Assembly (NCBI GenBank): GCA_030749235.1
Contig: JASMKM010000079.1
Span: 1 to 63,450 of the forward strand
Source of the DNA: Planctomycetota bacterium
GTDB taxonomy: Bacteria > Planctomycetota > UBA1135
Direction of reading: 5' to 3'
Length of the DNA: 63,450 nt
Numbering within the stretch: position 1 is the stretch's first letter; each line of letters opens with the position of its first letter. Shown here in pieces: positions 1 to 63,450 of the stretch. The notes beneath the pieces are model-generated. The model was not told the DNA's origin. It searched no databases and saw only the letters and a list, made by a program, of their open reading frames with translations. Both the position numbers and the translations under genes were made by a program.

Positions 1-462
1 GAGTTTCGCCAAGCCATCGAACCCTTCGCGGTGCGCAAGGCTGCAAGGATGATCAGCGATGCTGAGTTGGGTAACCTTCGCAACCTTTGCGATGAGCAGC
101 GAAAACTAGCCGAGTCACTGGAGAAAGTTGAAGACTTCCTACAAGGCGAAGCCCTGGCGAATTGGTTCGCAATCGAGGAGCAATTCCATCGCACCTTGAT
201 TCGCGCCTCAAGGAATCGTCACATCGAAAACACCATTCGTCATTCTCGGGTACTGATCCAGATGTTTCACGGCCACCACGCCGTCGGCCTTCAGGTGAAT
301 CAAGAGATCGCCGACTCTACTTGGCGAGTCCACCTGCGCATCATCGAAGCGCTCGGCGCAGGCGATGGCGATGCCGCAGCACGATTCATGCTGGAAGCCT
401 TGGACCAAGGTGCACGCTCAACCTTGGCGGCGGCGCAGAAGAATGAACTCGCCTCACCGTGA
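1..462 (+). CDS. GntR-family transcriptional regulator, C-terminal FCD domain (5' partial)
   Basis: The frame is open from base 1 (E-F-R-Q-A-I-E-P-F-A-V-R-K-A-A) and runs 153 codons to TGA at 460-462, so the gene is cut by the window edge. The visible part is an all-helical FadR C-terminal (FCD) ligand-binding domain: an E-x-R-x-A-x-E-P-x-A-x-x-x-A-A opening, a central F-H-R-T-L-I-R-A-S-R-N segment and a final H-L-R-I-I-E-A-L-x-A-G-D-x-D-A-A repeat, all typical of FadR-like regulators. The winged-helix DNA-binding domain must lie upstream. The ligand is not readable, although FCD regulators usually respond to small organic acids. The GTG at 31 is an internal codon, not the start. Confidence 0.8.
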   Translation, partial: EFRQAIEPFAVRKAARMISDAELGNLRNLCDEQRKLAESLEKVEDFLQGEALANWFAIEEQFHRTLIRASRNRHIENTIRHSRVLIQMFHGHHAVGLQVNQEIADSTWRVHLRIIEALGAGDGDAAARFMLEALDQGARSTLAAAQKNELASP

Positions 463-501
463 GCCATCGGGTTAGCGCCTACCGGAAAGTGCAAGACGGC
501 C

Positions 502-2199
502 TTATGGTTTCACCCAGACGATCTCGCCAGCGAAGATTGTGATGATTGGTTGGCAATCTGCCAACCGATTGACCGGCAAAGTCATCAGGTCGCCTGAGAA
601 CACCACCATGTCGGCGCGGTAACCCGGCTGCAAACGACCGAGGTCATGTTCGCGGAAGGCTGCGTAGGCTGGCCAAGTCGTGAGCATGTTCAGCGCCTCT
701 TGGCGGCTCAGGTTCTGTCCGGGATACCAACCACCTTCAGGCTCCCCCGCAGGCGTTGTACGGGCCACTGCAGCGATGAATTGCGCGACCGTATCAAGAC
801 GTTCCACCGGTGCATCGGAACCTCCCGGAATGACGCAGCCTGCATCAAGGAAGCTGCGCCAGGCATAGGCGCCAAGGATGCGCTCCGGGCCCACCCGGTC
901 CTCCGCCCATGGCATGTCGCTGGTTTGGTGTTGGGCCTGCATCGCAGGGATTACCCCTAAATCAGCGAACCTCTGAAAGTCTTCTGGGTGAATGACTTGC
1001 GCATGCTCAATACGCCATCGATGATCTTCAATGGGAGTCCTGTCAGCAGCAGCTTGGGCGAGCACTTCGGCATAGACATCTAAGGTTTGGCGATTGCCAC
1101 GATCGCCGATTGCATGAGTAGCAACCTGGAATCCGGCGGCCATCGCATCCTCGACTATGGTGCGACGCTCAGCATCGGAGGTGACCAATAGGCCGTGATT
1201 GCCGTGGTCGTCGGAATACTCTTCCAAGAGGGCTGCGCCGCGTGAGCCCAGCGCGCCATCGCTGTAGATCTTCACCGCACGAATTGCCAAGGTGCCATTA
1301 CCTGCAACGTCGTGCAGGGGGCCAGCGGCGAAGCGACGCTGCAACAACTCCGGATCGGAGCCGGCCAACATCTCATGCAGCCGCAACTTCAATCGACCTT
1401 CAGTGGCCATCGACTCCAAGTAGGCCAAGGTGGCTTCGCCAGCGCCGGCATCGTGGACCGCAGTGATGCCCTCGGCATGGAAGGCTGTGGTGGCGGCACC
1501 GACGGCGCGCTTCACCGCCGCGACCGTTGTCTGAGGAGCAGCAGCCAGAATCAATGACTCGGCGTTGTCCACGAACACACCTGTGGGGTTACCGCCGGCA
1601 TCGCGCTCCAAGCGACCGCCGTCGGGGTCAGCCGTATCGCGTGTGATGCCCGCAGCCTCCATCGCTGCCTGATTGGCTAACAGGGCATGCCCGTCGACGC
1701 GCATCAGGACCACCGGTCGATTCGGAATCGCTTCGCTCAAGTCTTGGTGTGTGGGAAAGCCCTTCTCCTGCCAATCGTTCTGATCCCAGCCGCGCCCGAA
1801 CAACCACTCGCCTTCTGGCAGCTGAGTATGCCTGGCCACGGTCCGATCAATGACCTCGGCATAGGACGTGGTGCCCATCAAGTCCAGGTTCTCCAAGGCC
1901 GTGCCGACGCCAACCAGATGCGCATGGCCATCGGCAAATCCTGGATAGACCGGTCGCCCTTCCAAGTCGATGCGCTGCGTCTTGCCATTCGCCAAAGACA
2001 GCATCTGCTCGTCACTGCCGACCGCCAACACACGACCGTTTTGAATCGCGATTGCCTCCACCACCTGCTGGGGTTCCGCTTGCGTATAAATCTGCCCGTT
2101 GAAAAACACCATCTGCGGGTGCGGTTCAGGAAGTGGTGGATCCTGGCAGGAAGTCAGAGTCAAGGCGGAGGCAAGCAACAGGAGGGCACTCTTGGGCAT
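502..2199 (-). CDS. amidohydrolase family lipoprotein (YtcJ/LAF3-type, amidohydrolase_3)
   Basis: This 565-residue protein begins with a lipoprotein signal peptide (hydrophobic ALLLLASALTLTSC, lipobox L-T-S-C at about 15-18), so it is probably a membrane-anchored periplasmic enzyme. The mature part is a metal-dependent amidohydrolase: the beta-sandwich N-terminus V-x-N-G-x-I-Y-T, then the H-x-H metal motif in D-G-H-A-H-L, the S-D-G-A-L-G-S-R-G motif near 310, H-A-I-G-D-R-G-N near 365 and G-S-D-A-P-V near 460. Members of this COG1574-type family hydrolyse N-substituted amides or formamides. The exact substrate cannot be told. It runs convergent with the upstream GntR gene, and nothing beside it suggests a pathway. 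Confidence 0.85.
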   Translation of the reverse strand: MPKSALLLLASALTLTSCQDPPLPEPHPQMVFFNGQIYTQAEPQQVVEAIAIQNGRVLAVGSDEQMLSLANGKTQRIDLEGRPVYPGFADGHAHLVGVGTALENLDLMGTTSYAEVIDRTVARHTQLPEGEWLFGRGWDQNDWQEKGFPTHQDLSEAIPNRPVVLMRVDGHALLANQAAMEAAGITRDTADPDGGRLERDAGGNPTGVFVDNAESLILAAAPQTTVAAVKRAVGAATTAFHAEGITAVHDAGAGEATLAYLESMATEGRLKLRLHEMLAGSDPELLQRRFAAGPLHDVAGNGTLAIRAVKIYSDGALGSRGAALLEEYSDDHGNHGLLVTSDAERRTIVEDAMAAGFQVATHAIGDRGNRQTLDVYAEVLAQAAADRTPIEDHRWRIEHAQVIHPEDFQRFADLGVIPAMQAQHQTSDMPWAEDRVGPERILGAYAWRSFLDAGCVIPGGSDAPVERLDTVAQFIAAVARTTPAGEPEGGWYPGQNLSRQEALNMLTTWPAYAAFREHDLGRLQPGYRADMVVFSGDLMTLPVNRLADCQPIITIFAGEIVWVKP

Positions 2200-2271
2200 G
2201 GACTATGATGGCAAGATGCCCCTTGCCGCTCAACACGGGGGCGGCTGGTTCAAGAAACGGAAGCTACAAAC

Positions 2272-2497
2272 CTACTCACATGGATGCTTGAGCTTCACGT
2301 CGTGTGCTTCCAGGTAGGCACGCACCTTGTCGATCAACAGCTCCACCGCGGCAGTGCAGGTGTAACCAGTGGTGCGCCTGGAACTACGTCAGCGCATCGG
2401 GGTTGAAATCTGTGGCTGCCACTTGATGGCGCTCGGCCAGGTCAAGGACTATGCCACTGCCGACCATGCCGGTACCGAGGACGAGGATGGATGCCAT
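2272..2497 (-). pseudogene. remnant of a saccharopine-dehydrogenase-like gene (internally deleted)
   Basis: Reading the minus strand from ATG at 2497 gives 37 codons that form a clean Rossmann start (M-A-S-I-L-V-L-G-T-G-M-V-G-S-G-I-V-L-D-L, then A-x-D-F-N-P-D-A-L) and end at TAG 2386-2384. In another frame, 2389 to the TAG at 2274-2272 reads T-T-G-Y-T-C-T-A-A-V-E-L-L-I-D-K-V-R-A-Y and on to K-H-P. The first part matches the NAD(P)-binding N-terminus of saccharopine/lysine dehydrogenases. The second resembles the end of an enzyme gene and could be the far C-terminus of the same gene. I infer an internal deletion plus frame change. The N-terminal identification is firmer than that of the tail. 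Confidence 0.5.
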
Positions 2498-2534
2498 GCG
2501 GGGCGGAGTCTACAAAGACAGCTGGAGGCGCCCT

Positions 2535-3689
2535 TTACTGCCAGGTCAACTTGATGAAGCGCGGCCGGTAGATGTCGGCATAGCGGAAGTGATCCCAGAA
2601 GTCCCAGGCGTTGACGTTGTAGCTAACCAACAGCTCGCCAGGCTCGGACAGATGTGGATGGGCCTTGGCGTTGTAGGTGAAAACGCTAGGCACATCTGGC
2701 ACCGGGATATCCCACAGAATCTCGGTGTTCGTGAACGGCCCCCATGGGGTGGCGGAAGTTTTCATCGCGACCTTATTCGACATCGTGTCCAGCGAGAAGA
2801 TCAATGCGTATCGACCGTCGGGGATTGGGGTCACCGAGAGTTCATTGGAGATACGGCCGCTCATCTCAGCGCAACTGTGGATGTCTGGGTTCCAGGTGTT
2901 GCCATCCCAGAAACGGTACTCGCTGAAATTCTCGATGTGTTGCGGCAGCACACGTGCCACCAACAGCCTCTTATTCAGTGGGTCCTCCTGCGAACCATAA
3001 ACGTAGACATAGCCGTCCGGGTTCGGCGCGCCAGCCTCGACGGTGTTGGCCATAATGCCCGCGCCAAAGAATGCCCCGCTGTAGTTAGCCGACGGCGGGA
3101 TGGCCAATGGCGTATCGACTTCCGCCACCGCAGCACGCGTATACGGCCCATGTTTTGGCATCGTGAACATCGTCATGCCAGCGCGCTGGAAGTTCCAGCC
3201 GGGTTCACCGTCGTTGTGTTCCATACGCAGGGCCAACAGGTGGAACTTATCGCCGATGATTACACCGTCGGAGAACCAGTACCAATCGTCGGGTTGCGAC
3301 AGCGGCGTATTTGGCGTGAAGATTGCGCCCGGCTGCGCGCCATGATCGTCCCAGAAAAACTGCACACCCTCAGTCATGCCATCTTTCGGCATGAAGCCCA
3401 TAGTGTTGTTGACCATGGTGGTGTTGGAGCGTTCGCCGGCACCATTGACATCGCCGATGAAGGTGTCGCTGAACACGAACAGGCTGCCGGCACGACTCAC
3501 CCCGCCAGGGCTATCGTTGCCATCTAAAGGGAAGGAGAAGATGCCGTCGGCACCGGTCCACCCAGAAGTGGTGTCAAACTTGCTAGTCCACTCCGGTGCC
3601 ACATCTACTGTGTAAGTGGATTGAGCCGGAACAGGCGCAGCGCAAGCTGCCAGTGCCAACAACGGGAGTAGATTAGTGACGGACGACAT
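2535..3689 (-). CDS. secreted DUF5005/DUF4185-like beta-propeller protein
   Basis: The 384-residue product starts with a hydrophobic signal sequence (LLPLLALAAC, usable as a lipobox, followed by a possible A-P-A-Q signal peptidase I site at about 20-23). The body is rich in aromatic residues and blade-like repeats: G-W-T-G-A-D-G-I-F-S-F-P-L-D-G, L-F-V-F-S-D-T-F, D-D-W-Y-W-F-S-D-G, Y-V-Y-V-Y-G and L-L-V-S-Y-N-V-N. This fits the five-bladed propeller folds of glycosidase-like DUF4185/DUF5005 proteins, which are common in polysaccharide-degrading bacteria. No catalytic function is established for the family. Its start lies 17 nt inside the end of hutI on the same strand, so the two are probably co-transcribed although no functional link is obvious. 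Confidence 0.6.
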   Translation of the reverse strand: MSSVTNLLPLLALAACAAPVPAQSTYTVDVAPEWTSKFDTTSGWTGADGIFSFPLDGNDSPGGVSRAGSLFVFSDTFIGDVNGAGERSNTTMVNNTMGFMPKDGMTEGVQFFWDDHGAQPGAIFTPNTPLSQPDDWYWFSDGVIIGDKFHLLALRMEHNDGEPGWNFQRAGMTMFTMPKHGPYTRAAVAEVDTPLAIPPSANYSGAFFGAGIMANTVEAGAPNPDGYVYVYGSQEDPLNKRLLVARVLPQHIENFSEYRFWDGNTWNPDIHSCAEMSGRISNELSVTPIPDGRYALIFSLDTMSNKVAMKTSATPWGPFTNTEILWDIPVPDVPSVFTYNAKAHPHLSEPGELLVSYNVNAWDFWDHFRYADIYRPRFIKLTWQ

Positions 3690-4896
3690 CGCCCATACAT
3701 ACTACATGTGAAACCGGATTCTCGCCGAATGCGTATCCGAAATGGAACAGGTCAGGGAGGGTAAGTACGACAAGATCCGCATCCGCGCCGGGACGCAGGT
3801 GACCCTTCCGATTGTCGATACCAAGGCTCGCTGCGGCCCCCAAAGTGACCCCATGCATGACTTCGGCGGCAGTCAGGTTTAGGCGGATGCGACCGAAGTG
3901 AGCAGCCTCGGGCAGACTCGGCGTATAGCTGGAGCCGGGGTTGAAATCAGTGGCGATGAAGTACGGCACGCCCGCCTGCAACAGCTTGCGTCCGGGCGCG
4001 TCGTCCTTCTGACGCAGGAAGTGTGGCACCGATGGCAGCAAGCCCGCGAAGGTCTTGCCGCTCAGAGCCATCGCCTCGAGCCCGCTGTCGGACAGAACCT
4101 CAAGATGATCGACGCTCTCGGCACCAAGTTCGACAGCCAGCTCCACGCCACCAATCTGGTGGAATTGGTCGGCGTGGATGCGCAACTTGAAGCCAAGCTC
4201 CAAGGCACGTTCGCAATATCGTCGGGCTTGCTCCACGTTGAAGGCGCCTTGCTCGATAAAAATGTCGGCGGCCCGCGCGATTCCCTGCTCCTTGACCGCC
4301 GGCAACATTTCGTGGCACAGCAAATCCATATAGGCCTCTTGGTTGTCGCGATACTCCTCCGGGAACATATGCGCGCCGAGGAAGGTCGGAAACACCTCCA
4401 TGCCGATGGCGTCACCAGCCCGCGCGAGGACTTGCAGGGACTTCAGTTCGTCCTCAGTTGACAAGCCGTAGCCGGACTTACCTTCGAGCGAAGTTGTGCC
4501 GTGATGGCGCATGCGAAGTAGGTGAGCGCAGACGGTATCGAACAGGCATTCGGGATCAGCCTCGCGCACGTTGCGCACGCTTGAAAGAATGCCGCCACCA
4601 CGCGCGGCAATTTCGAGATAGTCCACGCCTTGGGCGCGCCAATCGAACTCCTCGGCGCGGCCGACGGCGAACACCGGATGCGCATGTCCATCAATGAAGC
4701 CAGGTGCGATTACGCCACCGAAGGCGTCGAGCTCGTCGAAGGGTTGCCAGGACTTACGCAACTCCTTCTCAATGCCGACCTCAGCAATCTTGCCGTCATT
4801 GACGACGACGGCATCGGCATCGGCTGGCGCCTGTGGGTCCCAGGAAACAACCTCGGCGGCGCCATGGATGAGCAGCTGACAGTGCTTGGTGGACAT
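3673..4896 (-). CDS. hutI: imidazolonepropionase
   Basis: HutI hydrolyses 4-imidazolone-5-propanoate to N-formimino-L-glutamate in cytosolic histidine degradation. The 407-residue length is normal. Metal and substrate motifs are intact: D-G-H-A-H-P-V-F near 70, G-T-T-S-L-E-G-K-S-G-Y-G-L near 135, H-A-D-Q-F near 240, D-H-L-E near 263 and A-T-D-F-N-P-G-S near 315. No hutH, hutU or hutG lies in the window, so the rest of the pathway must be elsewhere. A TACAAT hexamer on the minus strand (4909-4904) sits 7 nt before the ATG, which would give a nearly leaderless mRNA. The downstream secreted-protein gene overlaps its end. Confidence 0.93.
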   Translation of the reverse strand: MSTKHCQLLIHGAAEVVSWDPQAPADADAVVVNDGKIAEVGIEKELRKSWQPFDELDAFGGVIAPGFIDGHAHPVFAVGRAEEFDWRAQGVDYLEIAARGGGILSSVRNVREADPECLFDTVCAHLLRMRHHGTTSLEGKSGYGLSTEDELKSLQVLARAGDAIGMEVFPTFLGAHMFPEEYRDNQEAYMDLLCHEMLPAVKEQGIARAADIFIEQGAFNVEQARRYCERALELGFKLRIHADQFHQIGGVELAVELGAESVDHLEVLSDSGLEAMALSGKTFAGLLPSVPHFLRQKDDAPGRKLLQAGVPYFIATDFNPGSSYTPSLPEAAHFGRIRLNLTAAEVMHGVTLGAAASLGIDNRKGHLRPGADADLVVLTLPDLFHFGYAFGENPVSHVVCMGDVVRH

Positions 4897-4997
4897 CCAT
4901 TAGATTGTACGCGCCGGGCATGGGCTAACTTAGTGTTGTCGGCACTGAAACCCTGATGGTGTATTATTAGGGCTGGCCGCCAACGCGACCGACCATT

Positions 4998-6308
4998 TTG
5001 ATTCCCACTGCCCTCCTTGGCGTCTTCGAGGCGGCCGACGCCGCCCCCGCCGACCTACAGTTCGTGTTGCCGTCCATCCTATTGATGCTCGGCGCCACAC
5101 TCGGTGGCTTGCGCACATTGCTGCAGAACCCCGGCCGTCAATACCTGCTCGAGGGGCTCGGGGAACGCACTGTCGAACGCGTCGACGCCCTGCTCGAGAA
5201 GCATCCTTCCATGCCATCGGCAGTCGGCCTGATGCGCCTGTTCCTGGTCGCCACCGCGGTCCTGATGCTGGTGCGCGCGGTGGACTCGCTCGACACCCTG
5301 CAGCGCTGGCCAGTCGGCCTTGGGCTAGGCCTATTCGGCGGTTTGGCCATGGAGGCCTTCCCTGCGCTGGTACTTCGCCAACGCGCACGCCGCCTGGTGC
5401 TATCCACCCTACCACTGGCCTTGTTGTTCACCTTCCTGTTGCGCCCGTTGACCTTGATCTTCGAGCGTGCCCTGCAGCTGCTCGGCGCAGGCCTCACTGA
5501 CAACAACGGTGAAACCCTCACTGCCGAACTGATGGACGTGGCTGCCGATCACGATCGCGACGAGGAACTTGGCGAAAATGAGAAACGCATGATCGGTCGC
5601 GTGATTGACCTTTCCGACGCCGACGCCGCCTCCACCATGACACCGCGCACCGAATTGACCGCGGCACCTGTCGGCACAACTCTACATGGCTTCCTGCAAT
5701 TGGCCTTGGATGAAGGCCATTCGCGGATTCCCGTGTTCGACCAGGATCTCGATGACATCCGTGGCGTGCTTTACCTGAAGGATTTAATGCACGTGCAGCT
5801 GACCGGTGGCGCGCTGACTGCGGAGAAGGTCGAGGACTACATGCGCGAGCCTTACTTCGTGCCGGAGACCAAAGAAGTGCCGGACCTGCTCGAGGAGATG
5901 CGTCAGAAGCGTATTCACCTTGCCGTGGTGGTCGATGAATATGGCGGCACCGCCGGTGTCGTCACCATCGAAGACCTACTCGAGGAGATCGTCGGCGAAA
6001 TCCAGGACGAGCATGATGATTCCGAGGAGACCGCGCGAATGGTTCAGGTCAATGACAACGTGCTCGAGGCAGAAGGGCGAGTCAGCATCTATGACCTCAA
6101 CGAGACCTTCGACTCCACGCTGCCGGAAAACGAGGATTACGACACCATCGCTGGCCTGCTGTTCGATCGCTTCGGTCACATCCCCAAGCCAGGGGAGCAT
6201 CTCGATATCGATGGCATCCACATCCAGGTACTCCAAGCCGACGAACGCCGCATCCAACAGGTTCGCCTTGAACGCCGCACTCGACTGGACGGCGGTACTA
6301 CAGCGTGA
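4998..6308 (+). CDS. CorC/HlyC-type CBS-domain membrane protein (CNNM-like ion efflux/hemolysin family)
   Basis: The N-terminal about 150 residues contain three to four hydrophobic segments (around 20-35, 70-90, 100-120 and 135-155). Then come a paired CBS module (about 205-330, including H-S-R-I-P-V-F-D and [13 protein letters not shown]) and a C-terminal CorC_HlyC domain (about 345-430, with E-G-R-V and D-Y-D-T-I-A-G-L-L). Relatives take part in Mg/Co tolerance. A TAG at 4968-4970 closes the frame upstream, and the only conventional start after it is TTG 4998; no ATG is available and the ribosome site is weak. A TATTAT hexamer at 4962-4967 could be the -10 box. The stop overlaps recO by GTGA. 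Confidence 0.8.
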
Positions 6309-7060
6309 AACGGCATCGCTGTCCGGCCATCGTGCTGCGGCGCTGGCCCTATTCGGAGAACTCGCTGGTGGTGCGTGCCTTGACCCCAGATGTGGGCACG
6401 ATTTCGCTGTTGGCCAAGGGCGTTAACAAGCTCAAGAGCGGCTCCTTGGGCATCTTGGATACTTGGGCACTCGTGGAGCTGGAGTTCGGCGGGCCCGAGG
6501 GCGCTGAAATGCAGAATCTCTATCACTGCCGCCTGCTCGACCGCATGTCTGGACTTTCGGCAGATCGAGAGCGCTTGGCGGCGTCGGGAGTATTGGCCGA
6601 ACTTGCCGAGCTGGGCTCCCCTCCCGGCCAATCCGCCGCCGCCCTTTTCTTGTGGCTGCAGGACAACCTCGAACAGCTTGCCGACGGCGCCCGAACCCAC
6701 TCCTTGCTCCTGGCGGCCCTTCTTAAAGGGCTTTCGGAACTAGGCTTACAGCCGGACCTAGATCTGCCGCCAGATGCTCCTACGCAGGTCCAGATGTGGT
6801 TCTCACCTGCCTCTGGAGGGCTTGTCGTACCGCGGGATGGCAGGCGTCCGGATCTGCATGCGCGACGTATCAGCCCGACGACCTTGGCGGTCCTGCGACA
6901 GTTGCGGGGCGAGCCGCAAAAGCACGCCACTGCGGAGCTTGGGGAAGTCGAACAATGCCTTACAATCTTGGGCGAATTCCTGCACTACCACCTGGAACGT
7001 CCGCCAAAGGCGTGGCACATGCTGCACCGCCGTGACACGCGCACCAATCGCCGTCCGTGA
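6305..7060 (+). CDS. recO: DNA repair protein RecO
   Basis: RecO (251 aa) works with RecR to load RecA on SSB-coated single-stranded DNA. The N-terminal OB-fold is visible (A-I-V-L-R-R-W-P-Y-S-E-N-S-L-V-V near 8-23 and I-S-L-L-A-K-G-V-N-K near 33-42), followed by the helical C-terminal domain. The Cys4 zinc site found in some RecO proteins is missing. The GTG start at 6305 overlaps the corC-like stop (GTGA), and the end overlaps the next gene in the same way, so translation is probably coupled. Confidence 0.88.
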   Translation: MKRHRCPAIVLRRWPYSENSLVVRALTPDVGTISLLAKGVNKLKSGSLGILDTWALVELEFGGPEGAEMQNLYHCRLLDRMSGLSADRERLAASGVLAELAELGSPPGQSAAALFLWLQDNLEQLADGARTHSLLLAALLKGLSELGLQPDLDLPPDAPTQVQMWFSPASGGLVVPRDGRRPDLHARRISPTTLAVLRQLRGEPQKHATAELGEVEQCLTILGEFLHYHLERPPKAWHMLHRRDTRTNRRP

Positions 7061-7983
7061 AGACACTCCCAACCAGCCTTCTTATTGCCGCCCTCGCTTG
7101 CTCCTGTGCCAGCGGGCCGAAGCAGCTTTCCATCCACGACATCGCCGCGGCCCAAGAACTCGCCGACCAAGGCGATTTCGACGGTGCTGATGACCTGCTC
7201 AGCGATTTCAAGGTCGAGGATTTCGACCTACCCACCCAGCGCGACTTCAACCTGTTGCGCGCGCGCATTGCCGACGCTGAAGGCGACTGGAGCAGCGCCA
7301 TCCGCTACTACGAGGCCTACATGACCCAGATTGGTCCGGCCGACAACGCCCGTGCTGCCGAACAGTCCTTGTTGGACTACGGCAGCCAGTTGTTGGATGG
7401 CGACCTGCGCTTCATGTGGATCTTCACCGATCGCAGCCGCGGCATCCTGACCTTGGAGAACTTGGCGCTCCTTGGCACCACCACCAGCTTGCGCGCCGAA
7501 GCCATGGCTCGAGTCGCCGAGTATCACTACGCCGACCAGGATTACCTCGAGGCCGAGGTCTTCTACGCCGGCTTGTTGCGGCCTCAATTCGCTGGTCTCG
7601 GTTGGGAGGACAGTGCCTCCTTCCGCCTAGCCATGTGCCACTTCCTCCTGGTCGATGAGGACAAGCTCAACGGCTCCGCCGTAGTATTCACGATCGACCA
7701 GTTGAACGCCTACATCAACAACTATCCAGATGGTCTATATCGCGAGGAAGCCGAGCAGCACCTGTTGACCTCACGCGACCTGCTATCCAAGTTCCACCTG
7801 CAGGTCGGCGACTACTACCAGCAGATTGGCGACCTCGACGGCGCACACCATCACTATTCCCTAGGCTCCGGCCAGACCTCGTGGGGTGATACCTCAATCG
7901 CCGACCTCGTCACCGGCACGCCCACCGCTGCCGTCAACGCCGCTCGCCTCGCGGAACTACCCCCGCGCTCCTCAGGGTCCTGA
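7057..7983 (+). CDS. BamD-like outer-membrane assembly lipoprotein (TPR-type)
   Basis: A 308-residue lipoprotein: hydrophobic LLIAALACSCASG with a Cys at about 15-17, then helical pairs of TPR type (A-A-Q-E-L-A-D-Q-G-D-F-D-G-A, W-S-S-A-I-R-Y-Y-E-A-Y, Y-L-E-A-E-V-F-Y-A-G-L and Y-I-N-N-Y-P-D-G-L-Y-R-E-E-A). The last is the YfiO/BamD-like pattern. BamD is part of the beta-barrel assembly complex in the periplasm. Similarity is structural rather than close, so another TPR lipoprotein remains possible. Placement directly before an LptE-like gene supports an outer-membrane role. The GTG start overlaps the recO stop. Confidence 0.6.
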   Translation: MKTLPTSLLIAALACSCASGPKQLSIHDIAAAQELADQGDFDGADDLLSDFKVEDFDLPTQRDFNLLRARIADAEGDWSSAIRYYEAYMTQIGPADNARAAEQSLLDYGSQLLDGDLRFMWIFTDRSRGILTLENLALLGTTTSLRAEAMARVAEYHYADQDYLEAEVFYAGLLRPQFAGLGWEDSASFRLAMCHFLLVDEDKLNGSAVVFTIDQLNAYINNYPDGLYREEAEQHLLTSRDLLSKFHLQVGDYYQQIGDLDGAHHHYSLGSGQTSWGDTSIADLVTGTPTAAVNAARLAELPPRSSGS

Positions 7984-8501
7984 TGACTGTCGGACCGCTA
8001 CGCATCGTAACGCTACTGCTGATCGCCTTCTTGGGGTCATGTGGCTACAGGATGGTACGCCCCGACATCGGCGAGGGCCGCAGTATCTCGGTACCCACCG
8101 CCATCAACAACAGCAGTTGGTTGGGCCTTGAAGTTCCCCTCACGCGCGGTGTTCGCGCCGACCTTCAGCGTCTGCTCGATGTCCGACTCGGCTCTGGGAG
8201 CCACTCGGACCTTGTCTTAAAGACAGACATCGCCAACGTCGGACGCAGCTCGCGCCTGGCACTGCGCTCTGGTGGCGCGGCGGTCGGTATTTCCACTCTT
8301 AGTGTCCATTGGCAATTGGAGGATTCGCAAGGCAACCTACTTGGCGAAGGAAATATCCGGCGTTCCTTAGAATTTCTCACATCCCTCGAGGAAGACGCGT
8401 ACTCTGCATTCGACGAGTTAATCGCTGAGATTGCCCAACAGATTGCCTTAGAAGTCAGTGCCCAAATGGAGCAGCCGCTCATCCCCCAGGAAAAAGCATG
8501 A
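7983..8501 (+). CDS. LptE-like LPS-assembly lipoprotein
   Basis: The 172-residue protein has a signal peptide ending in F-L-G-S-C and continues C-G-Y-R, the typical LptE (RlpB) mature start. It then shows the small alpha/beta fold with alternating strands and a final amphipathic helix (F-D-E-L-I-A-E-I-A-Q-Q-I-A). LptE plugs the LptD barrel that inserts LPS into the outer membrane. LpxD elsewhere in the window shows that lipid A can be made. It starts inside the stop of the BamD-like gene (TGATG) and ends ATGA with ftsH. Sequence divergence makes the exact orthology moderate. Confidence 0.65.
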   Translation: MTVGPLRIVTLLLIAFLGSCGYRMVRPDIGEGRSISVPTAINNSSWLGLEVPLTRGVRADLQRLLDVRLGSGSHSDLVLKTDIANVGRSSRLALRSGGAAVGISTLSVHWQLEDSQGNLLGEGNIRRSLEFLTSLEEDAYSAFDELIAEIAQQIALEVSAQMEQPLIPQEKA

Positions 8502-10837
8502 ATCCTGACAACAACGAACCGGGCCCAGAACAGGGCCCACAGAAGCGCGGCGGCGGAATACTCGTCGGGCTCGTGGTGGTGACTCTGCTCGCCCTCGCCT
8601 TCTTCGGCAGCGACACGCCTACCGCCCCCATGAGCATGGACCAGTTGTGGGTCGACCTCTACACCGGGGAAGTCGATACCTTCAGCGCCAACGACTCGCA
8701 CACATCCTTCTCTATCAAACTAAAAAACGGTGAGACCCGCACTGTCACCGTGCCTGATGCGCGCTTGATGTGGGAAGAGGTCGGCCAAATTCACGCCAAG
8801 AGTCGGCGTATGAGCCCGTCGATCCCGTTCGCTTCCTTCATGGAACGGATGCACACGCCGCCCACCAGCGGGGAGGCGATTGTGGCTCCGGGGGCAGAGA
8901 TGCTCGCGATCGAGGACCTGCCCAAAAACGCGCTGATCCCGCTGAAAGGATATCCGCTGCACATCATGAAACTCAGCGATCCGATGGATCCCAAGAGTAT
9001 GGTGCTGCATCGCCAGCGATTCTTTGTCGAATACGCCGACGTCACCGGCACGCATTACGCCGAGATCGAGTCGACCTCAAGCGATGATTCCGAGATCGAC
9101 CTGCTCAGCTTGGTGCAAGCCTTCAAGCAAGCCGACGTCGAGCTGGCCACCGACCTCACCTTCGACACCGCAACCGGCCCGACCACCGAGTCGACCAGCG
9201 CATTCACCACCATCCTGGTGAGCTTTGGCCCGATCCTGCTGTTCCTTGTGTTGTTCTGGTTCCTATTCATGCGCCAGATGAAGGGGCAAGGTCAAGGCAT
9301 GTTGGGCTTTGGCAAGTCGCGCGCCACGGTCTACAACAAGGAAAACCGTACCGGCGTGACTTTCGACGACGTCGCCGGCATCGAGGAGGCTCTTGAGGAA
9401 GTTTCCGAAATCACCGAGTTCCTGCGCAACCCCGATAAGTTCACCCGCTTGGGTGGCCGCATTCCACGCGGTGTGATGCTGGTGGGCCCTCCCGGCACCG
9501 GCAAGACTTTGCTCGCCAAGGCCATTGCCGGCGAAGCCGATGTGCCCTTCATCTCGATCAGCGGTTCGGACTTCGTCGAGATGTTCGTCGGCGTCGGTGC
9601 CAGCCGCGTACGAGACCTCTTCGAAGGTGCGCGCAAGGAAGCACCTTGCATCATCTTCCTCGATGAGATCGATGCCGTCGGCCGCAAGCGTGGCTCCGGC
9701 ATGGGCGGCGGCAACGATGAGCGTGAACAGACGCTGAACGCAATCCTCGTCGAGATGGACGGATTCAGTTCCGATGACCGCGTAATTGTGATCGCCGCGA
9801 CCAACCGTCCGGACGTGCTCGATAGCGCCTTGCTGCGCCCCGGACGTTTCGACCGCGAGATTGTCATCGACCTGCCCGACGTGAAGGGTCGCGAGAAAAT
9901 CCTGGTCGTGCACACCAAAGCAGTGAAGCTCGACCCGAGTGTCGACCTTGCCGTGGTCGCGCGCGGCACGCCTGGCTTCTCCGGTGCGGAGCTCGCCGCC
10001 TTGACCAACGAGGCCGCCATCCTCGCCGCCATGCGTGGACATACTTGGGTTACCCAGGGCGACCTGGAAGAGGCACGCGACAAGGTGCGTTTTGGCCGCC
10101 AAAAGAAGTCGCATGTGATGGAAGAGGAAGACAAGACCATCACCGCCTATCACGAGGCTGGCCACGCCGTGGTCAACGCCTTTATGAAGCACACCGACCC
10201 GGTCCACAAGATCACCATCATCCCCCGCGGCATGGCACTGGGGGCGACGATGTTCCTGCCCGAGAAAGACCGCATGCATTGGTCGCGCAATCGCTTGCTG
10301 GACGAGATCTGTTGCCTTTATGGTGGCCGCCTGGCCGAGGAGCTGTTCTGTGACGACATCACCACTGGTGCGTCCAGCGACATCGAACGTGCATCCAGCT
10401 TGGCTCGTCAGATGATTACCCATTGGGGCATGAGCAAGAAGCTTGGTGCAATCAATTTCGGCGAACGTCAAGGCAATGATTTCCTCGGCAACGAATATGG
10501 CATGGGCAAGGAGCATTCCCCCGCCACTGCCCAAGTGATCGATGACGAAGTCGCCGCGCTGCTCGACGAGCAGTATCAACGTGCACATCGGATCCTCGAT
10601 GACAATCGCGACCTAATGGAGCGTGTGACCGAAGCCTTGATGCGTTATGAGAATGTCACCAAGGCCGAGTTCGAGATGCTCGTTGCTGGTTCCAGCGTGG
10701 AGGAGATGCATGCGACAAGCCCGCCGAACGGCGATGCTGAACGCAAATCCCCTCCGCCGATGCCAATCCCTGAAGCTCCGGTGGCGACGCCGCCGGTGGA
10801 GCCGACCGAAGGCACGGAATCGCAGCCAGAGGAGTGA
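8498..10837 (+). CDS. ftsH: ATP-dependent zinc metalloprotease FtsH
   Basis: FtsH is a hexameric inner-membrane AAA+ protease. The order is standard: TM1 at about 20-36, a periplasmic domain, TM2 at about 238-258 ([13 protein letters not shown]), the AAA domain with Walker A G-P-P-G-T-G-K-T at 330-337, Walker B with D-E-I-D at 389-392, the SRH arginines in [10 protein letters not shown], and the zinc motif H-E-A-G-H at 552-556. At 779 residues it is longer than the E. coli protein because of a larger periplasmic domain and a proline-rich tail (P-P-P-M-P-I-P-E near 755). It sits mid-operon, coupled to lptE by ATGA, which suits a role in envelope quality control. Confidence 0.97.
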
Positions 10838-10849
10838 TAGACTGCTTCC

Positions 10850-11965
10850 ATGGTGAAGCCTTGGGAGCTGCCTTGGGCTGAAATGCCCCACCACGCCGTA
10901 CCCCTTGATTGTGGTACTTGGCGTGGCCCTTCACCATTGAGCGCAGCCTGCCAGGGCGCGCTGGCCGCCATTGGCGTTGTCGAGTTGGAGCACTTGGCCG
11001 ATGGCTCCAGCTGCTACGGCGTAATGCGCGCCGCCGAGATCCCTGTCGAGCTCGAGTATGGCGACCTCGAGAACCCTGCCTACCGCGCCCAGTGGATTGC
11101 CGCACGCTTGGCTGTCGGACGCGAGATGATGGCGCTTGAACCCGCTGCCCCACAGCTGCTCGGCATCATCAACCTCACTGAAGACTCGTTCTCCGACGGC
11201 GGCCAGGTCGGCCCGGAAGGCTTCGCATTGGCTTCTCGCGCCCAAGACTTGGCGGTCGACCAAGTGGACATCCTCGACCTCGGTGCCGAAAGCACTCGGC
11301 CCGGTGCCGAAGCGATTCCCAATCAGGTGCAGATCGAGCGCCTGTTGCCGGCGATCGAGCAGCTGCTGCCGCTGGGCAAGCCGTTATCAATCGATACGCG
11401 TAGTGCGGTGGTCGCCGCAGCTTGCCTTGATGCTGGTGCCAGCATGATCAACGACGTCAGCGGCCTGGCCGATCCGGGGATGGCACCGCTAATCGCCCAA
11501 CGTGGATGCAAGGTCTTTGCCATGCACATGCGCGGCACCCCCGCCACCATGCAAGAGCACTGCCACTATGATTTCCTGATGGGTGACTTGGCCGATGAGA
11601 TGATGCAGATTGCCCGTGTCGCTTTCGATGCGGGTATCGACCCCGACCAACTGGTGCTCGACCCTGGCATCGGTTTCGCCAAGACCGCTAGCCAATGCCG
11701 CGAGATTGTCGCGAAGTTCGGCGCTCTTCGCGCTCTCGGCCTGCCGTTGCTGGCTGGGCCATCGCGCAAATCCTTCATGGCTGACCTACTTCCCCATTGC
11801 CGCCCCAATCAACGGGATGGTGGATCCTTCGGCGCAGCTGCCCTCTGCGCCTCACAAGGCGCGAGCTTCCTGCGCCTGCATCGCGGTGGAGGTGGCTGGG
11901 ATGCCATACGCGTTGCTGCCGCCTGCGCCTTCCCAAATCAAAGTATGGTGACCGCGAAACTATGA
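10850..11965 (+). CDS. folP: dihydropteroate synthase with N-terminal extension
   Basis: The C-terminal 270 residues are a complete DHPS TIM barrel: L-G-I-I-N-L-T-E-D-S-F-S-D-G-G near 104 (usual form N-V-T-P-D-S-F), D-L-G-A-E-S-T-R-P-G-A, S-I-D-T-R, I-N-D-V-S-G-L, M-H-M-R-G-T-P-A-T-M-Q, L-D-P-G-I-G-F-A-K-T and G-P-S-R-K-S-F. It joins para-aminobenzoate to the pterin pyrophosphate in folate synthesis. About 100 residues precede the barrel, a domain absent from E. coli-type enzymes but of the kind seen in some other phyla. Its gene overlaps cdaA by ATGA, a linkage known from several phyla. Confidence 0.92.
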   Translation: MVKPWELPWAEMPHHAVPLDCGTWRGPSPLSAACQGALAAIGVVELEHLADGSSCYGVMRAAEIPVELEYGDLENPAYRAQWIAARLAVGREMMALEPAAPQLLGIINLTEDSFSDGGQVGPEGFALASRAQDLAVDQVDILDLGAESTRPGAEAIPNQVQIERLLPAIEQLLPLGKPLSIDTRSAVVAAACLDAGASMINDVSGLADPGMAPLIAQRGCKVFAMHMRGTPATMQEHCHYDFLMGDLADEMMQIARVAFDAGIDPDQLVLDPGIGFAKTASQCREIVAKFGALRALGLPLLAGPSRKSFMADLLPHCRPNQRDGGSFGAAALCASQGASFLRLHRGGGGWDAIRVAAACAFPNQSMVTAKL

Positions 11966-12777
11966 GTACCTTCCGCCTCACCGATGCCCTCGAGATCATC
12001 ATCTTGGCGGCGGCGATCTACGGCATCATGCGCTTTATCCGCAGCACGCGTGGTTTCGGCGTTTTGCGCGGCCTCTTCACCTTTACAGCTGGGGTAGTCT
12101 TGTTCATCGCCTCGCTTGACAGGTATGCACCGGGCGGTATCGACGCCATCCGCTATATCCTCGACGCGATCATCCCATACTTCGCGTTGATCATCGTGAT
12201 CCTGTTCCAGGAGGAGCTGCGCCAAGGCATCAGTCGCTTCGGACATAGCGGTCTGTTGCGCTTCGGTGGCAACACCGCAGAATCCCCTACCGAGTTGGCA
12301 AAGGTGGCGACGTCGGTGAAGCGCTTGGCCAACCAACGCGTCGGCGCACTGATCGCCTTCCAACGCGACATCTCTCTGAAGCCATTCAGCGAAGGCGCCG
12401 TGGCCCTGGACTTGCCAATCACCTCGATCATGATGGAGACCATCTTTTTCCCGGGTGGACCCTTGCACGATGGTGGCGTGGTGGTCAAGGGTAAGCGCAT
12501 CACTGCCGCCAGCTGCGTGTTCCCGCTCACCGCCAATCCCGAGACCGCCCGCCGCCTGGGCACCCGACACCGCGCGGCCCTCGGCCTGTCGGAGAAAACC
12601 GATGCCGTGGTCCTGGTCGTCAGTGAGGAGACCGGGGAGATCGCCCTCGCTGCCGACGGTGAACTGCACAAGCCGGTGACACAAGATGCGCTCGAGAAGA
12701 CCCTGAGTGAACTGCTGAAGACCGAGTCGAAAATCGTCGAGGATCACGACGCCCATGCCGCGGAGGCTAAAGCATGA
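11962..12777 (+). CDS. cdaA: diadenylate cyclase CdaA (c-di-AMP synthase)
   Basis: CdaA makes cyclic di-AMP from two ATP at the membrane. Starting at ATG 11962, which overlaps the folP stop (ATGA), gives 271 residues: three N-terminal transmembrane helices (about 8-24, 35-51 and 66-82), then the DAC domain with G-A-L-I-A-F-Q-R at 128-135, L-H-D-G-G-V-V-V at 168-175, L-G-T-R-H-R-A-A-L-G at 199-208 and V-V-S-E-E-T-G at 219-225. The family's D-G-A nucleotide motif reads D-G-G here. The open frame extends upstream to 11797, but that stretch lies inside folP. The order cdaA-cdaR-glmM matches Firmicutes, where the three proteins interact. Confidence 0.93.
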   Translation: MSTFRLTDALEIIILAAAIYGIMRFIRSTRGFGVLRGLFTFTAGVVLFIASLDRYAPGGIDAIRYILDAIIPYFALIIVILFQEELRQGISRFGHSGLLRFGGNTAESPTELAKVATSVKRLANQRVGALIAFQRDISLKPFSEGAVALDLPITSIMMETIFFPGGPLHDGGVVVKGKRITAASCVFPLTANPETARRLGTRHRAALGLSEKTDAVVLVVSEETGEIALAADGELHKPVTQDALEKTLSELLKTESKIVEDHDAHAAEAKA

Positions 12778-13928
12778 AACCCTTCCTCGCCTTCCTGCTG
12801 AAAGACTGGCGCCGCAAGCTGGGCGCCATCGCCATCGCCTTGGCCCTGTGGTCGTGGATTGAAGGACGCATCGCCAACGATGCCGACCTCACATTGAAGA
12901 TTGCCTTCACCACCGAGGACATCGGCACTCCGGATGACTTCCAATTGCTAATCCAAGCCCCTCCGGGGTGGGTATTAACCGATCCGCCAATCGGCAGCTC
13001 GCTCACCATCTGGGTCAACGGCTCAAAGTCCGAGATTCAGAGCTTCACCACCAAGCAATGCGCAGCCAACTTCGTGGCGAACTTCATTCCCGACGAGGAG
13101 GACAACCTCTACACCGTAGACGTCTCCCCCGAGGAGCTGGATTGGATGCGCCCGGGAGATGCGCAAATGCTGCTTGGTGATATCCCTGAGAGCCAGAAGA
13201 TGCTCAAGCAATTGGTCTTTGAACGCGTAAAGACCGCCACCGTATCGCTGACACCCAGTGAAGTCCAAGTCGATGGGACACCGTCGGAAGCTCATGAGGT
13301 CCGCAGCGAGCAGCTACGGTTCACACCGAACACGGTCACGCTGACCGGGCCACAAGCCACCTTGGACAGTCTGTTGGCCGAAATCGCGGAAGCCCATTCC
13401 GCCGTTGGCGAAATCCTCAACTCCGCGCTGCTTGAGGACCTGCAGGTCCCGGAAGGAACGCGCATCGACATCAGTCAATCCGCTGGCCTGAATCAACGCT
13501 GGGTACGTAAGGGAATCAAAATGAACCCGCCGCTGGTCCTGGTCGATGCGATGGTGCGCCTGAAGGATCCGATCCGCATCCAGTTCAATCCCACCTTGGA
13601 AAATATCCATGTGACCCGTACCAACGATTCCGCCGCGGCGGACATCTGGGAACTGGCATGGGAACCGGAACCGTGGTGGGTCAGCCTGCCGCACGTCGAG
13701 AGTGACCGTCTCATCTCCGAGACTTGGGTTCAGGAACATGTGCGTCTTTTCGTCCCCCTTCACACCCTTAATCCCGACGATGTGCTGACATCGCAGAAGG
13801 TGCGGATTGAAGCCCATATCGTCGGGATTGAAGACTCGGATGACCAGAGTTTCTTTGAACAGCATCTCGTTATCGGTCCGGAAGAAGGCAGCGATAACGA
13901 CATGATCACCGTCAAACGAAAGCAATGA
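12774..13928 (+). CDS. cdaR: YbbR-domain protein, CdaR-like regulator of CdaA
   Basis: A 384-residue membrane-anchored protein: one TM segment near the N-terminus (K-L-G-A-I-A-I-A-L-A-L-W-S-W at about 15-28) followed by extracytoplasmic YbbR-type beta repeats, for example V-S-L-T-P-S-E-V-Q-V-D-G-T near 160 and T-L-T-G-P-Q-A-T-L near 183. CdaR binds and modulates CdaA in Bacillus and Listeria. Position between cdaA and glmM, with ATGA overlaps on both sides, is the main support for naming it. The later half is divergent and not clearly assignable to YbbR repeats. Confidence 0.78.
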   Translation: MKPFLAFLLKDWRRKLGAIAIALALWSWIEGRIANDADLTLKIAFTTEDIGTPDDFQLLIQAPPGWVLTDPPIGSSLTIWVNGSKSEIQSFTTKQCAANFVANFIPDEEDNLYTVDVSPEELDWMRPGDAQMLLGDIPESQKMLKQLVFERVKTATVSLTPSEVQVDGTPSEAHEVRSEQLRFTPNTVTLTGPQATLDSLLAEIAEAHSAVGEILNSALLEDLQVPEGTRIDISQSAGLNQRWVRKGIKMNPPLVLVDAMVRLKDPIRIQFNPTLENIHVTRTNDSAAADIWELAWEPEPWWVSLPHVESDRLISETWVQEHVRLFVPLHTLNPDDVLTSQKVRIEAHIVGIEDSDDQSFFEQHLVIGPEEGSDNDMITVKRKQ

Positions 13929-15295
13929 GTACCCCCCGGCTCTTCGGTACCGATGGCATGCGCGGCAAGGCAGGCGAATATCCCCTGGTGCCAGACCTCC
14001 TCGAGCGCCTCGGCTGGGTCTTGGCCTCGCGGATTCACGGTGATGACCCCAGCAACCTCGGCGAGCGTCATCGTGTACTGATCGGTCACGATGGGCGTGA
14101 AAGCGGTGAGACCTTGGTGGCCGCGGTCGCTGCTGGCCTTACCCGTGGCGGCATCGATGTCGACGTCGTGGGCTTGGCTCCCACACCTTGCATCGCTTAC
14201 CTGACCTTTTGCGGCCCTTATCAGGCTGGTGTGGTGGTCTCGGCGTCGCATAACCCGGCCGACGACAACGGCATCAAGCTGCTCGGACGCAGCGGCACCA
14301 AGCTCGCCGATGCCCTCGAGGAGGAACTCGAGACTGCCCTGCTCCATCATGAGGAAATCACCGAATCCGCCGCACATGGAGAAATCTCTCGCACCAAGAA
14401 CCTGGTAGCTGATTACATCGGCTGGTTACGCGGACAGGCTTTCCCCGAGCTCGACTTAAGCGGCATGCGCATCCTTGTCGATTGCGCCAACGGTGCGGCG
14501 TCAGAGTTGGTGCCGCGCGTGCTGAAGGCATTCGGCGCCGAAGCGGTCACCATCCATGATCATCCTGACGGCCGCAACATCAACGAGAACTGCGGAGCCT
14601 TGCATCCGGAGGTCGCCGCCGAAGCCATCGCCGGCACCGATTGCGACATGGGCCTCAGCCTCGATGGCGATGCCGACCGTGGCATGTTATGCGACCGCAA
14701 TGGTCGCATCCTAGACGGCGACGCCATCCTCGCAGGCCTTGGCGTCTCGATGTGTCTGAACGGAGAGCTGAAGGACAACACGGTAGTGGCCACGGTCATG
14801 AGCAATTTGGCCTTGGAGCGCTGTATTCAGGCCGCTGGAGGCAATTTGCTGCGCGCTGCCGTTGGCGACCGCTACGTCGCAGCGACGATGCGTGAAGGCG
14901 ACTACAACCTCGGTGGCGAGAAGTCTGGTCACATCCTCTTCGGTGAGGATCACGGCTTCCGCGGCGACGGCATCTACACCCTGTTGCGCGTGCTGCAGGT
15001 GATACGCCGCGACCAATTGAAGCCGGAGAACTTTGCTGGCGACTACATCGACCTGCCGCAACGACTGGTGAGCTTGCCGGTCACGGCGCGCAAGCCGATG
15101 GAGGATATGCCATTTTTGACCGCGGCCTGCAAGAAAGTCGAGGAAGACCTCGGCGAGCGCGGTCGCATCGTAGTGCGTTTCTCGGGCACTGAACTGCGCC
15201 TGCGCTTGATGGTCGAGGCTACTGAGGCTGCCTTGGTCGACAACGCACTAGAGCGTCTGCAGAAAGCCGTCGAGAAGGAGAACATCCTCGCCTGA
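13925..15295 (+). CDS. glmM: phosphoglucosamine mutase
   Basis: GlmM converts glucosamine-6-phosphate to glucosamine-1-phosphate, leading to UDP-GlcNAc for peptidoglycan and lipid A. The four domain signatures are present: R-L-F-G-T-D-G-M-R-G at 5-14, the phosphoserine loop S-A-S-H-N-P at 106-111 (active Ser 108), the Mg site L-D-G-D-A-D-R near 245, the sugar loop G-E-K-S-G-H near 325 and the phosphate loop R-F-S-G-T-E near 420 (more often R-P-S-G-T-E). Its 456 residues are normal. It completes the cdaA-cdaR-glmM trio, in which GlmM of Firmicutes inhibits CdaA. Confidence 0.95.
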   Translation: MSTPRLFGTDGMRGKAGEYPLVPDLLERLGWVLASRIHGDDPSNLGERHRVLIGHDGRESGETLVAAVAAGLTRGGIDVDVVGLAPTPCIAYLTFCGPYQAGVVVSASHNPADDNGIKLLGRSGTKLADALEEELETALLHHEEITESAAHGEISRTKNLVADYIGWLRGQAFPELDLSGMRILVDCANGAASELVPRVLKAFGAEAVTIHDHPDGRNINENCGALHPEVAAEAIAGTDCDMGLSLDGDADRGMLCDRNGRILDGDAILAGLGVSMCLNGELKDNTVVATVMSNLALERCIQAAGGNLLRAAVGDRYVAATMREGDYNLGGEKSGHILFGEDHGFRGDGIYTLLRVLQVIRRDQLKPENFAGDYIDLPQRLVSLPVTARKPMEDMPFLTAACKKVEEDLGERGRIVVRFSGTELRLRLMVEATEAALVDNALERLQKAVEKENILA

Positions 15296-15298
15296 ACC

Positions 15299-15940
15299 AT
15301 GTCCGACCTGGTGCTCGCCTTCGAGCTGTCGGGCAAGACCACGACGGCTGCACTCGGTGATGGCTCCGAGATTATCAGTCATGACTTCAGTGGCTCGCGT
15401 GGGCGCGCACTGCTTGGCGCAATCGATTTCCTGCTGCAACAAAAGCAGATAAGCCGGGAGCACATCGGTGCGGTCATTGTGGGCGTAGGCCCTGGTTCTT
15501 ATACCGGCCTACGCATCGCATGCAGCGCGGCAGTGACCTTGGCAATGGCCTTGGACATCCCATCGCTTGGCATGAACTCCTTCGAAGCCGCTGCCTATAT
15601 GTGTGATCATGATGGCCCCGTACATGTCCTACTGGATGCCTATCGCAATCAGGTCTATCACGCTTGTTTCCATCGCCAAGGATCCGCACTAGTCACCTTG
15701 CAGCAAGCACAAGTCATCGAGAAGGAAGAAGCTCTTGAGCGCGTATCCGAAGGCCAATGCTATTTGGGAGATTCCCGGTTTGCAGGCTCTGGAAGCACCC
15801 TGATTGGCAATTCAAATGCAACAGCCTCGGCCTTGTTGGAACTTGCCTTCGCGCGTGGCTTACGCGCGGACGGCAGTGGCCTGGAATCTGCTTTGCCTGC
15901 CTCGCCGCTGTACTTACGCCCTGCTGCCTTCCGCTCCTAG
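15299..15940 (+). CDS. tsaB: tRNA threonylcarbamoyladenosine biosynthesis protein TsaB
   Basis: TsaB is the non-catalytic ASKHA partner of TsaD in making t6A37 of ANN-decoding tRNAs. The 213-residue protein shows the N-terminal strand pair, the hallmark V-G-V-G-P-G-S-Y-T-G-L-R-I at about 61-73 and the A-L-D-I-P-S-L-G-M-N-S-F-E segment near 84-96. The C-terminal half is short and divergent, as usual. It follows glmM by 3 nt and is the last gene of the 5-16 kb series. The hairpin 49 nt beyond its stop is oriented to terminate the opposite-strand histone gene. Confidence 0.88.
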   Translation: MSDLVLAFELSGKTTTAALGDGSEIISHDFSGSRGRALLGAIDFLLQQKQISREHIGAVIVGVGPGSYTGLRIACSAAVTLAMALDIPSLGMNSFEAAAYMCDHDGPVHVLLDAYRNQVYHACFHRQGSALVTLQQAQVIEKEEALERVSEGQCYLGDSRFAGSGSTLIGNSNATASALLELAFARGLRADGSGLESALPASPLYLRPAAFRS

Positions 15941-15980
15941 GCGGCAAAGCGACCTGGCACCATTCGTGAGCGTATGCCCT

Positions 15981-16022
15981 CAAAACGAAGAGGGCATGCC
16001 TGCCGAAGCAGCCATGCCCTCT
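15981..16022 (-). terminator. intrinsic terminator of the histone gene
   Basis: On the minus strand, 27 nt after the histone stop, a 10-bp perfect stem (AGAGGGCATG with CATGCCCTCT, 15989-15998 and 16013-16022) encloses an inner TGC-TTCG-GCA hairpin, giving a stable UUCG tetraloop. It is followed by TCGTTTTG (15988-15981). The plus-strand flank lacks a T run, so it serves the minus-strand gene. Confidence 0.75.
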
Positions 16023-16049
16023 CGTGCTCGTCTCTACGAGCGAACCTGC

Positions 16050-16367
16050 TTACAGATCCTGTGGACGCAAGGTCTTGCGGCCGTTCTCGGTGGCGCGGTT
16101 CTCTGCAGCCTTGATCGCATCGCGCACGAATGAATCGAGGGCGCCGTAGAAGTCGCCGGAGACGTTGCACTGAGCAACCGCGTTCTTTGTGCGGCTCTTG
16201 GAGATGATCAACTCAGTGACCTTAGCCTTCTTGGCACCTCGCTTGGTGGCCTTTTTCTTAGCAGCCTTCTTCTTTGGAGCAGCCTTACGGGCGGCTTTCT
16301 TCTTAGGAGCAGCCTTCTTACCGGCCTTCTTCGTTACCTTCTTCGCAGCTTTCTTTCTGGCAGCCAT
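16050..16367 (-). CDS. lysine-tailed bacterial histone (H1-like tail plus short-alpha3 histone fold)
   Basis: Starting at ATG 16367 gives 105 residues. Residues 2-49 are a Lys/Ala/Pro tail of the H1/KAAK type (K-K-A-A-K-K-V-T-K-K and A-P-K-K-K-A-A repeats). Residues 50-105 read as a histone fold: a short helix I-S-K-S-R-T-K-N-A-V, a loop with N-V-S-G-D, a long helix F-Y-G-A-L-D-S-F-V-R-D-A-I-K-A-A-E-N-R-A, then N-G-R-K-T-L-R-P-Q-D-L. The R-K-T-x-R-P-x-D-L ending is the loop-2/alpha-3 signature of archaeal histones, with alpha 3 cut to a few residues as in known bacterial histones. DNA binding in the nucleoid is inferred. The frame extends upstream, but that part lacks coding character. Confidence 0.85.
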   Translation of the reverse strand: MAARKKAAKKVTKKAGKKAAPKKKAARKAAPKKKAAKKKATKRGAKKAKVTELIISKSRTKNAVAQCNVSGDFYGALDSFVRDAIKAAENRATENGRKTLRPQDL

Positions 16368-16461
16368 GATGATTCTTGTGGTTTGTTGTTTACGTTCCGC
16401 AGGAGGCGGAAACGGAGGAAAGTGGTGAAAGAACGGCGTATTCGCCATTCCCTGCGCGGAT

Positions 16462-16489
16462 TGTGTAATAACGACGAGGTCTAAGTCAA
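16462..16489 (-). promoter_or_regulatory. sigma70-like promoter of the histone gene
   Basis: On the minus strand TTGACT (16489-16484), a 16-bp spacer and TACACA (16467-16462) form a good housekeeping promoter. It predicts a 5' leader of about 90 nt before ATG 16367. The leader contains a hairpin TTCCGC-CTCCT-GCGGAA (16411-16395). Confidence 0.5.
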
Positions 16490-16545
16490 CGTGGAAATGC
16501 CGAATTTGGCCAGGAAATCTAAATTCTGGCACGTATGCTCTTACC

Positions 16546-17661
16546 GTGCTTACCCAGTTGACCCTCCTCTTTGCCCTCTTTCAGGGCAGTGCGTCACCGC
16601 CACCGGACAACTCTGAACTGGTCCTTTCCGATCAGGATCAGAACATCATGCGACGCTTTGACTCGCTTCCAAGCGAAGAGAAGCAACGCATCGCTGAGGA
16701 GTTGCAGCAGGAAATCTTGCACATCGAGCACCCACTGTGCGATGCCGCCCAGGCCCTGCTCGACGACCGCAAATTGCGCAACGTCGACCAAGTCCAAAAG
16801 GGCCCGCTGCAAGTCTACGACGCCAAGGAATACGCTCCGAAACTGAGGCTCAAGACTAGAACCCTCACCGACAAGAGCAAGATCTGGCGGTCCTTCCGCA
16901 AGAAGTTCTTCCCCATTGGCCTGCCCGATCGCAACCACTTGTGGGATTGGGATTATGGTCTGAATCGGCTGCTGAAGCCCCCTACGCGTGCCCCCCGCGA
17001 TGTCGTCATCGATCTTTTGTACGGCCGTTGGCCGCAGGATGGCAAGCTTGCCGCCTACGCAGAAGGCGCCTTGGACCGCAACAATGGGCTGGATGCGAGC
17101 GCTGATTACTTCGCCCACGCTTATCGCGACCGAAACGGCAAGGTTTACCAAGGGATCCCGCTTTACGAGATCTGGAACGCGCAGACCACCTTCGGCATTT
17201 CCGATGTGGAATCGATTGCCTTCCTGCGTCTAGTGGTCAACGACACGCGCCTTACGTCACCGATTCCAGGCAAGGAGCATGACGGTATCTACACCCAAAT
17301 CGAGGAACATTTTGAAATTTTCCGAGAGTACCGCAGCCTGCGCTCGGCCTTGGCGCAGCGTTTCCTCGATCCCAATGGAGTGCTGCCTACCCAGTTCCAG
17401 GGCATCGCAGCCAACCTCGATAAGGCCTGGGTGTTAATGGAACACAAGCCGCGGCGCATGGCCAAGATGCTTGAGCGTCACCCCACCCGCAAGAGTTTCC
17501 TTTCGGCCTTGAGCAAGGAGCTGGAGGCACTCGGCACTGATAAGGAGGTGCCGCATTGGTCCGAACATTGGCAAGCGCGCAACAGCTTGCCCGGCATAAT
17601 CCGCGCCACGACGCTGGACTTCCTGGCCGACGAAGGTCTGCTTGGCTTCCGCCGTCGATAG
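16546..17661 (+). CDS. putative secreted protein of unknown function
   Basis: I do not recognise this 371-residue protein. The N-terminus from GTG 16546 is hydrophobic (L-T-Q-L-T-L-L-F-A-L-F-Q-G-S-A-S, a likely signal peptide cut near 17) and is followed by a charged helical region (S-E-E-K-Q-R-I-A-E-E-L-Q-Q-E). Later parts are rich in W, R and K (W-R-S-F-R-K-K-F-F-P near 120, H-L-W-D-W-D-Y-G-L-N-R near 136) and contain I-P-L-Y-E-I-W-N-A-Q-T-T-F near 205. No catalytic motif is evident. Codon use resembles its neighbours. It lies 16 nt before alr on the same strand and 178 nt beyond the start of the divergent histone gene. Confidence 0.65.
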   Translation: MLTQLTLLFALFQGSASPPPDNSELVLSDQDQNIMRRFDSLPSEEKQRIAEELQQEILHIEHPLCDAAQALLDDRKLRNVDQVQKGPLQVYDAKEYAPKLRLKTRTLTDKSKIWRSFRKKFFPIGLPDRNHLWDWDYGLNRLLKPPTRAPRDVVIDLLYGRWPQDGKLAAYAEGALDRNNGLDASADYFAHAYRDRNGKVYQGIPLYEIWNAQTTFGISDVESIAFLRLVVNDTRLTSPIPGKEHDGIYTQIEEHFEIFREYRSLRSALAQRFLDPNGVLPTQFQGIAANLDKAWVLMEHKPRRMAKMLERHPTRKSFLSALSKELEALGTDKEVPHWSEHWQARNSLPGIIRATTLDFLADEGLLGFRRR

Positions 17662-17676
17662 GACTACTCTGGGTGC

Positions 17677-18843
17677 TTGGATTCCAAACACCGCGCCTGG
17701 GCCGAGATCAATCTTGGCGCCTTTCGCCGTAACCTGCGACGCACCCGCAAGCAGGCCGGGAAGGCTGCCGTGTGGCCAGTGCTGAAGGCCAACGCCTATG
17801 GGCATGGCGCCATCGCGATTGCGCGTGCATGTGCCGAGGAAGGCGTCGAACGCTTGGGTGTGGGCGACAGTCGTGAAGCGATACAGCTGCGCTACAGCGG
17901 TGTGGAACTGCCGCTGCTAGTCCTCGGCACCGTCATCAATGCCGAAGTCCCGGACCTGCTCGAACATAATGTCGAGGTCGGCGTGCATTCGGAGAGTCGC
18001 GTGCATGCACTCGGTGATGTCGCCCGTGAACATGGCAAGACCTTGGGCGTGCATCTCAAGGTGGATACTGGGATGGGTCGGCTGGGCGTCCGCCCGGAAG
18101 CTGTTTTGCGGGTGGCAGGTGCCATCGCCGCTGAACCTGCGCTGCAGTTGCGCGGTCTGATGACCCACTACGCGAGCAGCCAAGGCACCTTCGACGAGTT
18201 CACTCATGGCCAGCATGCCCTGTTCCTGGCTGCGGCGGCCGAAGTCAGCCATGAACTCGGCGCCCGCCCCACCTTGCACTCGGCGAATTCCGCGGCGCTT
18301 TACACCAATCTCCACCCCATCGGCGATGCCGTGCGACCAGGAATCTCGTTATTCGGCATCCAGCCTGAGAACCTTGGCGCCAAAGTTGGACTAGAACCGG
18401 TGCTTTCGCTGCGTACGCAAATTGTGTTCATCAAGGATATCCCGGCAGCGACGCCGGTCGGCTACGAAGGCTGCTGGACCTCGCACTTGTCTAAGACCCG
18501 CATCGCCACCCTGCCGATTGGCTACAACGACGGTATCCCGTACCGCGTCGGTCTCAGCGGCAATGGCCAGGTGCTGGTGCGCGGCCAACGCTGCCCATTA
18601 ATCGGCACCGTCTCGATGGACTACTGCACCATTGACATCACCCATGTCACCGACGCTAGCGTCGGCGACGTGGTCACCTTGATCGGCAAAGATGGCCTCG
18701 AGAGCATCAGCACTTGCGACGTCGCGCGCGTGGCCGGCACCATCCCTTATGAAATTACTTGTCGCCTCGGTTCGCGTGTAAAGCGTTGTTACCACGAGGA
18801 TCTGGGTTTCAAGGAGGCCTCCGGCAACATGTCGAAGCCATGA
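17677..18843 (+). CDS. alr: alanine racemase
   Basis: Alr interconverts L- and D-alanine for peptidoglycan. The 388-residue fold-III PLP enzyme carries the PLP lysine in V-L-K-A-N-A-Y-G-H-G (K37), the H-L-K-V-D-T-G-M-G-R-L-G motif near 127, and G-Y-N-D-G with the family's catalytic tyrosine (Y283). Near 310 it has S-M-D-Y in place of the commoner S-M-D-Q or A-M-D-M. The only usable start near the conserved A-W-A-E-I-N-L is TTG 17677, 16 nt after the previous gene. Its stop overlaps the ATG of the AsmA-like gene (ATGA). Confidence 0.93.
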   Translation: MDSKHRAWAEINLGAFRRNLRRTRKQAGKAAVWPVLKANAYGHGAIAIARACAEEGVERLGVGDSREAIQLRYSGVELPLLVLGTVINAEVPDLLEHNVEVGVHSESRVHALGDVAREHGKTLGVHLKVDTGMGRLGVRPEAVLRVAGAIAAEPALQLRGLMTHYASSQGTFDEFTHGQHALFLAAAAEVSHELGARPTLHSANSAALYTNLHPIGDAVRPGISLFGIQPENLGAKVGLEPVLSLRTQIVFIKDIPAATPVGYEGCWTSHLSKTRIATLPIGYNDGIPYRVGLSGNGQVLVRGQRCPLIGTVSMDYCTIDITHVTDASVGDVVTLIGKDGLESISTCDVARVAGTIPYEITCRLGSRVKRCYHEDLGFKEASGNMSKP

Positions 18844-21800
18844 GGTCGCCGTTTCCCAAGAGTCGTGTAGGGCGCCTGTCGGTCCTAATCTCGCTGCTAC
18901 TCGGCATCAGTGCTTTCGTGCCGTTGCCGCTGCCGATGGGACTAGTCAATAAAGCCATCGCCATGCGCGCACCGGAACTGCGCCTCGAAGCTGCTGGCGG
19001 CAAGCTGGTCTGGGGGTTAGGCGAGGTCCGCCTGTTGGACTTGCGCCTATTCCATCAGGACCAGAGCCGGATTCGCGTTGACAACCTCGACATCGCCCTG
19101 GACTTGTGGCCCGGCAGCGCAGCCTTCGGCAAGCCGATTCGCCTTCACATTCACGAGGTCGATGGTCAGCTCAATCAGGCGGTGATGGATTCCTTGCTCA
19201 AGTTGGGCTCAGAGAATCCCAAACCCTTCCCGATGAGAATCCAGGTCAGCGATTCGGCCTTGCGCTGGACCGATGCCGAGCTACGTGATTACCTGGTACG
19301 CGACGTCAGCGTCTTCGGCCACATGTCACCAGACGGTGCGCGCTTCGAGGTGAAAGGCCAGAGCCTCTTACCTACCTTCGGTGGCTTCGAGATTCAGGTC
19401 GGCGCCGGTGCCGGCTTGCATGAATGGCGCATCGGCATGCAGGCCAAAGCCGAAATGGTGCGCGATTGGCCACTGCTCGAGGAAAAGGGCGCCGATTGGC
19501 AGGGTGCCCATTTTGACATCCATGCCTATGCTGCCGGCCGCGATCTCGAACTGCTCGACGTAATCGTTGACGGCAGCGCCGAAGTCGAGCAATGCAGCGC
19601 TGTGGAGCCGCGCCTCCTCATTACTGAGACCAAAGTCCGCTTCAATGGCGACTTGGCCAACGGTATCCACTTCCAAATCGAAGGTGCCGAAGCCCACTCC
19701 CTCTTCGAGGCAGAACTCGTGGCCAACGTCGATGAGCAGTTCTCCCCGCAGCTCGAGCTCAGCGCCAAAGGAAAAGACACCGTCCTCGATGCCGAGGCCT
19801 TAATCTGGTTGTCGGAAATGCTGCCCGGCGTCGGCGAGATTTTGACTGCCTTGGAGCCGCGCGGCGAGCCGCTTACTGCCTTCCAGTGCAGCTGGAGCGA
19901 AGCCGATGGTTTCGCCTGGAACCTGCATGTGAATCCATCCGGCACCAGCCTCACCTACCGTGGCCTGCTCGATGACGACGGCACACGCTTTTCCTTCGCT
20001 TATCCAGCCACCGACAGCACCGGTAGCGTGGTCGCTTGTTCCGATGCGGTGCTGTTCGACATGGGTGCCATTTTCGGAGGAACGGGGGTGGCCGACGCAA
20101 CTGGGATTCTCGATTTCCGCGGTGAGAAGTTCCTCGCCATCGACATCCATGCCGAGAAGTTGCCGATTGATACCCGTATCCGCCAAGCCATCGCCGGCAA
20201 TCCAATCATCGCCAAGTTGTGGCGGGAATTGGGCGCACCGGAGCAGGGCGAAGCCAGTGTAGACGTCGGGATCCGCTCCGAGGAGGGAGAGTTCAACGTG
20301 CGTGTAGCCGGCAGTGCCAGCGACTTCTCGGTGCTACCTGCCATGGTCCCAGTGCGTGCCGACATCGATTTCGCCTGGTTCGAATGGGTGCCGGGCGTGA
20401 CACGTTTCGGCGCCAGCATGAATGCACTCGGAGGTGGCGTTTGGCTCGATGGCAATCTGCGCGACGTCGCCAATCGCGAGGCCCCCGAAGCACGCCTGAC
20501 CTTGCGTGGACGCGGATTCAACGCCACCCAGGCGGAACTACGCACCCTGGAGAGTTATCTGCATCTGCCTCAAGGCCTGTCCGATTTCCGCCTGTCCGGC
20601 GATGTGTTCTACGACATCATGATCGTGCAGCCGCTCGACAGCGAGAACCCAGGCCACATCTCCGGCCAGCTACTGTGTGAAGGCGCCACCATGGAATGGC
20701 CCGCGTTGAACCTGGCTTTCGAGCAGCTCCACACCCAAGTCGGTTTCGCCAGCCATGGCGATGACGCGCAGATTGGTGCCCCGCGTTCCTGGTCGCAGGT
20801 GGATGGCGGCACCTTGAACGGCAGTCTGAACCTGAGCAGCGTGTCGCAACGCTCCGAAGCGGTCGCCGCAGGTCGCGGCTTCAAGTTGACCAACGACCTC
20901 AACGCTCGCCTGCAGGATCTCGTCGGGCAGCAGCCTTGGGGTCGCCACTTGGATTGGAACGGAACGGTGGACGTGCTCGCCACGGTCGACCCCTTCCAGC
21001 CGAAGGTGATCGAATCGCATGTGGATTTCCACCCCTTGACCATCGGCATCCCTAACGAGGACGAGGACATCGAGTTTGAACTGCGCGGGCGCATCGGAGT
21101 GGTCGGGGAGCGCACTGCTAGCGGCAGCAACTTCCCTCAGTTTGATGCCAACACGCTGACCTTGTCCGACCAGAACGTCGACCTCGCGGTACAGGATCTC
21201 AGCGCCTACTTTGACCAGGAAGGCTTGCAAGTGCAGGCCACCTGCAGTTCCTCCACCGGCATCGAGCTGTCGTCGCGCCTGCCGTTGCTGGCCGATGAGG
21301 AGACCGTGCTGGCTCTCGACCAGATTGGCCTAAGTGGCATGGTGCTCCCCTCCAACCTAAGGATTCAGGCCACCTCACCGTACAGCGGCGAGCTTCGTGT
21401 ACGCGCCAGCGGTGGCCTAGTCATGGACGACGTGGCGGTGACCGGCGGGGCCAGTCCGTTGACCGGCGGCCATGCCGAGATCGAGGTACGGGAAGCAGAA
21501 TGGAACGGCCCGCAGGACTTCCGTGCAGTCCTGGATTTCCGCGACGGAGTGGCGAAAGTCGCAGGCCTAGCACTCAACAACGCCACCGCGCGGGTGAACT
21601 TGAACCCCGATCGCGTGATCTGGACCGACGTCGTGGCGGAAGCCCTAGGCGGCAAGGTCCACACCCGGGGGCGTGATACCGACGGCACCATGGTGGATGG
21701 GTACTTCCGGTTAAAACTCGACGCCAACGCCCCGGTATCGGCCAAGGTCTTCATTACCGGCATGCAACTGGAACGGATGCGGGAAGAGCTCGGTCTGCGT

Positions 21801-22328
21801 GGTCCACTGGCGGGTGAAATCAGCGGTCACGTAGATGTCGACCTGCCATCGCCAAGCCCGACCTTTGCCAAGGGCAGTGGCTGGTTCCGCATCAACGGCG
21901 GCGCCCTCGGCACCGTGCCGGTGTTGAAGTCAATCTTCCGCTTCGCAGGTGTCAGTCCACCTGTCTTTGACGAGGGCGACGTTCGTTTCCGCGCCACTGG
22001 CAACGGCCGCGTAAATATCGACGAGTTCTCGCTGCAGCATCCGTTGTTGCGCGTAACCGGCAAGGGTTCGATGGACATGGACACCACCTTGCAACTGAAG
22101 GTGACCTTGCGCACCCTGGGATTCGTCGGCCGCTTGCCGCTGCTGAAGGACCTCATCGACTTCCTGATTGAGCAACAGGTCTATGGACCGGCCGAGGCAC
22201 CAATCATCACTCACCGCGCCAGCGGCAAGTTGTTCGAGGGTGAATTCGAACGCGCGCCCTTCCCGTTGTGGGTGCCTGCAGGACCACAGCCGAACTGGAA
22301 GATCTCACCGATCCATCCCGTTGACTGA
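18840..22328 (+). CDS. very large AsmA-like envelope protein
   Basis: ATG 18840 overlaps the alr stop and gives 1162 residues. The frame is open further upstream inside alr, but the N-terminal anchor (R-L-S-V-L-I-S-L-L-L-G-I-S-A-F-V at about 12-27) follows this ATG properly. The long middle is repetitive beta structure, as in AsmA/TamB/YhdP bridge proteins. The C-terminal 200 residues match the AsmA-like C-terminal domain (G-x-I-S-G-H-V-D-V-D-L, G-S-G-W-F-R-I-N-G-G, D-E-F-S-L-Q-H-P-L, F-V-G-R-L-P-L-L-K-D-L). Such proteins are proposed to carry phospholipids between the inner and outer membranes. The exact family member cannot be named. Confidence 0.8.
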   Translation: MRSPFPKSRVGRLSVLISLLLGISAFVPLPLPMGLVNKAIAMRAPELRLEAAGGKLVWGLGEVRLLDLRLFHQDQSRIRVDNLDIALDLWPGSAAFGKPIRLHIHEVDGQLNQAVMDSLLKLGSENPKPFPMRIQVSDSALRWTDAELRDYLVRDVSVFGHMSPDGARFEVKGQSLLPTFGGFEIQVGAGAGLHEWRIGMQAKAEMVRDWPLLEEKGADWQGAHFDIHAYAAGRDLELLDVIVDGSAEVEQCSAVEPRLLITETKVRFNGDLANGIHFQIEGAEAHSLFEAELVANVDEQFSPQLELSAKGKDTVLDAEALIWLSEMLPGVGEILTALEPRGEPLTAFQCSWSEADGFAWNLHVNPSGTSLTYRGLLDDDGTRFSFAYPATDSTGSVVACSDAVLFDMGAIFGGTGVADATGILDFRGEKFLAIDIHAEKLPIDTRIRQAIAGNPIIAKLWRELGAPEQGEASVDVGIRSEEGEFNVRVAGSASDFSVLPAMVPVRADIDFAWFEWVPGVTRFGASMNALGGGVWLDGNLRDVANREAPEARLTLRGRGFNATQAELRTLESYLHLPQGLSDFRLSGDVFYDIMIVQPLDSENPGHISGQLLCEGATMEWPALNLAFEQLHTQVGFASHGDDAQIGAPRSWSQVDGGTLNGSLNLSSVSQRSEAVAAGRGFKLTNDLNARLQDLVGQQPWGRHLDWNGTVDVLATVDPFQPKVIESHVDFHPLTIGIPNEDEDIEFELRGRIGVVGERTASGSNFPQFDANTLTLSDQNVDLAVQDLSAYFDQEGLQVQATCSSSTGIELSSRLPLLADEETVLALDQIGLSGMVLPSNLRIQATSPYSGELRVRASGGLVMDDVAVTGGASPLTGGHAEIEVREAEWNGPQDFRAVLDFRDGVAKVAGLALNNATARVNLNPDRVIWTDVVAEALGGKVHTRGRDTDGTMVDGYFRLKLDANAPVSAKVFITGMQLERMREELGLRGPLAGEISGHVDVDLPSPSPTFAKGSGWFRINGGALGTVPVLKSIFRFAGVSPPVFDEGDVRFRATGNGRVNIDEFSLQHPLLRVTGKGSMDMDTTLQLKVTLRTLGFVGRLPLLKDLIDFLIEQQVYGPAEAPIITHRASGKLFEGEFERAPFPLWVPAGPQPNWKISPIHPVD

Positions 22329-22386
22329 GGCCTATTGCTCTGGTTGAGTGAGGCCCATATTCATGTGGTCTGCGCTGGCGCGCGAC

Positions 22387-22392
22387 TAGAAT
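22387..22392 (+). promoter_or_regulatory. TAGAAT -10 element before manC
   Basis: TAGAAT lies 27 nt before the manC ATG, leaving room for the Shine-Dalgarno AGGAG at 22409-22413. No convincing -35 is seen 16-18 nt upstream. The same hexamer recurs before other genes in the window. Confidence 0.35.
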
Positions 22393-22419
22393 AGGGCCAT
22401 CCTGAACCAGGAGAATCCC

Positions 22420-23508
22420 ATGTTGCATGCCGTCATTATGGCCGGTGGATCCGGCACCCGGTTTTGGCCAGAGAGCCGCGGCCATCGCCCTAAACAGTTG
22501 CTGCCGATCACCGGTGGTGATTCCATGCTGGCCGAGACCGTCGGCCGCCTTCAGCCATTGGTCCCACCGGAACGAACCTGGATCGTGACCAATGCGCAGC
22601 AGGTTGAAGGCGTGCGCAAGGCATGCCCGAAGCTTCCGGTGAGCAACATCCTGGTGGAGCCATGCGCACGCAATACCGCCCCCTGTGTGGGTCTGGCTGC
22701 TGCCGTAGTCCATGCCGCCGACCCCGATGCAATCATGGCGGTGCTGCCTGCCGATCACGCCATCTCACCGAAAGAAGAGTTCCAGCGCAGCCTCTTGGCA
22801 GGTGCTGAAGCCGCCTCTACTGATGGTGCCTTCGTGACCTTCGGCATCCCACCGACCTACCCAGCCACCGGCTATGGCTACATCCAGAGCGCCGGTTTGG
22901 CAGGTACCCACGAGGGTCTGGATTGTTTCATGGTGGATAGCTTTCGCGAAAAGCCGGATAAACCCACTGCCGAGGCCTTCCTTGCCGAGGGCGGTTATTT
23001 CTGGAATGCCGGCATCTTCGTATGGAGCACGGCCACCATCCTCGCCGCGATTCGCACCCACATGGAAGACCTCGCCGTAGGCCTCGATGGCATCGTGCCG
23101 ACCATCGGCACCGATGGGTTCCAGGCGGCGGTCGACAAGGCCTATCCCGGTTTCCCATCCGTGCCAGTCGACATCGGCATCATGGAGAAGGTCGACGGAG
23201 TCCAGGTCCTGTCGACGCCATACCGGTGGAGCGATGTCGGTTCGTGGAAGGCTTTGTACGACGAAGTCGAGCACGACGAGCATGGCAACGCCGGTATCTT
23301 CGCCGCAGGCGGTAGCTTGTTGGCCGAGGATTCCAAGGGCATCCTGGCCTACAGTTCCGAGCCACAGATTATCGCCGTGTTGGGCATGGAAGATGTTGTT
23401 GTGGTACGTACCGCGGATGCGATTTTGGTCGCCCCACGTGATCGTTCGGAGGAAGTAAAGACCTTCGTCGAGCGCCTGCGCGCCGAAGGCCGCGAGGACG
23501 TGCTTTGA
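22420..23508 (+). CDS. manC: mannose-1-phosphate guanylyltransferase
   Basis: This enzyme makes GDP-mannose from mannose-1-phosphate and GTP for surface glycans. The 362-residue protein is the short, monofunctional form without a C-terminal isomerase domain. It has the nucleotidyltransferase signature M-A-G-G-S-G-T-R-F-W-P near 7-17 with K-Q-L-L-P at 26-30, E-P-C-A-R-N-T-A-P near 79, the Mg-binding L-P-A-D-H near 108, the substrate loop F-R-E-K-P-D-K-P near 173 and F-W-N-A-G-I-F-V-W near 190. A clear AGGAG ribosome site precedes the ATG. The stop overlaps the TTG start of ruvX (TTGA). Confidence 0.92.
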   Translation: MLHAVIMAGGSGTRFWPESRGHRPKQLLPITGGDSMLAETVGRLQPLVPPERTWIVTNAQQVEGVRKACPKLPVSNILVEPCARNTAPCVGLAAAVVHAADPDAIMAVLPADHAISPKEEFQRSLLAGAEAASTDGAFVTFGIPPTYPATGYGYIQSAGLAGTHEGLDCFMVDSFREKPDKPTAEAFLAEGGYFWNAGIFVWSTATILAAIRTHMEDLAVGLDGIVPTIGTDGFQAAVDKAYPGFPSVPVDIGIMEKVDGVQVLSTPYRWSDVGSWKALYDEVEHDEHGNAGIFAAGGSLLAEDSKGILAYSSEPQIIAVLGMEDVVVVRTADAILVAPRDRSEEVKTFVERLRAEGREDVL

Positions 23509-23930
23509 TCGGAAGGACGCTGGCCGTCGATTACGGCTTGAAGCGTACGGGCCTGGCCGTTTGCGATGCACTCGGCATTGCCGCCCATCCATTAGAGGCA
23601 ATCGTCTCCACCAGCCTGGCTGAGACCGTCGCCGCGATTGTGGATTTGGTTACCGAACGTGAAGTGAAGCGCGTAATCGTCGGCATGCCTTATCTGCCGG
23701 ATGGGCGTGAAGGCGAACAGGTCAAGAATGTGTTCGTCTTCCTGGATGCCGTGCGTGCCAAACTTCCCGAAGGCGTCGAATTGATGCACCAGGATGAGCG
23801 CCACACCACCAAAGAGGCACGCGTGTTGCTGCGAGACACCGGCTTGAAGGGCAAGAAGGCCAAGGCCAAGTTGGATAGCGTGGCTGCGACGGTCATCCTG
23901 CGCCAGTATCTCGAAGAGCACGCGCATTAA
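23505..23930 (+). CDS. ruvX: Holliday junction resolvase-like RuvX/YqgF nuclease
   Basis: The 141-residue RNase H-fold protein shows the first-strand motif L-A-V-D-Y-G-L-K-R-T-G at 5-15 with its catalytic Asp, V-G-M-P-Y-L-P-D-G near 59-67, H-Q-D-E-R-H-T-T with the second acidic residue near 95-102, and L-D-S-V-A-A-T-V-I-L near 124 with the third. YqgF proteins are implicated in 16S rRNA 5'-end processing. The TTG start is fixed by the TTGA overlap with manC and by the family N-terminus. The RNase P RNA gene begins just 21 nt after its stop. Confidence 0.9.
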   Translation: MIGRTLAVDYGLKRTGLAVCDALGIAAHPLEAIVSTSLAETVAAIVDLVTEREVKRVIVGMPYLPDGREGEQVKNVFVFLDAVRAKLPEGVELMHQDERHTTKEARVLLRDTGLKGKKAKAKLDSVAATVILRQYLEEHAH

Positions 23931-23939
23931 GGGCCACAG

Positions 23940-23945
23940 TACAAT
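23940..23945 (+). promoter_or_regulatory. -10 element of rnpB
   Basis: TACAAT ends 6 nt before the predicted 5' end of the RNase P RNA (G23952). This is the right distance for initiation at the P1 helix and supports use of TAnAAT hexamers as -10 boxes in this genome. Confidence 0.5.
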
Positions 23946-23951
23946 GCGCAC

Positions 23952-24316
23952 GAGTGTCGTCTGGGCGGCCGCGGGTGGCTTTGGCCACATGAGGAAAGTC
24001 CGGACTCCATAGGGCGCGATGGTGGCTAACTGCCACCGGGGGCAACCCCAGGGAAAGTGCCACAGAAAGTAAACCGCCTAAGCGTTTCGGCGCCGGCAAG
24101 GGTGAAAGGGTGAGGTAAGAGCTCACCGCGCGCTTGGTGACAAGCGTGGCAGGGTAAACCCCATCGGGAGAAAGCCCATGTAGGGAGGAAAGGCGCGGCC
24201 CGCGCCGTTTGGACCTCCGGGTAGGGCGTTTGAGGCTTGTGGCAACACAAGTCCTAGAGAAATGGTCGCTGCTTCCTCGGAAGCACAGGATCCGGCTTAT
24301 ACGACGGCACTCACTC
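23952..24316 (+). ncRNA. rnpB: RNase P RNA (bacterial type A)
   Basis: This is the catalytic RNA that matures tRNA 5' ends. Conserved elements appear in the expected order: GAGGAAAGTCCGGACTCC at 23991-24008, CACAGAAA near 24062, GGGTAAACCCCATCGGGAG near 24152, TAGAGAAATGGTCG near 24254 and ACAGGATCCGGCTTATA near 24285 (the CR V end). The P1 ends pair: GAGTGTCGTC at 23952-23961 with GACGGCACTC at 24303-24312 (G-U and Watson-Crick pairs). No tRNA CCA-complementary mutation is evident. It follows ruvX on the same strand with its own -10 element. Confidence 0.96.
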
Positions 24317-24505
24317 CCCCTGCAAATACCCCGGCTCGCGCCTACTCTGGCCGCCAGGATTGCCTGCGTCAACGCCCTGCGTGGAGCCAATTGATTGCAC
24401 CACAATATCTAGTGCCCAAAATACGGGCCTCGTTTTCTACAAATCCCCAACATCTGGTGGTTTTCACTTGCCAGAATTTCGAATTTGTGCAGAATCGGGG
24501 CAATC

Positions 24506-25141
24506 ATGGAGTTCGTCTGGGTCGTACCACGTCAAATCCTCTTCCCCGAGGCCACCCCTCATGGGCTAATCGCCCTGGAGCCGCAGGAATTGGAGGAGCG
24601 TTATCTCGCTCCAGCGCGCGAACATGGTTTCTTCATCGAGCGCCGTTACGCGGAATCGCACCCTGAGTACAAGCAGCCCATCCCCTACGTGGCGGTGTGC
24701 CGCGAGGACTCGGTGCTATGCCTGACCCGCCTCTCCACTCAAGGAGAGCAGCGTCTGCACGGCAAGAAGTCAATCGGCGTCGGCGGACACATCAACCCCT
24801 GTGATTTGGATCACGGCGAGTTGTTCGCCAGCGCATGCTCCCGTGAGCTCCATGAGGAACTGGTCCTTCCAGAACTCGAGCTGCCGCTGACTCCGGTCGG
24901 CCTGCTCAACGATGACACCACCGCAGTCGGCGCGGTGCATGTCGGCTTGGTTTATCGCCTTGATGCTTCCGACATCGAGGTGACCATCCGTGAGACTTCC
25001 GCGATGGCCGGTGATTACGAATCACTGGCTTCCCTCCACGCGCTCGCGACTACGCCCGAGTCTCCTTTCGAGACTTGGTCAAACCTGCTCCTCCGCTCTG
25101 GCGCCCTTGAGAACGAAAGCAAGGTCAAGGTCAACGCCTGA
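24506..25141 (+). CDS. Nudix-like predicted phosphoesterase (COG4112-type)
   Basis: ATG 24506, preceded by GGGG, gives 211 residues. An N-terminal segment V-W-V-V-P-R-Q-I-L-F-P near 4 is followed by a Nudix-type core. The box is stretched: G-G-H-I-N-P near 94, then A-C-S-R-E-L-H-E-E-L near 113-122, keeping the R-E-x-x-E-E metal-binding core, and then V-G-L-L-N-D-D near 133. This resembles a family annotated as predicted MutT-like phosphoesterases of unknown substrate. The gene stands alone after rnpB. Two imperfect inverted repeats lie upstream at 24401-24414 and 24446-24459. Confidence 0.6.
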   Translation: MEFVWVVPRQILFPEATPHGLIALEPQELEERYLAPAREHGFFIERRYAESHPEYKQPIPYVAVCREDSVLCLTRLSTQGEQRLHGKKSIGVGGHINPCDLDHGELFASACSRELHEELVLPELELPLTPVGLLNDDTTAVGAVHVGLVYRLDASDIEVTIRETSAMAGDYESLASLHALATTPESPFETWSNLLLRSGALENESKVKVNA

Positions 25142-25178
25142 GTCCGCAATCAGCCAAACGTTTTACTCATTACAGCAA

Positions 25179-25406
25179 ATGGTTCGTCCAGTACCCGAGT
25201 CCGAACTTCCTGAACCCTCCGAGCTCTCCTCCCGCCTCAAGGAAGGAATGAGCAAGTATTCCGTACGTCTGCGTTTCCGCGACGGTCGTGAAGAACAAGG
25301 CGCCATCACTTTTGTAGAGCGCCTTGGGCGCGGCCGCATCATCGATATCGAGCGCGAGTTCGCCATGGACTTCTCGATCGCCGATCTCGATTCGATCGAA
25401 TTCTAG
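25179..25406 (+). CDS. small conserved-looking protein of unknown function
   Basis: From ATG 25179 the product is 75 residues: an acidic-proline start (P-E-S-E-L-P-E-P-S-E), then S-V-R-L-R-F-R-D-G-R-E-E-Q-G-A-I-T-F-V-E, a strand-turn-strand segment, then G-R-I-I-D-I-E-R-E-F. The frame is open further upstream, but that part overlaps the preceding gene and looks like a shadow. It begins 37 nt after the Nudix-like gene and may share its transcript. No family is recognised. The even mix of strand-forming and charged residues supports it being real. Confidence 0.5.
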   Translation: MVRPVPESELPEPSELSSRLKEGMSKYSVRLRFRDGREEQGAITFVERLGRGRIIDIEREFAMDFSIADLDSIEF

Positions 25407-25421
25407 AGCCATGCAGGGAGG

Positions 25422-26321
25422 CTAACCCAGCAATTGGGTATCACCGGCGTAGACCGTCGCCGCATCGTCGCGCGCCCAACCGATCAAGGTGATGCCGGCG
25501 GCCTTGGCGGTTTCGATGGCAAGCGACGTCGGCATGCCAATGCCGATTACCAAGGGCACAGCACCAAGCCACGCCTTTTGGATCAACTCGAAACTGATGC
25601 GGCCACTGAGCAATAGGCCCATGGCCCGAGACACCGGATAGGCGTCGGCGAACAACCTGGCACCGAACAGCTGATCCACGGCGTTGTGACGGCCGACATC
25701 CTCGGCCACGTCGAGGAGCTCGCCGCCACCAGCGTAATCCCATAAAGCAGCACCATGGGTAGCCGCGGTCTCGGCGAACAGCAGCTGACGGCTACGCAGG
25801 TCTTCCAAGGCAACATGGATCGCGGCCAGGCTCAAGGACGCAGGGGCAGCAGCAGCAAGAGGCGGGCAATCCTTCTGCAGATCCTCCAAGGTGCGGGTGC
25901 CACAGATGCCACAAGCGGACGACACGGTGGCCAACCTGGGCGCGAAGGCGATGCCCTCGGCTAAGGATGCGTTGAGGATGTTGGGTTCGGCGGCACCTGT
26001 CTGCGGGTTCACGCAGGCCTCGAGCGCCAGCAGGTCTTCGCCGTGATGCAGCAGACCCTCGGCGGCTAGGAAGCCAGCGGCCAGGTCGCGATCCCGGCCG
26101 GGAGTCCGCATCAGGACAGCAAAGGAAATCCCACGGACCCGAATCTCCAGCGGTTCCTCCACCGCGACGGCCTCGTGGGGCCGCTGCTCCACTTCACCTG
26201 CAAGGTGATACCGCTTGGCCAGAAAGGCGGTCTTTGCCCCGAGAGGCTCGGGCTGATCTGCGGCAGGAGGAGGACTGGAAGCCAAGGGGCAAGGATGGCC
26301 CACACGGCAAAGGCCATGCAA
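25422..26321 (-). CDS. fdhD: formate dehydrogenase accessory sulfurtransferase FdhD
   Basis: FdhD moves sulfur from IscS to the molybdenum cofactor of formate dehydrogenase. The product shows the C-x-x-C motif in S-S-A-C-G-I-C-G (Cys 137 and 140), A-E-D-V-G-R-H-N-A-V-D near 215, S-G-R-I-S-F-E-L-I-Q-K-A near 244 and I-G-I-G-M-P-T-S-L-A near 262. Length from TTG 26321 is 299; no ATG is in frame before the conserved region, so a slightly shorter GTG form is possible. No formate dehydrogenase or molybdopterin gene is in the window. Confidence 0.9.
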   Translation of the reverse strand: MHGLCRVGHPCPLASSPPPAADQPEPLGAKTAFLAKRYHLAGEVEQRPHEAVAVEEPLEIRVRGISFAVLMRTPGRDRDLAAGFLAAEGLLHHGEDLLALEACVNPQTGAAEPNILNASLAEGIAFAPRLATVSSACGICGTRTLEDLQKDCPPLAAAAPASLSLAAIHVALEDLRSRQLLFAETAATHGAALWDYAGGGELLDVAEDVGRHNAVDQLFGARLFADAYPVSRAMGLLLSGRISFELIQKAWLGAVPLVIGIGMPTSLAIETAKAAGITLIGWARDDAATVYAGDTQLLG

Positions 26322-26334
26322 CCATCAATAGATG

Positions 26335-26364
26335 ACGGTCCGAGGGTCGAAACCACCGGACCGT
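26335..26364 (-). terminator. inverted repeat after the arsC-like gene
   Basis: ACGGTCCG (26335-26342) and CGGACCGT (26357-26364) form an 8-bp perfect stem just past the arsC-like stop. The minus-strand flank (CATCTATTG) has no real T run, so termination is only suggested. It lies immediately before fdhD. Confidence 0.3.
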
Positions 26365-26383
26365 TAGATTAATCGCGCTGTCT

Positions 26384-26752
26384 TTAGCGCAAGAAGGTGG
26401 CGTAGTCAGCTTCGTCAAAGCCGAGAATCGCCTTTTCGCCGCGAGCCAAGAGTGGACGACGAATCATGTCAGGGTTTGCACGAAGAAGATCGACAACCTC
26501 TTTCTTGGTCTTGAAAGTGGCGCTTTCAATCGAATGCTCCTTGTAACCCTTCGCACGCCTGTTGAAGGCGCCCTTAGGATCGAGTGCATCGACTGCTTTC
26601 TCGAGCAGTTTCTTGGCAGGAGGACTCTTCATGATGTCCAACACCTCAAAAGAAACATCTTTCTTTTCCAGGTACTTAACTGCCTTTTGGCAGGACTTGC
26701 ACTTGGGCTTGATGTAGAGCTTGACCACGCTGTTTCCAGTATCGAGTTTCAA
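26384..26752 (-). CDS. ArsC/Spx-family thioredoxin-fold protein
   Basis: This 122-residue protein has the ArsC/Spx/YffB architecture: strand V-V-K-L-Y-I-K-P-K-C-K-S-C-Q-K-A with a C-K-S-C redox pair at about 18-21, a helix, E-V-L-D-I-M-K-S-P-P near 37, and a C-terminal I-R-R-P-L-L-A-R-G-E-K near 97, the arginine-proline loop of the family. Arsenate reductases have a single N-terminal Cys with a later Arg triad, whereas Spx regulators have C-x-x-C, so this is nearer the Spx-like or uncharacterised branch. No ars genes are nearby. Confidence 0.75.
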   Translation of the reverse strand: MKLDTGNSVVKLYIKPKCKSCQKAVKYLEKKDVSFEVLDIMKSPPAKKLLEKAVDALDPKGAFNRRAKGYKEHSIESATFKTKKEVVDLLRANPDMIRRPLLARGEKAILGFDEADYATFLR

Positions 26753-26890
26753 GCGGGTGCCAACTTAGCCTCTCAGGAGGTAGCGGCTCACCGCGGAAGC
26801 CAAGTAGTTTACCCAGAATTGGAATTTTCAACAAGACCCTTATCAGCAGCGGTTGGAACAAAAAGTGCCCCTATAGATGCCCGAAACAGC

Positions 26891-27322
26891 TTATTTGCTG
26901 TCTTCGTGGGCAGAAAAGCCCTGCAACAGTCGCACAAGGTTGGAGGCAAAGGTGGAGCGAGGCACCACGTCCACACCGAGCTCTTCAGCACCAGCGATTA
27001 GTTCTCCCCTCTCATGAGAACAGAAGGCCATAAAGGTCCAAGAGTCCGAACGCGGGTCGGCAAGCAAGGCCTGCAGGACTTCCAATGCGTTGAAGTCTTC
27101 CTCCTCCAGATCCATGACTAGACCCAAAGCCGTAGCCTGCAAAATGCGCTCCTGAAAATCGGGGATGTCCTCACCGACGTCCAGCACTACGGCATCGTGC
27201 CCCACAGCGTTCAAGGTCTTGCAAATCCGATCACGAAAGAAATCTTCCGAGACCAAGACGACGACGGCAGGTCCAAGGCTCTCTAATGGTTCTTCAGGCA
27301 TAGCTGAACACGGGGGTTGCAT
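26891..27322 (-). CDS. receiver-like (pseudo-receiver) protein of unknown function
   Basis: The 143-residue product (possibly starting at the second Met, residue 8) has alternating strands and helices: A-V-V-V-L-V-S-E-D-F-F-R, H-D-A-V-V-L-D-V-G-E-D, A-L-G-L-V-M-D-L-E-E-E-D near 66 with an Asp where a receiver phospho-Asp would sit, W-T-F-M-A-F-C-S-H near 95 and G-V-D-V-V-P-R-S-T-F near 114 where receivers carry a lysine. This looks like a divergent response-regulator receiver with no output domain. It lies next to a decayed receiver gene on the same strand. The role is unknown. Confidence 0.55.
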   Translation of the reverse strand: MQPPCSAMPEEPLESLGPAVVVLVSEDFFRDRICKTLNAVGHDAVVLDVGEDIPDFQERILQATALGLVMDLEEEDFNALEVLQALLADPRSDSWTFMAFCSHERGELIAGAEELGVDVVPRSTFASNLVRLLQGFSAHEDSK

Positions 27323-27351
27323 AGATTCAATCGGCTCAAAGTGCCAAATCG

Positions 27352-27559
27352 TTACCCCCGATTGGCCTTTTCCTTCAAATCAGAAAAAACCGCGCCAAGG
27401 AGCCGCTGCAGCCAATCCAAGGGGAACGGCCTCTACACGAACTCTGCGAAGCCGGTCTCGCCACCCATATGCGGCATGGCCATGTCTAAGAAAACAAGCT
27501 ATGGGTCTTGAGGCTGCTGTTCATAAGGAGCACGGTTTGGTCATCGTTGACCAATGGCC
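27352..27559 (-). pseudogene. decayed response-regulator receiver gene
   Basis: Minus-strand translation gives three receiver pieces in broken frames. From 27551, V-N-D-D-Q-T-V-L-L-M-N-S-S-L resembles a receiver start. From 27498, L-V-F-L-D-M-A-M-P-H-M-G-G is the textbook phospho-Asp region, directly preceded by an in-frame TAG. After another in-frame TAG, R-P-F-P-L-D-W-L-Q-R-L-L resembles the K-P-F loop and last helix, ending at TAA 27354-27352. Roughly the middle third of the domain is missing, so a deletion and several inactivating mutations are inferred. It could once have been the C-terminus of a hybrid kinase. Confidence 0.65.
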
Positions 27560-27583
27560 CCATGCTGCAAACGACCGTACAAC

Positions 27584-28438
27584 TCAGCGCACGAAGTCTA
27601 ATTGTGGCATAGATGGAATCAGGCCCATCTTGTGTGCGCGTTCTAGGAACAGGCGGATGGCCTCGCGGCCATCGTCACCGTAGTCCAGGGTACGCTCGTT
27701 GACGTACATGGCGATGAATTCATCGGCCTGCTCGAGAGTGAGGTCGCGCCCGAACTGTAGTGAATACTTGACCGATTCCTCGCGGTGTTCGAGCCCGTAC
27801 TGGATCGACTCACGCAACAGGCGCGAAACCTGCGGGATCAGGTCGCCGAGGTCGCGACGCACGGTGTTGCCACCGAGCGGCAATGGCAAGCCGCCAGTTT
27901 CCTTGGCCCACCAGACGCCGAGGTCCTCGAGCAGGACTAGGCCTTGCTCCTGAAAGGTGAGCTGACCTTCGTGAATTAACACGCCTGCGTCGTACTCACC
28001 CGACTCGACGGCGTTTGGGATTTGATCGAACTCGACTAGGCCGTAGTCGTAAGGACCAATCAACATCTGCGCGGCGAGGTGGGCCGAAGTCCATTCGCCG
28101 GGAATCGCTAAGCGCAGGCCTTTGCCTTTCTGCAATTTTTCCAACGACATCTCCTCGCGTGCGACGATGCGTGGACCGTAACCTTCCCCCATAGAGGCGC
28201 CGTGGTTCAGCAAGGCGTACTTGTCGGCGACGAAAGCATAGCCATGAATCGAAACCGCGGTAATCTCGTAATCGCCGGTAACCGCCCGACGATTCAAACT
28301 TTCGATGTCTTCCAGCTTGTGTTCGAAATGCAGACCGCCAGTGTCAAGGCGGTCAGCCGCCAACGCGTAGTGCATGAAGGCGTCATCTGGATCTGGGCTA
28401 TGGCCAAGCTGGAGGGTCTGATGGGCGATGGAGTCCAT
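27584..28438 (-). CDS. mqnD: 1,4-dihydroxy-6-naphthoate synthase, futalosine pathway
   Basis: MqnD converts cyclic de-hypoxanthine futalosine to 1,4-dihydroxy-6-naphthoate in menaquinone synthesis without the classical Men enzymes. The 284-residue protein has the family opening L-G-H-S-P-D-P-D-D-A-F-M at 11-22, the substrate-binding fold of periplasmic binding proteins (I-T-A-V-S-I-H-G-Y-A near 59), the A-I-P-G-E-W-T-S-A-H segment near 111 and L-P-L-P-L-G-G-N near 186. No other mqn gene is nearby. It implies anaerobic or menaquinone-based respiration. It starts 41 nt past a terminator of the upstream kinase gene. Confidence 0.92.
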   Translation of the reverse strand: MDSIAHQTLQLGHSPDPDDAFMHYALAADRLDTGGLHFEHKLEDIESLNRRAVTGDYEITAVSIHGYAFVADKYALLNHGASMGEGYGPRIVAREEMSLEKLQKGKGLRLAIPGEWTSAHLAAQMLIGPYDYGLVEFDQIPNAVESGEYDAGVLIHEGQLTFQEQGLVLLEDLGVWWAKETGGLPLPLGGNTVRRDLGDLIPQVSRLLRESIQYGLEHREESVKYSLQFGRDLTLEQADEFIAMYVNERTLDYGDDGREAIRLFLERAHKMGLIPSMPQLDFVR

Positions 28439-28474
28439 GGTCTAAGCCGCCGATTGTAGCGCTGCCACTATAAA

Positions 28475-28509
28475 AGGCGGCACCGTTCAGCACGGGGCTG
28501 AACGGTGCC
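28475..28509 (-). terminator. intrinsic terminator of the kinase gene
   Basis: A perfect 13-bp stem GGCACCGTTCAGC/GCTGAACGGTGCC (28479-28491 and 28497-28509, 5-nt loop) lies 41 nt past the kinase stop. On the minus strand it is followed by GCC then TTTTAT. It separates the kinase from mqnD. Confidence 0.75.
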
Positions 28510-28550
28510 TTGGCATGTCCTACGAATGCGTTGTAACAGGAGGAAGTGGC

Positions 28551-29486
28551 TTAACGCCACAGGAGGAAGTCCTCCAAATCACTTCGGAGTTCCGACAGCC
28601 CATATCCTTCCTCGCACATCGCCCGATGGAAGATCTGTTCGAACTGGCGAGGCGTGAGAGCGTTGAGTTCACGCATCTGTGGGCAAGCCAAGTACATCGA
28701 CAAGCTCAGGTCACGGTCTTCCTTGGAAGTGGAGGAATCGCAAGTTCCGGCGAGGGACCAAGGCACGCTCTCGAAAGGCATGGCACCGGCCATAAGCTCA
28801 TAGATCATGATCGCTAGTGCCTGGGCGTCGCCCTTTTGGTCCCAGCGCAGGAAAGGGTTGTACCAGGGAGTGGTGACGACCCGGTCTTCCCGACAGGTTT
28901 CGGGCACTGGGTCGATGAGGAAGACCTCTTCCTGATCGGTGACCAGGATGTTCTCCGGCTTCAGGTCACCATGGCATTTCCAGCCGCCTTCGATGAGGCG
29001 CTCAGCAGCGATGGCGACGTCGAGCAACCAAGTGATCTTGACCCCTTCCATCGAACGGATGCGTTCGCGGAGGGTCGTCCCTGGAATGTGGTCCATGACC
29101 AAAACCGGGCGCCCGTCCACATCCAGCACCTCATGCAGCCGTGGCGTGTTTGTACCAGGCGCGGATTGCAGCAGTTCGGCTTCCTTAAGCAGGAGCTCAT
29201 CGACCTCGGCGGCGTCCAGCACTTCCGCGCGGGCACCATTGGCCGGATCAAGGAACATGGCCTCGGCTGGGGTTTCATCGGGGCTGACAGCGCGGGGGTC
29301 ACGCGTGACCGTGACCTCTCCAAAACGCGGCAGGAATCGCCCACCACCACTGTCGTCGCCAGCTTTTAGAGCAACGCGCTTCCCTTGCGCGTCGGTGGCC
29401 AAGAAAACCTGCGCAAAGGCACCTCGTCCGAGGAAGCCTTCCACCTGGTATTGGCCAATCTTGTGTCCTGTTTGGATTTGCAGCAT
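28551..29486 (-). CDS. Hanks-type Ser/Thr protein kinase with altered catalytic loops
   Basis: A compact 311-residue, soluble kinase domain without TM or sensor region. Visible motifs: the glycine loop G-F-L-G-R-G-A-F-A-Q-V at 17-27, the ATP lysine in V-A-L-K (K41), the catalytic loop H-G-D-L-K-P-E-N at 172-179 (Gly replaces Arg of HRD, the Asp is kept) and I-D-P-V at 191-194 in place of D-F-G (Asp kept). About 55 extra residues lie between the ATP lysine and the helix-C Glu (about 43-98). The metal and base residues survive, so activity is possible. The missing HRD arginine suggests no activation-loop phosphorylation. The map gene is divergent. Confidence 0.85.
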   Translation of the reverse strand: MLQIQTGHKIGQYQVEGFLGRGAFAQVFLATDAQGKRVALKAGDDSGGGRFLPRFGEVTVTRDPRAVSPDETPAEAMFLDPANGARAEVLDAAEVDELLLKEAELLQSAPGTNTPRLHEVLDVDGRPVLVMDHIPGTTLRERIRSMEGVKITWLLDVAIAAERLIEGGWKCHGDLKPENILVTDQEEVFLIDPVPETCREDRVVTTPWYNPFLRWDQKGDAQALAIMIYELMAGAMPFESVPWSLAGTCDSSTSKEDRDLSLSMYLACPQMRELNALTPRQFEQIFHRAMCEEGYGLSELRSDLEDFLLWR

Positions 29487-29610
29487 TGTTAAACCATCGG
29501 GTTCCGTTCTCTATCGACCCATTGAGATGGCTTCCTGAAGTCTTAAATGAGTTTCGACGCCCACGGATTTTTCTTTTTGCCGCTTGCGCCGCGTATTCAT
29601 GAAGCTGCCC

Positions 29611-29616
29611 TAGAAT
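29611..29616 (+). promoter_or_regulatory. TAGAAT -10 element before map
   Basis: TAGAAT sits 40 nt before the ATG at 29657, with a Shine-Dalgarno GGAG at 29647-29650 between. A TTGCGC at 29584 is 21 nt upstream, too far for a normal -35. Confidence 0.3.
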
Positions 29617-29656
29617 CTGGTCGCACGGTCCCAACCGTGTCCCCCTGGAGCCCCTG

Positions 29657-30580
29657 ATGCCGCATCCCGCTTTAGCCCCTGACGCCCTCGAGAAGTTCCG
29701 CCGCGCTGGCGTAATCGCCCGTCAAGCTCGTGAACTCGCAGTTTCCAGAATCCTACCTGGGGCCAAATTGGCAGACGTAATGGACGAGGTTGAGGCCTTC
29801 ATCGTGTCGCAAGGAGCCGGCATGGCTTTTCCAGCCCAGACCAGCCGCAATCACATCGCGGCGCACTATTGCCCGCGGCCGGGGGATCCCACGACCTACG
29901 AAGCCGAGGATGTGGTGAAGGTGGATGTGGGGGTAGAGGTCGACGGCTACGTGGCAGATAATGCGCAGACCGTCTACCTCGGAGAAAAAGAAAAATACCA
30001 CAACATGATCCAGGCCTCGGCCGACGGACTTGCCGCCGCCATTGAAGTGGCCGGCCCAGGGGTGGAAATCAACACAATATCGACCGCAATTGAGGCTGCC
30101 ATCACTGCTCGGGGCTTCCGTCCGGTCTACAACCTGACTGGCCATGGAGTGGGCCGCTGGACGGTGCATTGCGCCCCGCAGATTCCAGCCACTCCTGATA
30201 AATGGGGTCGCGGCAAGACCCGACTGGAACCTGGCATGGTGATCGCCATCGAACCCTTTGCCACCGATGGCAAAGGAACCGTCCACGAGTCCGGTCGTTC
30301 GGAGATCTTCGCGCTACAGCGCCAGCCACGCAAGATGAAGGGAATCGACCCGACCGTATGGTCGGTGATCGAGGGCATGAATGGTTTGCCCTTTGCTCGA
30401 CGCACCTTCGCCGGCATGCCCACCGACGACGTCGAAAATACGCTTGGTCGCCTTAAGCGCACTGGGGTCTTAATGGAGTTCCCGCCGCTGGTCGATCCTG
30501 ATCCGGCGGTGCGCGTATCCCAAACCGAACACACCCTTATCATTCATGAAGAGGGTGTGGAAGTGACCACCGCCGAGTGA
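29657..30580 (+). CDS. map: methionine aminopeptidase, type II (archaeal-like)
   Basis: MetAP removes the initiator Met from nascent proteins. The 307 residues align with archaeal type II enzymes, not the 260-residue bacterial type I. The five metal ligands are in place: D90 (V-K-V-D-V-G-V), D101 (A-D-N-A-Q-T-V), H163 (T-G-H-G-V-G), E199 (I-A-I-E-P-F) and E291 (S-Q-T-E-H-T). The insert of about 60 residues between E199 and E291 (M-K-G-I-D-P through G-V-L-M-E-F-P-P) is the type II helical subdomain. Type II forms are uncommon in bacteria, so ancient acquisition from archaea is likely. Whether a type I copy also exists cannot be seen here. Confidence 0.92.
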   Translation: MPHPALAPDALEKFRRAGVIARQARELAVSRILPGAKLADVMDEVEAFIVSQGAGMAFPAQTSRNHIAAHYCPRPGDPTTYEAEDVVKVDVGVEVDGYVADNAQTVYLGEKEKYHNMIQASADGLAAAIEVAGPGVEINTISTAIEAAITARGFRPVYNLTGHGVGRWTVHCAPQIPATPDKWGRGKTRLEPGMVIAIEPFATDGKGTVHESGRSEIFALQRQPRKMKGIDPTVWSVIEGMNGLPFARRTFAGMPTDDVENTLGRLKRTGVLMEFPPLVDPDPAVRVSQTEHTLIIHEEGVEVTTAE

Positions 30581-30613
30581 GTCCCGACGGTGTGATTCGG
30601 CTAGGCAAGCGCC

Positions 30614-31669
30614 TTAGGCGTTAGCCTGCTGATCGAGTTTTGCCTGAACGCGGCGCTCCGCGAAACGGTCCGCGGCTTCCGCGGTGCTGATACCTTCTTC
30701 GTTGGAGATCGCGAAGATCGCAGCCATGTTGGTACGAATCTTCTCCATAGCGGCCAAGGCGCGCTCCTCCTTGTAGCCACCCGGCTGCATCTCGTCGAAG
30801 ACGTTGATCAGGCCAGCGGCATTGACCACGTAATCCGGTGCATAACGGATTCCCAGTTCGCGCAACATGTCGCCGTGACGGTCCTCCAACAACTGGTTGT
30901 TGGCGGCGCCGACAATGGCCTTGCACTTCAACTGTGGAATGGTCTCATCGTTCAGCGAACCACCCAATGCACAAGGTGCATAGATATCGCACTCGACGCT
31001 GCGAATCTCATCGGGACCAACCACGATACCGTCGGTAGCCTTGGCCACGCGCTCGGCGGATTCGGCGAAGATGTCGGCCACAATAATCTTGCCGCCTTCC
31101 CTGGCAATGTAATCAGCATAGATCGAGCCAACCGAGCCGGCACCTTCAATGGCGACGGTCTTGCCTTCCACCGAATCACTGCCATAGATATCTTCCAAGG
31201 TAGCCTTCAGGCCCAGGAAAGTCCCCCAAGCGGTCTTTGGTGAGGGGTTGCCGGACTTGCCAGCCATGCCGACTACGTGGCTGGACTTGCGCGCGACGAT
31301 GCCCATGTCCTCCACCTTGGTGTTGACGTCTTCGGCGGTGATGTAGCTACCACCAAAGGACTCGACGAACTCGCCCATGGCCTCAAAGAAGGCGTCGGAC
31401 TTCATCGACGGATCACCAATGATGACGGACTTGCCGCCACCGAGGTCAAGACCGGCGCAGGCGGCCTTGTATGTCATGCCGCGGGAAAGACGTAACACAT
31501 CTGTGAGCGCTTCGTCTTCGGAGACGTAAGGCCACAGCCTCATGCCACCAAGGGCGGGGCCAAGAACGGTGCTGTGCACCGAAATGAAAGCGTGAAGCCC
31601 GGAAACTGGGTCGATGGCACGCTTTACGCACTGGTAACCCTCTACGGGAATCTCAGTAATTTCAACCAT
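30614..31669 (-). CDS. ldh: leucine dehydrogenase (Leu/Phe/Val dehydrogenase family)
   Basis: The enzyme deaminates branched-chain amino acids to 2-oxo acids with NAD+. The 351-residue length is typical. Motifs: L-G-P-A-L-G-G-M-R near 36-44, the catalytic lysines in M-T-Y-K-A-A (K68) and L-G-G-G-K-S-V-I (K80), A-E-D-V-N-T near 112, the Rossmann G-A-G-S-V-G-S near 176, and A-A-N-N-Q-L near 256. A role in branched-chain amino acid use is inferred, and discrimination between leucine and valine is not possible from motifs. The helicase gene is divergent across an 83-bp gap. Confidence 0.9.
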   Translation of the reverse strand: MVEITEIPVEGYQCVKRAIDPVSGLHAFISVHSTVLGPALGGMRLWPYVSEDEALTDVLRLSRGMTYKAACAGLDLGGGKSVIIGDPSMKSDAFFEAMGEFVESFGGSYITAEDVNTKVEDMGIVARKSSHVVGMAGKSGNPSPKTAWGTFLGLKATLEDIYGSDSVEGKTVAIEGAGSVGSIYADYIAREGGKIIVADIFAESAERVAKATDGIVVGPDEIRSVECDIYAPCALGGSLNDETIPQLKCKAIVGAANNQLLEDRHGDMLRELGIRYAPDYVVNAAGLINVFDEMQPGGYKEERALAAMEKIRTNMAAIFAISNEEGISTAEAADRFAERRVQAKLDQQANA

Positions 31670-31752
31670 GGTATTGAACTCGCACTGCAGGGATGAATGG
31701 GGGGCGAGATAGCCGTATTATCGCGTCGCGCACCATAGAGCGCTAACAGCAA

Positions 31753-34700
31753 ATGCACCCTTCCCTGGCCCCCATCTTTGTCTCCTGCGCCAGCACCGGC
31801 TCAGACCGAGACCGCGATGGGATCTACTTCCTGGAAGCTTGTACCTACCTAGAAGGCGACGGTCCAGCAACACTCATTCCGACCACCGAAGCCTCGCCTT
31901 TCGAGCCCGGATGCTCTCCGGCGAGCGCACCTAAGTCTCTTGCCGACATAGGCTTTACAGGTGAACATCTAGCCAGCCTGCAATCCTGGCGAGAAATCAT
32001 TCCGAATCGCCTCGCTGCGCTCGAAGGCAAGCGCATCGTCGTCGGCGAAGATGCCAGCGGCTTCCTGCAGCGCTTCCAGCTGCTGTGCCCTGGCGCCACA
32101 CCACCGGTAGTGATTGACTTGGTCGGGCTGGCTGCCTTCCTTCATCCGCGCCGTGGTACGGCAGGATTCGATACGCTTTTCCGTCATTACTGTGGCACCG
32201 AAGCAAACAGGCCGCGGCGCTCGGCAGACATACGGCGCCTGCTGGAAGCGTTGGTCCGGGCACACTTCGAGCGCGATTCCTCATTGCGCCAGCTGTTCAC
32301 CCGCGGCCTGGATGATTTAATCACCGAAAGCGGCGGCGAGGACGCCCAAGTCTGGGACTGGCTGCTGGTGGTGCGCGACCTGCTCGACTATCCCAGCCGC
32401 TATTCCGGCGGCGAAGATCAGGACCTGTTCTTCGTCGGCTTGAATGATGACTGCTTGAGCCAGGACCTAGAGGATGCGCCGATGGATGCCGACAGAATCC
32501 TGCTCGATTGCGATCCGCGTTTCCTTGAAGACTTTCGTCGTGATTTGCTCGAAACCGATGTCATGTCGTCGCGCTGCGAAGAGGAGGCCGCCTTGTCACC
32601 CGATGGCCATAAGCGCCTGCAAGCCTTCTTTGACCTGGTACCCAAACATTTCGCCAAGCCTAACCAGGATCCGGTCGACCGCCCCGGCCAACGCGCCCTG
32701 GCTCAGGAAGTCAGTGCAGTGCTTGGGTCCAACCAATTCCTGCTCGCCGACGCGCCCACAGGCACTGGCAAAACCTTGGCCTACCTGGCACCTTTGATGT
32801 TGTGGTCGTTGGAGAACCATGTGCGCGTCGGCGTCAGCACCTATACACGTGCACTGCAAGAACAGGCCTTCTTCCGCGAGATTCCGCGCGCGCTGGAGTT
32901 GCTCGAAGCTGCAGGCGTGCCCCACGCCGAGTTACCCAAGGTCAGCCTGCTGAAGGGGCGCGCCAACTACATCTGTGGGCGGGCAATCCTCGATGCCGCA
33001 CCGGAACCATCAGCAGCGTCGATCGTGGCACGCGCTACATGGTTGCGTCTGGCCTTGTTCTACAGCGAAGACCCCACGGCCGACCTGGATGGTTTCCCGT
33101 TGTCCCCAGGTCTGCCCGCCGGCAATCCGATGCGCCAGACCCGCACCGCTCAACGGATGGTTTCCTTGGTGCGATCGCTGCCGAACTGTTGTCGCGGCCG
33201 CGCGGCCAACCGCTGCGGTGCCGGCATACGTTCGATGCGCGCCGAACGCTCCCATGTGGTGGTGACCAATCACGCCTTCGTGCTGGCAAGACCGGAGGAG
33301 TTCTCGCACATCGTATTCGACGAATGTGACCACCTGCACGAGGTGGCCTTGTCGGCGCGTAGTTTCGACATCGAGTTGGATGAGGTCACCAAGTTGGCCG
33401 CGGACCTGCGCACGGCGCGCGGCCGCGACCGCGCGCCCTTGCCGATGCTGAAACGATTGTTGAGCAAGCTCGCTGCCGGCGATCGCAATGAACGTTTGAG
33501 TGCCGCTTCCAAGGAAGCCGAGGAGTTCACCGCCGCACTCGATGCCGCCGCGCATGACAACACGCGCGAACTGCGCGACTTCGAGAAATTCCGCAAGGAT
33601 GAGCAAGGAGCGCGCACCCGCGAGGAAGCTGCCTTCATGCTGCATGAGTATCTGGACTCAGGCCGTGGCGACACTTTGATCACATCCTTGACCGCCTTGC
33701 GCGTGGCCGTCGACGGTCTCGATAGCGCACTGCGCACGGTGATTGAAGAACTCGGCGACGTGCACCTACGTCAGGCGCGTAAATTGCGCTGGGCCCTACG
33801 CAGGCCGCTGGAGTTGTTGGCGCACTGGCGCGAAGGCCTGGAGCTATGGCTCGGTGGCGAAAGCGGCGAAGGCGACTTCTCGGAGGACCTGCACTTCGAA
33901 GTGGAATTCACCGGCCGACGTCGGCCCTTGCTGGTGCTCAAATGGTTGCTGCCGCAGCAATGGCTGGGTGAGGTCTATTTCCCGTCCTTGCGCGATGCGG
34001 CCCTTGTCAGTGCGACCGCCCACATGCGCGGTGGTTTCAAGGCCATGTCCGGCTATCTGGGCCTGGACCTTCTGGCAGAGGATTCGGTAGAGCGAATCGG
34101 CACCACGGTGAACGGTTTTCAAGGGCCACCTTCCTTCGAAGCCACGTCTTCCTTGTATTGTGTGCCCGAAGATGCCCCGCCCTATGCTTATCGCGGCCCC
34201 AATGCCGAGCAATGGATGGAGTACGTGGAAGACCTTCTGGTTTTCCTGGCCGAACGCACCCGCGGACGCATCTTGGGGCTGTTCACCAACCGCGTGTTGT
34301 TGATGCGCGTCGGCGAACGCTTGGCTCCTATATTCCGTGCCATGGGCCTGCCGTTCTACTACCAAGGCATGCCAGGCTATCGCAAGGAAGAGATCATGGA
34401 GTTGTTCCGCGCGCAGGAGGAAAGCGTGTTGTTCGGACTCGACACCTTCTGGTACGGCGTGGATTTCCCGGGACCGACTTGCCAATACGTGGTCATGCCG
34501 AAGTTGCCTTATGGGGCGCCGGATAACTACATGTTCGCGCAGCAAGCGCGGATGGGTTGGGGGCCGCATCGGCACCGCATCTACTTGCCGAAGGCGATCG
34601 CGATGTTCCGCCAGGGTTGCGGCCGCCTGTTGCGCAACGAGGACGATCGTGGTGGCGTCATCATCCTGGATCGTCGTGTCCTGGATGAACGACATGCCGC

Positions 34701-34878
34701 CTTCCTTGAGGAGTTGCCGCGCGGCCCGGAGGAATGGCAGTTCCCGGAAGTGATCCGTTCCAGCACCGACGAATGCCTGCAGAAGTTGTTCTCCTTCATG
34801 CGCCTCGGCGCCGACCTGGAACGGCGCGGCTTGGATCCGAGTTTCCTGTCGTCGCGCGGTGCGGTGCGCTACGACTAG
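31753..34878 (+). CDS. DinG-like XPD-family (SF2) DNA helicase with degenerate exonuclease domain
   Basis: A 1041-residue helicase. Helicase motifs: Walker A A-P-T-G-T-G-K-T near 334-341, a DEAH-type box F-D-E-C-D-H near 518, and motif VI F-R-Q-G-C-G-R-L-L-R near 952. Four cysteines sit where DinG and XPD bind a 4Fe-4S cluster (N-Y-I-C near 408, then N-C-C-R-G-R and N-R-C near 478-489). The first 150 residues (F-V-S-C-A-S-T-G-S-D-R-D-R-D) look like a DnaQ-type exonuclease whose D-x-E-T-T-G metal motif is lost. It probably unwinds R-loops or damaged DNA. E. coli DinG is about 700 residues, so this is a long form. Confidence 0.82.
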   Translation: MHPSLAPIFVSCASTGSDRDRDGIYFLEACTYLEGDGPATLIPTTEASPFEPGCSPASAPKSLADIGFTGEHLASLQSWREIIPNRLAALEGKRIVVGEDASGFLQRFQLLCPGATPPVVIDLVGLAAFLHPRRGTAGFDTLFRHYCGTEANRPRRSADIRRLLEALVRAHFERDSSLRQLFTRGLDDLITESGGEDAQVWDWLLVVRDLLDYPSRYSGGEDQDLFFVGLNDDCLSQDLEDAPMDADRILLDCDPRFLEDFRRDLLETDVMSSRCEEEAALSPDGHKRLQAFFDLVPKHFAKPNQDPVDRPGQRALAQEVSAVLGSNQFLLADAPTGTGKTLAYLAPLMLWSLENHVRVGVSTYTRALQEQAFFREIPRALELLEAAGVPHAELPKVSLLKGRANYICGRAILDAAPEPSAASIVARATWLRLALFYSEDPTADLDGFPLSPGLPAGNPMRQTRTAQRMVSLVRSLPNCCRGRAANRCGAGIRSMRAERSHVVVTNHAFVLARPEEFSHIVFDECDHLHEVALSARSFDIELDEVTKLAADLRTARGRDRAPLPMLKRLLSKLAAGDRNERLSAASKEAEEFTAALDAAAHDNTRELRDFEKFRKDEQGARTREEAAFMLHEYLDSGRGDTLITSLTALRVAVDGLDSALRTVIEELGDVHLRQARKLRWALRRPLELLAHWREGLELWLGGESGEGDFSEDLHFEVEFTGRRRPLLVLKWLLPQQWLGEVYFPSLRDAALVSATAHMRGGFKAMSGYLGLDLLAEDSVERIGTTVNGFQGPPSFEATSSLYCVPEDAPPYAYRGPNAEQWMEYVEDLLVFLAERTRGRILGLFTNRVLLMRVGERLAPIFRAMGLPFYYQGMPGYRKEEIMELFRAQEESVLFGLDTFWYGVDFPGPTCQYVVMPKLPYGAPDNYMFAQQARMGWGPHRHRIYLPKAIAMFRQGCGRLLRNEDDRGGVIILDRRVLDERHAAFLEELPRGPEEWQFPEVIRSSTDECLQKLFSFMRLGADLERRGLDPSFLSSRGAVRYD

Positions 34879-35022
34879 GCGCCCTGGCGAGCCTGCTGCG
34901 CTTGCCTCGCCTGTCTCTGCCCAGCAGCAATGCTATGCCCCGGCCCTTATGCAAGAGCAGCACGCGCACGCCGTCTTCCCTAGCTTCTGCCAATGGCTCC
35001 CCCACGCTGCTACCCTGCAGCC

Positions 35023-35670
35023 ATGGAGCTGACCGCCGAGAGCCCGCTGCAACTAGGTCACTTGATTCTCGACCTCGGGGAGTCCGGCAGTCGACATGCT
35101 CGGGACAGCGGCGAGGATTCGGTCGTGCCCTTGGCCGATGCCGCTGAGTTGATGCCGACTTGGACTCAGAGCGGCGCCCTGCTGGCCGCCCAAGCCATGG
35201 CGCCGGCCGCCGCCTTGCCAATGACCACCCGCCACCGCATGTCATTCCTCGGCATGGGGCCCGGCAGTGCACTCGCTGCCTACATCGCGACCTGCCTAGA
35301 AGCCGCCTATGTGGAAGTGGTCCTCCACCCTACGGAAATCGAGGTTTTTGACCACCTCGTGGCGCGACGCCAAAGCCCCACCGAAGTCCGCAAGTTGAAG
35401 CGCATCGAAGACGCCGTCGATGGTGCCTTCCATCACATGGTGGCGATGGGTTGCGATGGCATTGTTCCGGAGTCCATGGCCAACGCCGCTCCACTCGTCA
35501 GGCGCATGCGCCCGGAAGGTCAGCTATGCCTGTATGGTTTGCCTGCCGCAAAGCTCAACGATGTCTTCGATCGCTTAGCCAAGAAAGGCCTAGCCCTTCG
35601 TGCGATGGGCGTGCGTGGCGAGCTGGCTTTCCTTTCGGGGTCGCTGGAGCGGCAGAACCAGTTCGGCTGA
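35023..35670 (+). CDS. orphan Rossmann-like protein, apparently derived from an MDR dehydrogenase
   Basis: From ATG 35023 the product is 215 residues. The middle resembles the NAD(P)-binding half of medium-chain dehydrogenases: A-A-E-L-M-P-T-W-T-Q-S-G near 42, F-L-G-M-G-P-G-S-A-L-A-A near 78, a strand V-E-V-V near 102, M-R-P-E-G-Q-L-C-L-Y-G-L-P near 167 and L-A-L-R-A-M-G-V-R near 190. The N-terminal catalytic GroES-like domain with its zinc ligands is absent, so it is either a degraded dehydrogenase or a stand-alone fold with another job. The frame opens at 34993 but the ATG is more natural. Identification is tentative. Confidence 0.45.
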   Translation: MELTAESPLQLGHLILDLGESGSRHARDSGEDSVVPLADAAELMPTWTQSGALLAAQAMAPAAALPMTTRHRMSFLGMGPGSALAAYIATCLEAAYVEVVLHPTEIEVFDHLVARRQSPTEVRKLKRIEDAVDGAFHHMVAMGCDGIVPESMANAAPLVRRMRPEGQLCLYGLPAAKLNDVFDRLAKKGLALRAMGVRGELAFLSGSLERQNQFG

Positions 35671-35700
35671 TTACGGCCGGCTCGCTTTCCGACGCAGTTC

Positions 35701-37071
35701 CTATTCGGATTCGGCTTCGTCCTTATGCCGACGCTTAGCGACAGCCTTGCGGATCTCTTCCATGCGAGTCTTGATGCGTGCCTCCAATCCATATTCGGTC
35801 GGGAAGTAGTAACGCTTGTCGACCAGTGCATCGGGAAGGCAGGTCATACCAGTCATGGCGCCCTCCTCATCGTGGGCATATTTCTGGCCAACCGCCCATC
35901 CCTTGTCCTTCATCAACTGAGTCGGTGCATTGCGCAGGTGCATTGGCACCTCATGCGCATAACCAGAATCCAGTTCACGACTGATGGCCTTGTATGCCTT
36001 ATAGATAGCATTCGACTTGGGTGCGATTGCCAGATAGACCGCCACTTCGGCCAAGGCCAACTCGCCTTCGGGCCGCCCGAGGAAATGGAATGCATCGCGC
36101 GCAGCGACGGCAACCTTCAAGGCGTTGGGGTCGGCCATGCCGATGTCTTCCGACGCCATGCGTACCAAACGTCGAGCCAGGAACATTGGGTCCTCGCCGG
36201 ATTTCAACATGCGAATCAGCCAATAGAGACTGGCGTCGGCATCGGAACTGCGGATCGACTTGTGCAAGGCAGAGATTAAATCGTAATGCGATTCGCCGGA
36301 CTTGTCATACAGCAGGGCACGCCCGGCGAAAACCTGTTCCAGGATTTCATCGGTAATCGGGGCACCAACATCGCACCTGCGCACCGCCGCCTCTAGCGCC
36401 ACATAGGCGCGGCGACCATCACCGCTGGCATAGTCGGCGATGGCAGCGAGTTGTTCGTCGGTGGCGGTCACGCTGCGGGCACCGTAGCCGCGTTCTTTGT
36501 CGGCAAGCGCACGCTTCAGCAATACCACCAAAGATTCGGGGCCAATCGGTTCAAGCACATGTACGCTCAGTCGCGACAGCAGCGGACCGACCACCTCGAA
36601 GGACGGATTCTCGGTGGTGGCGCCGACCAAGGTGATGTCACCACTCTCGACAAAGGGCAGGAATGCATCCTGTTGCGCCTTGTTGAAGCGATGGATCTCG
36701 TCGATGAAGACCAAGGTCGGCTTGCCGGTGGCTTGGCGTAGACGTTGCGCATCCTGCATGGCGCCGCGCACTTCCTTGATACCGCTCAACACTGCCGAGA
36801 AGGTGCGGAACTCCAGGTCGGCGCGTGCGGCGAGCAGACGTGCCAAGGTAGTCTTGCCGGTGCCCGGCGGTCCCCAGAAAATCATTGAGCCCAGTTCGCC
36901 GCCTTTGAAGACTAATCGTAAAGCCCCACCTTCACCGACCAACTTCTCCTGACCGACAACCTCGTCAAGGGAGCGCGGTCGCATACGTTCCGCCAATGGT
37001 GCCGAAGCGGAAATCGCCTGTGCACTGGTTTGGGCTTCCGACGGCTGATGGTCGAAGAGGCTGTCGCTCAT
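35701..37071 (-). CDS. rarA: replication-associated recombination protein A (RarA/MgsA, AAA+ ATPase)
   Basis: RarA acts at stalled replication forks as a clamp-loader-like tetramer. The 456-residue protein has R-P-x-S-L-D-E-V-V-G-Q near 32-42, Walker A G-P-P-G-T-G-K-T near 67-74, Walker B F-I-D-E-I-H-R-F near 120, sensor 1 G-A-T-T-E-N-P-S near 149 and the MgsA C-terminal domain (I-S-A-L-H-K-S-I-R-S-S-D-x-D-A near 262, then M-H-L-R-N-A-P-T near 396). The start ATG overlaps the stop of the upstream methyltransferase (ATGA), so the two are co-translated. Confidence 0.95.
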   Translation of the reverse strand: MSDSLFDHQPSEAQTSAQAISASAPLAERMRPRSLDEVVGQEKLVGEGGALRLVFKGGELGSMIFWGPPGTGKTTLARLLAARADLEFRTFSAVLSGIKEVRGAMQDAQRLRQATGKPTLVFIDEIHRFNKAQQDAFLPFVESGDITLVGATTENPSFEVVGPLLSRLSVHVLEPIGPESLVVLLKRALADKERGYGARSVTATDEQLAAIADYASGDGRRAYVALEAAVRRCDVGAPITDEILEQVFAGRALLYDKSGESHYDLISALHKSIRSSDADASLYWLIRMLKSGEDPMFLARRLVRMASEDIGMADPNALKVAVAARDAFHFLGRPEGELALAEVAVYLAIAPKSNAIYKAYKAISRELDSGYAHEVPMHLRNAPTQLMKDKGWAVGQKYAHDEEGAMTGMTCLPDALVDKRYYFPTEYGLEARIKTRMEEIRKAVAKRRHKDEAESE

Positions 37072-37988
37072 GATGGTTCCTGCGAGCGATCCGGCTCTCG
37101 CCGGCCTTCCGTAATGGATTGTGATGCCTGCTCCATCGGCCGGCGAATCGAGGCCGCGATGACCGCGGCAGCGGTCGCCACATTCAACGACTCCACACCG
37201 CGTTCCAATGGGATACCGACGCTTCTGGTGCAGGCCTGAAGGAGTTGCTCCGACAAGCCACGTCCTTCCTCGCCCATCAATAAGCCGACGACCTCGGTGC
37301 GAATGGCCGCAGCAGTCGGATCCAGCGCTTCACCATTCGCTGCGGTAGCCCAAAGGTTTATGCCCCTTTCAGCGGCCATGGCAAGGAAGTCATCAACCTC
37401 CACCCTTTCGAAGACTGGCAAGCGAAAAGTGGTTCCAGATGCGCCGCGCAGAGCGCGCGGATGCCACGGTGAACCACCGCCTTTCAGGCAGAGCAAGCCA
37501 GCGGCACCAAAGCCGGCAGCGACGCGCACTAGAGCACCCAAGTTGCCGGGGTCCTGAACGCCACAGGAGATCATCCACCAGTCGCCAGGCTGGGATCGTC
37601 CAAATGCTTCGCGCCAATCACCGCTTGGCCGACTGGCCCATGCGAGCAGCTCGGGCGCGCCCTCGAAGCGACTCACTTCGGCGAGCAGAGATTCCTGGCA
37701 GACTGCGACCTCGATGCCAGCGGATTGTGCGCGCTGCAGCAAAGCATTGAAGGTGGAGCCATGTTCCCTGGTCGTAAGGTCGGCGGTTTCGTACTTGTGG
37801 TCTGCAAGCGCGTTGATCATTCGGTCGGAGACCACCACCCATGAGATTGCCACGTCGTTATCGAGCGCCTCCTCGAGTAGATGACGACCCTCCAATACAG
37901 TGGCGCCACGCTCCTTGCCTGCACGCAAGGCCCGCACCGCCTTCAATTTGGCGTTCTGCGCGGAACGGATAGGCTCACCGAAGTCCAT
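37068..37988 (-). CDS. SpoU/TrmH-family RNA 2'-O-methyltransferase
   Basis: ATG 37988 gives 306 residues; the longer open frame overlaps the divergent rsgA start and is not needed. An N-terminal substrate-binding domain (R-S-A-Q-N-A-K-L-K-A-V, then V-L-E-G-R-H-L-L-E-E-A near 32) precedes the knotted SPOUT domain with D-P-G-N-L-G-A-L-V-R near 146, A-S-G-T-T-F-R-L-P-V near 183, G-L-L-M-G-E-E-G-R-G-L near 235 and G-I-P-L-E-R-G-V-E-S-L-N near 256. It uses AdoMet to methylate 23S rRNA or a tRNA ribose; which is not readable. It is transcribed toward rarA. Confidence 0.88.
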   Translation of the reverse strand: MDFGEPIRSAQNAKLKAVRALRAGKERGATVLEGRHLLEEALDNDVAISWVVVSDRMINALADHKYETADLTTREHGSTFNALLQRAQSAGIEVAVCQESLLAEVSRFEGAPELLAWASRPSGDWREAFGRSQPGDWWMISCGVQDPGNLGALVRVAAGFGAAGLLCLKGGGSPWHPRALRGASGTTFRLPVFERVEVDDFLAMAAERGINLWATAANGEALDPTAAAIRTEVVGLLMGEEGRGLSEQLLQACTRSVGIPLERGVESLNVATAAAVIAASIRRPMEQASQSITEGRREPDRSQEPS

Positions 37989-37995
37989 GCGCAAT

Positions 37996-38020
37996 ATTCT
38001 ACGCCGCCACGGATTAGAAT
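37996..38020. promoter_or_regulatory. divergent TAGAAT promoter pair of the trmH-family gene and rsgA
   Basis: The 38-bp divergent gap holds one TAGAAT on each strand: minus 38001-37996, 7 nt before the methyltransferase ATG (37988), and plus 38015-38020, 6 nt before the rsgA ATG (38027). With initiation about 7 nt after a -10 box, both mRNAs would start at or next to A of the ATG, that is, leaderless. No Shine-Dalgarno fits in either gap. Confidence 0.55.
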
Positions 38021-38026
38021 GCGGCC

Positions 38027-39013
38027 ATGGAATCCAGCCACGCCCCATGCTCGAGTACCGCCTTGGTGGTGCGAGTGGATGCGCGGCAATGCGAAGTGCT
38101 GCTCGATGGCGAGGTGCGCGCGGCATTGTTGCGCGGGCGCCTGTTCGAGGAACGCGGCATCGACAAGTCGCCGGTGGCGGTCGGCGACCTGGTGACCATC
38201 TCCTACGAAAAAGACGATATCGCCATCGATGAGGTCCAGGAACGTCGCAATACCTTCGCTCGCCGCGTTGCCGGTGAGGATTATGACCTGCGCCAGATAT
38301 TGGCCACCAATGTTGACCAAGTCATCGTGGTGAATTCCGTGGGCGTGCCGCCCTTCTCGTCGATTGTCGCCGACCGTATTCTCACCACCTGCAGCTTTGC
38401 CGATATCCCTGCAATGTTGGTTTTGAACAAGATCGACAAGTCGAATCCTCGCAAGCTGGAACGCATCAGCGAGAGTTATCGCGATGCTGAGGTGCAGGTG
38501 CTACAGACTTCGGCCATCACCGGCGACGGCATGGATGGCCTGCTCAAGGTACTGCGCGACAAGACCAGCGTGCTTTATGGATTGAGTGGCGTCGGCAAGT
38601 CGACCTTGATGAACTACATCGATCCGGAGTTGAAGCTGGAAACACGAGAAGCTTCGAACTCCTTGCGCTCAGGACGTCACACCACAACCTATTCGCAATG
38701 GCTGCCCCTGGTCATCGGAGGCGCGGTAATCGATACCCCCGGTGTCCGCAAATTCCGTCCTTATGGCATTCCACCACATGAGCTGCGACTGCACTTCGCA
38801 GAGATGCGCGAAATGGGCGCCGCTTGCCGATTCCCCGCTTGCATGCATCGTGACGAACCGGATTGCGCGGTCATTGCCGCCCATGAGAGCGGTGAGCTTG
38901 CCAAGTCGCGCTATCGTTCTTACCTCGAGTTGCTTGAGGAATTAGAAAGCGTCTACGGCGGCACCGGCCGCAACGAGGTCAAGGACGGCCCGGATCATAA
39001 GGCGCGGCGGTAG
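38027..39013 (+). CDS. rsgA: ribosome small-subunit biogenesis GTPase RsgA
   Basis: RsgA is a circularly permuted GTPase that checks the late 30S subunit. The 328-residue protein runs OB-fold (about 12-75), then permuted GTPase motifs G4 L-N-K-I-D near 138, G5 T-S-A-I near 163, G1 G-L-S-G-V-G-K-S-T near 186, a switch with G-R-H-T-T near 216 and G3 D-T-P-G near 240. The C-terminal zinc knuckle is C-R-F-P-A-C-M-H-R-D-E-P-D-C near 268-281. The start codon is only 6 nt after a -10-like hexamer. Confidence 0.95.
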   Translation: MESSHAPCSSTALVVRVDARQCEVLLDGEVRAALLRGRLFEERGIDKSPVAVGDLVTISYEKDDIAIDEVQERRNTFARRVAGEDYDLRQILATNVDQVIVVNSVGVPPFSSIVADRILTTCSFADIPAMLVLNKIDKSNPRKLERISESYRDAEVQVLQTSAITGDGMDGLLKVLRDKTSVLYGLSGVGKSTLMNYIDPELKLETREASNSLRSGRHTTTYSQWLPLVIGGAVIDTPGVRKFRPYGIPPHELRLHFAEMREMGAACRFPACMHRDEPDCAVIAAHESGELAKSRYRSYLELLEELESVYGGTGRNEVKDGPDHKARR

Positions 39014-39090
39014 TGATTTAAGCCAACCCCTAGAATTCGCGGCCGCCTCTTGGAAGCTCTTGTCTAAGATCCTGCCTCTCGTCGGCAAGG

Positions 39091-39127
39091 CATAAGAAAA
39101 CAGCAGCGCGCACGAGGCACGCTGCTG
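39091..39127 (-). terminator. intrinsic terminator after ric
   Basis: The 8-bp stem CAGCAGCG/CGCTGCTG (39101-39108 and 39120-39127) is followed on the minus strand by TTTTCTT (39100-39094). It closes the folC-ispH-ric unit 42 nt after the ric stop. Confidence 0.7.
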
Positions 39128-39169
39128 TAGGGGTAGAACGGGAACCGCCCTTAGAGAATCGGTTCCGCC

Positions 39170-39883
39170 CTAAAGCGAGGCTTCCAGTTCCTTGGCCCTC
39201 GGGTGGAGGATGGAATTCTCCTTATGGATATGGCGATGGAGGTCATATTCCAAGGCCTCCAGACGCTCCATCATGGCGCGGAAACTGTTGCAGGCCTCTT
39301 CAGGAGGCGTGTAATCCGACGCCAGCTTGCGCATGGCACCAAGCACATGACCGGCGGAATCGTGCTCCATCTCCATCACGTGGATTGGGTTGCCCACGCT
39401 TCCGCAGTGGAAGCTTGGCTTCGATGCCGATCGCTCCAGCTCCCGGATCATTGGGAAGAGCACCTTCTCCTCCTTCTCGAGATGCGGCCCAAGCTCCATC
39501 ACCAGGTCGCGATAAAGGCGACGCAAGTCATTCAACCATTGGAATTTACGGCCGTGAACCCGGAATACCTTTTCGACCAGTTCAGCGAGCGGGGCGAGCT
39601 CTGCCTTTAGGTATTCATGATGAGTCGCTTCGAGGTGATCGACCAACTCCGTGAGGCTCATTGCACCACAATCCGGCTCATCACAGGGCTCGTTCGTGGC
39701 ATCGAACTCGGCCAAGGCGGCGAGGATGGCGTCTAAATCCTTGCCGTCGGCGGCGCTGGCATCTTCGTGGGTCTGGTTGCCACGGCAACAATAATCGACT
39801 CCAAACTTCTCGAAGACACGGGAGCGACCGGGCCTAGTGATGACTAGATCAGCGATAGAAACAGGAGAGGCCTTCTCTGACAT
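39170..39883 (-). CDS. ric: iron-sulfur cluster repair di-iron protein (RIC/ScdA/YtfE family)
   Basis: RIC proteins repair Fe-S clusters damaged by nitric oxide or oxidants with a hemerythrin-like di-iron centre. The 237 residues contain the ScdA N-terminal domain (R-V-F-E-K-F-G-V-D-Y-C-C-R-G near 22-35) and a four-helix bundle with the expected His/Glu ligands in T-H-H near 87, H-L-E-K-E-E near 134, M-E-M-E-H-D near 170 and H-I-H-K-E-N near 220. It lies 18 nt after ispH, whose product is a 4Fe-4S enzyme, so a protective partnership is plausible. An intrinsic terminator follows. Confidence 0.9.
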   Translation of the reverse strand: MSEKASPVSIADLVITRPGRSRVFEKFGVDYCCRGNQTHEDASAADGKDLDAILAALAEFDATNEPCDEPDCGAMSLTELVDHLEATHHEYLKAELAPLAELVEKVFRVHGRKFQWLNDLRRLYRDLVMELGPHLEKEEKVLFPMIRELERSASKPSFHCGSVGNPIHVMEMEHDSAGHVLGAMRKLASDYTPPEEACNSFRAMMERLEALEYDLHRHIHKENSILHPRAKELEASL

Positions 39884-39901
39884 AACAGAGGATATTAAGA
39901 C

Positions 39902-41065
39902 TTATTTTTCGGTTTTGGTAGGATTTTTTCCGACATAATCCACGAGGCTGTCGATGACCTCGCCCAACAATGCGTCCGGTGTACTTGCTCCGGCCGTAAA
40001 CGCCACTTTCAGCGGCCTGGTAGGCGGCAACCAACCCGTTTCCATGAGAACTTCGCCACTTTCACGGTGACGATGCTCCAACTGTTCACCCACGCAATGG
40101 GGCCCCTCGATGTGATAGGCGGGCACCCCCAGACGTCGGCCGACGCGAGCCAGATTCTTGGTGTTGGAGGAGTCATAGCCCCCCACCACCAGATAGACGT
40201 CGGGTTTGAGGGCAGCAACGGCAGCAGCGGCATCCTGATTGTCTTGGGTGGCGCGGCAGATCGTGTCGAAGTCGCGGAAGTTGTCCTCTAACTTGGCCGC
40301 GCCATCGCGCTTCTCTATGGCCCTCTTCAGGCGATCGCCGATGGCCCGCGATTCCGACGCCAACATGGTGGTCTGGTTAATCACGCCAAGGCGGATCAAG
40401 TCGCGCTGCACATCGATGCCTGGTGAGAAGGAACCCACGCGCAGGTTGTTGCGCAGGTAGTTGGCGTCGATCAGGCCCTCAAGGAATCCGGCCAAGACCT
40501 CGGCCTCTTCGATGGAATAGACCACGACATAATGCCCACCTTCGCTCTCAATCAGCGAACAGGTGGCCGCGGTCTCCTCATGCCCCACCGTGCCATGGAT
40601 GATGGTGGTGAAGCCTTCCTTCAGGTACTTAAGGGTGCGCTTATGCGGCTTGATCACCCACGGACAGGTGGTGTCGACCACCGTCACGCCGCGTTCGCGC
40701 AAGTAAGTCATGTCCTCGACGGTGGCGCTGAAGGCAGGAACAATCACCACATCGTTGGGATTGAGCTGCTCCCAAGCACCCTCCGCCGCATGAAGTCCAC
40801 GCAAGAAGCCGATACCTTTCTCGCGCAGGTCGGCGTTCACGCGCGGGTTGTGGATGATCGACGAGATCAGCCACATCGGACGGTCACCATGTTCGCGGCG
40901 CGCCTCCTCGACCATCGCCAAGGCGCGATCTACGCCCCAGCAGAAGCCCAGACTATTCGGCAACAACAACTCCAGCTCACCCACCGTCTTGCTGCCAAGC
41001 GCGCGCAACTCCTCTACCAACTCACTGCGGTAGGTCAAACGGACTTCGGTGTTATCGAACTTCAC
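39902..41065 (-). CDS. ispH: 4-hydroxy-3-methylbut-2-enyl diphosphate reductase, cyanobacterial/plant-type
   Basis: IspH carries out the last MEP-pathway step, reducing HMBPP to IPP and DMAPP with a 4Fe-4S cluster. At 387 residues it is longer than the 310-320 residue E. coli type and has the layout of plant and cyanobacterial enzymes (K-P-H-K-R-T-L after the second Cys, and an insert of about 40 residues near 185-225). Cluster cysteines: C42 (F-C-W-G-V-D-R), C134 (D-T-T-C-P-W-V) and C270 (D-T-I-C-R-A-T-Q). The GTG start at 41065 overlaps the folC stop (GTGA). Confidence 0.93.
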   Translation of the reverse strand: MKFDNTEVRLTYRSELVEELRALGSKTVGELELLLPNSLGFCWGVDRALAMVEEARREHGDRPMWLISSIIHNPRVNADLREKGIGFLRGLHAAEGAWEQLNPNDVVIVPAFSATVEDMTYLRERGVTVVDTTCPWVIKPHKRTLKYLKEGFTTIIHGTVGHEETAATCSLIESEGGHYVVVYSIEEAEVLAGFLEGLIDANYLRNNLRVGSFSPGIDVQRDLIRLGVINQTTMLASESRAIGDRLKRAIEKRDGAAKLEDNFRDFDTICRATQDNQDAAAAVAALKPDVYLVVGGYDSSNTKNLARVGRRLGVPAYHIEGPHCVGEQLEHRHRESGEVLMETGWLPPTRPLKVAFTAGASTPDALLGEVIDSLVDYVGKNPTKTEK

Positions 41066-42297
41066 GGATTGCTTGGGGCTTCGGTTTGTGGGCGCACCGC
41101 TCCGACCAGATAGGTGGAGCCGGTCACCAGGAGGACCTCGGGGTCAGCTGGCAGCGCTACCCCTTCTAGGGCAGTTGCGCCCAAACAGGCAGCAATTCTA
41201 ACCGGGTCAGCCGAGCGCGGATGGTCGCCAGCAGGGGCAGTCCACCACTGCTCACCAAGGGGATGCGGTCCGACTCGTTCGGAAAGCGAATCCGCCAATT
41301 CCTGCGGATCCTTGTCGTCTCGCAAGGCCAGGATGACGCCACGCTTTTGATTTGGATAAGAACGGCGGAAAGCCTGCAGCACCGAGGCTAGGGAGTTGGC
41401 CGAATGGGCTACATCGAGGATCACGCTACGGCCATCCGGAAGTAGGCGCCTCTCCCATCGCCCGGGCAGGGCCAAGGCACCTGGCTGTGGGGCCAGATTC
41501 CGCAAGAACTCGGCAGATTTGGCGAACGGCTTCGGCAAGGTGGCCAGCACCGCATCGGCCAAGGCGAAGTTATCGCGCATATGAGCTTGCGGGTGCTCGA
41601 ATCCAGCAGCGGCGGCAGCTCCCGTCGTTGGAATATGCAGATGGCCATCGCACAAGGCTGCCTGTTCGGACAACACCTTCATCGCGTTTTCAGGAATATT
41701 GCGACCGCACCACAGGGTGGCCTCGGGCTTGAAGATGCCTGCCTTCTCGAAGGCGATGCTGGCTAGATCCGGCCCCAGCACATCGACATGCTCCAATTCG
41801 ATCGAAGTCACCGCCGACGCCATCGGCTTGAGGATGTTGGTGGAATCAAATCGTCCACCCAAGCCGGTCTCTAGGATCATGATGTCGCAACCGCTGGCCT
41901 GGAATGTCAGGATGGCTGCGGCGGTGAGCAGGTCGAAGAAGGTTTCTTCTCCATCAGAAGCCTCCAAGACGGCTTGGAAGGCATCGGCCAGGTGCTCGTC
42001 AGGGGCGAAACTGCCATCCACCCGGATCCTTTCTCGCCAATCTGACAAGTGTGGAGACGTGTAAAGCCCGGTTCTGAAGCCGGCGGCGCGCAAACCACGC
42101 TCCAGGAAATGGCTGACGGTGCCCTTGCCCTTGGAGCCCGCCACGTGGATGGAAGGCACCGTCAGATGTGGGTTCTGGAGCCGCTCCAGCAGCCCGTGAA
42201 TGGTATCTAGGCGAAAACGCGCCGCCCGCGGCCGACGACAAGATTCATAGTCGGTGCGTGCGCACAGTTCAGTCCAGAGGCGAGCAAGCCGATTCAT
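41062..42297 (-). CDS. folC: bifunctional folylpolyglutamate/dihydrofolate synthase
   Basis: FolC adds glutamate to dihydropteroate and folates. The 411-residue Mur-ligase-fold protein has the P-loop V-A-G-S-K-G-K-G-T-V-S near 52-62, Y-T-S-P-H-L near 79, the E-T-G-L-G-G-R-F-D-S-T-N segment near 142-153, the E-H-V-D-V-L-G motif near 168 and the C-terminal L-D-V-A-H-S-A-N-S near 294 (usual D-G-A-H-N). It is the first gene of folC-ispH-ric, and its start codon overlaps that of a possible upstream-start form of the divergent Nudix-like gene. Confidence 0.92.
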   Translation of the reverse strand: MNRLARLWTELCARTDYESCRRPRAARFRLDTIHGLLERLQNPHLTVPSIHVAGSKGKGTVSHFLERGLRAAGFRTGLYTSPHLSDWRERIRVDGSFAPDEHLADAFQAVLEASDGEETFFDLLTAAAILTFQASGCDIMILETGLGGRFDSTNILKPMASAVTSIELEHVDVLGPDLASIAFEKAGIFKPEATLWCGRNIPENAMKVLSEQAALCDGHLHIPTTGAAAAAGFEHPQAHMRDNFALADAVLATLPKPFAKSAEFLRNLAPQPGALALPGRWERRLLPDGRSVILDVAHSANSLASVLQAFRRSYPNQKRGVILALRDDKDPQELADSLSERVGPHPLGEQWWTAPAGDHPRSADPVRIAACLGATALEGVALPADPEVLLVTGSTYLVGAVRPQTEAPSNP

Positions 42298-42319
42298 GAG
42301 TAGACCCTTTTGGGGAAGA

Positions 42320-42772
42320 ATGGAACGTCGCTACCCACCCGCCGACCTTGGAGAGCTTGGACAACGTCACGAAGTCCACGTGTTCCTCTATCGCTTCGGC
42401 GACTGGGGGCCGCAATATCTTCTGCTCCAGGCCGAGCCACGGCAAGAGCAAGTTTGGCGACCAGTGGTCGGCGCCATCGACTTGGACGAGGACGTGCGCC
42501 ATGCCGCCCTACGCCAGGTCTTCACCGACGTCGGCATCGCATACGCCTACGACTTGATTTCACCACCTTGGGGCCTGATCTCCGACGTCGGCGACCTACA
42601 GTTGATCCAATGGCCGGTGGGGTTCCAGATCCCTCACGGCGATCTGCAGCTGCAACCACGCAGCCCGATTGCGGCGCTGGACTGGTGCGATTTCGACCAT
42701 GCAATGCACATGTTGGAGACCAGCTTCCATCGCCAGAACCTGCTGCAGTTGCACCTACGTTTGGCTGGTTAG
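42320..42772 (+). CDS. Nudix-fold protein with degenerate catalytic box
   Basis: From ATG 42320 the product is 150 residues (an in-frame ATG at 42296 would add 8). It has the Nudix order: H-E-V-H-V-F-L-Y-R-F-G near 17, Y-L-L-L-Q-A-E-P near 33, then G-A-I-D-L-D-E-D-V-R-H-A-A-L-R-Q-V-F-T-D (about 51-70), ending V-G-I. Compared with the G-x5-E-x7-R-E-U-x-E-E-x-G-U box, the first Gly, first Glu, Arg and last Gly remain, while the three metal-binding glutamates read Q, T and D. Hydrolase activity is therefore doubtful, and a binding or regulatory role is possible. It is convergent with lpxD. Confidence 0.55.
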   Translation: MERRYPPADLGELGQRHEVHVFLYRFGDWGPQYLLLQAEPRQEQVWRPVVGAIDLDEDVRHAALRQVFTDVGIAYAYDLISPPWGLISDVGDLQLIQWPVGFQIPHGDLQLQPRSPIAALDWCDFDHAMHMLETSFHRQNLLQLHLRLAG

Positions 42773-42808
42773 CCAAGGCAGCATTGGTCGAGGCTGGCCG
42801 AATATGTG

Positions 42809-43858
42809 CTACTTCTTGTCCGCATCACGCAGCAGCCGACGCAAGCGCACTTTGTCGCGTTGATGTTGCTTGATGTCTACCGCCGGGAAGCCGGCGACGA
42901 CGGCACCAGGCGGCACATCCTTCATGATTGCTCCACGGGCAGCGATCTTCGCGCCAGCTCCGACCTTCAGGTGACCGACCGTGGCAGCTTGCCCACCGAA
43001 CACCGCACCATCGCCGACCTTGGTGGAGCCGCTGATGCCGACCTTGCCGCACAGCACTACCGCACGACCAAGCTTGGCATTGTGTCCGACCTGCACATGG
43101 TTATCAAGAATGCACCCATCACCAATCTCGGTAGGTTGAAAGGTGCCGCTATCGATGCAGCTGTTGGTGCCGATTTCGACGCCATTGCCGATGGTTACGC
43201 CGCCGACCTGCGGCACCTGCAAATGGCGCTCGCCACTCCACACATAACCGAAACCGGGTGCCCCGACGGTGGTGCCGGAATGCACCACGCAGCCCGCGCC
43301 TAGGGTTACGCGTTCGTAGATCGAGACATGCGGATGCAAGATTGTCTGCGCGCCGAGTATTACGCCCGGGCCGACGTGCACTTGCGCCACCAGCACCACG
43401 CCGGGGCCAATCACGGCACCTTCGCTGACCACACAAAGGGGGCCGATGCTGGCGCCCGCATCGATTTGTGCATCGTTTGCGACCACCGCACTGGCATGGA
43501 CTCCAGGTGCATATTGCTGCGGTACTTCGAAATGCCTCGACAGAATCGCCGAGGCAAGAGATGGATTGGCCACGCGTACACATGGGCGGCCTGGGTCCTC
43601 GACCGTGTCATCGACTAGAGCCAAACCAGCCTTGCTATCGTGGAAGGCTTGGGTCTCCTCGTTCGAGGGCAAACGCCCCGCGGCATCGGCACCAGCACGG
43701 AAAAACACCACATGCTGCGGCTCGGCATGGGCCAGATCCGTGACGCGCGTGAACAACTGCTCACTGTCTCCTTCCAACTGCCCCGACACCAATTCCGCAA
43801 TCTGCGCAGCATTCAGGGCGGCACCGGGTTCCAGGCTAGGACTACCGCTCATGTGCAT
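42809..43858 (-). CDS. lpxD: UDP-3-O-acylglucosamine N-acyltransferase
   Basis: LpxD adds the second acyl chain in lipid A synthesis. The 349-residue protein has the N-terminal uridine-binding domain (about 15-105, with V-F-F near 51) and a left-handed beta-helix of hexapeptide repeats from about 115 (G-V-H-A-S-A-V-V, I-D-A-G-A-S-I-G, and so on). The catalytic His is H259 in V-G-H-N, with G-A-P-G-F-G-Y near 199. It shows that the organism makes a lipid A-type outer membrane. No other lpx gene is nearby; the upstream gene on this strand is the CaCA exchanger, 75 nt away. Confidence 0.94.
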   Translation of the reverse strand: MHMSGSPSLEPGAALNAAQIAELVSGQLEGDSEQLFTRVTDLAHAEPQHVVFFRAGADAAGRLPSNEETQAFHDSKAGLALVDDTVEDPGRPCVRVANPSLASAILSRHFEVPQQYAPGVHASAVVANDAQIDAGASIGPLCVVSEGAVIGPGVVLVAQVHVGPGVILGAQTILHPHVSIYERVTLGAGCVVHSGTTVGAPGFGYVWSGERHLQVPQVGGVTIGNGVEIGTNSCIDSGTFQPTEIGDGCILDNHVQVGHNAKLGRAVVLCGKVGISGSTKVGDGAVFGGQAATVGHLKVGAGAKIAARGAIMKDVPPGAVVAGFPAVDIKQHQRDKVRLRRLLRDADKK

Positions 43859-43933
43859 AGTCTAGCGACGAGTCGATGGTGTCGTTCGCGATGGCCTGCC
43901 ACAGCTTGCAGGGTGGCCTGCAGCCCTCCCAGC

Positions 43934-44878
43934 CTATTGGATAACCCAAGCGGCAGCGAAATAGGAACCAATCAGGAAGACGCCCATCGTCTGATAAGTA
44001 CGGATCGAAAGCTCGCGCGCGCGGGTGGTGAACAAGGCTGGGATAAGCAACACGATCATGAAACCGAGGTTCACCCACAGCTGTTCGCGCAAGCCGGGCT
44101 CCGGCACGGCGACTTCCGCCAACAAGCCTGTCACGCCACCGGCGACCATCAGGTTGAATGCGTTGGAGCCGACCACGTTACCGAATACCGCGCCGGCGTG
44201 GCCGAGGCGCAAGGCGCGCACCGAAGTGAACAACTCCGGTGCCGAGGTGCCGACCGCGGTAATGATGAAGCCGGCGAAGCCTTCCTTCCAACCGAAGACC
44301 TCGGCCAAATCGAGGGCGCCGTACAGGAACCACCTCGACGAAAAGGCAAGCATCATGAAGCCGCCGATGGTCGTGGCCAAAGCCAGCGGGATTGGCCATG
44401 CCGTTGGTGGGGCCGCTTCGTCTTCCACCTGCAATTCCTTATGCCCGGCGATGCTGATCAGCACCATGATTACATAACCCACCAGCATCACCAGGCTCAT
44501 CCAATACTGACTCTTGTCCATCGCCGGCAGTGAGAAGGCGGCCAAGGTGCATAGTGTCAGCGGCATCAACGTGGCCAAACGAACCGATCTGGCGTTCATG
44601 TGGGCTTCGCCCTTCAGTAGCAGCGTGGCGCCGAGCACCATGCCCACATTGAAGGCGTTGGAGCCAAAGATATTGCCTGCCGCTAAGCCCGGATACAGCG
44701 GGGCGCTCGCGATGCATACGAACAGCTCAGGGAGCGAAGTGCCGAGTGCCAACAGCAGCAAACCGGTGACCCAGGACGGCCAACCCCAGCGATGCGCCAA
44801 CGATACCGAACCGCGCACCGCGATATCGGATCCAATCAACAGGCCAGCTAGGCCGAGGAGCAGCTGTAGAGTCGCCAT
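43934..44878 (-). CDS. CaCA-family Ca2+/Na+ (or K+) : cation exchanger (YrbG-like)
   Basis: ATG 44878 gives 314 residues with about ten TM helices. The two inverted alpha repeats are clear: A-L-G-T-S-L-P-E-L-F-V near 43 with G-N-I-F-G-S-N-A-F-N near 69, and A-V-G-T-S-A-P-E-L-F-T-S near 210 with G-N-V-V-G-S-N-A-F-N near 236. The Glu in each is the cation site. A short hydrophilic loop near 150 (V-E-D-E-A-A-P-P-T) links the halves. The ion pair (Na+/Ca2+ or H+/Ca2+) cannot be settled. The open frame extends to 44995, into the divergent amidotransferase gene, so the internal ATG is preferred. Confidence 0.88.
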   Translation of the reverse strand: MATLQLLLGLAGLLIGSDIAVRGSVSLAHRWGWPSWVTGLLLLALGTSLPELFVCIASAPLYPGLAAGNIFGSNAFNVGMVLGATLLLKGEAHMNARSVRLATLMPLTLCTLAAFSLPAMDKSQYWMSLVMLVGYVIMVLISIAGHKELQVEDEAAPPTAWPIPLALATTIGGFMMLAFSSRWFLYGALDLAEVFGWKEGFAGFIITAVGTSAPELFTSVRALRLGHAGAVFGNVVGSNAFNLMVAGGVTGLLAEVAVPEPGLREQLWVNLGFMIVLLIPALFTTRARELSIRTYQTMGVFLIGSYFAAAWVIQ

Positions 44879-44899
44879 GCGGGCGCTTAGTATAGGAGT

Positions 44900-45616
44900 G
44901 TGACCCCGCCGACGTCCCGCCCATTGATTGGAGTGACCGTAGAGCTCCTCGACGCCCCCTTCTATGAAGGTCACAGGCGTTTCCAACTGTTTCATGCCTA
45001 CATGCCGGTGCTTCGCGATGCCGGCGCCATCCCGCTGCTAATCCCCGGCGATGCCACGGCCGACGATGTCGCCGCCATCCTGCCGCGCTTGGATGGGGTC
45101 TTGCTGACCGGTGGCGACGACCCCGACCTGCGTGCATTCGGCGGCCCGGCTCCGCTTCCCGAATGCAAACCCGCACCAATCGAGCAGCAGGAGATGAACT
45201 TGAGCTTGATACGCGGTGCCATCTCTGTCGGCATGCCGGTATTGGGCATCTGCTACGGCATGCAGATGCTGGGCTTGGCCTATAAGGCACCCTTCATCCA
45301 ACATCTGATCGGCTCCACCGACCACACCAAGGGTGCCCGTCACACGGTGACGGCTACGCCAGGCAGCCGATTGGCCACTTTGCTCGGCGACGCCCCTTTC
45401 GAAGTGCCTTCCTACCATCACCAAGCCCTGAGGAGTGCAGGCGAAACCCTCCAAGCCACCGCCTGGTCTCCTGACGGCATCTTGGAGGCCGTTGAATTGC
45501 CCGGCTCCGCCTTCACCCTAGGGGTGCAGTGGCATCCCGAGAAAGCCCCAGATTCCAAGGCGTCGAAACGTCTTTTTTCTGGTTTCATCGCTGCCGCGAA
45601 CGACTATCGTAAATAG
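44900..45616 (+). CDS. class I glutamine amidotransferase, PuuD-like (gamma-glutamyl-GABA hydrolase family)
   Basis: The 238 residues contain the triad of peptidase C26 enzymes: nucleophile C118 in G-I-C-Y-G-M-Q, and H212 with E214 in V-Q-W-H-P-E. The oxyanion region G-V-L-L-T-G-G-D-D-P is near 66-75. Relatives cleave gamma-glutamyl amides such as gamma-glutamyl-GABA, and others hydrolyse poly-gamma-glutamates. The GTG start at 44900 follows GGAG very closely. The gene heads a three-gene set with the two-TM protein and aroB (gaps of 4 and 15 nt). Confidence 0.82.
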   Translation: MTPPTSRPLIGVTVELLDAPFYEGHRRFQLFHAYMPVLRDAGAIPLLIPGDATADDVAAILPRLDGVLLTGGDDPDLRAFGGPAPLPECKPAPIEQQEMNLSLIRGAISVGMPVLGICYGMQMLGLAYKAPFIQHLIGSTDHTKGARHTVTATPGSRLATLLGDAPFEVPSYHHQALRSAGETLQATAWSPDGILEAVELPGSAFTLGVQWHPEKAPDSKASKRLFSGFIAAANDYRK

Positions 45617-45620
45617 CCCG

Positions 45621-46955
45621 ATGGATAAGAAAGAGCTCAGAAGAAAGATGGCAGTGGAAGCAGCCGCCAAGGACAAGAAGCGCCTGATCTTGGCGATTGG
45701 CGGTTTAATCCTGTGCATTGCAGTCCTCTTCATGCTGAACAAGAAGGCGAATGAGGCTGGCGACCGAATCGTCGATCAAAAGAGAGAAGCCGCGGCGGCC
45801 TTCACCGAGCTCCTGCCCAAGCTCGATTACTCGATCCTCGACAAGGTCAAGGACAAAACCGATTCCGATCGCGTCATCCTCGAGCCCGATGCCTTCCGCA
45901 TGCTCAGCGAGAAGTCTCAGGAGATGATCAACAGTTGGTTCAACGTGCTCGGCAAGGAGTTCGACTTCCTGACCGGTCGCGAGAAGGCCCCGGAGTTACG
46001 CGGCGGTTTGTTCCGATTGCGCGGCGAGCTAATCGATGCCCGTCCACTGACGAGGGTCGAAGGCGAGGAACCTGAGTACTGGTGCCAGATCCGCACAGAC
46101 GACGGCGCTGAGTTCTTCTATGTCTCCGTGCTCATGCCGACGGAGTTGTTTGTACATGACAATTTCGTGCTCGCCGATGGCTACTTCTTCAAGTATTACC
46201 GCCAGAAAGTCGACGGAGATTGGATCACGCTGCCATTGTTCGTCGGTCGTCAGCTGGTGCCGTCTTGGCCTCGTGCCGAGCCAAGGTCTGAACCGGACAT
46301 GGCCTACCTTGCTGGTGTTCGTGATCAACCCATCGGCACCCACAATGATGTCGAGCAACTGAACACCCGTCCAGAGCTGTGGCACTTGGCCAATGTCGCG
46401 CGCACTGTCGCTGCGACGCCGGAGTCGCTGGCGGAAGCAATCAAGGAGCCATTAGTCATGGATTGGGATCTGCTGAAGCTGGTCTCCGAGAGCCCCGAGA
46501 TCTACCGGGGTCGAATGTTCCAGATTGGCGGCATCATCCGAGGTACTCCAGCCACCGTACGCGCCACCGAGAACCCGCTGCGCGAAACGCAGATCTCGAG
46601 CGCCTGGATCCGCAACGATTCCGTCGGAGACGTGCTTCTGCACCTGAAGGCACCGGGTGAATTCCCATTCTCCGAAGCCGGCCTGAAACCCACCGTCTAC
46701 CACGGCTACTTCCTAATGCTATGGGCTTACCACGACAGCCAGGAAATCCCGCGCCGGTCACCGGTGTTCGTAGTGGTCGATTCCTTCAGTCCTGAACCCT
46801 ACACGCCGCCCTTTGCTGGTCAGATGGTGTTGATGTTCCTGGGCATCGCCGTTGCGATTGGATTCCTGTTGCTCTGGCTAGTACGCAAGGATCGACGCAA
46901 CAGCGAAATCGCCATGCAGAAGATGCTCGACCGACGCAACAACCGACGCGACTGA
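45621..46955 (+). CDS. two-TM protein with duplicated extracytoplasmic module, unknown function
   Basis: I do not recognise this 444-residue protein. A basic N-terminus precedes TM1 (about 21-39) and a second TM (about 401-421) precedes a basic tail, so the 360 residues between probably face the periplasm. Two stretches resemble each other: about 128-194 (G-G-L-F-R-L-R-G-E-L-I, then Y-W-C-Q-I-R, then D-N-F-V-L-A-D-G-Y-F-F) and about 296-371 (G-R-M-F-Q-I-G-G-I-I-R, then S-A-W-I-R, then T-V-Y-H-G-Y-F-L-M). They look like duplicated small beta-barrel (OB-like) modules. No catalytic residues are recognised. It sits between the amidotransferase and aroB. Confidence 0.7.
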   Translation: MDKKELRRKMAVEAAAKDKKRLILAIGGLILCIAVLFMLNKKANEAGDRIVDQKREAAAAFTELLPKLDYSILDKVKDKTDSDRVILEPDAFRMLSEKSQEMINSWFNVLGKEFDFLTGREKAPELRGGLFRLRGELIDARPLTRVEGEEPEYWCQIRTDDGAEFFYVSVLMPTELFVHDNFVLADGYFFKYYRQKVDGDWITLPLFVGRQLVPSWPRAEPRSEPDMAYLAGVRDQPIGTHNDVEQLNTRPELWHLANVARTVAATPESLAEAIKEPLVMDWDLLKLVSESPEIYRGRMFQIGGIIRGTPATVRATENPLRETQISSAWIRNDSVGDVLLHLKAPGEFPFSEAGLKPTVYHGYFLMLWAYHDSQEIPRRSPVFVVVDSFSPEPYTPPFAGQMVLMFLGIAVAIGFLLLWLVRKDRRNSEIAMQKMLDRRNNRRD

Positions 46956-46970
46956 GCGAACGATTCATTC

Positions 46971-48050
46971 ATGGCCACTCCCCCCAAGACTAGGCTCGAT
47001 GTCGGCCGCGCGAACCTGCGCGAGTCGCTAAACAGACGATTGCGTGCCATACGCCCACGACCAAGCAAGGTCTTGGTTGTGATGGATCGGCGCGCCCAAC
47101 AGGCCGTCGGGCGCCGCATCGAGCGGGCAGTCGCACAAGCAGGCCTGAATTGGGAACTGGTGATTGCCCCGCAGGGCGAAGCGCGAAAGACGATGGCTTC
47201 GGCCGAGACCCTGGCGGCGCGACTGGTACGTCGTGGTGCCGACCGCAGCTCCTTCCTGTTGGCTGTTGGCGGCGGGGTCACCTCTGACATGGCCGGCTTC
47301 GTCGCATCGATGCTGTTCCGCGGCATCCGCTGGGGCGTAGTGCCGACCACCTTGTTGTCGATGGCCGACGCCTCGATTGGTGGCAAGACCGCAGTCAACC
47401 TACCAGAAGGCAAGAACCTCATCGGTGCCTTCCACTTCCCTGAGTTCGTCGTCACCGATGTGCGCACCTTGACCACCTTACCGGAACGCGAATGGCTTTG
47501 TGGCATGGGCGAAGTGGTGAAGTCGGCCATGTTGTCCGGCCCGGTGTTGCTGAATCAGTTGGAGAGCATCCCACGCGCCAAATTGCGCCGGTCAAGCAAT
47601 GCCTTGGTCGATGTGGTGCGCAGTTGCGCGCGCTACAAGAGCCGAATCGTCGCCGCCGATCCGCATGAAGGCGATAAGCGCAAGTTGCTGAATCTCGGCC
47701 ATACCTATGGGCATGCCTTGGAAACCAGTGCCGGGCCGAACCGTCTGGCCCATGGTGAGGCGGTCGCACTGGGAATCCGTTGTGCCTTGCGCGACAGCTT
47801 AGAGCGCGGCCTGTGCAATGAGGACTACGCCGAACGCATCCTGAAACTGATGAAGCGGGTCGGCTTGCCGGAGCGTTATCCCAGCAAGTTGCCGAGCAAT
47901 GGCCAACTGCGAAGGCTATTGCGCCGAGACAAGAAGGCCTCCGCCGGGACCTTGGACCTTATTTTGCCAATCCGCGCCGGTCAAAACGCCGTGATTAGCG
48001 GTGTCGAAGCGCGTGATGTCGTTGCCGTGATCCGCCGAGAGTTAGGTTGA
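46971..48050 (+). CDS. aroB: 3-dehydroquinate synthase
   Basis: AroB makes 3-dehydroquinate from DAHP, the second shikimate step, using NAD+ and Zn or Co. The 359-residue protein shows L-A-V-G-G-G-V-T-S-D-M-A-G-F near 99-112, P-T-T-L-L-S-M-A-D-A-S-I-G-G-K-T-A-V-N near 125-143, G-M-G-E-V-V-K near 178, and the metal ligands in L-N-L-G-H-T-Y-G-H-A-L-E near 240-251 and R-L-A-H-G-E-A-V near 258-265. It is the last gene of its three-gene set. Confidence 0.94.
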   Translation: MATPPKTRLDVGRANLRESLNRRLRAIRPRPSKVLVVMDRRAQQAVGRRIERAVAQAGLNWELVIAPQGEARKTMASAETLAARLVRRGADRSSFLLAVGGGVTSDMAGFVASMLFRGIRWGVVPTTLLSMADASIGGKTAVNLPEGKNLIGAFHFPEFVVTDVRTLTTLPEREWLCGMGEVVKSAMLSGPVLLNQLESIPRAKLRRSSNALVDVVRSCARYKSRIVAADPHEGDKRKLLNLGHTYGHALETSAGPNRLAHGEAVALGIRCALRDSLERGLCNEDYAERILKLMKRVGLPERYPSKLPSNGQLRRLLRRDKKASAGTLDLILPIRAGQNAVISGVEARDVVAVIRRELG

Positions 48051-48132
48051 GTGCATTCGCAATCTTGCCTGCTGCAGTGTGACTGAACCCTTGACGCGCA
48101 ACTGCTGCGCGATTGATGTGCGGCCAAAGCGC

Positions 48133-48714
48133 CTAAGCGCCGGTGCCTTCAATGCCCAGTTCCGCGGCGTAGGGCTTAATTGCATCGATGATGAACTCGA
48201 CGTGATTACGCAGCTCCACGTCGAGCAGGCGTACACCTTCATGCACTTCGAAGCGATCTACCCCAGCAGCGAACTTCTTGTCCTTAATCTTTTTCATCAC
48301 GCTCTTGGCCTTGATTGAGTTCACGCCGTCGGGGCGCACATAACAACAAGCCATCACCAGACCGGTTAGCTCATCACAAGCCAGTAACGCCTTGTCCAAA
48401 AGGGTGTCATAACTGACCCCCCATTGGGTGTAATGGGCACTGACGGCATGGGCGACGGCGGCCTCGCCCTGTTCCTCCAACCAGGCCACGATGCGCTTGG
48501 GATGCTCCTCCGGCCACTGGTCGTAATCGGCATCGTGCAGCATGCCGGCAAGGCCCCACTGCTCGACATCGGCTTCGCCGCCACCATATTTCAGGGCGGC
48601 AGCGCGCATGCAAACCTCGACGGCGCGGGCGTGGCGGCGCAAAGCTTCCGACGGCGTCCAATCACAAAGGTGCTGCCATGCGGCCTCGCGGGTCAGTTTT
48701 TCTGGCTGATCCAT
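48133..48714 (-). CDS. HD-domain phosphohydrolase
   Basis: A 193-residue single-domain HD protein. Metal ligands are visible as H28 in L-R-R-H-A-R-A-V-E, the HD pair in G-M-L-H-D-A-D-Y-D-Q-W near 57-67, H-P-K-R-I near 71, H-Y-T-Q-W-G near 95 and D-E-L-T-G-L near 113. The order resembles small HDIG-type hydrolases conserved in many bacteria, with unknown nucleotide or phosphoester substrate. It lies convergent with aroB and divergent from carB. Confidence 0.78.
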   Translation of the reverse strand: MDQPEKLTREAAWQHLCDWTPSEALRRHARAVEVCMRAAALKYGGGEADVEQWGLAGMLHDADYDQWPEEHPKRIVAWLEEQGEAAVAHAVSAHYTQWGVSYDTLLDKALLACDELTGLVMACCYVRPDGVNSIKAKSVMKKIKDKKFAAGVDRFEVHEGVRLLDVELRNHVEFIIDAIKPYAAELGIEGTGA

Positions 48715-48784
48715 AGAGATAGTCTAGTGGGGCGTTGCACGTGAAGCGCCCTGTGAGAGGGATGCCCGCCCCCGACCGCGCGGC

Positions 48785-48790
48785 TAGAAT
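48785..48790 (+). promoter_or_regulatory. TAGAAT -10 element before carB
   Basis: TAGAAT lies 20 nt before the carB ATG. This gives a predicted leader of about 14 nt, with only a weak GAG as ribosome site. No good -35 is seen. Confidence 0.35.
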
Positions 48791-48810
48791 GGCGCAACTC
48801 TGAGCGCGTC

Positions 48811-52041
<3,231 letters not shown>

Positions 52042-52131
52042 GGTCGGACAAAACCTAGGCATGAAGCCAAGGCCGACGTGGGGTTCGTCCATCATGCGGT
52101 ATTGATGTGCCCCTCATCCCAGCTGATGGAA

Positions 52132-53721
52132 TCAACGCAACGCCTTCAGCAGGTCGAAGAAATCCTGACGTCGGAACAACCATGCACCAGCGGCGGCGCC
52201 GAGCACGCCGACACCAATGGCCAGGATTAGGCCCAAGACGGTATAGGGGCTGGGGCCGTAGTGGAGCATCAGCCAGGCGCCGACTCCTGCAGTAAGGGCT
52301 GGCATCAGCAGGGATGGAATCGCTGTGATGGCGAGTGGAGTCCGTAGGCCCACATGCGAGAGAGTGGCGAGCAGCATAGTGGTCTGCAGGCTCATGGCGA
52401 TGGCCGTCGCCCATCCAGCTGCAGGAACTCCGTAGATCGGCAACAAGAACCAATCCAACAGCAGGTTGATTGGAATCACCACCAACGCCGCCATTGCCGG
52501 GATGCGATAGGAACCTAGGCTTTGGTGAGCGCGAATGGCCATGCCGCTGACACCGGCCACTGGCAGAATCCACAAGTAAGCAATCAAGGTGGGCGTGAGG
52601 CGATCAATCTTGTCCGGAGTCATGGTGCCATGCTCAAACAACAAGGTCAGGGTCGGGTGGGCCAATACGGCAAGGCCGACGCCGGCGGCACACATCAGCA
52701 GAAAGGAGCTTTCACATCCGCGTCGTAGGGCGACCGACATCTCATCCATCTTGCGTGCGGCAGCTAGGCGCGAGAACATTGGCATGGCACCGGTCATTGC
52801 GGCGATACCGACCAACGCCAGTGGCAAGTGCAACATGCGGTTGGCGTAGTGGGAGTAGTTGTTGGCGTCGGGGCCGACCAGAGTGCGGATTAGAATCTGA
52901 TCAACGGTCATGCTGATCTGCAGCGCGGCTAGGCCAATCAGCGCCGGAGCGAAGGAACGCAGGGCATTGCGCAGGCGTTTGCTGGCCACCCCGAAGTGTG
53001 GGCGGATCGGCCAACCCACCGCCCAGACGCCCGGTAGCTGTACTGCCCATTGCAAGATGCCGCCGATCAGGATCCAGACCCAAAGCCAATGCAGGTTCTC
53101 GAGTGCGGAATCGAAGCTCTGGCTATTGACCCACAGGCCAACAATCCACACCACGTTCAAGAGCACCGGCGCAAGCGCGGTCAGGATGAAGCGGCGTTTC
53201 AAGTTCTGCGGCGCGCCGGCCAGCGCACACATGCAGATAGGGATTAGGTAGGGCAACAGACAGCCGGCGAACAGCAAGGTCCGACGAGTCTCGAAGTTGG
53301 CGGGCACATCGGCCAAGGCGGCGCGCCAGAAGAAGATGACCAGCTCCCCTGCCAAGGTCAGACCAATCAGCAAGGTCAGCAGGAAACCCACGAATCTGGC
53401 GTAGAGGTGCTTGGCTGCCTGTTCGCCTTCTTCCGCCTCGGCTCGCGCCAAGGCTGGCTGTACCGCGGCAGAGACTGCGCCCTCGCCGAAGAGGCGTCGG
53501 AAGAGGTTCGGGAAGGTCCAAGCCAGGTTGAACGCGCCTTGGGCGGCACTCATACCGAAAATCGAGGCCATGAAGGCATCGCGGGCGAATCCGAGGATGC
53601 GCGAGAGCAACGTCCAGAACGACGTCAGCAATGCACCTCGCATTGCGTGACGACCCTCGCCGGCAGTCTCGGACCCTTTGGACACGCCGGGATTATGCAC
53701 AATGCCAGGGGGAAAGAACAT
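52132..53721 (-). CDS. murJ: lipid II flippase MurJ (MviN)
   Basis: MurJ exports the peptidoglycan precursor lipid II. The protein has about 14 TM helices of the MOP superfamily, starting with S-R-I-L-G-F-A-R-D (about 40-48), then A-F-N-L-A-W-T-F-P-N-L-F-R-R-L-F-G-E-G near 62-80, the family hallmark. The open frame allows 529 residues from ATG 53721; a GTG 36 nt downstream or ATG 53643 (503 residues) may be the true start, and none has a strong ribosome site. It is divergent from the Mrp operon across 75 bp. Confidence 0.92.
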   Translation of the reverse strand: MFFPPGIVHNPGVSKGSETAGEGRHAMRGALLTSFWTLLSRILGFARDAFMASIFGMSAAQGAFNLAWTFPNLFRRLFGEGAVSAAVQPALARAEAEEGEQAAKHLYARFVGFLLTLLIGLTLAGELVIFFWRAALADVPANFETRRTLLFAGCLLPYLIPICMCALAGAPQNLKRRFILTALAPVLLNVVWIVGLWVNSQSFDSALENLHWLWVWILIGGILQWAVQLPGVWAVGWPIRPHFGVASKRLRNALRSFAPALIGLAALQISMTVDQILIRTLVGPDANNYSHYANRMLHLPLALVGIAAMTGAMPMFSRLAAARKMDEMSVALRRGCESSFLLMCAAGVGLAVLAHPTLTLLFEHGTMTPDKIDRLTPTLIAYLWILPVAGVSGMAIRAHQSLGSYRIPAMAALVVIPINLLLDWFLLPIYGVPAAGWATAIAMSLQTTMLLATLSHVGLRTPLAITAIPSLLMPALTAGVGAWLMLHYGPSPYTVLGLILAIGVGVLGAAAGAWLFRRQDFFDLLKALR

Positions 53722-53796
53722 AAAAAGACCATTCCATCTTAATATCTGCGGCCGCTACGATTAGAACACAAATAACAGTCATTTGGCGGAACTAGA

Positions 53797-54279
53797 ATGA
53801 CGAACCCTAGCATGTACTACCTAGTCCTCACTGCCGCTTTATACCTCTTTTGGGTGCTCCTTTCAGGGCATTACACCGCCCTGATCCTGAGCCTAGGGGC
53901 GGCCTCGGTACTGCTCGTGGTCTGGTTCCTGCGACGCATGGATCGCATCGACGGCGAGGCTAGCTTCATGCCCATCACACCCGGCCTTGTGGCCTACCTC
54001 TGGTGGCTGATGTGCGCAGTCATCAAGGCCAACATCGTTGTCGTGAAGCGGATTTGGGCACCGAATCTGCCCATCAGCCCCACGTGGACACGTCTTGAAA
54101 CGGAAATCAATACACCACTGAAGAAGACACTCTACGCAAACTCCATCACGCTCACCCCTGGGACCCTAACCACCAACGCCCACCGCGATCATCTGTGGGT
54201 GCATTGCCTGACCCAAGACAATGCTGCAAAGCTACGCGAAGGCGAAATGGAAGGTCGGATTCGGAAGTTAAAGGTCTAA
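53797..54279 (+). CDS. mrpE: Mrp-type cation/proton antiporter subunit E
   Basis: MrpE (160 residues): two to three N-terminal TM helices (Y-Y-L-V-L-T-A-A-L-Y-L-F-W-V-L-L-S-G near 6, then Y-T-A-L-I-L-S-L-G near 26, then V-A-Y-L-W-W-L-M near 64) and a C-terminal cytosolic domain with the conserved Y-A-N-S-I-T-L-T-P-G-T-L-T near 111. It is needed for complex assembly. ATG 53797 overlaps a TAGAAT hexamer (53793-53798); ATG 53812 may be the actual start on a nearly leaderless mRNA. It is the first gene of the eight-gene operon. Confidence 0.9.
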   Translation: MTNPSMYYLVLTAALYLFWVLLSGHYTALILSLGAASVLLVVWFLRRMDRIDGEASFMPITPGLVAYLWWLMCAVIKANIVVVKRIWAPNLPISPTWTRLETEINTPLKKTLYANSITLTPGTLTTNAHRDHLWVHCLTQDNAAKLREGEMEGRIRKLKV

Positions 54280-54280
54280 G

Positions 54281-54595
54281 ATGTTCCTCGCTGCGGCACT
54301 CGCCATCCTCGCGAAGATGGCACTGGCACTGATTCGGGCTTGCATGGGTCCGACGGCCTATGACCGCATGCTCGCCACCAACATGTTTGGCACCAACACA
54401 GTGCTGCTAATCGCCGTCGGTGGCTATGCCATCGGATGGAACAGTTTCGTCGACGTGGCGCTGTTGTACGCGATGGTAAATTTCGTCAGCACCGTGGCAA
54501 TCATGCGTTTCTTCGAACGCCACACGGCCGATCGCGGCCGCTCCGAACCCCATGAAGCTGGCCCTCGGGTCGCCGACGTAGAGGAGGCGAAATGA
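54281..54595 (+). CDS. mrpF: Mrp-type antiporter subunit F
   Basis: MrpF (104 residues) has three TM helices, with R-A-C-M-G-P-T-A-Y-D-R-M-L-A-T-N near 19-34, the family's central loop, and V-D-V-A-L-L-Y-A-M-V-N-F-V near 58. The C-terminus is a hydrophilic tail (E-P-H-E-A-G-P). It follows mrpE by 1 nt and overlaps mrpG by ATGA. In the antiporter it contributes to the small-subunit belt. Confidence 0.88.
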   Translation: MFLAAALAILAKMALALIRACMGPTAYDRMLATNMFGTNTVLLIAVGGYAIGWNSFVDVALLYAMVNFVSTVAIMRFFERHTADRGRSEPHEAGPRVADVEEAK

Positions 54596-54969
54596 GCCTA
54601 TTCATCGAAATCCTCAGTTGGATCTGCCTGGTTTCTGGCGGCTTCCTGTGCATCTCCGGTGGCGTCGGTCTGCTGCGCCTACCTGACTTCTTCGCTCGTG
54701 TGCATGCAGCCAGCGTCACAGAGACCTTGGGCGCGCCGCTGGTGCTCAGCGGAGTCATGCTGCAGACTGGTTGGTCGCTGGACACCATCAAGCTGCTGAT
54801 GGTCGCACTTTTCGTGCTGGCCACCGCCCCCACTGCGACTCATGCCATGGTCAAGGCCGCGCTGCATGATGGCCAAACCCCATTCGAAGCCGACGACCCA
54901 GGAGCGAAGGCCGCTCCCCCATTGGAAGATGGCGGGCCAGTCGAGGAGGAGGATCCATCGAGCAACTGA
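54592..54969 (+). CDS. mrpG: Mrp-type antiporter subunit G
   Basis: MrpG (125 residues) shows three TM helices, with the family pattern G-G-V-G-L-L-R-L-P-D-F-F-A-R-V-H-A-A-S near 23-41, then T-L-G-A-P-L-V-L near 45. The C-terminal 35 residues form an acidic, proline-rich tail (P-L-E-D-G-G-P-V-E-E-E-D). The tail encodes the GAGGAGGA stretch at 54943-54950 that could serve as ribosome site for the next gene, which likely overlaps it. Confidence 0.88.
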   Translation: MSLFIEILSWICLVSGGFLCISGGVGLLRLPDFFARVHAASVTETLGAPLVLSGVMLQTGWSLDTIKLLMVALFVLATAPTATHAMVKAALHDGQTPFEADDPGAKAAPPLEDGGPVEEEDPSSN

Positions 54970-54977
54970 TCAATCTA

Positions 54978-55937
54978 GTGTTGCTGACATGCTTGGCAAT
55001 CACCGCTTTGGTCGCGATCCGCAGGAACGATCTCTTCGCGGTGGTCATGCTGTTCGGCATCTACAGCTTCCTGACTGCGGTGCTGTTCATGAACCTCCAC
55101 GCGGTGGATGTGGCCTTCACCGAGGCCGCTGTCGGCGCTGGCATCTCTACGGTTTTGATGCTGAGTACTCTGCGCCTGACCAAGCGCTACGAAGCCGCCC
55201 GCCGACGCAATCCCATCCTGCCGCTGCTGGTGGTGGGCGTGACCGGTGCGGCCTTGGTCTATGGCATGCTCGACGCCCCGCGCTTCGGTGATCCTATGGC
55301 GCCGGTGCATCAACATATGGCGCCGCGTTTCGTGCAGGAATCGCCCACCGAAGTCGGCGTGCCCAACATGGTCACCTCGGTGCTGGCCAGCTATCGCGGC
55401 TATGACACCCTCGGCGAGGTCATGGTGATCTTCACAGCGGGGCTCGCGGTGCTTCTTTTGTTGGGTATCCGCGAAGGACAGAACCACCGCCTAGGACGCC
55501 TGGCAATCGGCGACACCTTGGTCCTGCGCGTGGTGGTCAAGGTTCTGATCGCATTCATCATGCTTTATGCCTTGTACGTGCAGTTCCATGGTGACTTTGG
55601 TGCAGGTGGAGGATTCCAGGCCGGCGTAATCTTTGCCACCGCCTTTGTGATCTACGACCTCATCTTCGGCGAGGCCGACGCGCGCCGCGTCATGCCCACG
55701 CATTGGCTGGGACGCCTGGCCGCTATGGGCATCTTCCTCTACGCCGGAACCGGTGTGGCTAGCATGTTCCTCGGCCACGCCTTCCTAGATTACTCGGCAT
55801 TGGGCCATGACCCGGTGCACGGCCAACACCTCGGCATCCTGCTGATTGAACTCGGTGTCGGCATCACAGTCTTCGCGGTCATCTTGACCATCTTTCATGC
55901 CTTCTCCGGAATGCGCAGACCCGATCAGGTGAGCTGA
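54978..55937 (+). CDS. mrpB: fused MrpA C-terminal (DUF4040/MbhD-like) and MrpB subunit
   Basis: From GTG 54978 the product is 319 residues. The first about 75 (D-L-F-A-V-V-M-L-F-G-I-Y-S-F near 18, T-E-A-A-V-G-A-G-I-S-T near 48) match the DUF4040 region at the MrpA C-terminus, i.e. archaeal MbhD. The last 140 are an MnhB domain (F-H-G-D-F-G-A-G-G-G-F-Q-A-G-V near 203). The middle (E-S-P-T-E-V-G-V-P-N-M-V-T near 121) resembles MbhE-like linkers. Upstream codons I-E-Q-L-I-N-L also fit the family, and a strong GAGGAGGA precedes ATC 54957, so the actual start may be that non-standard codon. Confidence 0.85.
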   Translation: MLLTCLAITALVAIRRNDLFAVVMLFGIYSFLTAVLFMNLHAVDVAFTEAAVGAGISTVLMLSTLRLTKRYEAARRRNPILPLLVVGVTGAALVYGMLDAPRFGDPMAPVHQHMAPRFVQESPTEVGVPNMVTSVLASYRGYDTLGEVMVIFTAGLAVLLLLGIREGQNHRLGRLAIGDTLVLRVVVKVLIAFIMLYALYVQFHGDFGAGGGFQAGVIFATAFVIYDLIFGEADARRVMPTHWLGRLAAMGIFLYAGTGVASMFLGHAFLDYSALGHDPVHGQHLGILLIELGVGITVFAVILTIFHAFSGMRRPDQVS

Positions 55938-55939
55938 GG

Positions 55940-56302
55940 ATGTACAACTATTGGCTCGCAGTGTTCTTGATGATGGCTGGCTTCTACGTCGTCATCGCGC
56001 AGGGCAACTTGGTCAAGAAGATCATTGGCCTAGGCATGTTCCAGACATCGGTATTCATCCTGTACGTCTCGATGGGCAAGGTCGAAGGCGGCAGCGCACC
56101 GATCGTGACGGAAGGCGTCGAGGTCTATTCCAACCCAGTACCGCATGTGCTAATGCTGACAGCGATTGTCGTCGGTGTGGCCACCACAGCGGTGGGCCTT
56201 TCGTTGGCGGTACGTATCAACGAGGCCTACGGCAGCGTCGAGGAAGACGACATCCAAGAGCTCGATGACGAGCTCGACAAGATCCAGGAGAGTGGCCTAT
56301 GA
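55940..56302 (+). CDS. mrpC: Mrp-type antiporter subunit C (NuoK-like)
   Basis: MrpC (120 residues) is the NuoK homologue with three TM helices. It shows F-Y-V-V-I-A-Q-G-N-L-V-K-K-I-I-G-L-G-M-F-Q-T near 15-36, P-V-P-H-V-L-M-L-T-A-I-V-V-G near 66-79 and A-L/G-L-S-L-A-V-R near 87, all standard. The tail is acidic (E-E-D-D-I-Q-E-L-D-D-E-L-D). ATGA coupling joins it to the next subunit. Confidence 0.9.
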   Translation: MYNYWLAVFLMMAGFYVVIAQGNLVKKIIGLGMFQTSVFILYVSMGKVEGGSAPIVTEGVEVYSNPVPHVLMLTAIVVGVATTAVGLSLAVRINEAYGSVEEDDIQELDDELDKIQESGL

Positions 56303-57810
56303 GTTTCAGCGACCACTTCCCGGTTTTGGTGGTGTTGATTCCACTGCTCGCTGCCCCACTGGCTTCCTTGTTCACCAAAGGCCGCGCCGCATGGGCCTTG
56401 GCCTTGGCGGCCACTTGGGCCAGTTTCCTAATCTCCTGCCTGTTGCTGAAGCAGGTGCTCACCACCGGCACTGTGCGTTACTACATGGGCGGTTGGAAAC
56501 CGCCATGGGGTATCGAATACCGTGTCGACGTGCTCGGTGGTTTCGTCCTGTTGATCGTCACGGCCATCGCCGCCTTGGTGCTCACCTTTGGCCGACGCAG
56601 CATCAAGAGCGACCTTCCGGAAGGTCGCAGGTCGATCTTCTACGCCGCATTCCTGCTGTGCTTCACCGGCTTAGCCGGCATGACTATCACCGGCGACGCC
56701 TTCAACGTCTTCGTCTTCCTCGAGATTTCGTCGCTGTCCTCCTATGCGCTGATCAGCATGGGCCGCGACCGTCGCGCGCTGAATGCCGCCTTCCAGTATC
56801 TGATTATGGGGTCGATTGGTGCCACCTTCATCCTGATTGGTATCGGCTTTCTCTACATGATGACCGGTACCTTGAATATGGATGACTTGGCGCAGCGCCT
56901 GCCGGCGGTCTCTGACACCAACACCATCCGCGCCGGCTTCGCCTTCTTGACCGTCGGCTTCGGCCTGAAGTTGGCCTTGTTCCCGCTGCACCTGTGGTTG
57001 CCGAATGCTTATGCCTACGCCCCATCGGCAGTCAGCGCATTCTTGGCCGCCACCGCCACCAAGGTCGCGATCTACTCCTTGCTGCGCTTCCTGCTCGGCA
57101 TCTTCGGATTCGGCTTCGCGCTCGGTGCCATGCCGTTCGACATGATCCTGATCGGGCTTGGTTTGGCTGCGATCCTGTCGGCTTCCCTGGTGGCAGTCTT
57201 CCAGAAGAACGTCAAGCGCATGCTGGCCTATTCCAGCGTGGCTCAGGTTGGTTACATCGCGCTGGGGATTGGCCTGGCTTCACAGACGGGCCTAAGCGCA
57301 GCGGTCTTACACCTGTTCAACCATGCAATGATGAAGGGCGCTTTGTTCATGGCACTTGGTGCGATTGCCTTCCGCATCGGCTCGAGCCGTATCGAGAATC
57401 TCGCCGGCCTAGGCAAGCGCATGCCCTTTACGATGGCTGCCATTGCGATCGCAGGCCTAAGCCTAATCGGAATTCCAGGAACCGCAGGCTTCGTCAGCAA
57501 ATGGTTTCTGGTGCTGGGAACCTTGGAGCAAGGGCTGTGGCCACTGGCCGCGCTGATTCTGTTCGGTTCCTTCCTGGCCTTGATCTACGTCGGCCGCATC
57601 CTGGAGGCGGCTTACTTCGGCACACCGAAAGATGGGATTGAAGCGCGTGAGGCACCCATCGGCATGTTGATCCCGATCTGGATCCTCGTGATTGCCAACA
57701 TCTACTTTGGCCTGCACACCGACTTCAGCTATGGCCTTGCGGAACGTGCGGTCGCGGACTTGTTACCGGCTGCACGAGCCACTGTCGACGCAGCAGAGGT
57801 CATGCCATGA
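56299..57810 (+). CDS. mrpD: Mrp-type antiporter subunit D (NuoN/M-like), copy 1
   Basis: This 503-residue, roughly 14-TM subunit is a proton/cation channel of the NuoL/M/N family. The TM5 glutamate is present in F-V-F-L-E-I-S-S-L-S-S-Y-A-L near 134-147, the TM7 lysine in G-L-K-L-A-L-F-P-L-H-L-W-L-P near 216, and a second lysine in A-T-K-V-A-I-Y near 253. It keeps the broken-helix G-T-A-G-F-V-S-K-W near 392. Of the three such subunits here it is nearest to MrpD. It overlaps its neighbours by 4 nt on both sides. Confidence 0.92.
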   Translation: MSFSDHFPVLVVLIPLLAAPLASLFTKGRAAWALALAATWASFLISCLLLKQVLTTGTVRYYMGGWKPPWGIEYRVDVLGGFVLLIVTAIAALVLTFGRRSIKSDLPEGRRSIFYAAFLLCFTGLAGMTITGDAFNVFVFLEISSLSSYALISMGRDRRALNAAFQYLIMGSIGATFILIGIGFLYMMTGTLNMDDLAQRLPAVSDTNTIRAGFAFLTVGFGLKLALFPLHLWLPNAYAYAPSAVSAFLAATATKVAIYSLLRFLLGIFGFGFALGAMPFDMILIGLGLAAILSASLVAVFQKNVKRMLAYSSVAQVGYIALGIGLASQTGLSAAVLHLFNHAMMKGALFMALGAIAFRIGSSRIENLAGLGKRMPFTMAAIAIAGLSLIGIPGTAGFVSKWFLVLGTLEQGLWPLAALILFGSFLALIYVGRILEAAYFGTPKDGIEAREAPIGMLIPIWILVIANIYFGLHTDFSYGLAERAVADLLPAARATVDAAEVMP

Positions 57811-59309
57811 ACGCGGAGATGATCCTGCAGCTGTTGATATTGGTACCGGTGCTGTGCGCGATTTGCATCGTACTTTTGCGTCGCAACCCCAACGTGCGCG
57901 AGGCCGTCACCTTGGTTTTCGGTGGCGTGCTGTTCGCGATGGTGGTCATGCTGGCGACGAGAATATCGTGGGGCGACCCACCGCTGGTGATGCTGGCCGA
58001 ACCCTTCCCAGGGCTGTCACTCGCTCTTTCGCCGGAACCGCTCGGTATCTTGTTCGCATTGATCGCCAGTTTCTTGTGGCCAATCACCGCAATCTATGCA
58101 ATCGGCTATATGCGCGGGCATGGCGAATCGAACCAGACGCGCTTCTTCGCCTGCTTCGCTCTGTCGATTGCCGCCACTATCGGTATCTCGATGGCGGCCA
58201 ACATGCTCACGCTGTTTGTGTTCTACGAACTGCTGACCTTGGCCACCTTCCCGCTGGTCACCCACGCCGGTACGCCGGATGCGAAACGGGCCGGCCGAAT
58301 CTACCTCGGCATCTTGATGGGTACCTCGGTGGCGCTGATGTTGCTCGCCACCATCTGGACATATCAGATCACCGGCACGCTAGATTTCACCCGCGGCGGC
58401 GTCTTCCCCGAAGGCACCGACAAGGGCGTGATGAGCATCCTGCTACTGCTGTTCATCTTCGGTACCGGTAAGGCGGCATTGATGCCCTTCCATCGTTGGC
58501 TACCCGCGGCGATGGTGGCCCCCACTCCGGTCTCGGCCTTGCTGCACGCGGTGGCCGTAGTGAAGGCAGGTGTGTTCACTGTGCTTAAGGTTGCGATCTA
58601 CCTATTCGGTATCGATTCGATCGCCGACCTACAGGGCGCTCACTTCCTTTCCTATGCTGCCGCCTTCACCATCTTGGTCGCGTCGATCGTCGCCATGGGC
58701 AAGGACAACCTGAAAGCGCGACTGGCTTATTCGACCATCAGTCAACTGGCCTACATCGTGCTTGGCGCCATGATCGGTACGTCGGCCGGTGTAATCGGCG
58801 GCAGCATGCACATCGCCATGCACGCCTTCGGCAAGATCACCTTGTTCTTCTGCGCAGGCGCGATTCTGGTGGCCACCCATCGCAAGAATGTCAGCGAACT
58901 GGATGGCATCGGCAAACGCATGCCGTTGACCATGGCGGCCTTCACCATCGGCGCGCTGTCGATCATCGGCCTGCCTCCCATGGGCGGTACCTGGAGCAAA
59001 TGGATGTTGATCCAAGGCACGCTGGATGCCGGCGCTTGGATCCTGATGGTGGTCCTGATGATCTCTTCGCTGCTCAACATCGCTTACCTGCTGGTCATCC
59101 CCATGCGCGCCTTCTTCGCTTGCGAGAAATCGAAGGAAGACCCAACCAAGTGCATCCACCCAGACGCGCGCGACCACACCGAGGTTGCCGAGGTCGATGA
59201 AGCGCCCGCAGCTTGCCTCATTGCAATCGGGGTTACCGCAATCGGTTGTATCGCCTTGTTCATCTTCCCCGATGGGCTCTACCAGCTCGCACAGGAGGTC
59301 GCCCGATGA
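57807..59309 (+). CDS. NuoL/M-like antiporter subunit, copy 2
   Basis: A 500-residue, about 14-TM relative of MrpA/D and NuoM. The key acidic and basic positions are kept: F-V-F-Y-E-L-L-T-L-A-T-F-P-L-V near 135-149, F-G-T-G-K-A-A-L-M-P-F-H-R-W-L-P near 218-233, and V-V-K-A-G-V-F near 252. A C-terminal cytosolic loop carries the residues E-K-S-K-E-D-P-T-K-C-I-H-P. It resembles MbhH/MrpD-type subunits and could take the place of the MrpA N-terminal part, which is otherwise missing. Confidence 0.88.
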   Translation: MNAEMILQLLILVPVLCAICIVLLRRNPNVREAVTLVFGGVLFAMVVMLATRISWGDPPLVMLAEPFPGLSLALSPEPLGILFALIASFLWPITAIYAIGYMRGHGESNQTRFFACFALSIAATIGISMAANMLTLFVFYELLTLATFPLVTHAGTPDAKRAGRIYLGILMGTSVALMLLATIWTYQITGTLDFTRGGVFPEGTDKGVMSILLLLFIFGTGKAALMPFHRWLPAAMVAPTPVSALLHAVAVVKAGVFTVLKVAIYLFGIDSIADLQGAHFLSYAAAFTILVASIVAMGKDNLKARLAYSTISQLAYIVLGAMIGTSAGVIGGSMHIAMHAFGKITLFFCAGAILVATHRKNVSELDGIGKRMPLTMAAFTIGALSIIGLPPMGGTWSKWMLIQGTLDAGAWILMVVLMISSLLNIAYLLVIPMRAFFACEKSKEDPTKCIHPDARDHTEVAEVDEAPAACLIAIGVTAIGCIALFIFPDGLYQLAQEVAR

Positions 59310-59614
59310 CCGAGAACAAGGAGAAGACCTACCTGTTCGACAATCCCAGGAACGTCAAGTTGGTCATCCGTGGCCTGCTGGTGGTGTGCATCATCCTGGT
59401 AATCCTGGACCTGATAATCCATCGCCATTCGGTGCACCCATGGGAGCACATCTTTGCGTTCTACCCGGTCTATGGATTCGTCTCGTGCGTGGTGTTGGTA
59501 TTGCTGGCGAAGGAACTGCGCAAGTTGGTGATGCGCAGCGAGAACTACTACGACGCTTATCCCGACATTGACCCTTTCAATGACGACGGCAGCCAGGAGG
59601 ATCACGATGCCTGA
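59306..59614 (+). CDS. small two-TM subunit within the antiporter operon
   Basis: The 102-residue protein starts at ATG 59306, which overlaps the previous stop, behind a strong AGGAGG. TM1 is V-I-R-G-L-L-V-V-C-I-I-L-V-I-L (about 19-37) and TM2 is Y-P-V-Y-G-F-V-S-C-V-V-L-V-L-L (about 53-70). Histidine-rich H-R-H-S-V-H-P-W-E-H lies between, and the tail is acidic (D-I-D-P-F-N-D-D). I do not recognise it as a canonical Mrp subunit. Its fixed place between two channel subunits, with overlaps on both sides, suggests a structural or linker subunit. Confidence 0.8.
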   Translation: MTENKEKTYLFDNPRNVKLVIRGLLVVCIILVILDLIIHRHSVHPWEHIFAFYPVYGFVSCVVLVLLAKELRKLVMRSENYYDAYPDIDPFNDDGSQEDHDA

Positions 59615-61301
59615 AGCTCTCGTCACCCTGCCCCTATTCCTCGGCGCCTTGCTGGCCGGGATCACCCGTGGCAAGTTACGTTCGATTCTGATGCTGGCTG
59701 CGCCGGTGGTCGGCGCTTACCTGGTCTACACGCTCACTCCAGGCCAGAACTTCGAGACCACCCTATTCGACAAGCCACTCACCCCGGTCCGCGTCGACAG
59801 CTTGTCAATCTTGTTCGGTTATCTGTTCCACCTCGCCGCCTTCATCGGCGTGGTCTATTCGCTGCATCTGAAGGATACGCCGCAGTTGGTGGCCTCCTTG
59901 GCTTACGCGGCCTGTGCGGTCGGCGCGGTCTTCGCCGGCGACCTATTGGCGCTATTCCTCTATTGGGAAGGGTTGGCGATCACATCCTCAATCCTGGTCT
60001 TCGCCCGACGCAGCGGCCGTTCGCTCGGCGCCGGCACCCGATACCTGCTCGTGCAGGTCTTCTCGGGCGTGCTGCTGTTGGCCGGAACCATCGCCTGGGC
60101 ACATGGCGGCAACGGTCTTGACTTCAACCACATCGGTTTGGAATCGATGGCCGGCAAGCTCATCTTCGTGGCCTTTGGCATCAAGGCGAGCTTCCCACTG
60201 GTGCATAACTGGCTGACCGACTCCTACCCCGAGGCCACGCCGAGCGGCACGGTATTCCTGAGCGCCTTCACCACCAAGGTGGCGATCTATGCGTTGGCAC
60301 GAGGCTATGCCGGTACCGAACAGCTGATCTACATCGGGGTCATGATGGCCTGCTTCCCGATCTTCTACGCGGTGATTGCCAACGACCTGCGCCGCGTATT
60401 GGCCTACAGTCTGATTAACCAGCTTGGCTTCATGGTGGTCGGCATCGGCGTCGGCACCGAACTGGCGCTGAATGGGGCTGTCGCGCATGCCTTCAACGAC
60501 GTGCTGTTCAAGGGCCTGCTGATGATGAGCATGGGTGCTGTGCTGCATGTCACCGGCGAGATGCGCGGTTCGGAACTCGGCGGCCTGTACAAGAAGATGC
60601 CGAAGACTGCCATCCTGTGCATGATTGGCGCAGCATCAATCTCGGCCTTCCCCTTGTTCAACGGGTTCGTCAGCAAGTCGATGATCGTCACGGCGGTACT
60701 CGAGGAGGGGCATGAGTGGGTATGGCTCGGCCTGCTGTTCGCCGCCGCCGGCGTGTTCCACCACGCGGGCATCAAAATTCCCTTCTTCGCCTTTTTTGGC
60801 CACAACTCTAAACATATCGAGACCGCCCACGAGCCGCCGAAGAACATGATCATCGCCATGACGATTGCAGCTTGCCTCTGCATCGGCATCGGTTGCTTCC
60901 CACGTACGCTTTACTCGCTGCTCCCCTACGCCACCGATTACAGCCCTTACGATGCCAGTCACATCCTGGCACAGATGCAGCTGCTGGCGTTCTCGGCCTT
61001 GGCCTTCTTGAGCCTGAAGCTCTACGAAATTTATCCGCCGGAATTGCGCTCCACCAACCTGGACGCTCAATGGGTTTACCGACGCTTCGCCCCTACGCTG
61101 GCGCGCTGGGTTCTGCACTTCGTGATACGAATCGACACGGCCTTCCGGCGTACTGCGCTGAGGCTAATGGGCCGCGGTGTCCTGAGCATGGTCCGCCACC
61201 ACCGCTCTGAGGGCGTGCTGGCACGCAGCTGGCCGACTGGCAGCATGGTCTTCTGGGTGGCGGTCCTCCTGGGCTCTACCCTGCTGATGTACTATGTTTG
61301 A
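59607..61301 (+). CDS. NuoL/M-like antiporter subunit, copy 3
   Basis: ATG 59607 (AGGAGG 59595-59600) gives 564 residues. It has the catalytic Glu in F-L-Y-W-E-G-L-A-I-T near 124, the Lys in G-I-K-A-S-F-P-L-V-H-N-W near 191 and a further T-T-K-V-A-I-Y near 219. The C-terminus extends with an amphipathic region (W-V-Y-R-R-F-A-P-T-L near 490) and a final TM (S-M-V-F-W-V-A-V-L-L near 545), like NuoL/MrpA ends with their lateral helix. It is the last gene of the operon. Confidence 0.88.
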   Translation: MPEALVTLPLFLGALLAGITRGKLRSILMLAAPVVGAYLVYTLTPGQNFETTLFDKPLTPVRVDSLSILFGYLFHLAAFIGVVYSLHLKDTPQLVASLAYAACAVGAVFAGDLLALFLYWEGLAITSSILVFARRSGRSLGAGTRYLLVQVFSGVLLLAGTIAWAHGGNGLDFNHIGLESMAGKLIFVAFGIKASFPLVHNWLTDSYPEATPSGTVFLSAFTTKVAIYALARGYAGTEQLIYIGVMMACFPIFYAVIANDLRRVLAYSLINQLGFMVVGIGVGTELALNGAVAHAFNDVLFKGLLMMSMGAVLHVTGEMRGSELGGLYKKMPKTAILCMIGAASISAFPLFNGFVSKSMIVTAVLEEGHEWVWLGLLFAAAGVFHHAGIKIPFFAFFGHNSKHIETAHEPPKNMIIAMTIAACLCIGIGCFPRTLYSLLPYATDYSPYDASHILAQMQLLAFSALAFLSLKLYEIYPPELRSTNLDAQWVYRRFAPTLARWVLHFVIRIDTAFRRTALRLMGRGVLSMVRHHRSEGVLARSWPTGSMVFWVAVLLGSTLLMYYV

Positions 61302-61379
61302 TTGGACCATGGGCGATCCAGAACTCTAGAGAAGCTCCGATTAGGGGTATTCCGAGCCTCAGCCGAGCCGGGCCAGCCA

Positions 61380-61408
61380 TTGCAGACCTGTTGCTTACCA
61401 TTTATGAT
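61380..61408 (+). promoter_or_regulatory. sigma70-like promoter of the CBS-permease pair
   Basis: TTGCAG (61380-61385), a 17-bp spacer and TATGAT (61403-61408) precede the ATG at 61432 and lie in the only real gap after the antiporter operon. A start near 61415 gives a short leader. Confidence 0.5.
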
Positions 61409-61431
61409 TCCGTGCCATTGGGGGCTCGATT

Positions 61432-61893
61432 ATGACTTGTTCATCCATCATGAATACCAATCTGACCACTGTATCCGCGGATACTAAGGTCGGAGCAACT
61501 ATCAATCTGCTGGTAAAGAATCACTTCCGCTCGATACCAGTGGTCAGCGACGAAGGCAGGTTCCTCGGTCAGTTCGGCGTGCACACAGTGTTGGGGTTGT
61601 CGGCTCCACTGGGTAGCAAGATTGCTCGCGAAGGCCCAATGACTGACATCAGCTTTATGGATGACAACATGGACGACCTGCGTCGGCGCCTGGCCAAGGT
61701 GTGGAATAAACCGGTACGCGAATATGTCTACAAGTCGGTGCCCTCGCTGCACCCCAATGACTCCCTGACCCGGACCGTCTTGGCGTTGGCCAAGACCCAG
61801 GACAACATCACCGTTGTCGATCCAGACACCCGCATCTTAGTTGGCATTGTGAGCTACTGGGATGTGCTGGATCACTTGTCTGACGGACAGTAA
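61432..61893 (+). CDS. stand-alone CBS-pair protein
   Basis: A 153-residue protein made of two CBS repeats: first M-T-C-S-S-I-M-N-T-N-L-T-T-V-S, V-G-A-T-I-N-L-L-V-K-N and R-S-I-P-V-V-S-D-E-G-R-F-L-G-Q near 34; second V-P-S-L-H-P-N-D-S-L-T-R-T near 104 and I-T-V-V-D-P-D-T-R-I-L-V-G-I-V-S near 125. CBS pairs bind adenine nucleotides. A 3-nt gap to the permease suggests that it senses energy state for that transporter. Confidence 0.82.
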   Translation: MTCSSIMNTNLTTVSADTKVGATINLLVKNHFRSIPVVSDEGRFLGQFGVHTVLGLSAPLGSKIAREGPMTDISFMDDNMDDLRRRLAKVWNKPVREYVYKSVPSLHPNDSLTRTVLALAKTQDNITVVDPDTRILVGIVSYWDVLDHLSDGQ

Positions 61894-61896
61894 GCC

Positions 61897-63315
61897 ATGA
61901 ACCTGCTCGCATGCTTGCTCCAACATGGAGCGGGGGCTGCCGCTACACACAGCGAACCCCACGTAATCTTCGGAATGAATCCCTTGTGGGTGGCCGCCAC
62001 TGTATTCGTGGCTTCTTACGCCGTCATCATGTCGGAGAAGTACAACCGCGCCATGGTTGCGCTGCTCGGCGGCGGATTGATGATCCTGCTCGGCGTGCTC
62101 GACCAGCACACCGCCATCGGCGCCATCGACTGGAATACCCTCGGCCTGTTGTGCGGCATGATGATGATTGTGGCAATCACTCGCCGCAGCGGTGTCTTTC
62201 AGTTCCTGGCGATCTGGTCGGCCAAGAAGGTGAAGGCCAGCCCGTGGGGCATCCTGGTCATGCTCTCACTGGTCACGGCGATCCTGTCGGCACTGCTCGA
62301 CAACGTGACCACGGTGTTGCTGATCGCGCCGGTGACCTTGCTGATCACCGAGGAACTCAACATCAAGCCTTATCCCTTCCTGTTCGCTGAAATTCTTTTC
62401 TCGAACATTGGCGGTACTGCCACGCTAATCGGTGACCCGCCCAACATTCTGATCGGCTCGTTGGTGGACACCATAACCTTCAACGATTTCCTGATCCACG
62501 TCGCACCGATTGTGCCATTGGTCTTCATCGCCACACTGTTCCCGATCTGGTTGATCTGGGGACGCAAGCTAAAGGCGACCGACCGCGCGCGCGAACGTGT
62601 GATGCGTTTCCACGAGGTCGACGCCATCAAGGACGTCCCCCTGCTGAAGAAGTCGCTGTTCGTGTTGGCCTTGGTCCTTGTCGGATTCGTCGCCGGTCAC
62701 CCGGTGGGCTTGGAGCCCGCCACGGTGGCCATGACCGGCGCCGCTTTGTTGCTGCTGCTCGACAACCTGAAGAACAACGCCGAGGAACAGGACAAGAGCG
62801 TTCACCACACAGCTGGGGAAGTCGAGTGGGTCACCATCTTCTTCTTCGTCGGCCTGTTCGTGATCGTCGGCGCACTCGAGAACGCCGGTGGCCTGGAGCT
62901 GCTTGCCGGGCAGGTTCTCAACCTGACCGCCGACGCCGCCGATCCCGCTGGAGTCACCTCCACCCTGTCAATGGCAGTGCTGTGGATCTCGGCGGTCGCG
63001 AGCGCGGTGGTGGACAATATCCCCTTCGTGGCGACGATGATCCCGACGCTGCAGGAGACCTTTGTGCAGTTGAAGGAAAGTGGCATGGGCCTCAGCTATG
63101 ACCAGGAACACGCCGTGTGGTGGTCGCTTTCGCTGGGAGCTTGTCTCGGTGGTAACGGCAGTCTGATCGGCGCCAGCGCCAACCTGATCGTGGCGGGCTT
63201 CGCCGAACGCGCAGGTCACTCGATCCGTTTCATGACCTTCCTGAAGACGGCCTTCCCGATGATGTTGATGTCGGTCGCGATCGCGGCGGTCTACCTCTGG
63301 ATGCGCTACCTGTAG
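61897..63315 (+). CDS. ArsB/NhaD/P-protein-type (ion transporter superfamily) permease
   Basis: The 472-residue protein has about 12 TM helices. The IT-superfamily duplication is visible: L-D-N-V-T-T-V-L-L-I-A-P-V near 130 with S-N-I-G-G-T-A-T-L-I-G-D-P-P-N-I near 168-183, and V-V-D-N-I-P-F-V-A-T near 370 with G-G-N-G-S-L-I-G-A-S-A-N near 411. Such proteins move sodium, dicarboxylates, arsenite or sulfate. The G-D-P-P-N motif puts it near the ArsB/P-protein/NhaD branch. Its place after the antiporter and CBS genes suggests Na+ or anion homeostasis. Confidence 0.82.
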   Translation: MNLLACLLQHGAGAAATHSEPHVIFGMNPLWVAATVFVASYAVIMSEKYNRAMVALLGGGLMILLGVLDQHTAIGAIDWNTLGLLCGMMMIVAITRRSGVFQFLAIWSAKKVKASPWGILVMLSLVTAILSALLDNVTTVLLIAPVTLLITEELNIKPYPFLFAEILFSNIGGTATLIGDPPNILIGSLVDTITFNDFLIHVAPIVPLVFIATLFPIWLIWGRKLKATDRARERVMRFHEVDAIKDVPLLKKSLFVLALVLVGFVAGHPVGLEPATVAMTGAALLLLLDNLKNNAEEQDKSVHHTAGEVEWVTIFFFVGLFVIVGALENAGGLELLAGQVLNLTADAADPAGVTSTLSMAVLWISAVASAVVDNIPFVATMIPTLQETFVQLKESGMGLSYDQEHAVWWSLSLGACLGGNGSLIGASANLIVAGFAERAGHSIRFMTFLKTAFPMMLMSVAIAAVYLWMRYL

Positions 63316-63363
63316 GCCGAGCTGCACCCTTCAAACCCATGCTCAGCGGTAAAAATTTTAGAG

Positions 63364-63387
63364 ACTTTGCTCTGCAAAGTACTTTGC
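63364..63387 (+). promoter_or_regulatory. interleaved palindromic operator upstream of the last gene
   Basis: ACTTTGC-TCT-GCAAAGT (63364-63380) is a perfect 7-bp inverted repeat, and GCAAAGT-ACTTTGC (63374-63387) is a second perfect palindrome sharing its right arm. Three half-sites therefore lie in 24 bp, 18 nt before the ATG at 63405. This is the layout of a dimeric repressor site. Confidence 0.6.
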
Positions 63388-63404
63388 CAACCGTACAGTA
63401 GGGC

Positions 63405-63450
63405 ATGGAACTGGACACCGACCTCCAAGAGATTGAAGAGCAGAGCTTTC
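63405..63450 (+). CDS. start of an unidentified gene (3' partial)
   Basis: ATG 63405, with a weak GGG upstream, opens 15 codons to the window end (M-E-L-D-T-D-L-Q-E-I-E-E-Q-S-F). Only the acidic first helix is visible, so no family can be assigned. The palindromic operator at 63364-63387 probably controls it. Confidence 0.45.
   Translation, partial: MELDTDLQEIEEQSF

Follow-up and report, generated by a model that had tools for sequence, protein, structure and literature searches.

Some planctomycete nucleoids are unusually condensed, as in Gemmata, from which no histone was known as of 2012 (PMC3440768). A lysine-tailed histone encoded in a 63,450-nt stretch of planctomycete DNA (the window, by which we mean this whole stretch) is a candidate for a condensing protein in its order. 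Bacterial face-to-face (FtF) histones have come to light only recently. At issue here are the class of histone to which the protein belongs and the contribution of its tail.

The gene and its product

On the plus strand the reading frame across 16050-16367 contains an internal stop, which rules out a gene in that direction; the minus-strand translation is a 105-aa protein consisting of a tail, MAARKKAAKKVTKKAGKKAAPKKKAARKAAPKKKAAKKKATKRGAKKAK, followed by a core, VTELIISKSRTKNAVAQCNVSGDFYGALDSFVRDAIKAAENRATENGRKTLRPQDL, and the stop codon (Table 1). The initial annotation had proposed an ORF with such a tail/core layout at this position: both the ORF and the layout stand, while the strand had to be corrected to minus. 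Its boundaries (tail 2-49, core 50-105) agree with the minus-strand translation, as does the motif R-K-T-L-R-P-Q-D-L that it had placed immediately before the stop, the C-terminal end of the core being GRKTLRPQDL-stop. Beyond the ATG, the frame stays open in the upstream direction as far as a potential GTG start at 16532. Because the N-termini of nearly all relatives read MA[A/P/K]KK, we take the ATG as the start; the longer ORF was rejected, its extension not being conserved among relatives.

Table 1. Features of the histone locus, in positions of the window
Feature	Positions	Strand	Basis or remark
Histone gene	16050..16367	minus	105 codons + stop; ATG 16367, stop ends 16050
Lys-rich N-terminal tail, residues 1-49	16221..16367	minus	composition, low pLDDT, tandem repeat
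Tandem repeat in the tail	16255..16332		period 30 bp, 2.6 copies
Histone-fold core, residues 50-105	16053..16220	minus	AlphaFold2, profile matches, Foldseek
Codons of residues 65-66 (A-Q), site of the K-K pair of short-tailed relatives	16170..16175	minus	column counts, HLp alignment
FtF dimer-dimer and loop-2 landmarks R91, N95, R97, T99, D104	16053..16097	minus	invariant in 47/47 aligned homologues
Promoter-like TTGACT-18 nt-CACAAT	16460..16489	minus	upstream of histone gene; consensus match only; 1 found vs 0.1 expected
Probable intrinsic terminator: strong hairpin GAGGGCATGGCTGCTTCGGCAGGCATGCCCTC, then TTCGTTTT	15973..16023	minus	downstream of stop
371-aa protein	16546..17661	plus	without Pfam match

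The ORF is real rather than a chance one, as the core recurs in relatives and the differences fall at third codon positions: between the window and a sister species the core shows 14 nucleotide differences, of which third positions account for 13 (dN 0.008, dS 0.46), and in the tail dN is likewise below dS (0.05 and 0.29). The gene is thus under purifying selection. A genome search found the core as a single copy in its own genome; it is present in 55 of 61 related genomes (E <= 0.01) and in 31 of the 38 genomes listed for the same order, and the phylum yields more divergent cores in 128 of 292 genomes. The share of GCT among alanine codons is 0.48 in the histone gene against 0.14 in neighbouring genes, a hint, though no proof, of high expression.

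The histone-fold core and its class

Profile matches, an AlphaFold2 model and landmark residues identify the core as an α3-truncated FtF histone closest to the solved structures HTkC and HLp. The prediction, made on single chains, gives the core a pLDDT above 90 with the alignment and of 94 when the core is folded alone, and comprises a short α1 (57-63), α2 (71-94), a loop 2 with RKT, and a one-turn α3 (102-104) with the stop after residue 105, in line with the α3 of 3-4 residues that marks the truncated class. A profile of 47 cores retrieved the solved structures HTkC (9f2c, 1.8e-10) and HLp (9qt0, 6.5e-6); HBb was not among its matches at E <= 10. Foldseek ranked HTkC, HLp and then HBb (probability 1.00, TM 0.80-0.89), the top matches being histone folds only; its E-values (0.004-0.02) are weak because the fold is tiny. 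The five invariant landmark residues correspond to R41, N45, R47, T49 and D54 of D4GZE0, and to R49, N53, R55, T57 and D62 of HLp. The histone fold with truncated α3 and basic tail proposed by the initial annotation is therefore borne out: the single-chain model is a histone fold, and the profile matched solved histones, instead of the H1/Hc1-type tails whose sole retrieval would have spoken against the proposal. The nucleosomal histones of archaea and eukaryotes, with an α3 of about 10 residues and a longer α2, differ from the core with its single-turn α3, and the fit of HMfB to the full model is poor (TM 0.27-0.39).

HLp of Leptospira perolatii is a bacterial FtF histone whose tetramer wraps about 60 bp (PMC12701072; PDB 9QT0, 9QT1, 9QT2). 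The window protein resembles it in fold (TM about 0.87, 28% identity), truncated α3, the tetramer residues R49-N53-R55 and the L2 loop, and differs in a core about two residues shorter in loop 1, in an alanine at the position of K21, and in a much longer Lys/Ala tail. The best match of the core in both sequence profile and fold is HTkC (9F2C), given as an archaeal FtF histone of Thermococcus kodakarensis by Schwab et al. (2024; PMC11390915); its 59-aa chain lacks a comparable tail, and archaeal FtF histones are there described as generally tail-less. The same study reports positive tails on bacterial FtF histones, without a conserved tail sequence, and FtF histones in Planctomycetota, which share family, phylum and tail character with the window protein, itself covered by that description. 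Hence, the combination of fold and basic tail is not new but was already described. What is new here is the range of tail lengths, the loss of the tail in two genomes and the inverse relation between tail and core charge, of which we found no mention in the accessible part of that publication.

The lysine-rich tail and the charge of the core

Residues 1-47 of the tail comprise 21 K, 15 A and 3 R and no acidic residue, and the tail is predicted to be disordered (AlphaFold2 pLDDT about 46-54 over residues 1-50); its net charge is about +24, as against +2 to +3 for the core. Against Pfam HC2 it scores 17.5 bits, below the cut-off of 40 and compositional in nature, and all NCBIfam matches lie far below their cut-offs, so that the protein does not fall into an H1/Hc1/Hc2-like family. 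Its likeness to H1, Hc1/Hc2 and similar KAAK proteins is confined to tail composition; to our knowledge, these proteins have no histone fold. A search for a second tail-like protein in its own genome found none.

Tail length among relatives varies between 0 and about 56 residues, with medians of about 42 in the window's family and 34, 25 and 14 in families f8, f6 and f5, respectively. The tail of one relative (L022) contains 27-bp tandem units, and such units, as in the window gene, readily allow the length to change; the chlamydial Hc2 is a known case of a protein whose size varies through repeats (PMC2848022). Two genomes of one genus (G015 and G023; loci L018 and L019) encode a 56-aa tail-less histone while their relatives are long-tailed, a natural deletion of the tail. 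A hidden frameshift does not explain it, as neither genome has a K-rich frame upstream, nor does a separate K-rich protein replacing the tail: the tail search gave only a weak match without a surrounding K-rich frame in G015, and none in G023. As these tail-less relatives persist, the tail is not indispensable. At a single conserved locus, the relatives carry one histone with closely similar cores and different tails, a series supplied by nature in which the function of the tail can be studied with no need for engineered variants. Long lysine tails also occur outside this order, a more distant planctomycete FtF-like histone (L180, in G265) having a long (KKKTTKKAT)n tail.

The longer the tail, the less basic the core: across 94 distinct sequences Spearman's rho is -0.63. 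For 51 genomes arranged on a tree of GlmM, a single-gene tree independent of the histone, rho between tail and core charge is -0.70 (-0.49 within the window's family and -0.79 outside it), and with independent contrasts r is -0.37 (P = 0.007), weakening to P = 0.05 upon removal of G015, G023 and G018, the three short-tailed genomes of that family. The difference is visible in a residue pair at the end of α1, which is lysine in 39/49 and 37/49 of the short-tailed forms, and has a mean charge near zero or slightly negative in the 35 long-tailed ones; the first position is a gap in 15 of these 35 and lacks net positive charge in the remainder. L024 is one short-tailed form with the K-K pair. In the window protein this first position is residue 65, which aligns with K21 of HLp, a DNA-contacting residue in both crystal forms. 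The genome G018 falls inside the long-tailed family of the window, yet its histone has a tail of +4 and carries the K-K pair. Contrary to the trend, tail-less sequences of the Krumholzibacteriota type (tail charge 0-2) have an intermediate mean core charge of 4.8, as against 6.4 at tail charges of +3 to +8.

This pattern is at least compatible with a tail acting on DNA. Tail and core might constitute a coupled charge system across the order, in which a long tail goes with loss of the lysine pair, loss or shortening of the tail with regained core charge, and the tail has come to replace a DNA contact of the histone fold; we put this forward tentatively, at a little under even odds. The trade-off is a lead rather than proof, because it was noticed before it was tested, the GlmM tree is of a single gene, and many of the short-tailed sequences are related. 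If the coupled charge system is real, it would show one way in which bacterial chromatin evolved from a tail-less to a tail-dependent form.

Proposed function and genomic setting

The protein is probably used in wrapping and packing DNA. Our main reading, to which we assign a probability of about 0.8, is that it is a chromosomal, single-copy FtF histone: the 56-residue fold would form handshake dimers, two of these would join face to face in a ring-like tetramer wrapping about 50-60 bp without sequence preference, by analogy with HLp, and the disordered tails would offset the phosphate charge of the wrapped DNA or of DNA nearby, aiding compaction. With the tail charge given above for each chain, the tails would bring near +96 to a tetramer, if it forms. 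Part of the DNA contact that other members make through the lysines at the end of α1 has probably passed to the tail in the long-tailed ones. The histone would presumably be abundant in the nucleoid. The idea of a one-gene "core plus linker" arrangement, raised in the initial annotation, is a plausible hypothesis, and one that applies beyond this gene. The same genome has two HU-family genes (L051 and L052, at positions 90-359 of contig C72 and 24361-24627 of contig C16), and HU genes were found in all eight genomes checked, among relatives with and without tails. With HU also present, the histone is not necessarily the chief packing protein, and would share the DNA-packing task.

Alternatively, the protein could be a tailed counterpart of the dimer histone HBb (Bd0055) of Bdellovibrio bacteriovorus, bending or coating DNA in dimeric form: HBb shares the truncated α3, and its chains, though those of a dimer and not of an FtF tetramer in the literature, superpose on the core model (TM 0.86-0.89) as well as HLp does. 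Yet the core profile that finds HTkC and HLp misses HBb, and the FtF dimer-dimer contact residues are invariant; we regard this as quite improbable, and the FtF tetramers, rather than the HBb that had been proposed as reference, as the closest class. Conversely, the tail might act in the manner of H1 or Hc1/Hc2, bridging and condensing DNA by charge rather than wrapping it, with the fold as a mere dimerisation handle. The charge difference between tail and core, the weak compositional match to HC2 and the variation of tail length by tandem units, as in the chlamydial protein, are in keeping with this. It is nonetheless unlikely, as the core, including all wrapping and tetramer residues, is conserved far better than the tail, and the same core is retained in relatives that have no tail.

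A role in specific regulation or in RNA binding, rather than in general DNA packing, might be entertained for this basic-tailed protein on the grounds that the HU found in every genome checked may already cover general packing. The protein, however, contains no sequence-reading element, and those FtF histones that have been studied are abundant and bind DNA without specificity, which makes such a role very improbable; an FtF histone packing DNA remains our preferred reading.

The gene order in the window is ftsH, folP, cdaA, ybbR, glmM, tsaB (+), histone (-), the 371-aa protein (+) and alr (+), the names ftsH, folP and glmM having been assigned directly from the sequence. Of the named loci in the order that extend far enough, most have glmM, usually with tsaB, on one flank and on the strand opposite to the histone, and alr is found on the other flank in the window's family and at several loci outside it. 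Given this fixed place, the histone gene has most likely been inherited vertically. A phage or viral origin was considered and rejected: a search of viral contigs found no histone relatives, and no PHROG match was convincing, the weak matches to PHROG and to Pfam (e.g. Secretin_N_2) being taken as chance. The named records with the histone are mostly of Planctomycetota, including the complete genome of Planctomycetes bacterium Poly30, a presumably cultured organism whose homologue (L116) is long-tailed; those of more distant relatives, mostly metagenome bins with the depositors' taxon labels, are assigned to Krumholzibacteriota, Methylomirabilota, Latescibacterota and others.

The promoter-like site and the downstream hairpin are consistent with a single-gene transcript. 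The near-perfect hairpin, with a UUCG loop and TTCGTTTT next on the minus strand, lies between the convergent tsaB and histone genes; it was not among the sites listed by a simple consensus terminator scan and was judged from folding instead, its energy having z = -4.9 relative to shuffles. On the other side, the gene for the 371-aa protein is divergent from the histone gene, with which it has a common intergenic region, and is kept beside it in about 20 named loci.

Follow-up and report, generated by a model that had tools for sequence, protein, structure and literature searches.

The nine plus-strand genes at positions 53797-61301 of the planctomycetotal contig described here probably (at a rough probability of 0.78) encode a group 3 Mrp cation/proton antiporter that is complete and in which three channel subunits stand in a row and not the usual two. 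The reading is based on which genes are present and in what order, on conserved charged residues, phylogenetic trees, the association of a small protein, S, with the channel subunit D3, a predicted helix of D3, and the absence of PF00346 matches from the host genome. The group 3 layout itself is already known, whereas the literature searched gave no description of the link between S and D3 or of the conserved odd start of the gene encoding the fused B subunit.

Gene content and organization of the operon

The window, the whole stretch of 63,450 nucleotides that was analyzed, is the entire contig C79 and carries the operon between murJ and the genes of a CBS and an NhaD-like protein. The first-pass annotation had recognized an Mrp operon here, which is borne out by the open reading frames, in the order E, F, G, fused B, C, D1, D2, S, and D3 (Table 1), and by Pfam and NCBIfam matches, the Pfam names being MNHE, MrpF_PhaF, PhaG_MnhG, MbhD, MbhE, and MnhB within a single fused protein, Oxidored_q2 for MrpC, and Proton_antipo_M three times. 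It had placed the small two-helix protein after all channels, but the gene lies between those of D2 and D3. Six of the eight gene junctions overlap by 4-13 bases, and the other two leave gaps of 1 and 2 bases. Both the fused protein (395.4 bits against NCBIfam NF009161, cut-off 272) and D3 (673.7 bits against NF009310/PRK12668, curated cut-off 564) score far beyond chance; D3 starts at the ATG at 59607, and the top PDB matches of D1 are MbsH and MbhH. CBS and NhaD genes directly downstream were seen only in the window and in its genus-mate L019, among 12 relative loci and then among 80. Weak NhaD-like matches occur in L076 and L107, elsewhere than directly downstream.

Table 1. Features of the operon in the window (all on the plus strand)
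Feature	Position	Strand	Basis
MrpE	53797..54279	+	PF01899, 108 bits; T120-P121 correspond to B. pseudofirmus MrpE T113-P114
MrpF	54281..54595	+	PF04066; D28-R29 correspond to B. pseudofirmus MrpF D32-R33
MrpG	54592..54969	+	PF03334; TIGR01300 above cut-off; P80 corresponds to B. pseudofirmus MrpG P81
Shine-Dalgarno-like AGGAGGAGGA upstream of ATC, the probable start of the fused B gene, within the end of mrpG	54944..54959	+	Sequence
Fused MbhD-MbhE-MnhB (MrpA C-terminal part and MrpB)	54957..55937	+	PF13244, PF20501, PF04039
MrpC (NuoK-like)	55940..56302	+	PF00420; top PDB match MbsG, 86 bits
Channel D1, MrpD/MbhH/MbsH/NuoN type	56299..57810	+	PF00361, 216 bits; tree
Channel D2 (separate clade, MrpA/NuoL/NuoM side)	57807..59309	+	PF00361, 186 bits; clade support 100/100
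Small protein S of an unnamed family (102 aa; predicted to have two helices)	59306..59614	+	Present in 80/80 named loci
Channel D3 (NF009310/PRK12668), 564 aa	59607..61301	+	NF009310; model and structure matches
Lateral helix predicted in D3 (46 residues, 487-532)	61065..61202	+	AlphaFold2 model

Relation to Mrp systems and archaeal membrane arms

According to the available sections of PMC8415708, group 3 Mrp systems have no mrpA gene and one or more mrpD-like genes. The operon likewise has mrpD-like genes, encodes all of the B, C, E, F, and G subunits and, as had been claimed, lacks a canonical mrpA: the NuoL-like channel part and the MbhD/MbhE part, fused in the long MrpA of groups 1 and 2, sit in separate genes. 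With group 1/2 systems (MrpABCDEFG) it shares subunits B-G and the conserved ion-path residues, whereas it differs in that an MrpA gene is missing, the three channels are encoded separately, and S is present; a TQxxVE pattern is present in 4/4 group 1/2 MrpA proteins versus 0/79 B genes. The stand-alone mrpEFGBB'CD of P. furiosus, as described in the same sections, also lacks mrpA and has the E-F-G-B-C-D order, but encodes one channel subunit. In 'Ca. Nitrospira alkalitolerans', mrpD of the mrp locus is followed by two further NuoM/NuoL-like genes, with nhaB in the region. S goes unmentioned for group 3 systems in the available sections of both sources (PMC8415708; PMC7784846).

The gene order had been likened to that of archaeal Mbh hydrogenase, and the likeness holds insofar as E-F-G-B-C-D follows the A-B-C-D/E/F-G-H order of the Mbh and Mbs arms, D1 is close to MbhH/MbsH, and an MbhD-type TEAxxGA motif is found in 65/79 B genes. 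An unusual or specifically archaeal layout, however, is not supported. In the survey of relatives that had been proposed, the nine-gene order of the window recurs in 66 of 80 named loci, with 12 cut by contig ends and 2 differing, and it is a widespread bacterial type that is already in print as 'group 3' Mrp. Unlike the Mbh/Mbs arms, the operon has no redox module and has two further channels and S.

The homology to the membrane arms of MBH, MBS, and complex I would also fit a redox-driven pump of which the operon encodes the membrane arm, with the genes for electron transfer at another place in the genome, as would the presence of the same D2-S-D3 set inside complex I operons. Such an arrangement is highly improbable. 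A NuoD/group 4 large subunit is neither linked nor, by a search limited to PF00346 (the NuoD family), encoded in the genome, in agreement with the earlier statement that there is no hydrogenase subunit, although the host genome is an incomplete MAG (89.8% complete, so about 10% may be missing), which makes the absence of a redox partner less than certain. No redox module, which had been named as something to look for, and no peripheral-arm Nuo genes were seen beside the operon, whose remaining genes are Mrp E-F-G-B-C. In the host's phylum, 41 of 56 classified loci sit with Mrp genes and no complex I genes, 5 with complex I genes, and 10 with neither.

Three channel subunits and the proposed mechanism

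All three channels carry the TM5 Glu and TM7 Lys that had been noted earlier (E142/K224 in D1, E141/K222 in D2, and E121/K193 in D3). Among relatives, with gaps uncounted, low-scoring partial rows excluded, and one contig counted twice (L021 = L033), the Glu is kept in 86/86, 87/87, and 90/91 rows and the Lys in 87/87, 88/88, and 88/91 rows of D1, D2, and D3, respectively, and the TM8 and TM12 Lys are also conserved in the channel alignment. Asn replaces the TM7 Lys in the remaining three D3 rows, all from Nitrospirota, so that D3 need not conduct everywhere. These rows, and the P. furiosus single-channel group 3 Mrp, which the available text of PMC8415708 still implicates in pH response, lend something to the idea that ions pass through no more than one or two of the channels, with D2 or D3 mainly structural and the stoichiometry that of an ordinary Mrp. 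This is unlikely, since charged residues are kept in nearly all rows of all three channels and a purely structural D2 or D3 would not need them. The motifs of the Mrp cation path are conserved as well (MrpF GPxxxDR in 72/74, MrpE TPG in 74/74, and fused B YRGxDTLGE in 70/79), while only 58/75 loci show the proline motif of MrpG. The MrpC position of Gln70, whose alanine mutant in B. pseudofirmus disturbs complex formation according to the available part of PMC5703873, is His in 72/79.

In the trees, which had been suggested as a check, D1 groups with MrpD/MbhH/MbsH/NuoN, D2 and D3 form separate clades on the MrpA/NuoL/NuoM side, and none of the three is nested inside complex I. The two additional channels that had been reported are thus present, but neither is a further copy of MrpD. 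A single clade of D1, D2, and D3, as expected from local triplication of a channel gene, was rejected (p-AU 0.004), and neither a sister relationship of D2 and D3 (p-AU 0.166) nor a grouping of D2 with MrpA (p-AU 0.174) was. D2 went with MrpA/NuoL/HyfD in a quick tree (support 80), and the careful tree left its placement open.

At its C terminus, D3 has a predicted lateral helix and last transmembrane helix that resemble those of NuoL. Its AlphaFold2 model has a mean pLDDT of 83.3, lower at both ends of the lateral helix, and residues 1-564 align with the complex I NuoL 8e9g_L (Z 43.5, rmsd 11.0, 553 aligned); the best Foldseek matches are MrpA chains. Compared with shuffles, the sliding-window mean of the helical moment of the lateral helix is higher (p 0.0065), but the maximum is not (p 0.14).

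From these data we infer the assembly of the complex, the order of its subunits in the membrane, the ion, the direction of transport, the stoichiometry, and the role of S. Protons entering through D1, D2, and D3 would drive the export of a cation, probably Na+, for which the E-F-G-B part would provide the path, in line with the published model of Mrp. Three working channels may, as had been proposed, change the ion stoichiometry relative to a two-channel Mrp. MrpA would be dispersed over several genes: its C-terminal MbhD/MbhE part lies in the fused B gene, the channel role would be taken over by D2 and D3, and the bracing lateral helix and last transmembrane helix would be supplied by D3, which would place D3 at the far end. 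S would be a structural subunit at the D2-D3 end.

The small protein S and the D2-S-D3 module

In 294 genomes of the host's phylum, S directly precedes the D3 gene in 53/53 matches, and only 1 of 53 D3 genes above the cut-off (G293) has no detectable S. A Pfam scan of 32 members gave a best E-value of 0.0016 (B12D, 5 members) and otherwise scattered hits, NCBIfam (best 0.0023) and PDB profiles (best 0.6) gave no convincing match, and structure prediction for S yielded a weak model (pTM 0.42). No library names S, and no description of its association with D3 was found in the literature searched. S is not universal, because a haloarchaeal version of the operon (L120) has no separate S gene. A fusion of S to the haloarchaeal D2 was considered and discarded, the tail being an acidic stretch and an ordinary transmembrane helix in which the S motif is absent by eye.

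The D2-S-D3 set is also found among complex I genes in the host's phylum. Some loci lack the remaining operon, with D2-S-D3 only in L087, S-D3 only in L110, L147, and L160, and D1-D2-S-D3 with no E-F-G-B-C match in L127. In the published rhizobial 'green complex I', D2-S-D3 replaces NuoL in the same order, its D2 and D3 group within the D2 and D3 clades found here, and MrpD2 is described with a C-terminal lateral helix. Those are, in contrast, complex I operons, in which E-F-G-B is not seen. Because S accompanies D2 and D3 in complex I operons showing no E, F, G, or B, it should bind at the D2-D3 end. Complex_I_3 of 'Ca. Manganitrophaceae' is a further complex I operon that can be likened by description.

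A probable non-standard start codon in the fused B gene

Judging from the sequence, the most likely start of the fused gene is the ATC at 54957 rather than the GTG at 54978, and automatic annotation probably misplaces this start. In 74 loci, the codon at this position is ATC, ATA, or ATT in 38, ATG, GTG, or TTG in 25, and another in 11. Since variable N-termini make a tally of aligned starts too noisy for the other genes, loci without an NTG codon were counted instead: an ordinary start codon is unavailable for the fused gene in 17/51 loci versus 2/502 for the other eight genes. A programmed frameshift from mrpG is unlikely, because the mrpG stop precedes the odd codon by 14-108 bases in five loci, four of which (L039, L048, L050, and L092, where L048 and L050 are close relatives and thus not independent) also lack an NTG codon; a slippery run was not seen by eye. 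The odd start is not general in further loci of the phylum, where aligned B starts are mostly unclear, because an NTG within 5 codons is missing in only 1/41. No description of an AUC, AUA, or AUU start of the fused gene was found in the literature searched. In infC, a non-standard start codon acts as a translational brake.

Host genome context

The only PF00361 matches in the 89.8% complete genome are D1, D2, and D3. Contig C70 carries nqrA, B, C, and F, above NCBIfam cut-offs, and two Rnf-Nqr proteins, and Na+-NQR is the sole NADH:quinone pump among the families searched, with no complex I match in the genome. The c-subunit motif of the ATP synthase reads VEGATFF, without the Na+-binding Ser/Thr after Glu. 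It is therefore possible, though doubtful, that the complex couples the Na+ circuit of Na+-NQR to the proton circuit of the ATP synthase, perhaps in either direction; against this, 4 of the 5 other genomes of the genus have no D3 match, so that the antiporter is dispensable in the genus.

Implications

Taken jointly, D2-S-D3 may be a portable ion-pumping cassette, and the conserved non-standard start a brake, across several phyla, a tentative proposal to which somewhat less than even odds are given. The cassette, with S near-obligate, would be plugged into the Mrp antiporter and into NuoL-less complex I, and sometimes stand alone. An AUC, AUA, or AUU behind a strong ribosome-binding site, usually overlapping mrpG and kept in many lineages, would set the amount of the coupling subunit relative to the other subunits.

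These ideas touch on how many protons are used per cation in Mrp-type machines and on the assembly of complex I from pumping modules that can be exchanged, for which a three-channel Mrp that shares its outer channels and small subunit with complex I would form a natural pair for studying module exchange and stoichiometry. If they are true, both Mrp and complex I would gain in S a subunit that had been missing, and the AUC/AUA/AUU start would be one of the rare non-standard start codons that a transport operon has retained in different phyla.

Operon content and genomic surroundings

The nine genes of the operon (see table) encode MrpE, MrpF, MrpG, a fused B protein, MrpC, three Proton_antipo_M channel proteins (D1, D2 and D3) and S, a small protein of 102 residues encoded between D2 and D3. 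The first-pass annotation had described a three-channel Mrp operon, which is confirmed; its coordinates and gene list were also correct, except that it misplaced S. Neighbouring genes overlap by 4-13 bases at six junctions out of eight; the remaining two junctions have gaps of 1 and 2 bases. According to a domain search, the fused B protein unites MbhD, MbhE and MnhB domains in a single chain. D3 passes NCBIfam NF009310 and the fused B passes NF009161, and databases therefore know both genes as antiporter subunits. Upstream lies murJ on the opposite strand. Downstream come a gene for a CBS-domain protein and one for an ArsB/NhaD-like transporter (MamN is its best NCBIfam match, under the cut-off), and then the end of contig C79, which the window spans in full. 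Among the loci compared, this pair directly follows the operon only here and in a genus-mate (G001, locus L019).

The genome assembly (2.41 Mb, 89.8% complete) contains no PF00361 proteins other than D1, D2 and D3. A hidden redox partner did not emerge: the assembly has no match to PF00346, which comprises the large subunits of complex I and related hydrogenases, in agreement with the earlier claim that there is no hydrogenase subunit. The genome, which lacks a complex I match, encodes Na+-NQR on contig C70 (L177), with nqrA, B, C and F over the NCBIfam cut-offs and two Rnf-Nqr proteins between nqrC and nqrF. Its ATP synthase c-subunit looks to be of the proton type by its sequence signature.

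Coordinates and gene orders of the features discussed
Feature	Location	Strand	Remarks
Nine-gene Mrp operon	window 53797-61301	+	MrpE-MrpF-MrpG-fused B-MrpC-D1-D2-S-D3
Strong ribosome-binding site and likely start codon of fused B	window 54944-54959	+	usual overlap with mrpG
MrpC	window 55940-56302		
CBS-domain protein and ArsB/NhaD-like transporter	window 61432-63315; L019 6163-8049		directly 3' of operon
D2-S-D3 alone	L087 8079-11626		no further Mrp or complex I gene matched in stretch
S-D3 alone	L110 5411-7523; L147 8445-10692; L160 8749-10813		no further Mrp or complex I match in stretch
Long frame matching D2 and D3	L176 1-3525		single frame
Cassette among complex I genes	L029		NuoJ, K, D2, S, D3, M, N, A, B, C, D, EF
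Cassette among complex I genes	L123, L124, L125		L029 order as far as each reaches
Cassette among complex I genes	L172		contig begins at S; D3 then NuoA

Distribution of the operon

Gene order was surveyed, as the first-pass annotation had proposed, in 80 named loci, the best of at least 578 confirmed D3-profile matches in GTDB genomes. S and D3 are found in all 80 loci and D2 in 79. All nine genes are present in 66, and their order is identical in every one of these, with the fused B split in two in many. In twelve of the remaining 14 loci the contig breaks off less than 5 kb upstream of D3. The other two deviate: L087 has D2-S-D3 and L110 has S-D3, and neither stretch contains a further gene of this kind. 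The record titles of these best 80 name Pseudomonadota, Gemmatimonadota, Verrucomicrobiota, Nitrospirota, Planctomycetota and others. The layout is of a known, widespread kind, that of the group 3 Mrp systems, which have no mrpA gene and one or more mrpD-like genes (PMC8415708), and the operon is best read, from its sequence, as a three-channel cation/proton antiporter.

Counting the genome itself, 12 of 61 related genomes have a D3 orthologue (at least 47% identity), and among the five other genomes of the genus a D3 match is present in G001 only. Identity to D3 is 73% in the family-mate G006 and 79% in the relatives G013 and G016; among the matches listed, the closest named D3 proteins outside Planctomycetota, from Thiohalocapsa and another gammaproteobacterium, reach 70%. 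The patchy distribution of D3 suggests horizontal spread.

Phylogeny of the channel proteins

In a careful tree of 64 rows, which leaves out 25 rows of an 89-row quick tree, D1, D2 and D3 each form one clade (98/95, 100/100 and 100/100); five reference rows in the trees are partial PDB sequences. A supported branch (96/98) separates D1, MrpD, MbhH, MbsH and NuoN from D2, D3, MrpA, NuoL, NuoM, Hyf and MbsH'. The quick tree has the same split, with D2 joining MrpA, NuoL and HyfD at 80. A single clade of D1, D2 and D3 is rejected by the AU test (p 0.004), which does not reject a D2+D3 clade or a D2+MrpA clade. By comparison with PDB sequences, D1 is closest to MbsH and MbhH, D3 to MbhH and MrpA, and D2 to NdhF and NuoL chains, followed by a MrpA. 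A placement of the channels inside complex I, which the first-pass annotation regarded as contrary to its reading, is not found.

Conserved residues

Wherever a residue is aligned, all rows of D1 (90) and D2 (88) retain the TM5 Glu, TM7 Lys, TM8 Lys and TM12 Lys. The D3 counts are 90/91, 88/91, 91/91 and 91/91, respectively, and the TM7 Lys is replaced by Asn in three Nitrospirota proteins (L104, L107 and L108). These counts leave out rows under 250 bits (100 bits for D1), and they, like the motif counts below, include one contig twice, since L021, from the family-mate G006, contains L033 (JAJFFC010000030.1, a Planctomycetota MAG) base for base.

Mutations in B. pseudofirmus have assigned MrpF D32-R33, MrpE T113-P114, MrpG P81 and R773-E780 to the cation path (PMC5703873). 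The operon has counterparts of the first three, and the R773-E780 pattern is found with identical spacing in the fused B, aligned to Dietzia MrpA and MbsE chains. Simple motif counts across the loci are 72/74 for MrpF, 74/74 for MrpE and 70/79 for the fused B, and just 58/75 for the MrpG P motif. MrpC has His in 72 of 79 loci at the position that matches B. pseudofirmus Gln70, a substitution that may characterise this Mrp type. The Mbh-type TEAxxGA motif occurs in 65 of 79 B genes, while the TQxxVE pattern of group 1/2 MrpA, present in 4/4 MrpA references, is found in 0/79.

Predicted structure and position of D3

The AlphaFold2 model of D3 (mean pLDDT 83.3) has a 46-residue helix (487-532) followed by the last TM helix (544-563); the block means of pLDDT along 481-540 are 48, 72, 88, 86, 73 and 53. 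The best Foldseek matches are the MrpA chains 7qru_A, 9a6h_A and 6z16_A. The whole model aligns to NuoL 8e9g_L (VIA-align) with Z 43.5 and an rmsd of 11.0 over 553 residues, a deviation taken to reflect a differently placed helix, and its channel core alone aligns to MrpD 7qru_D with an rmsd of 2.3 over 436 residues. The lateral helix of MrpA braces the Mrp complex, and the two-channel unit could, according to the authors, be extended to three or four (PMC7419157). On these grounds, D3 with its predicted MrpA-like bracing helix would, by homology, sit at the distal end and brace D2 and D1.

Start codon of the fused B gene

No ATG stands at the expected start of the fused B gene, where the window has AGGAGGAGGATCC followed by ATC GAG CAA CTG ATC. 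In 89 loci (duplicate L033 dropped), the aligned position is readable in 74: 38 have ATC, ATA or ATT (L019-L022, L034-L036, L039, L048, L098 and others), 25 have ATG, GTG or TTG, and 11 have other codons. A ribosome-binding-site match lies 3-12 bases before 37 of the 38 odd starts, compared with 6, 2 and 4 of 38 at shifted positions, and before 21 of the 25 ordinary starts (2, 10 and 3 at shifted positions). Among loci with an in-frame stop upstream, an NTG codon is absent up to residue +6 in 17 of 51 B genes, compared with 2 of 502 in the pool of the remaining eight genes. Further loci from the host's phylum did not show the signal.

The odd start is not just a MAG error, because it is present in records not labelled MAG: two of the 17 without NTG, Paraglaciecola hydrolytica S66 (ATT) and Zhongshania aliphaticivorans (ATA), as well as Sedimentitalea nanhaiensis DSM 24252 (ATA). 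The complete genome of Neptuniibacter PT1 has ATC, with ATG four codons on. The mrpG stop overlaps the odd codon at +10 in 21 of 37 loci and at +1 (ATAG) in six; five loci have it 14-108 bases before that codon, and this speaks against a frameshift from mrpG into B. The odd codon may regulate B output; infC is the standard example of such regulation. Among the titles listed in a literature search, none concerned a non-standard start codon in a transporter; that of the fused B is new in this reading.

The D2-S-D3 cassette and the small protein S

A search of 294 genomes from the phylum gave 53 places, in 51 genomes, where the D3 model scores above its cut-off; the S profile likewise has 53 matches in 51 genomes, each directly before a D3 gene. 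This D3 passes the cut-off in 51 cases (at a distance of -14 to 118 bases from S), and in two it is fragmentary (G261, at a contig end, and G094). Conversely, 51 of the 53 over-cut-off D3 genes have S; one of the other two probably belongs to the broken G261 gene, as its second half, and at the other, in G293, the S profile detects none. On plasmids, 22 records (Rhizobium, Sinorhizobium, Pararhizobium and Ensifer) contain an S match; seven of the 20 rows listed are annotated at this position, each time as 'hypothetical protein', six of them together with the overlapping D gene. The conserved core is HRH..HPWE...FY..YGFV.CV.LVL.AK..R...MR.EDYYD. The Pfam, NCBIfam and PDB libraries hold no name for the family, no mention of S was found in the titles and passages searched, all from open-licence papers, and the family is new in this reading.

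The cassette is also found outside Mrp operons. In plasmids of Ensifer and Sinorhizobium, the order is NuoK-D2-S-D3-NuoM; these operons lack NuoL and go on, by way of NuoN and NuoA, as far as NuoG in Ensifer and as far as NuoF, where the stretch ends, in Sinorhizobium. This is the 'green complex I' of rhizobia, in which NuoL is described as replaced by two MrpD-like subunits (PMC9040806). Classification of 56 loci (54 further loci of the host's phylum plus L028 and L029) puts 41 among Mrp genes, five among complex I genes and ten among neither. Of these ten, several are cut by contig ends, L147 and L160 have just S-D3, L127 has D1-D2-S-D3 with no match to E-F-G-B-C, and the long frame of L176, beside a weak NuoK match, is possibly a D2-D3 fusion. 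A haloarchaeal plasmid carries E-F-G-DUF4040-MnhB-C-D1-D2-D3, in which S is missing as a separate gene. In both trees, the D3 of this plasmid lies outside the other D3 proteins, and the base of D2 is not resolved in the careful tree.

Since S stays with D2 and D3 in complex I operons where E, F, G and B are not seen, it most likely binds the D2-D3 end. With the five loci of the host's phylum, the spread of D2-S-D3 to complex I operons outside rhizobia and Manganitrophaceae is new in this reading.
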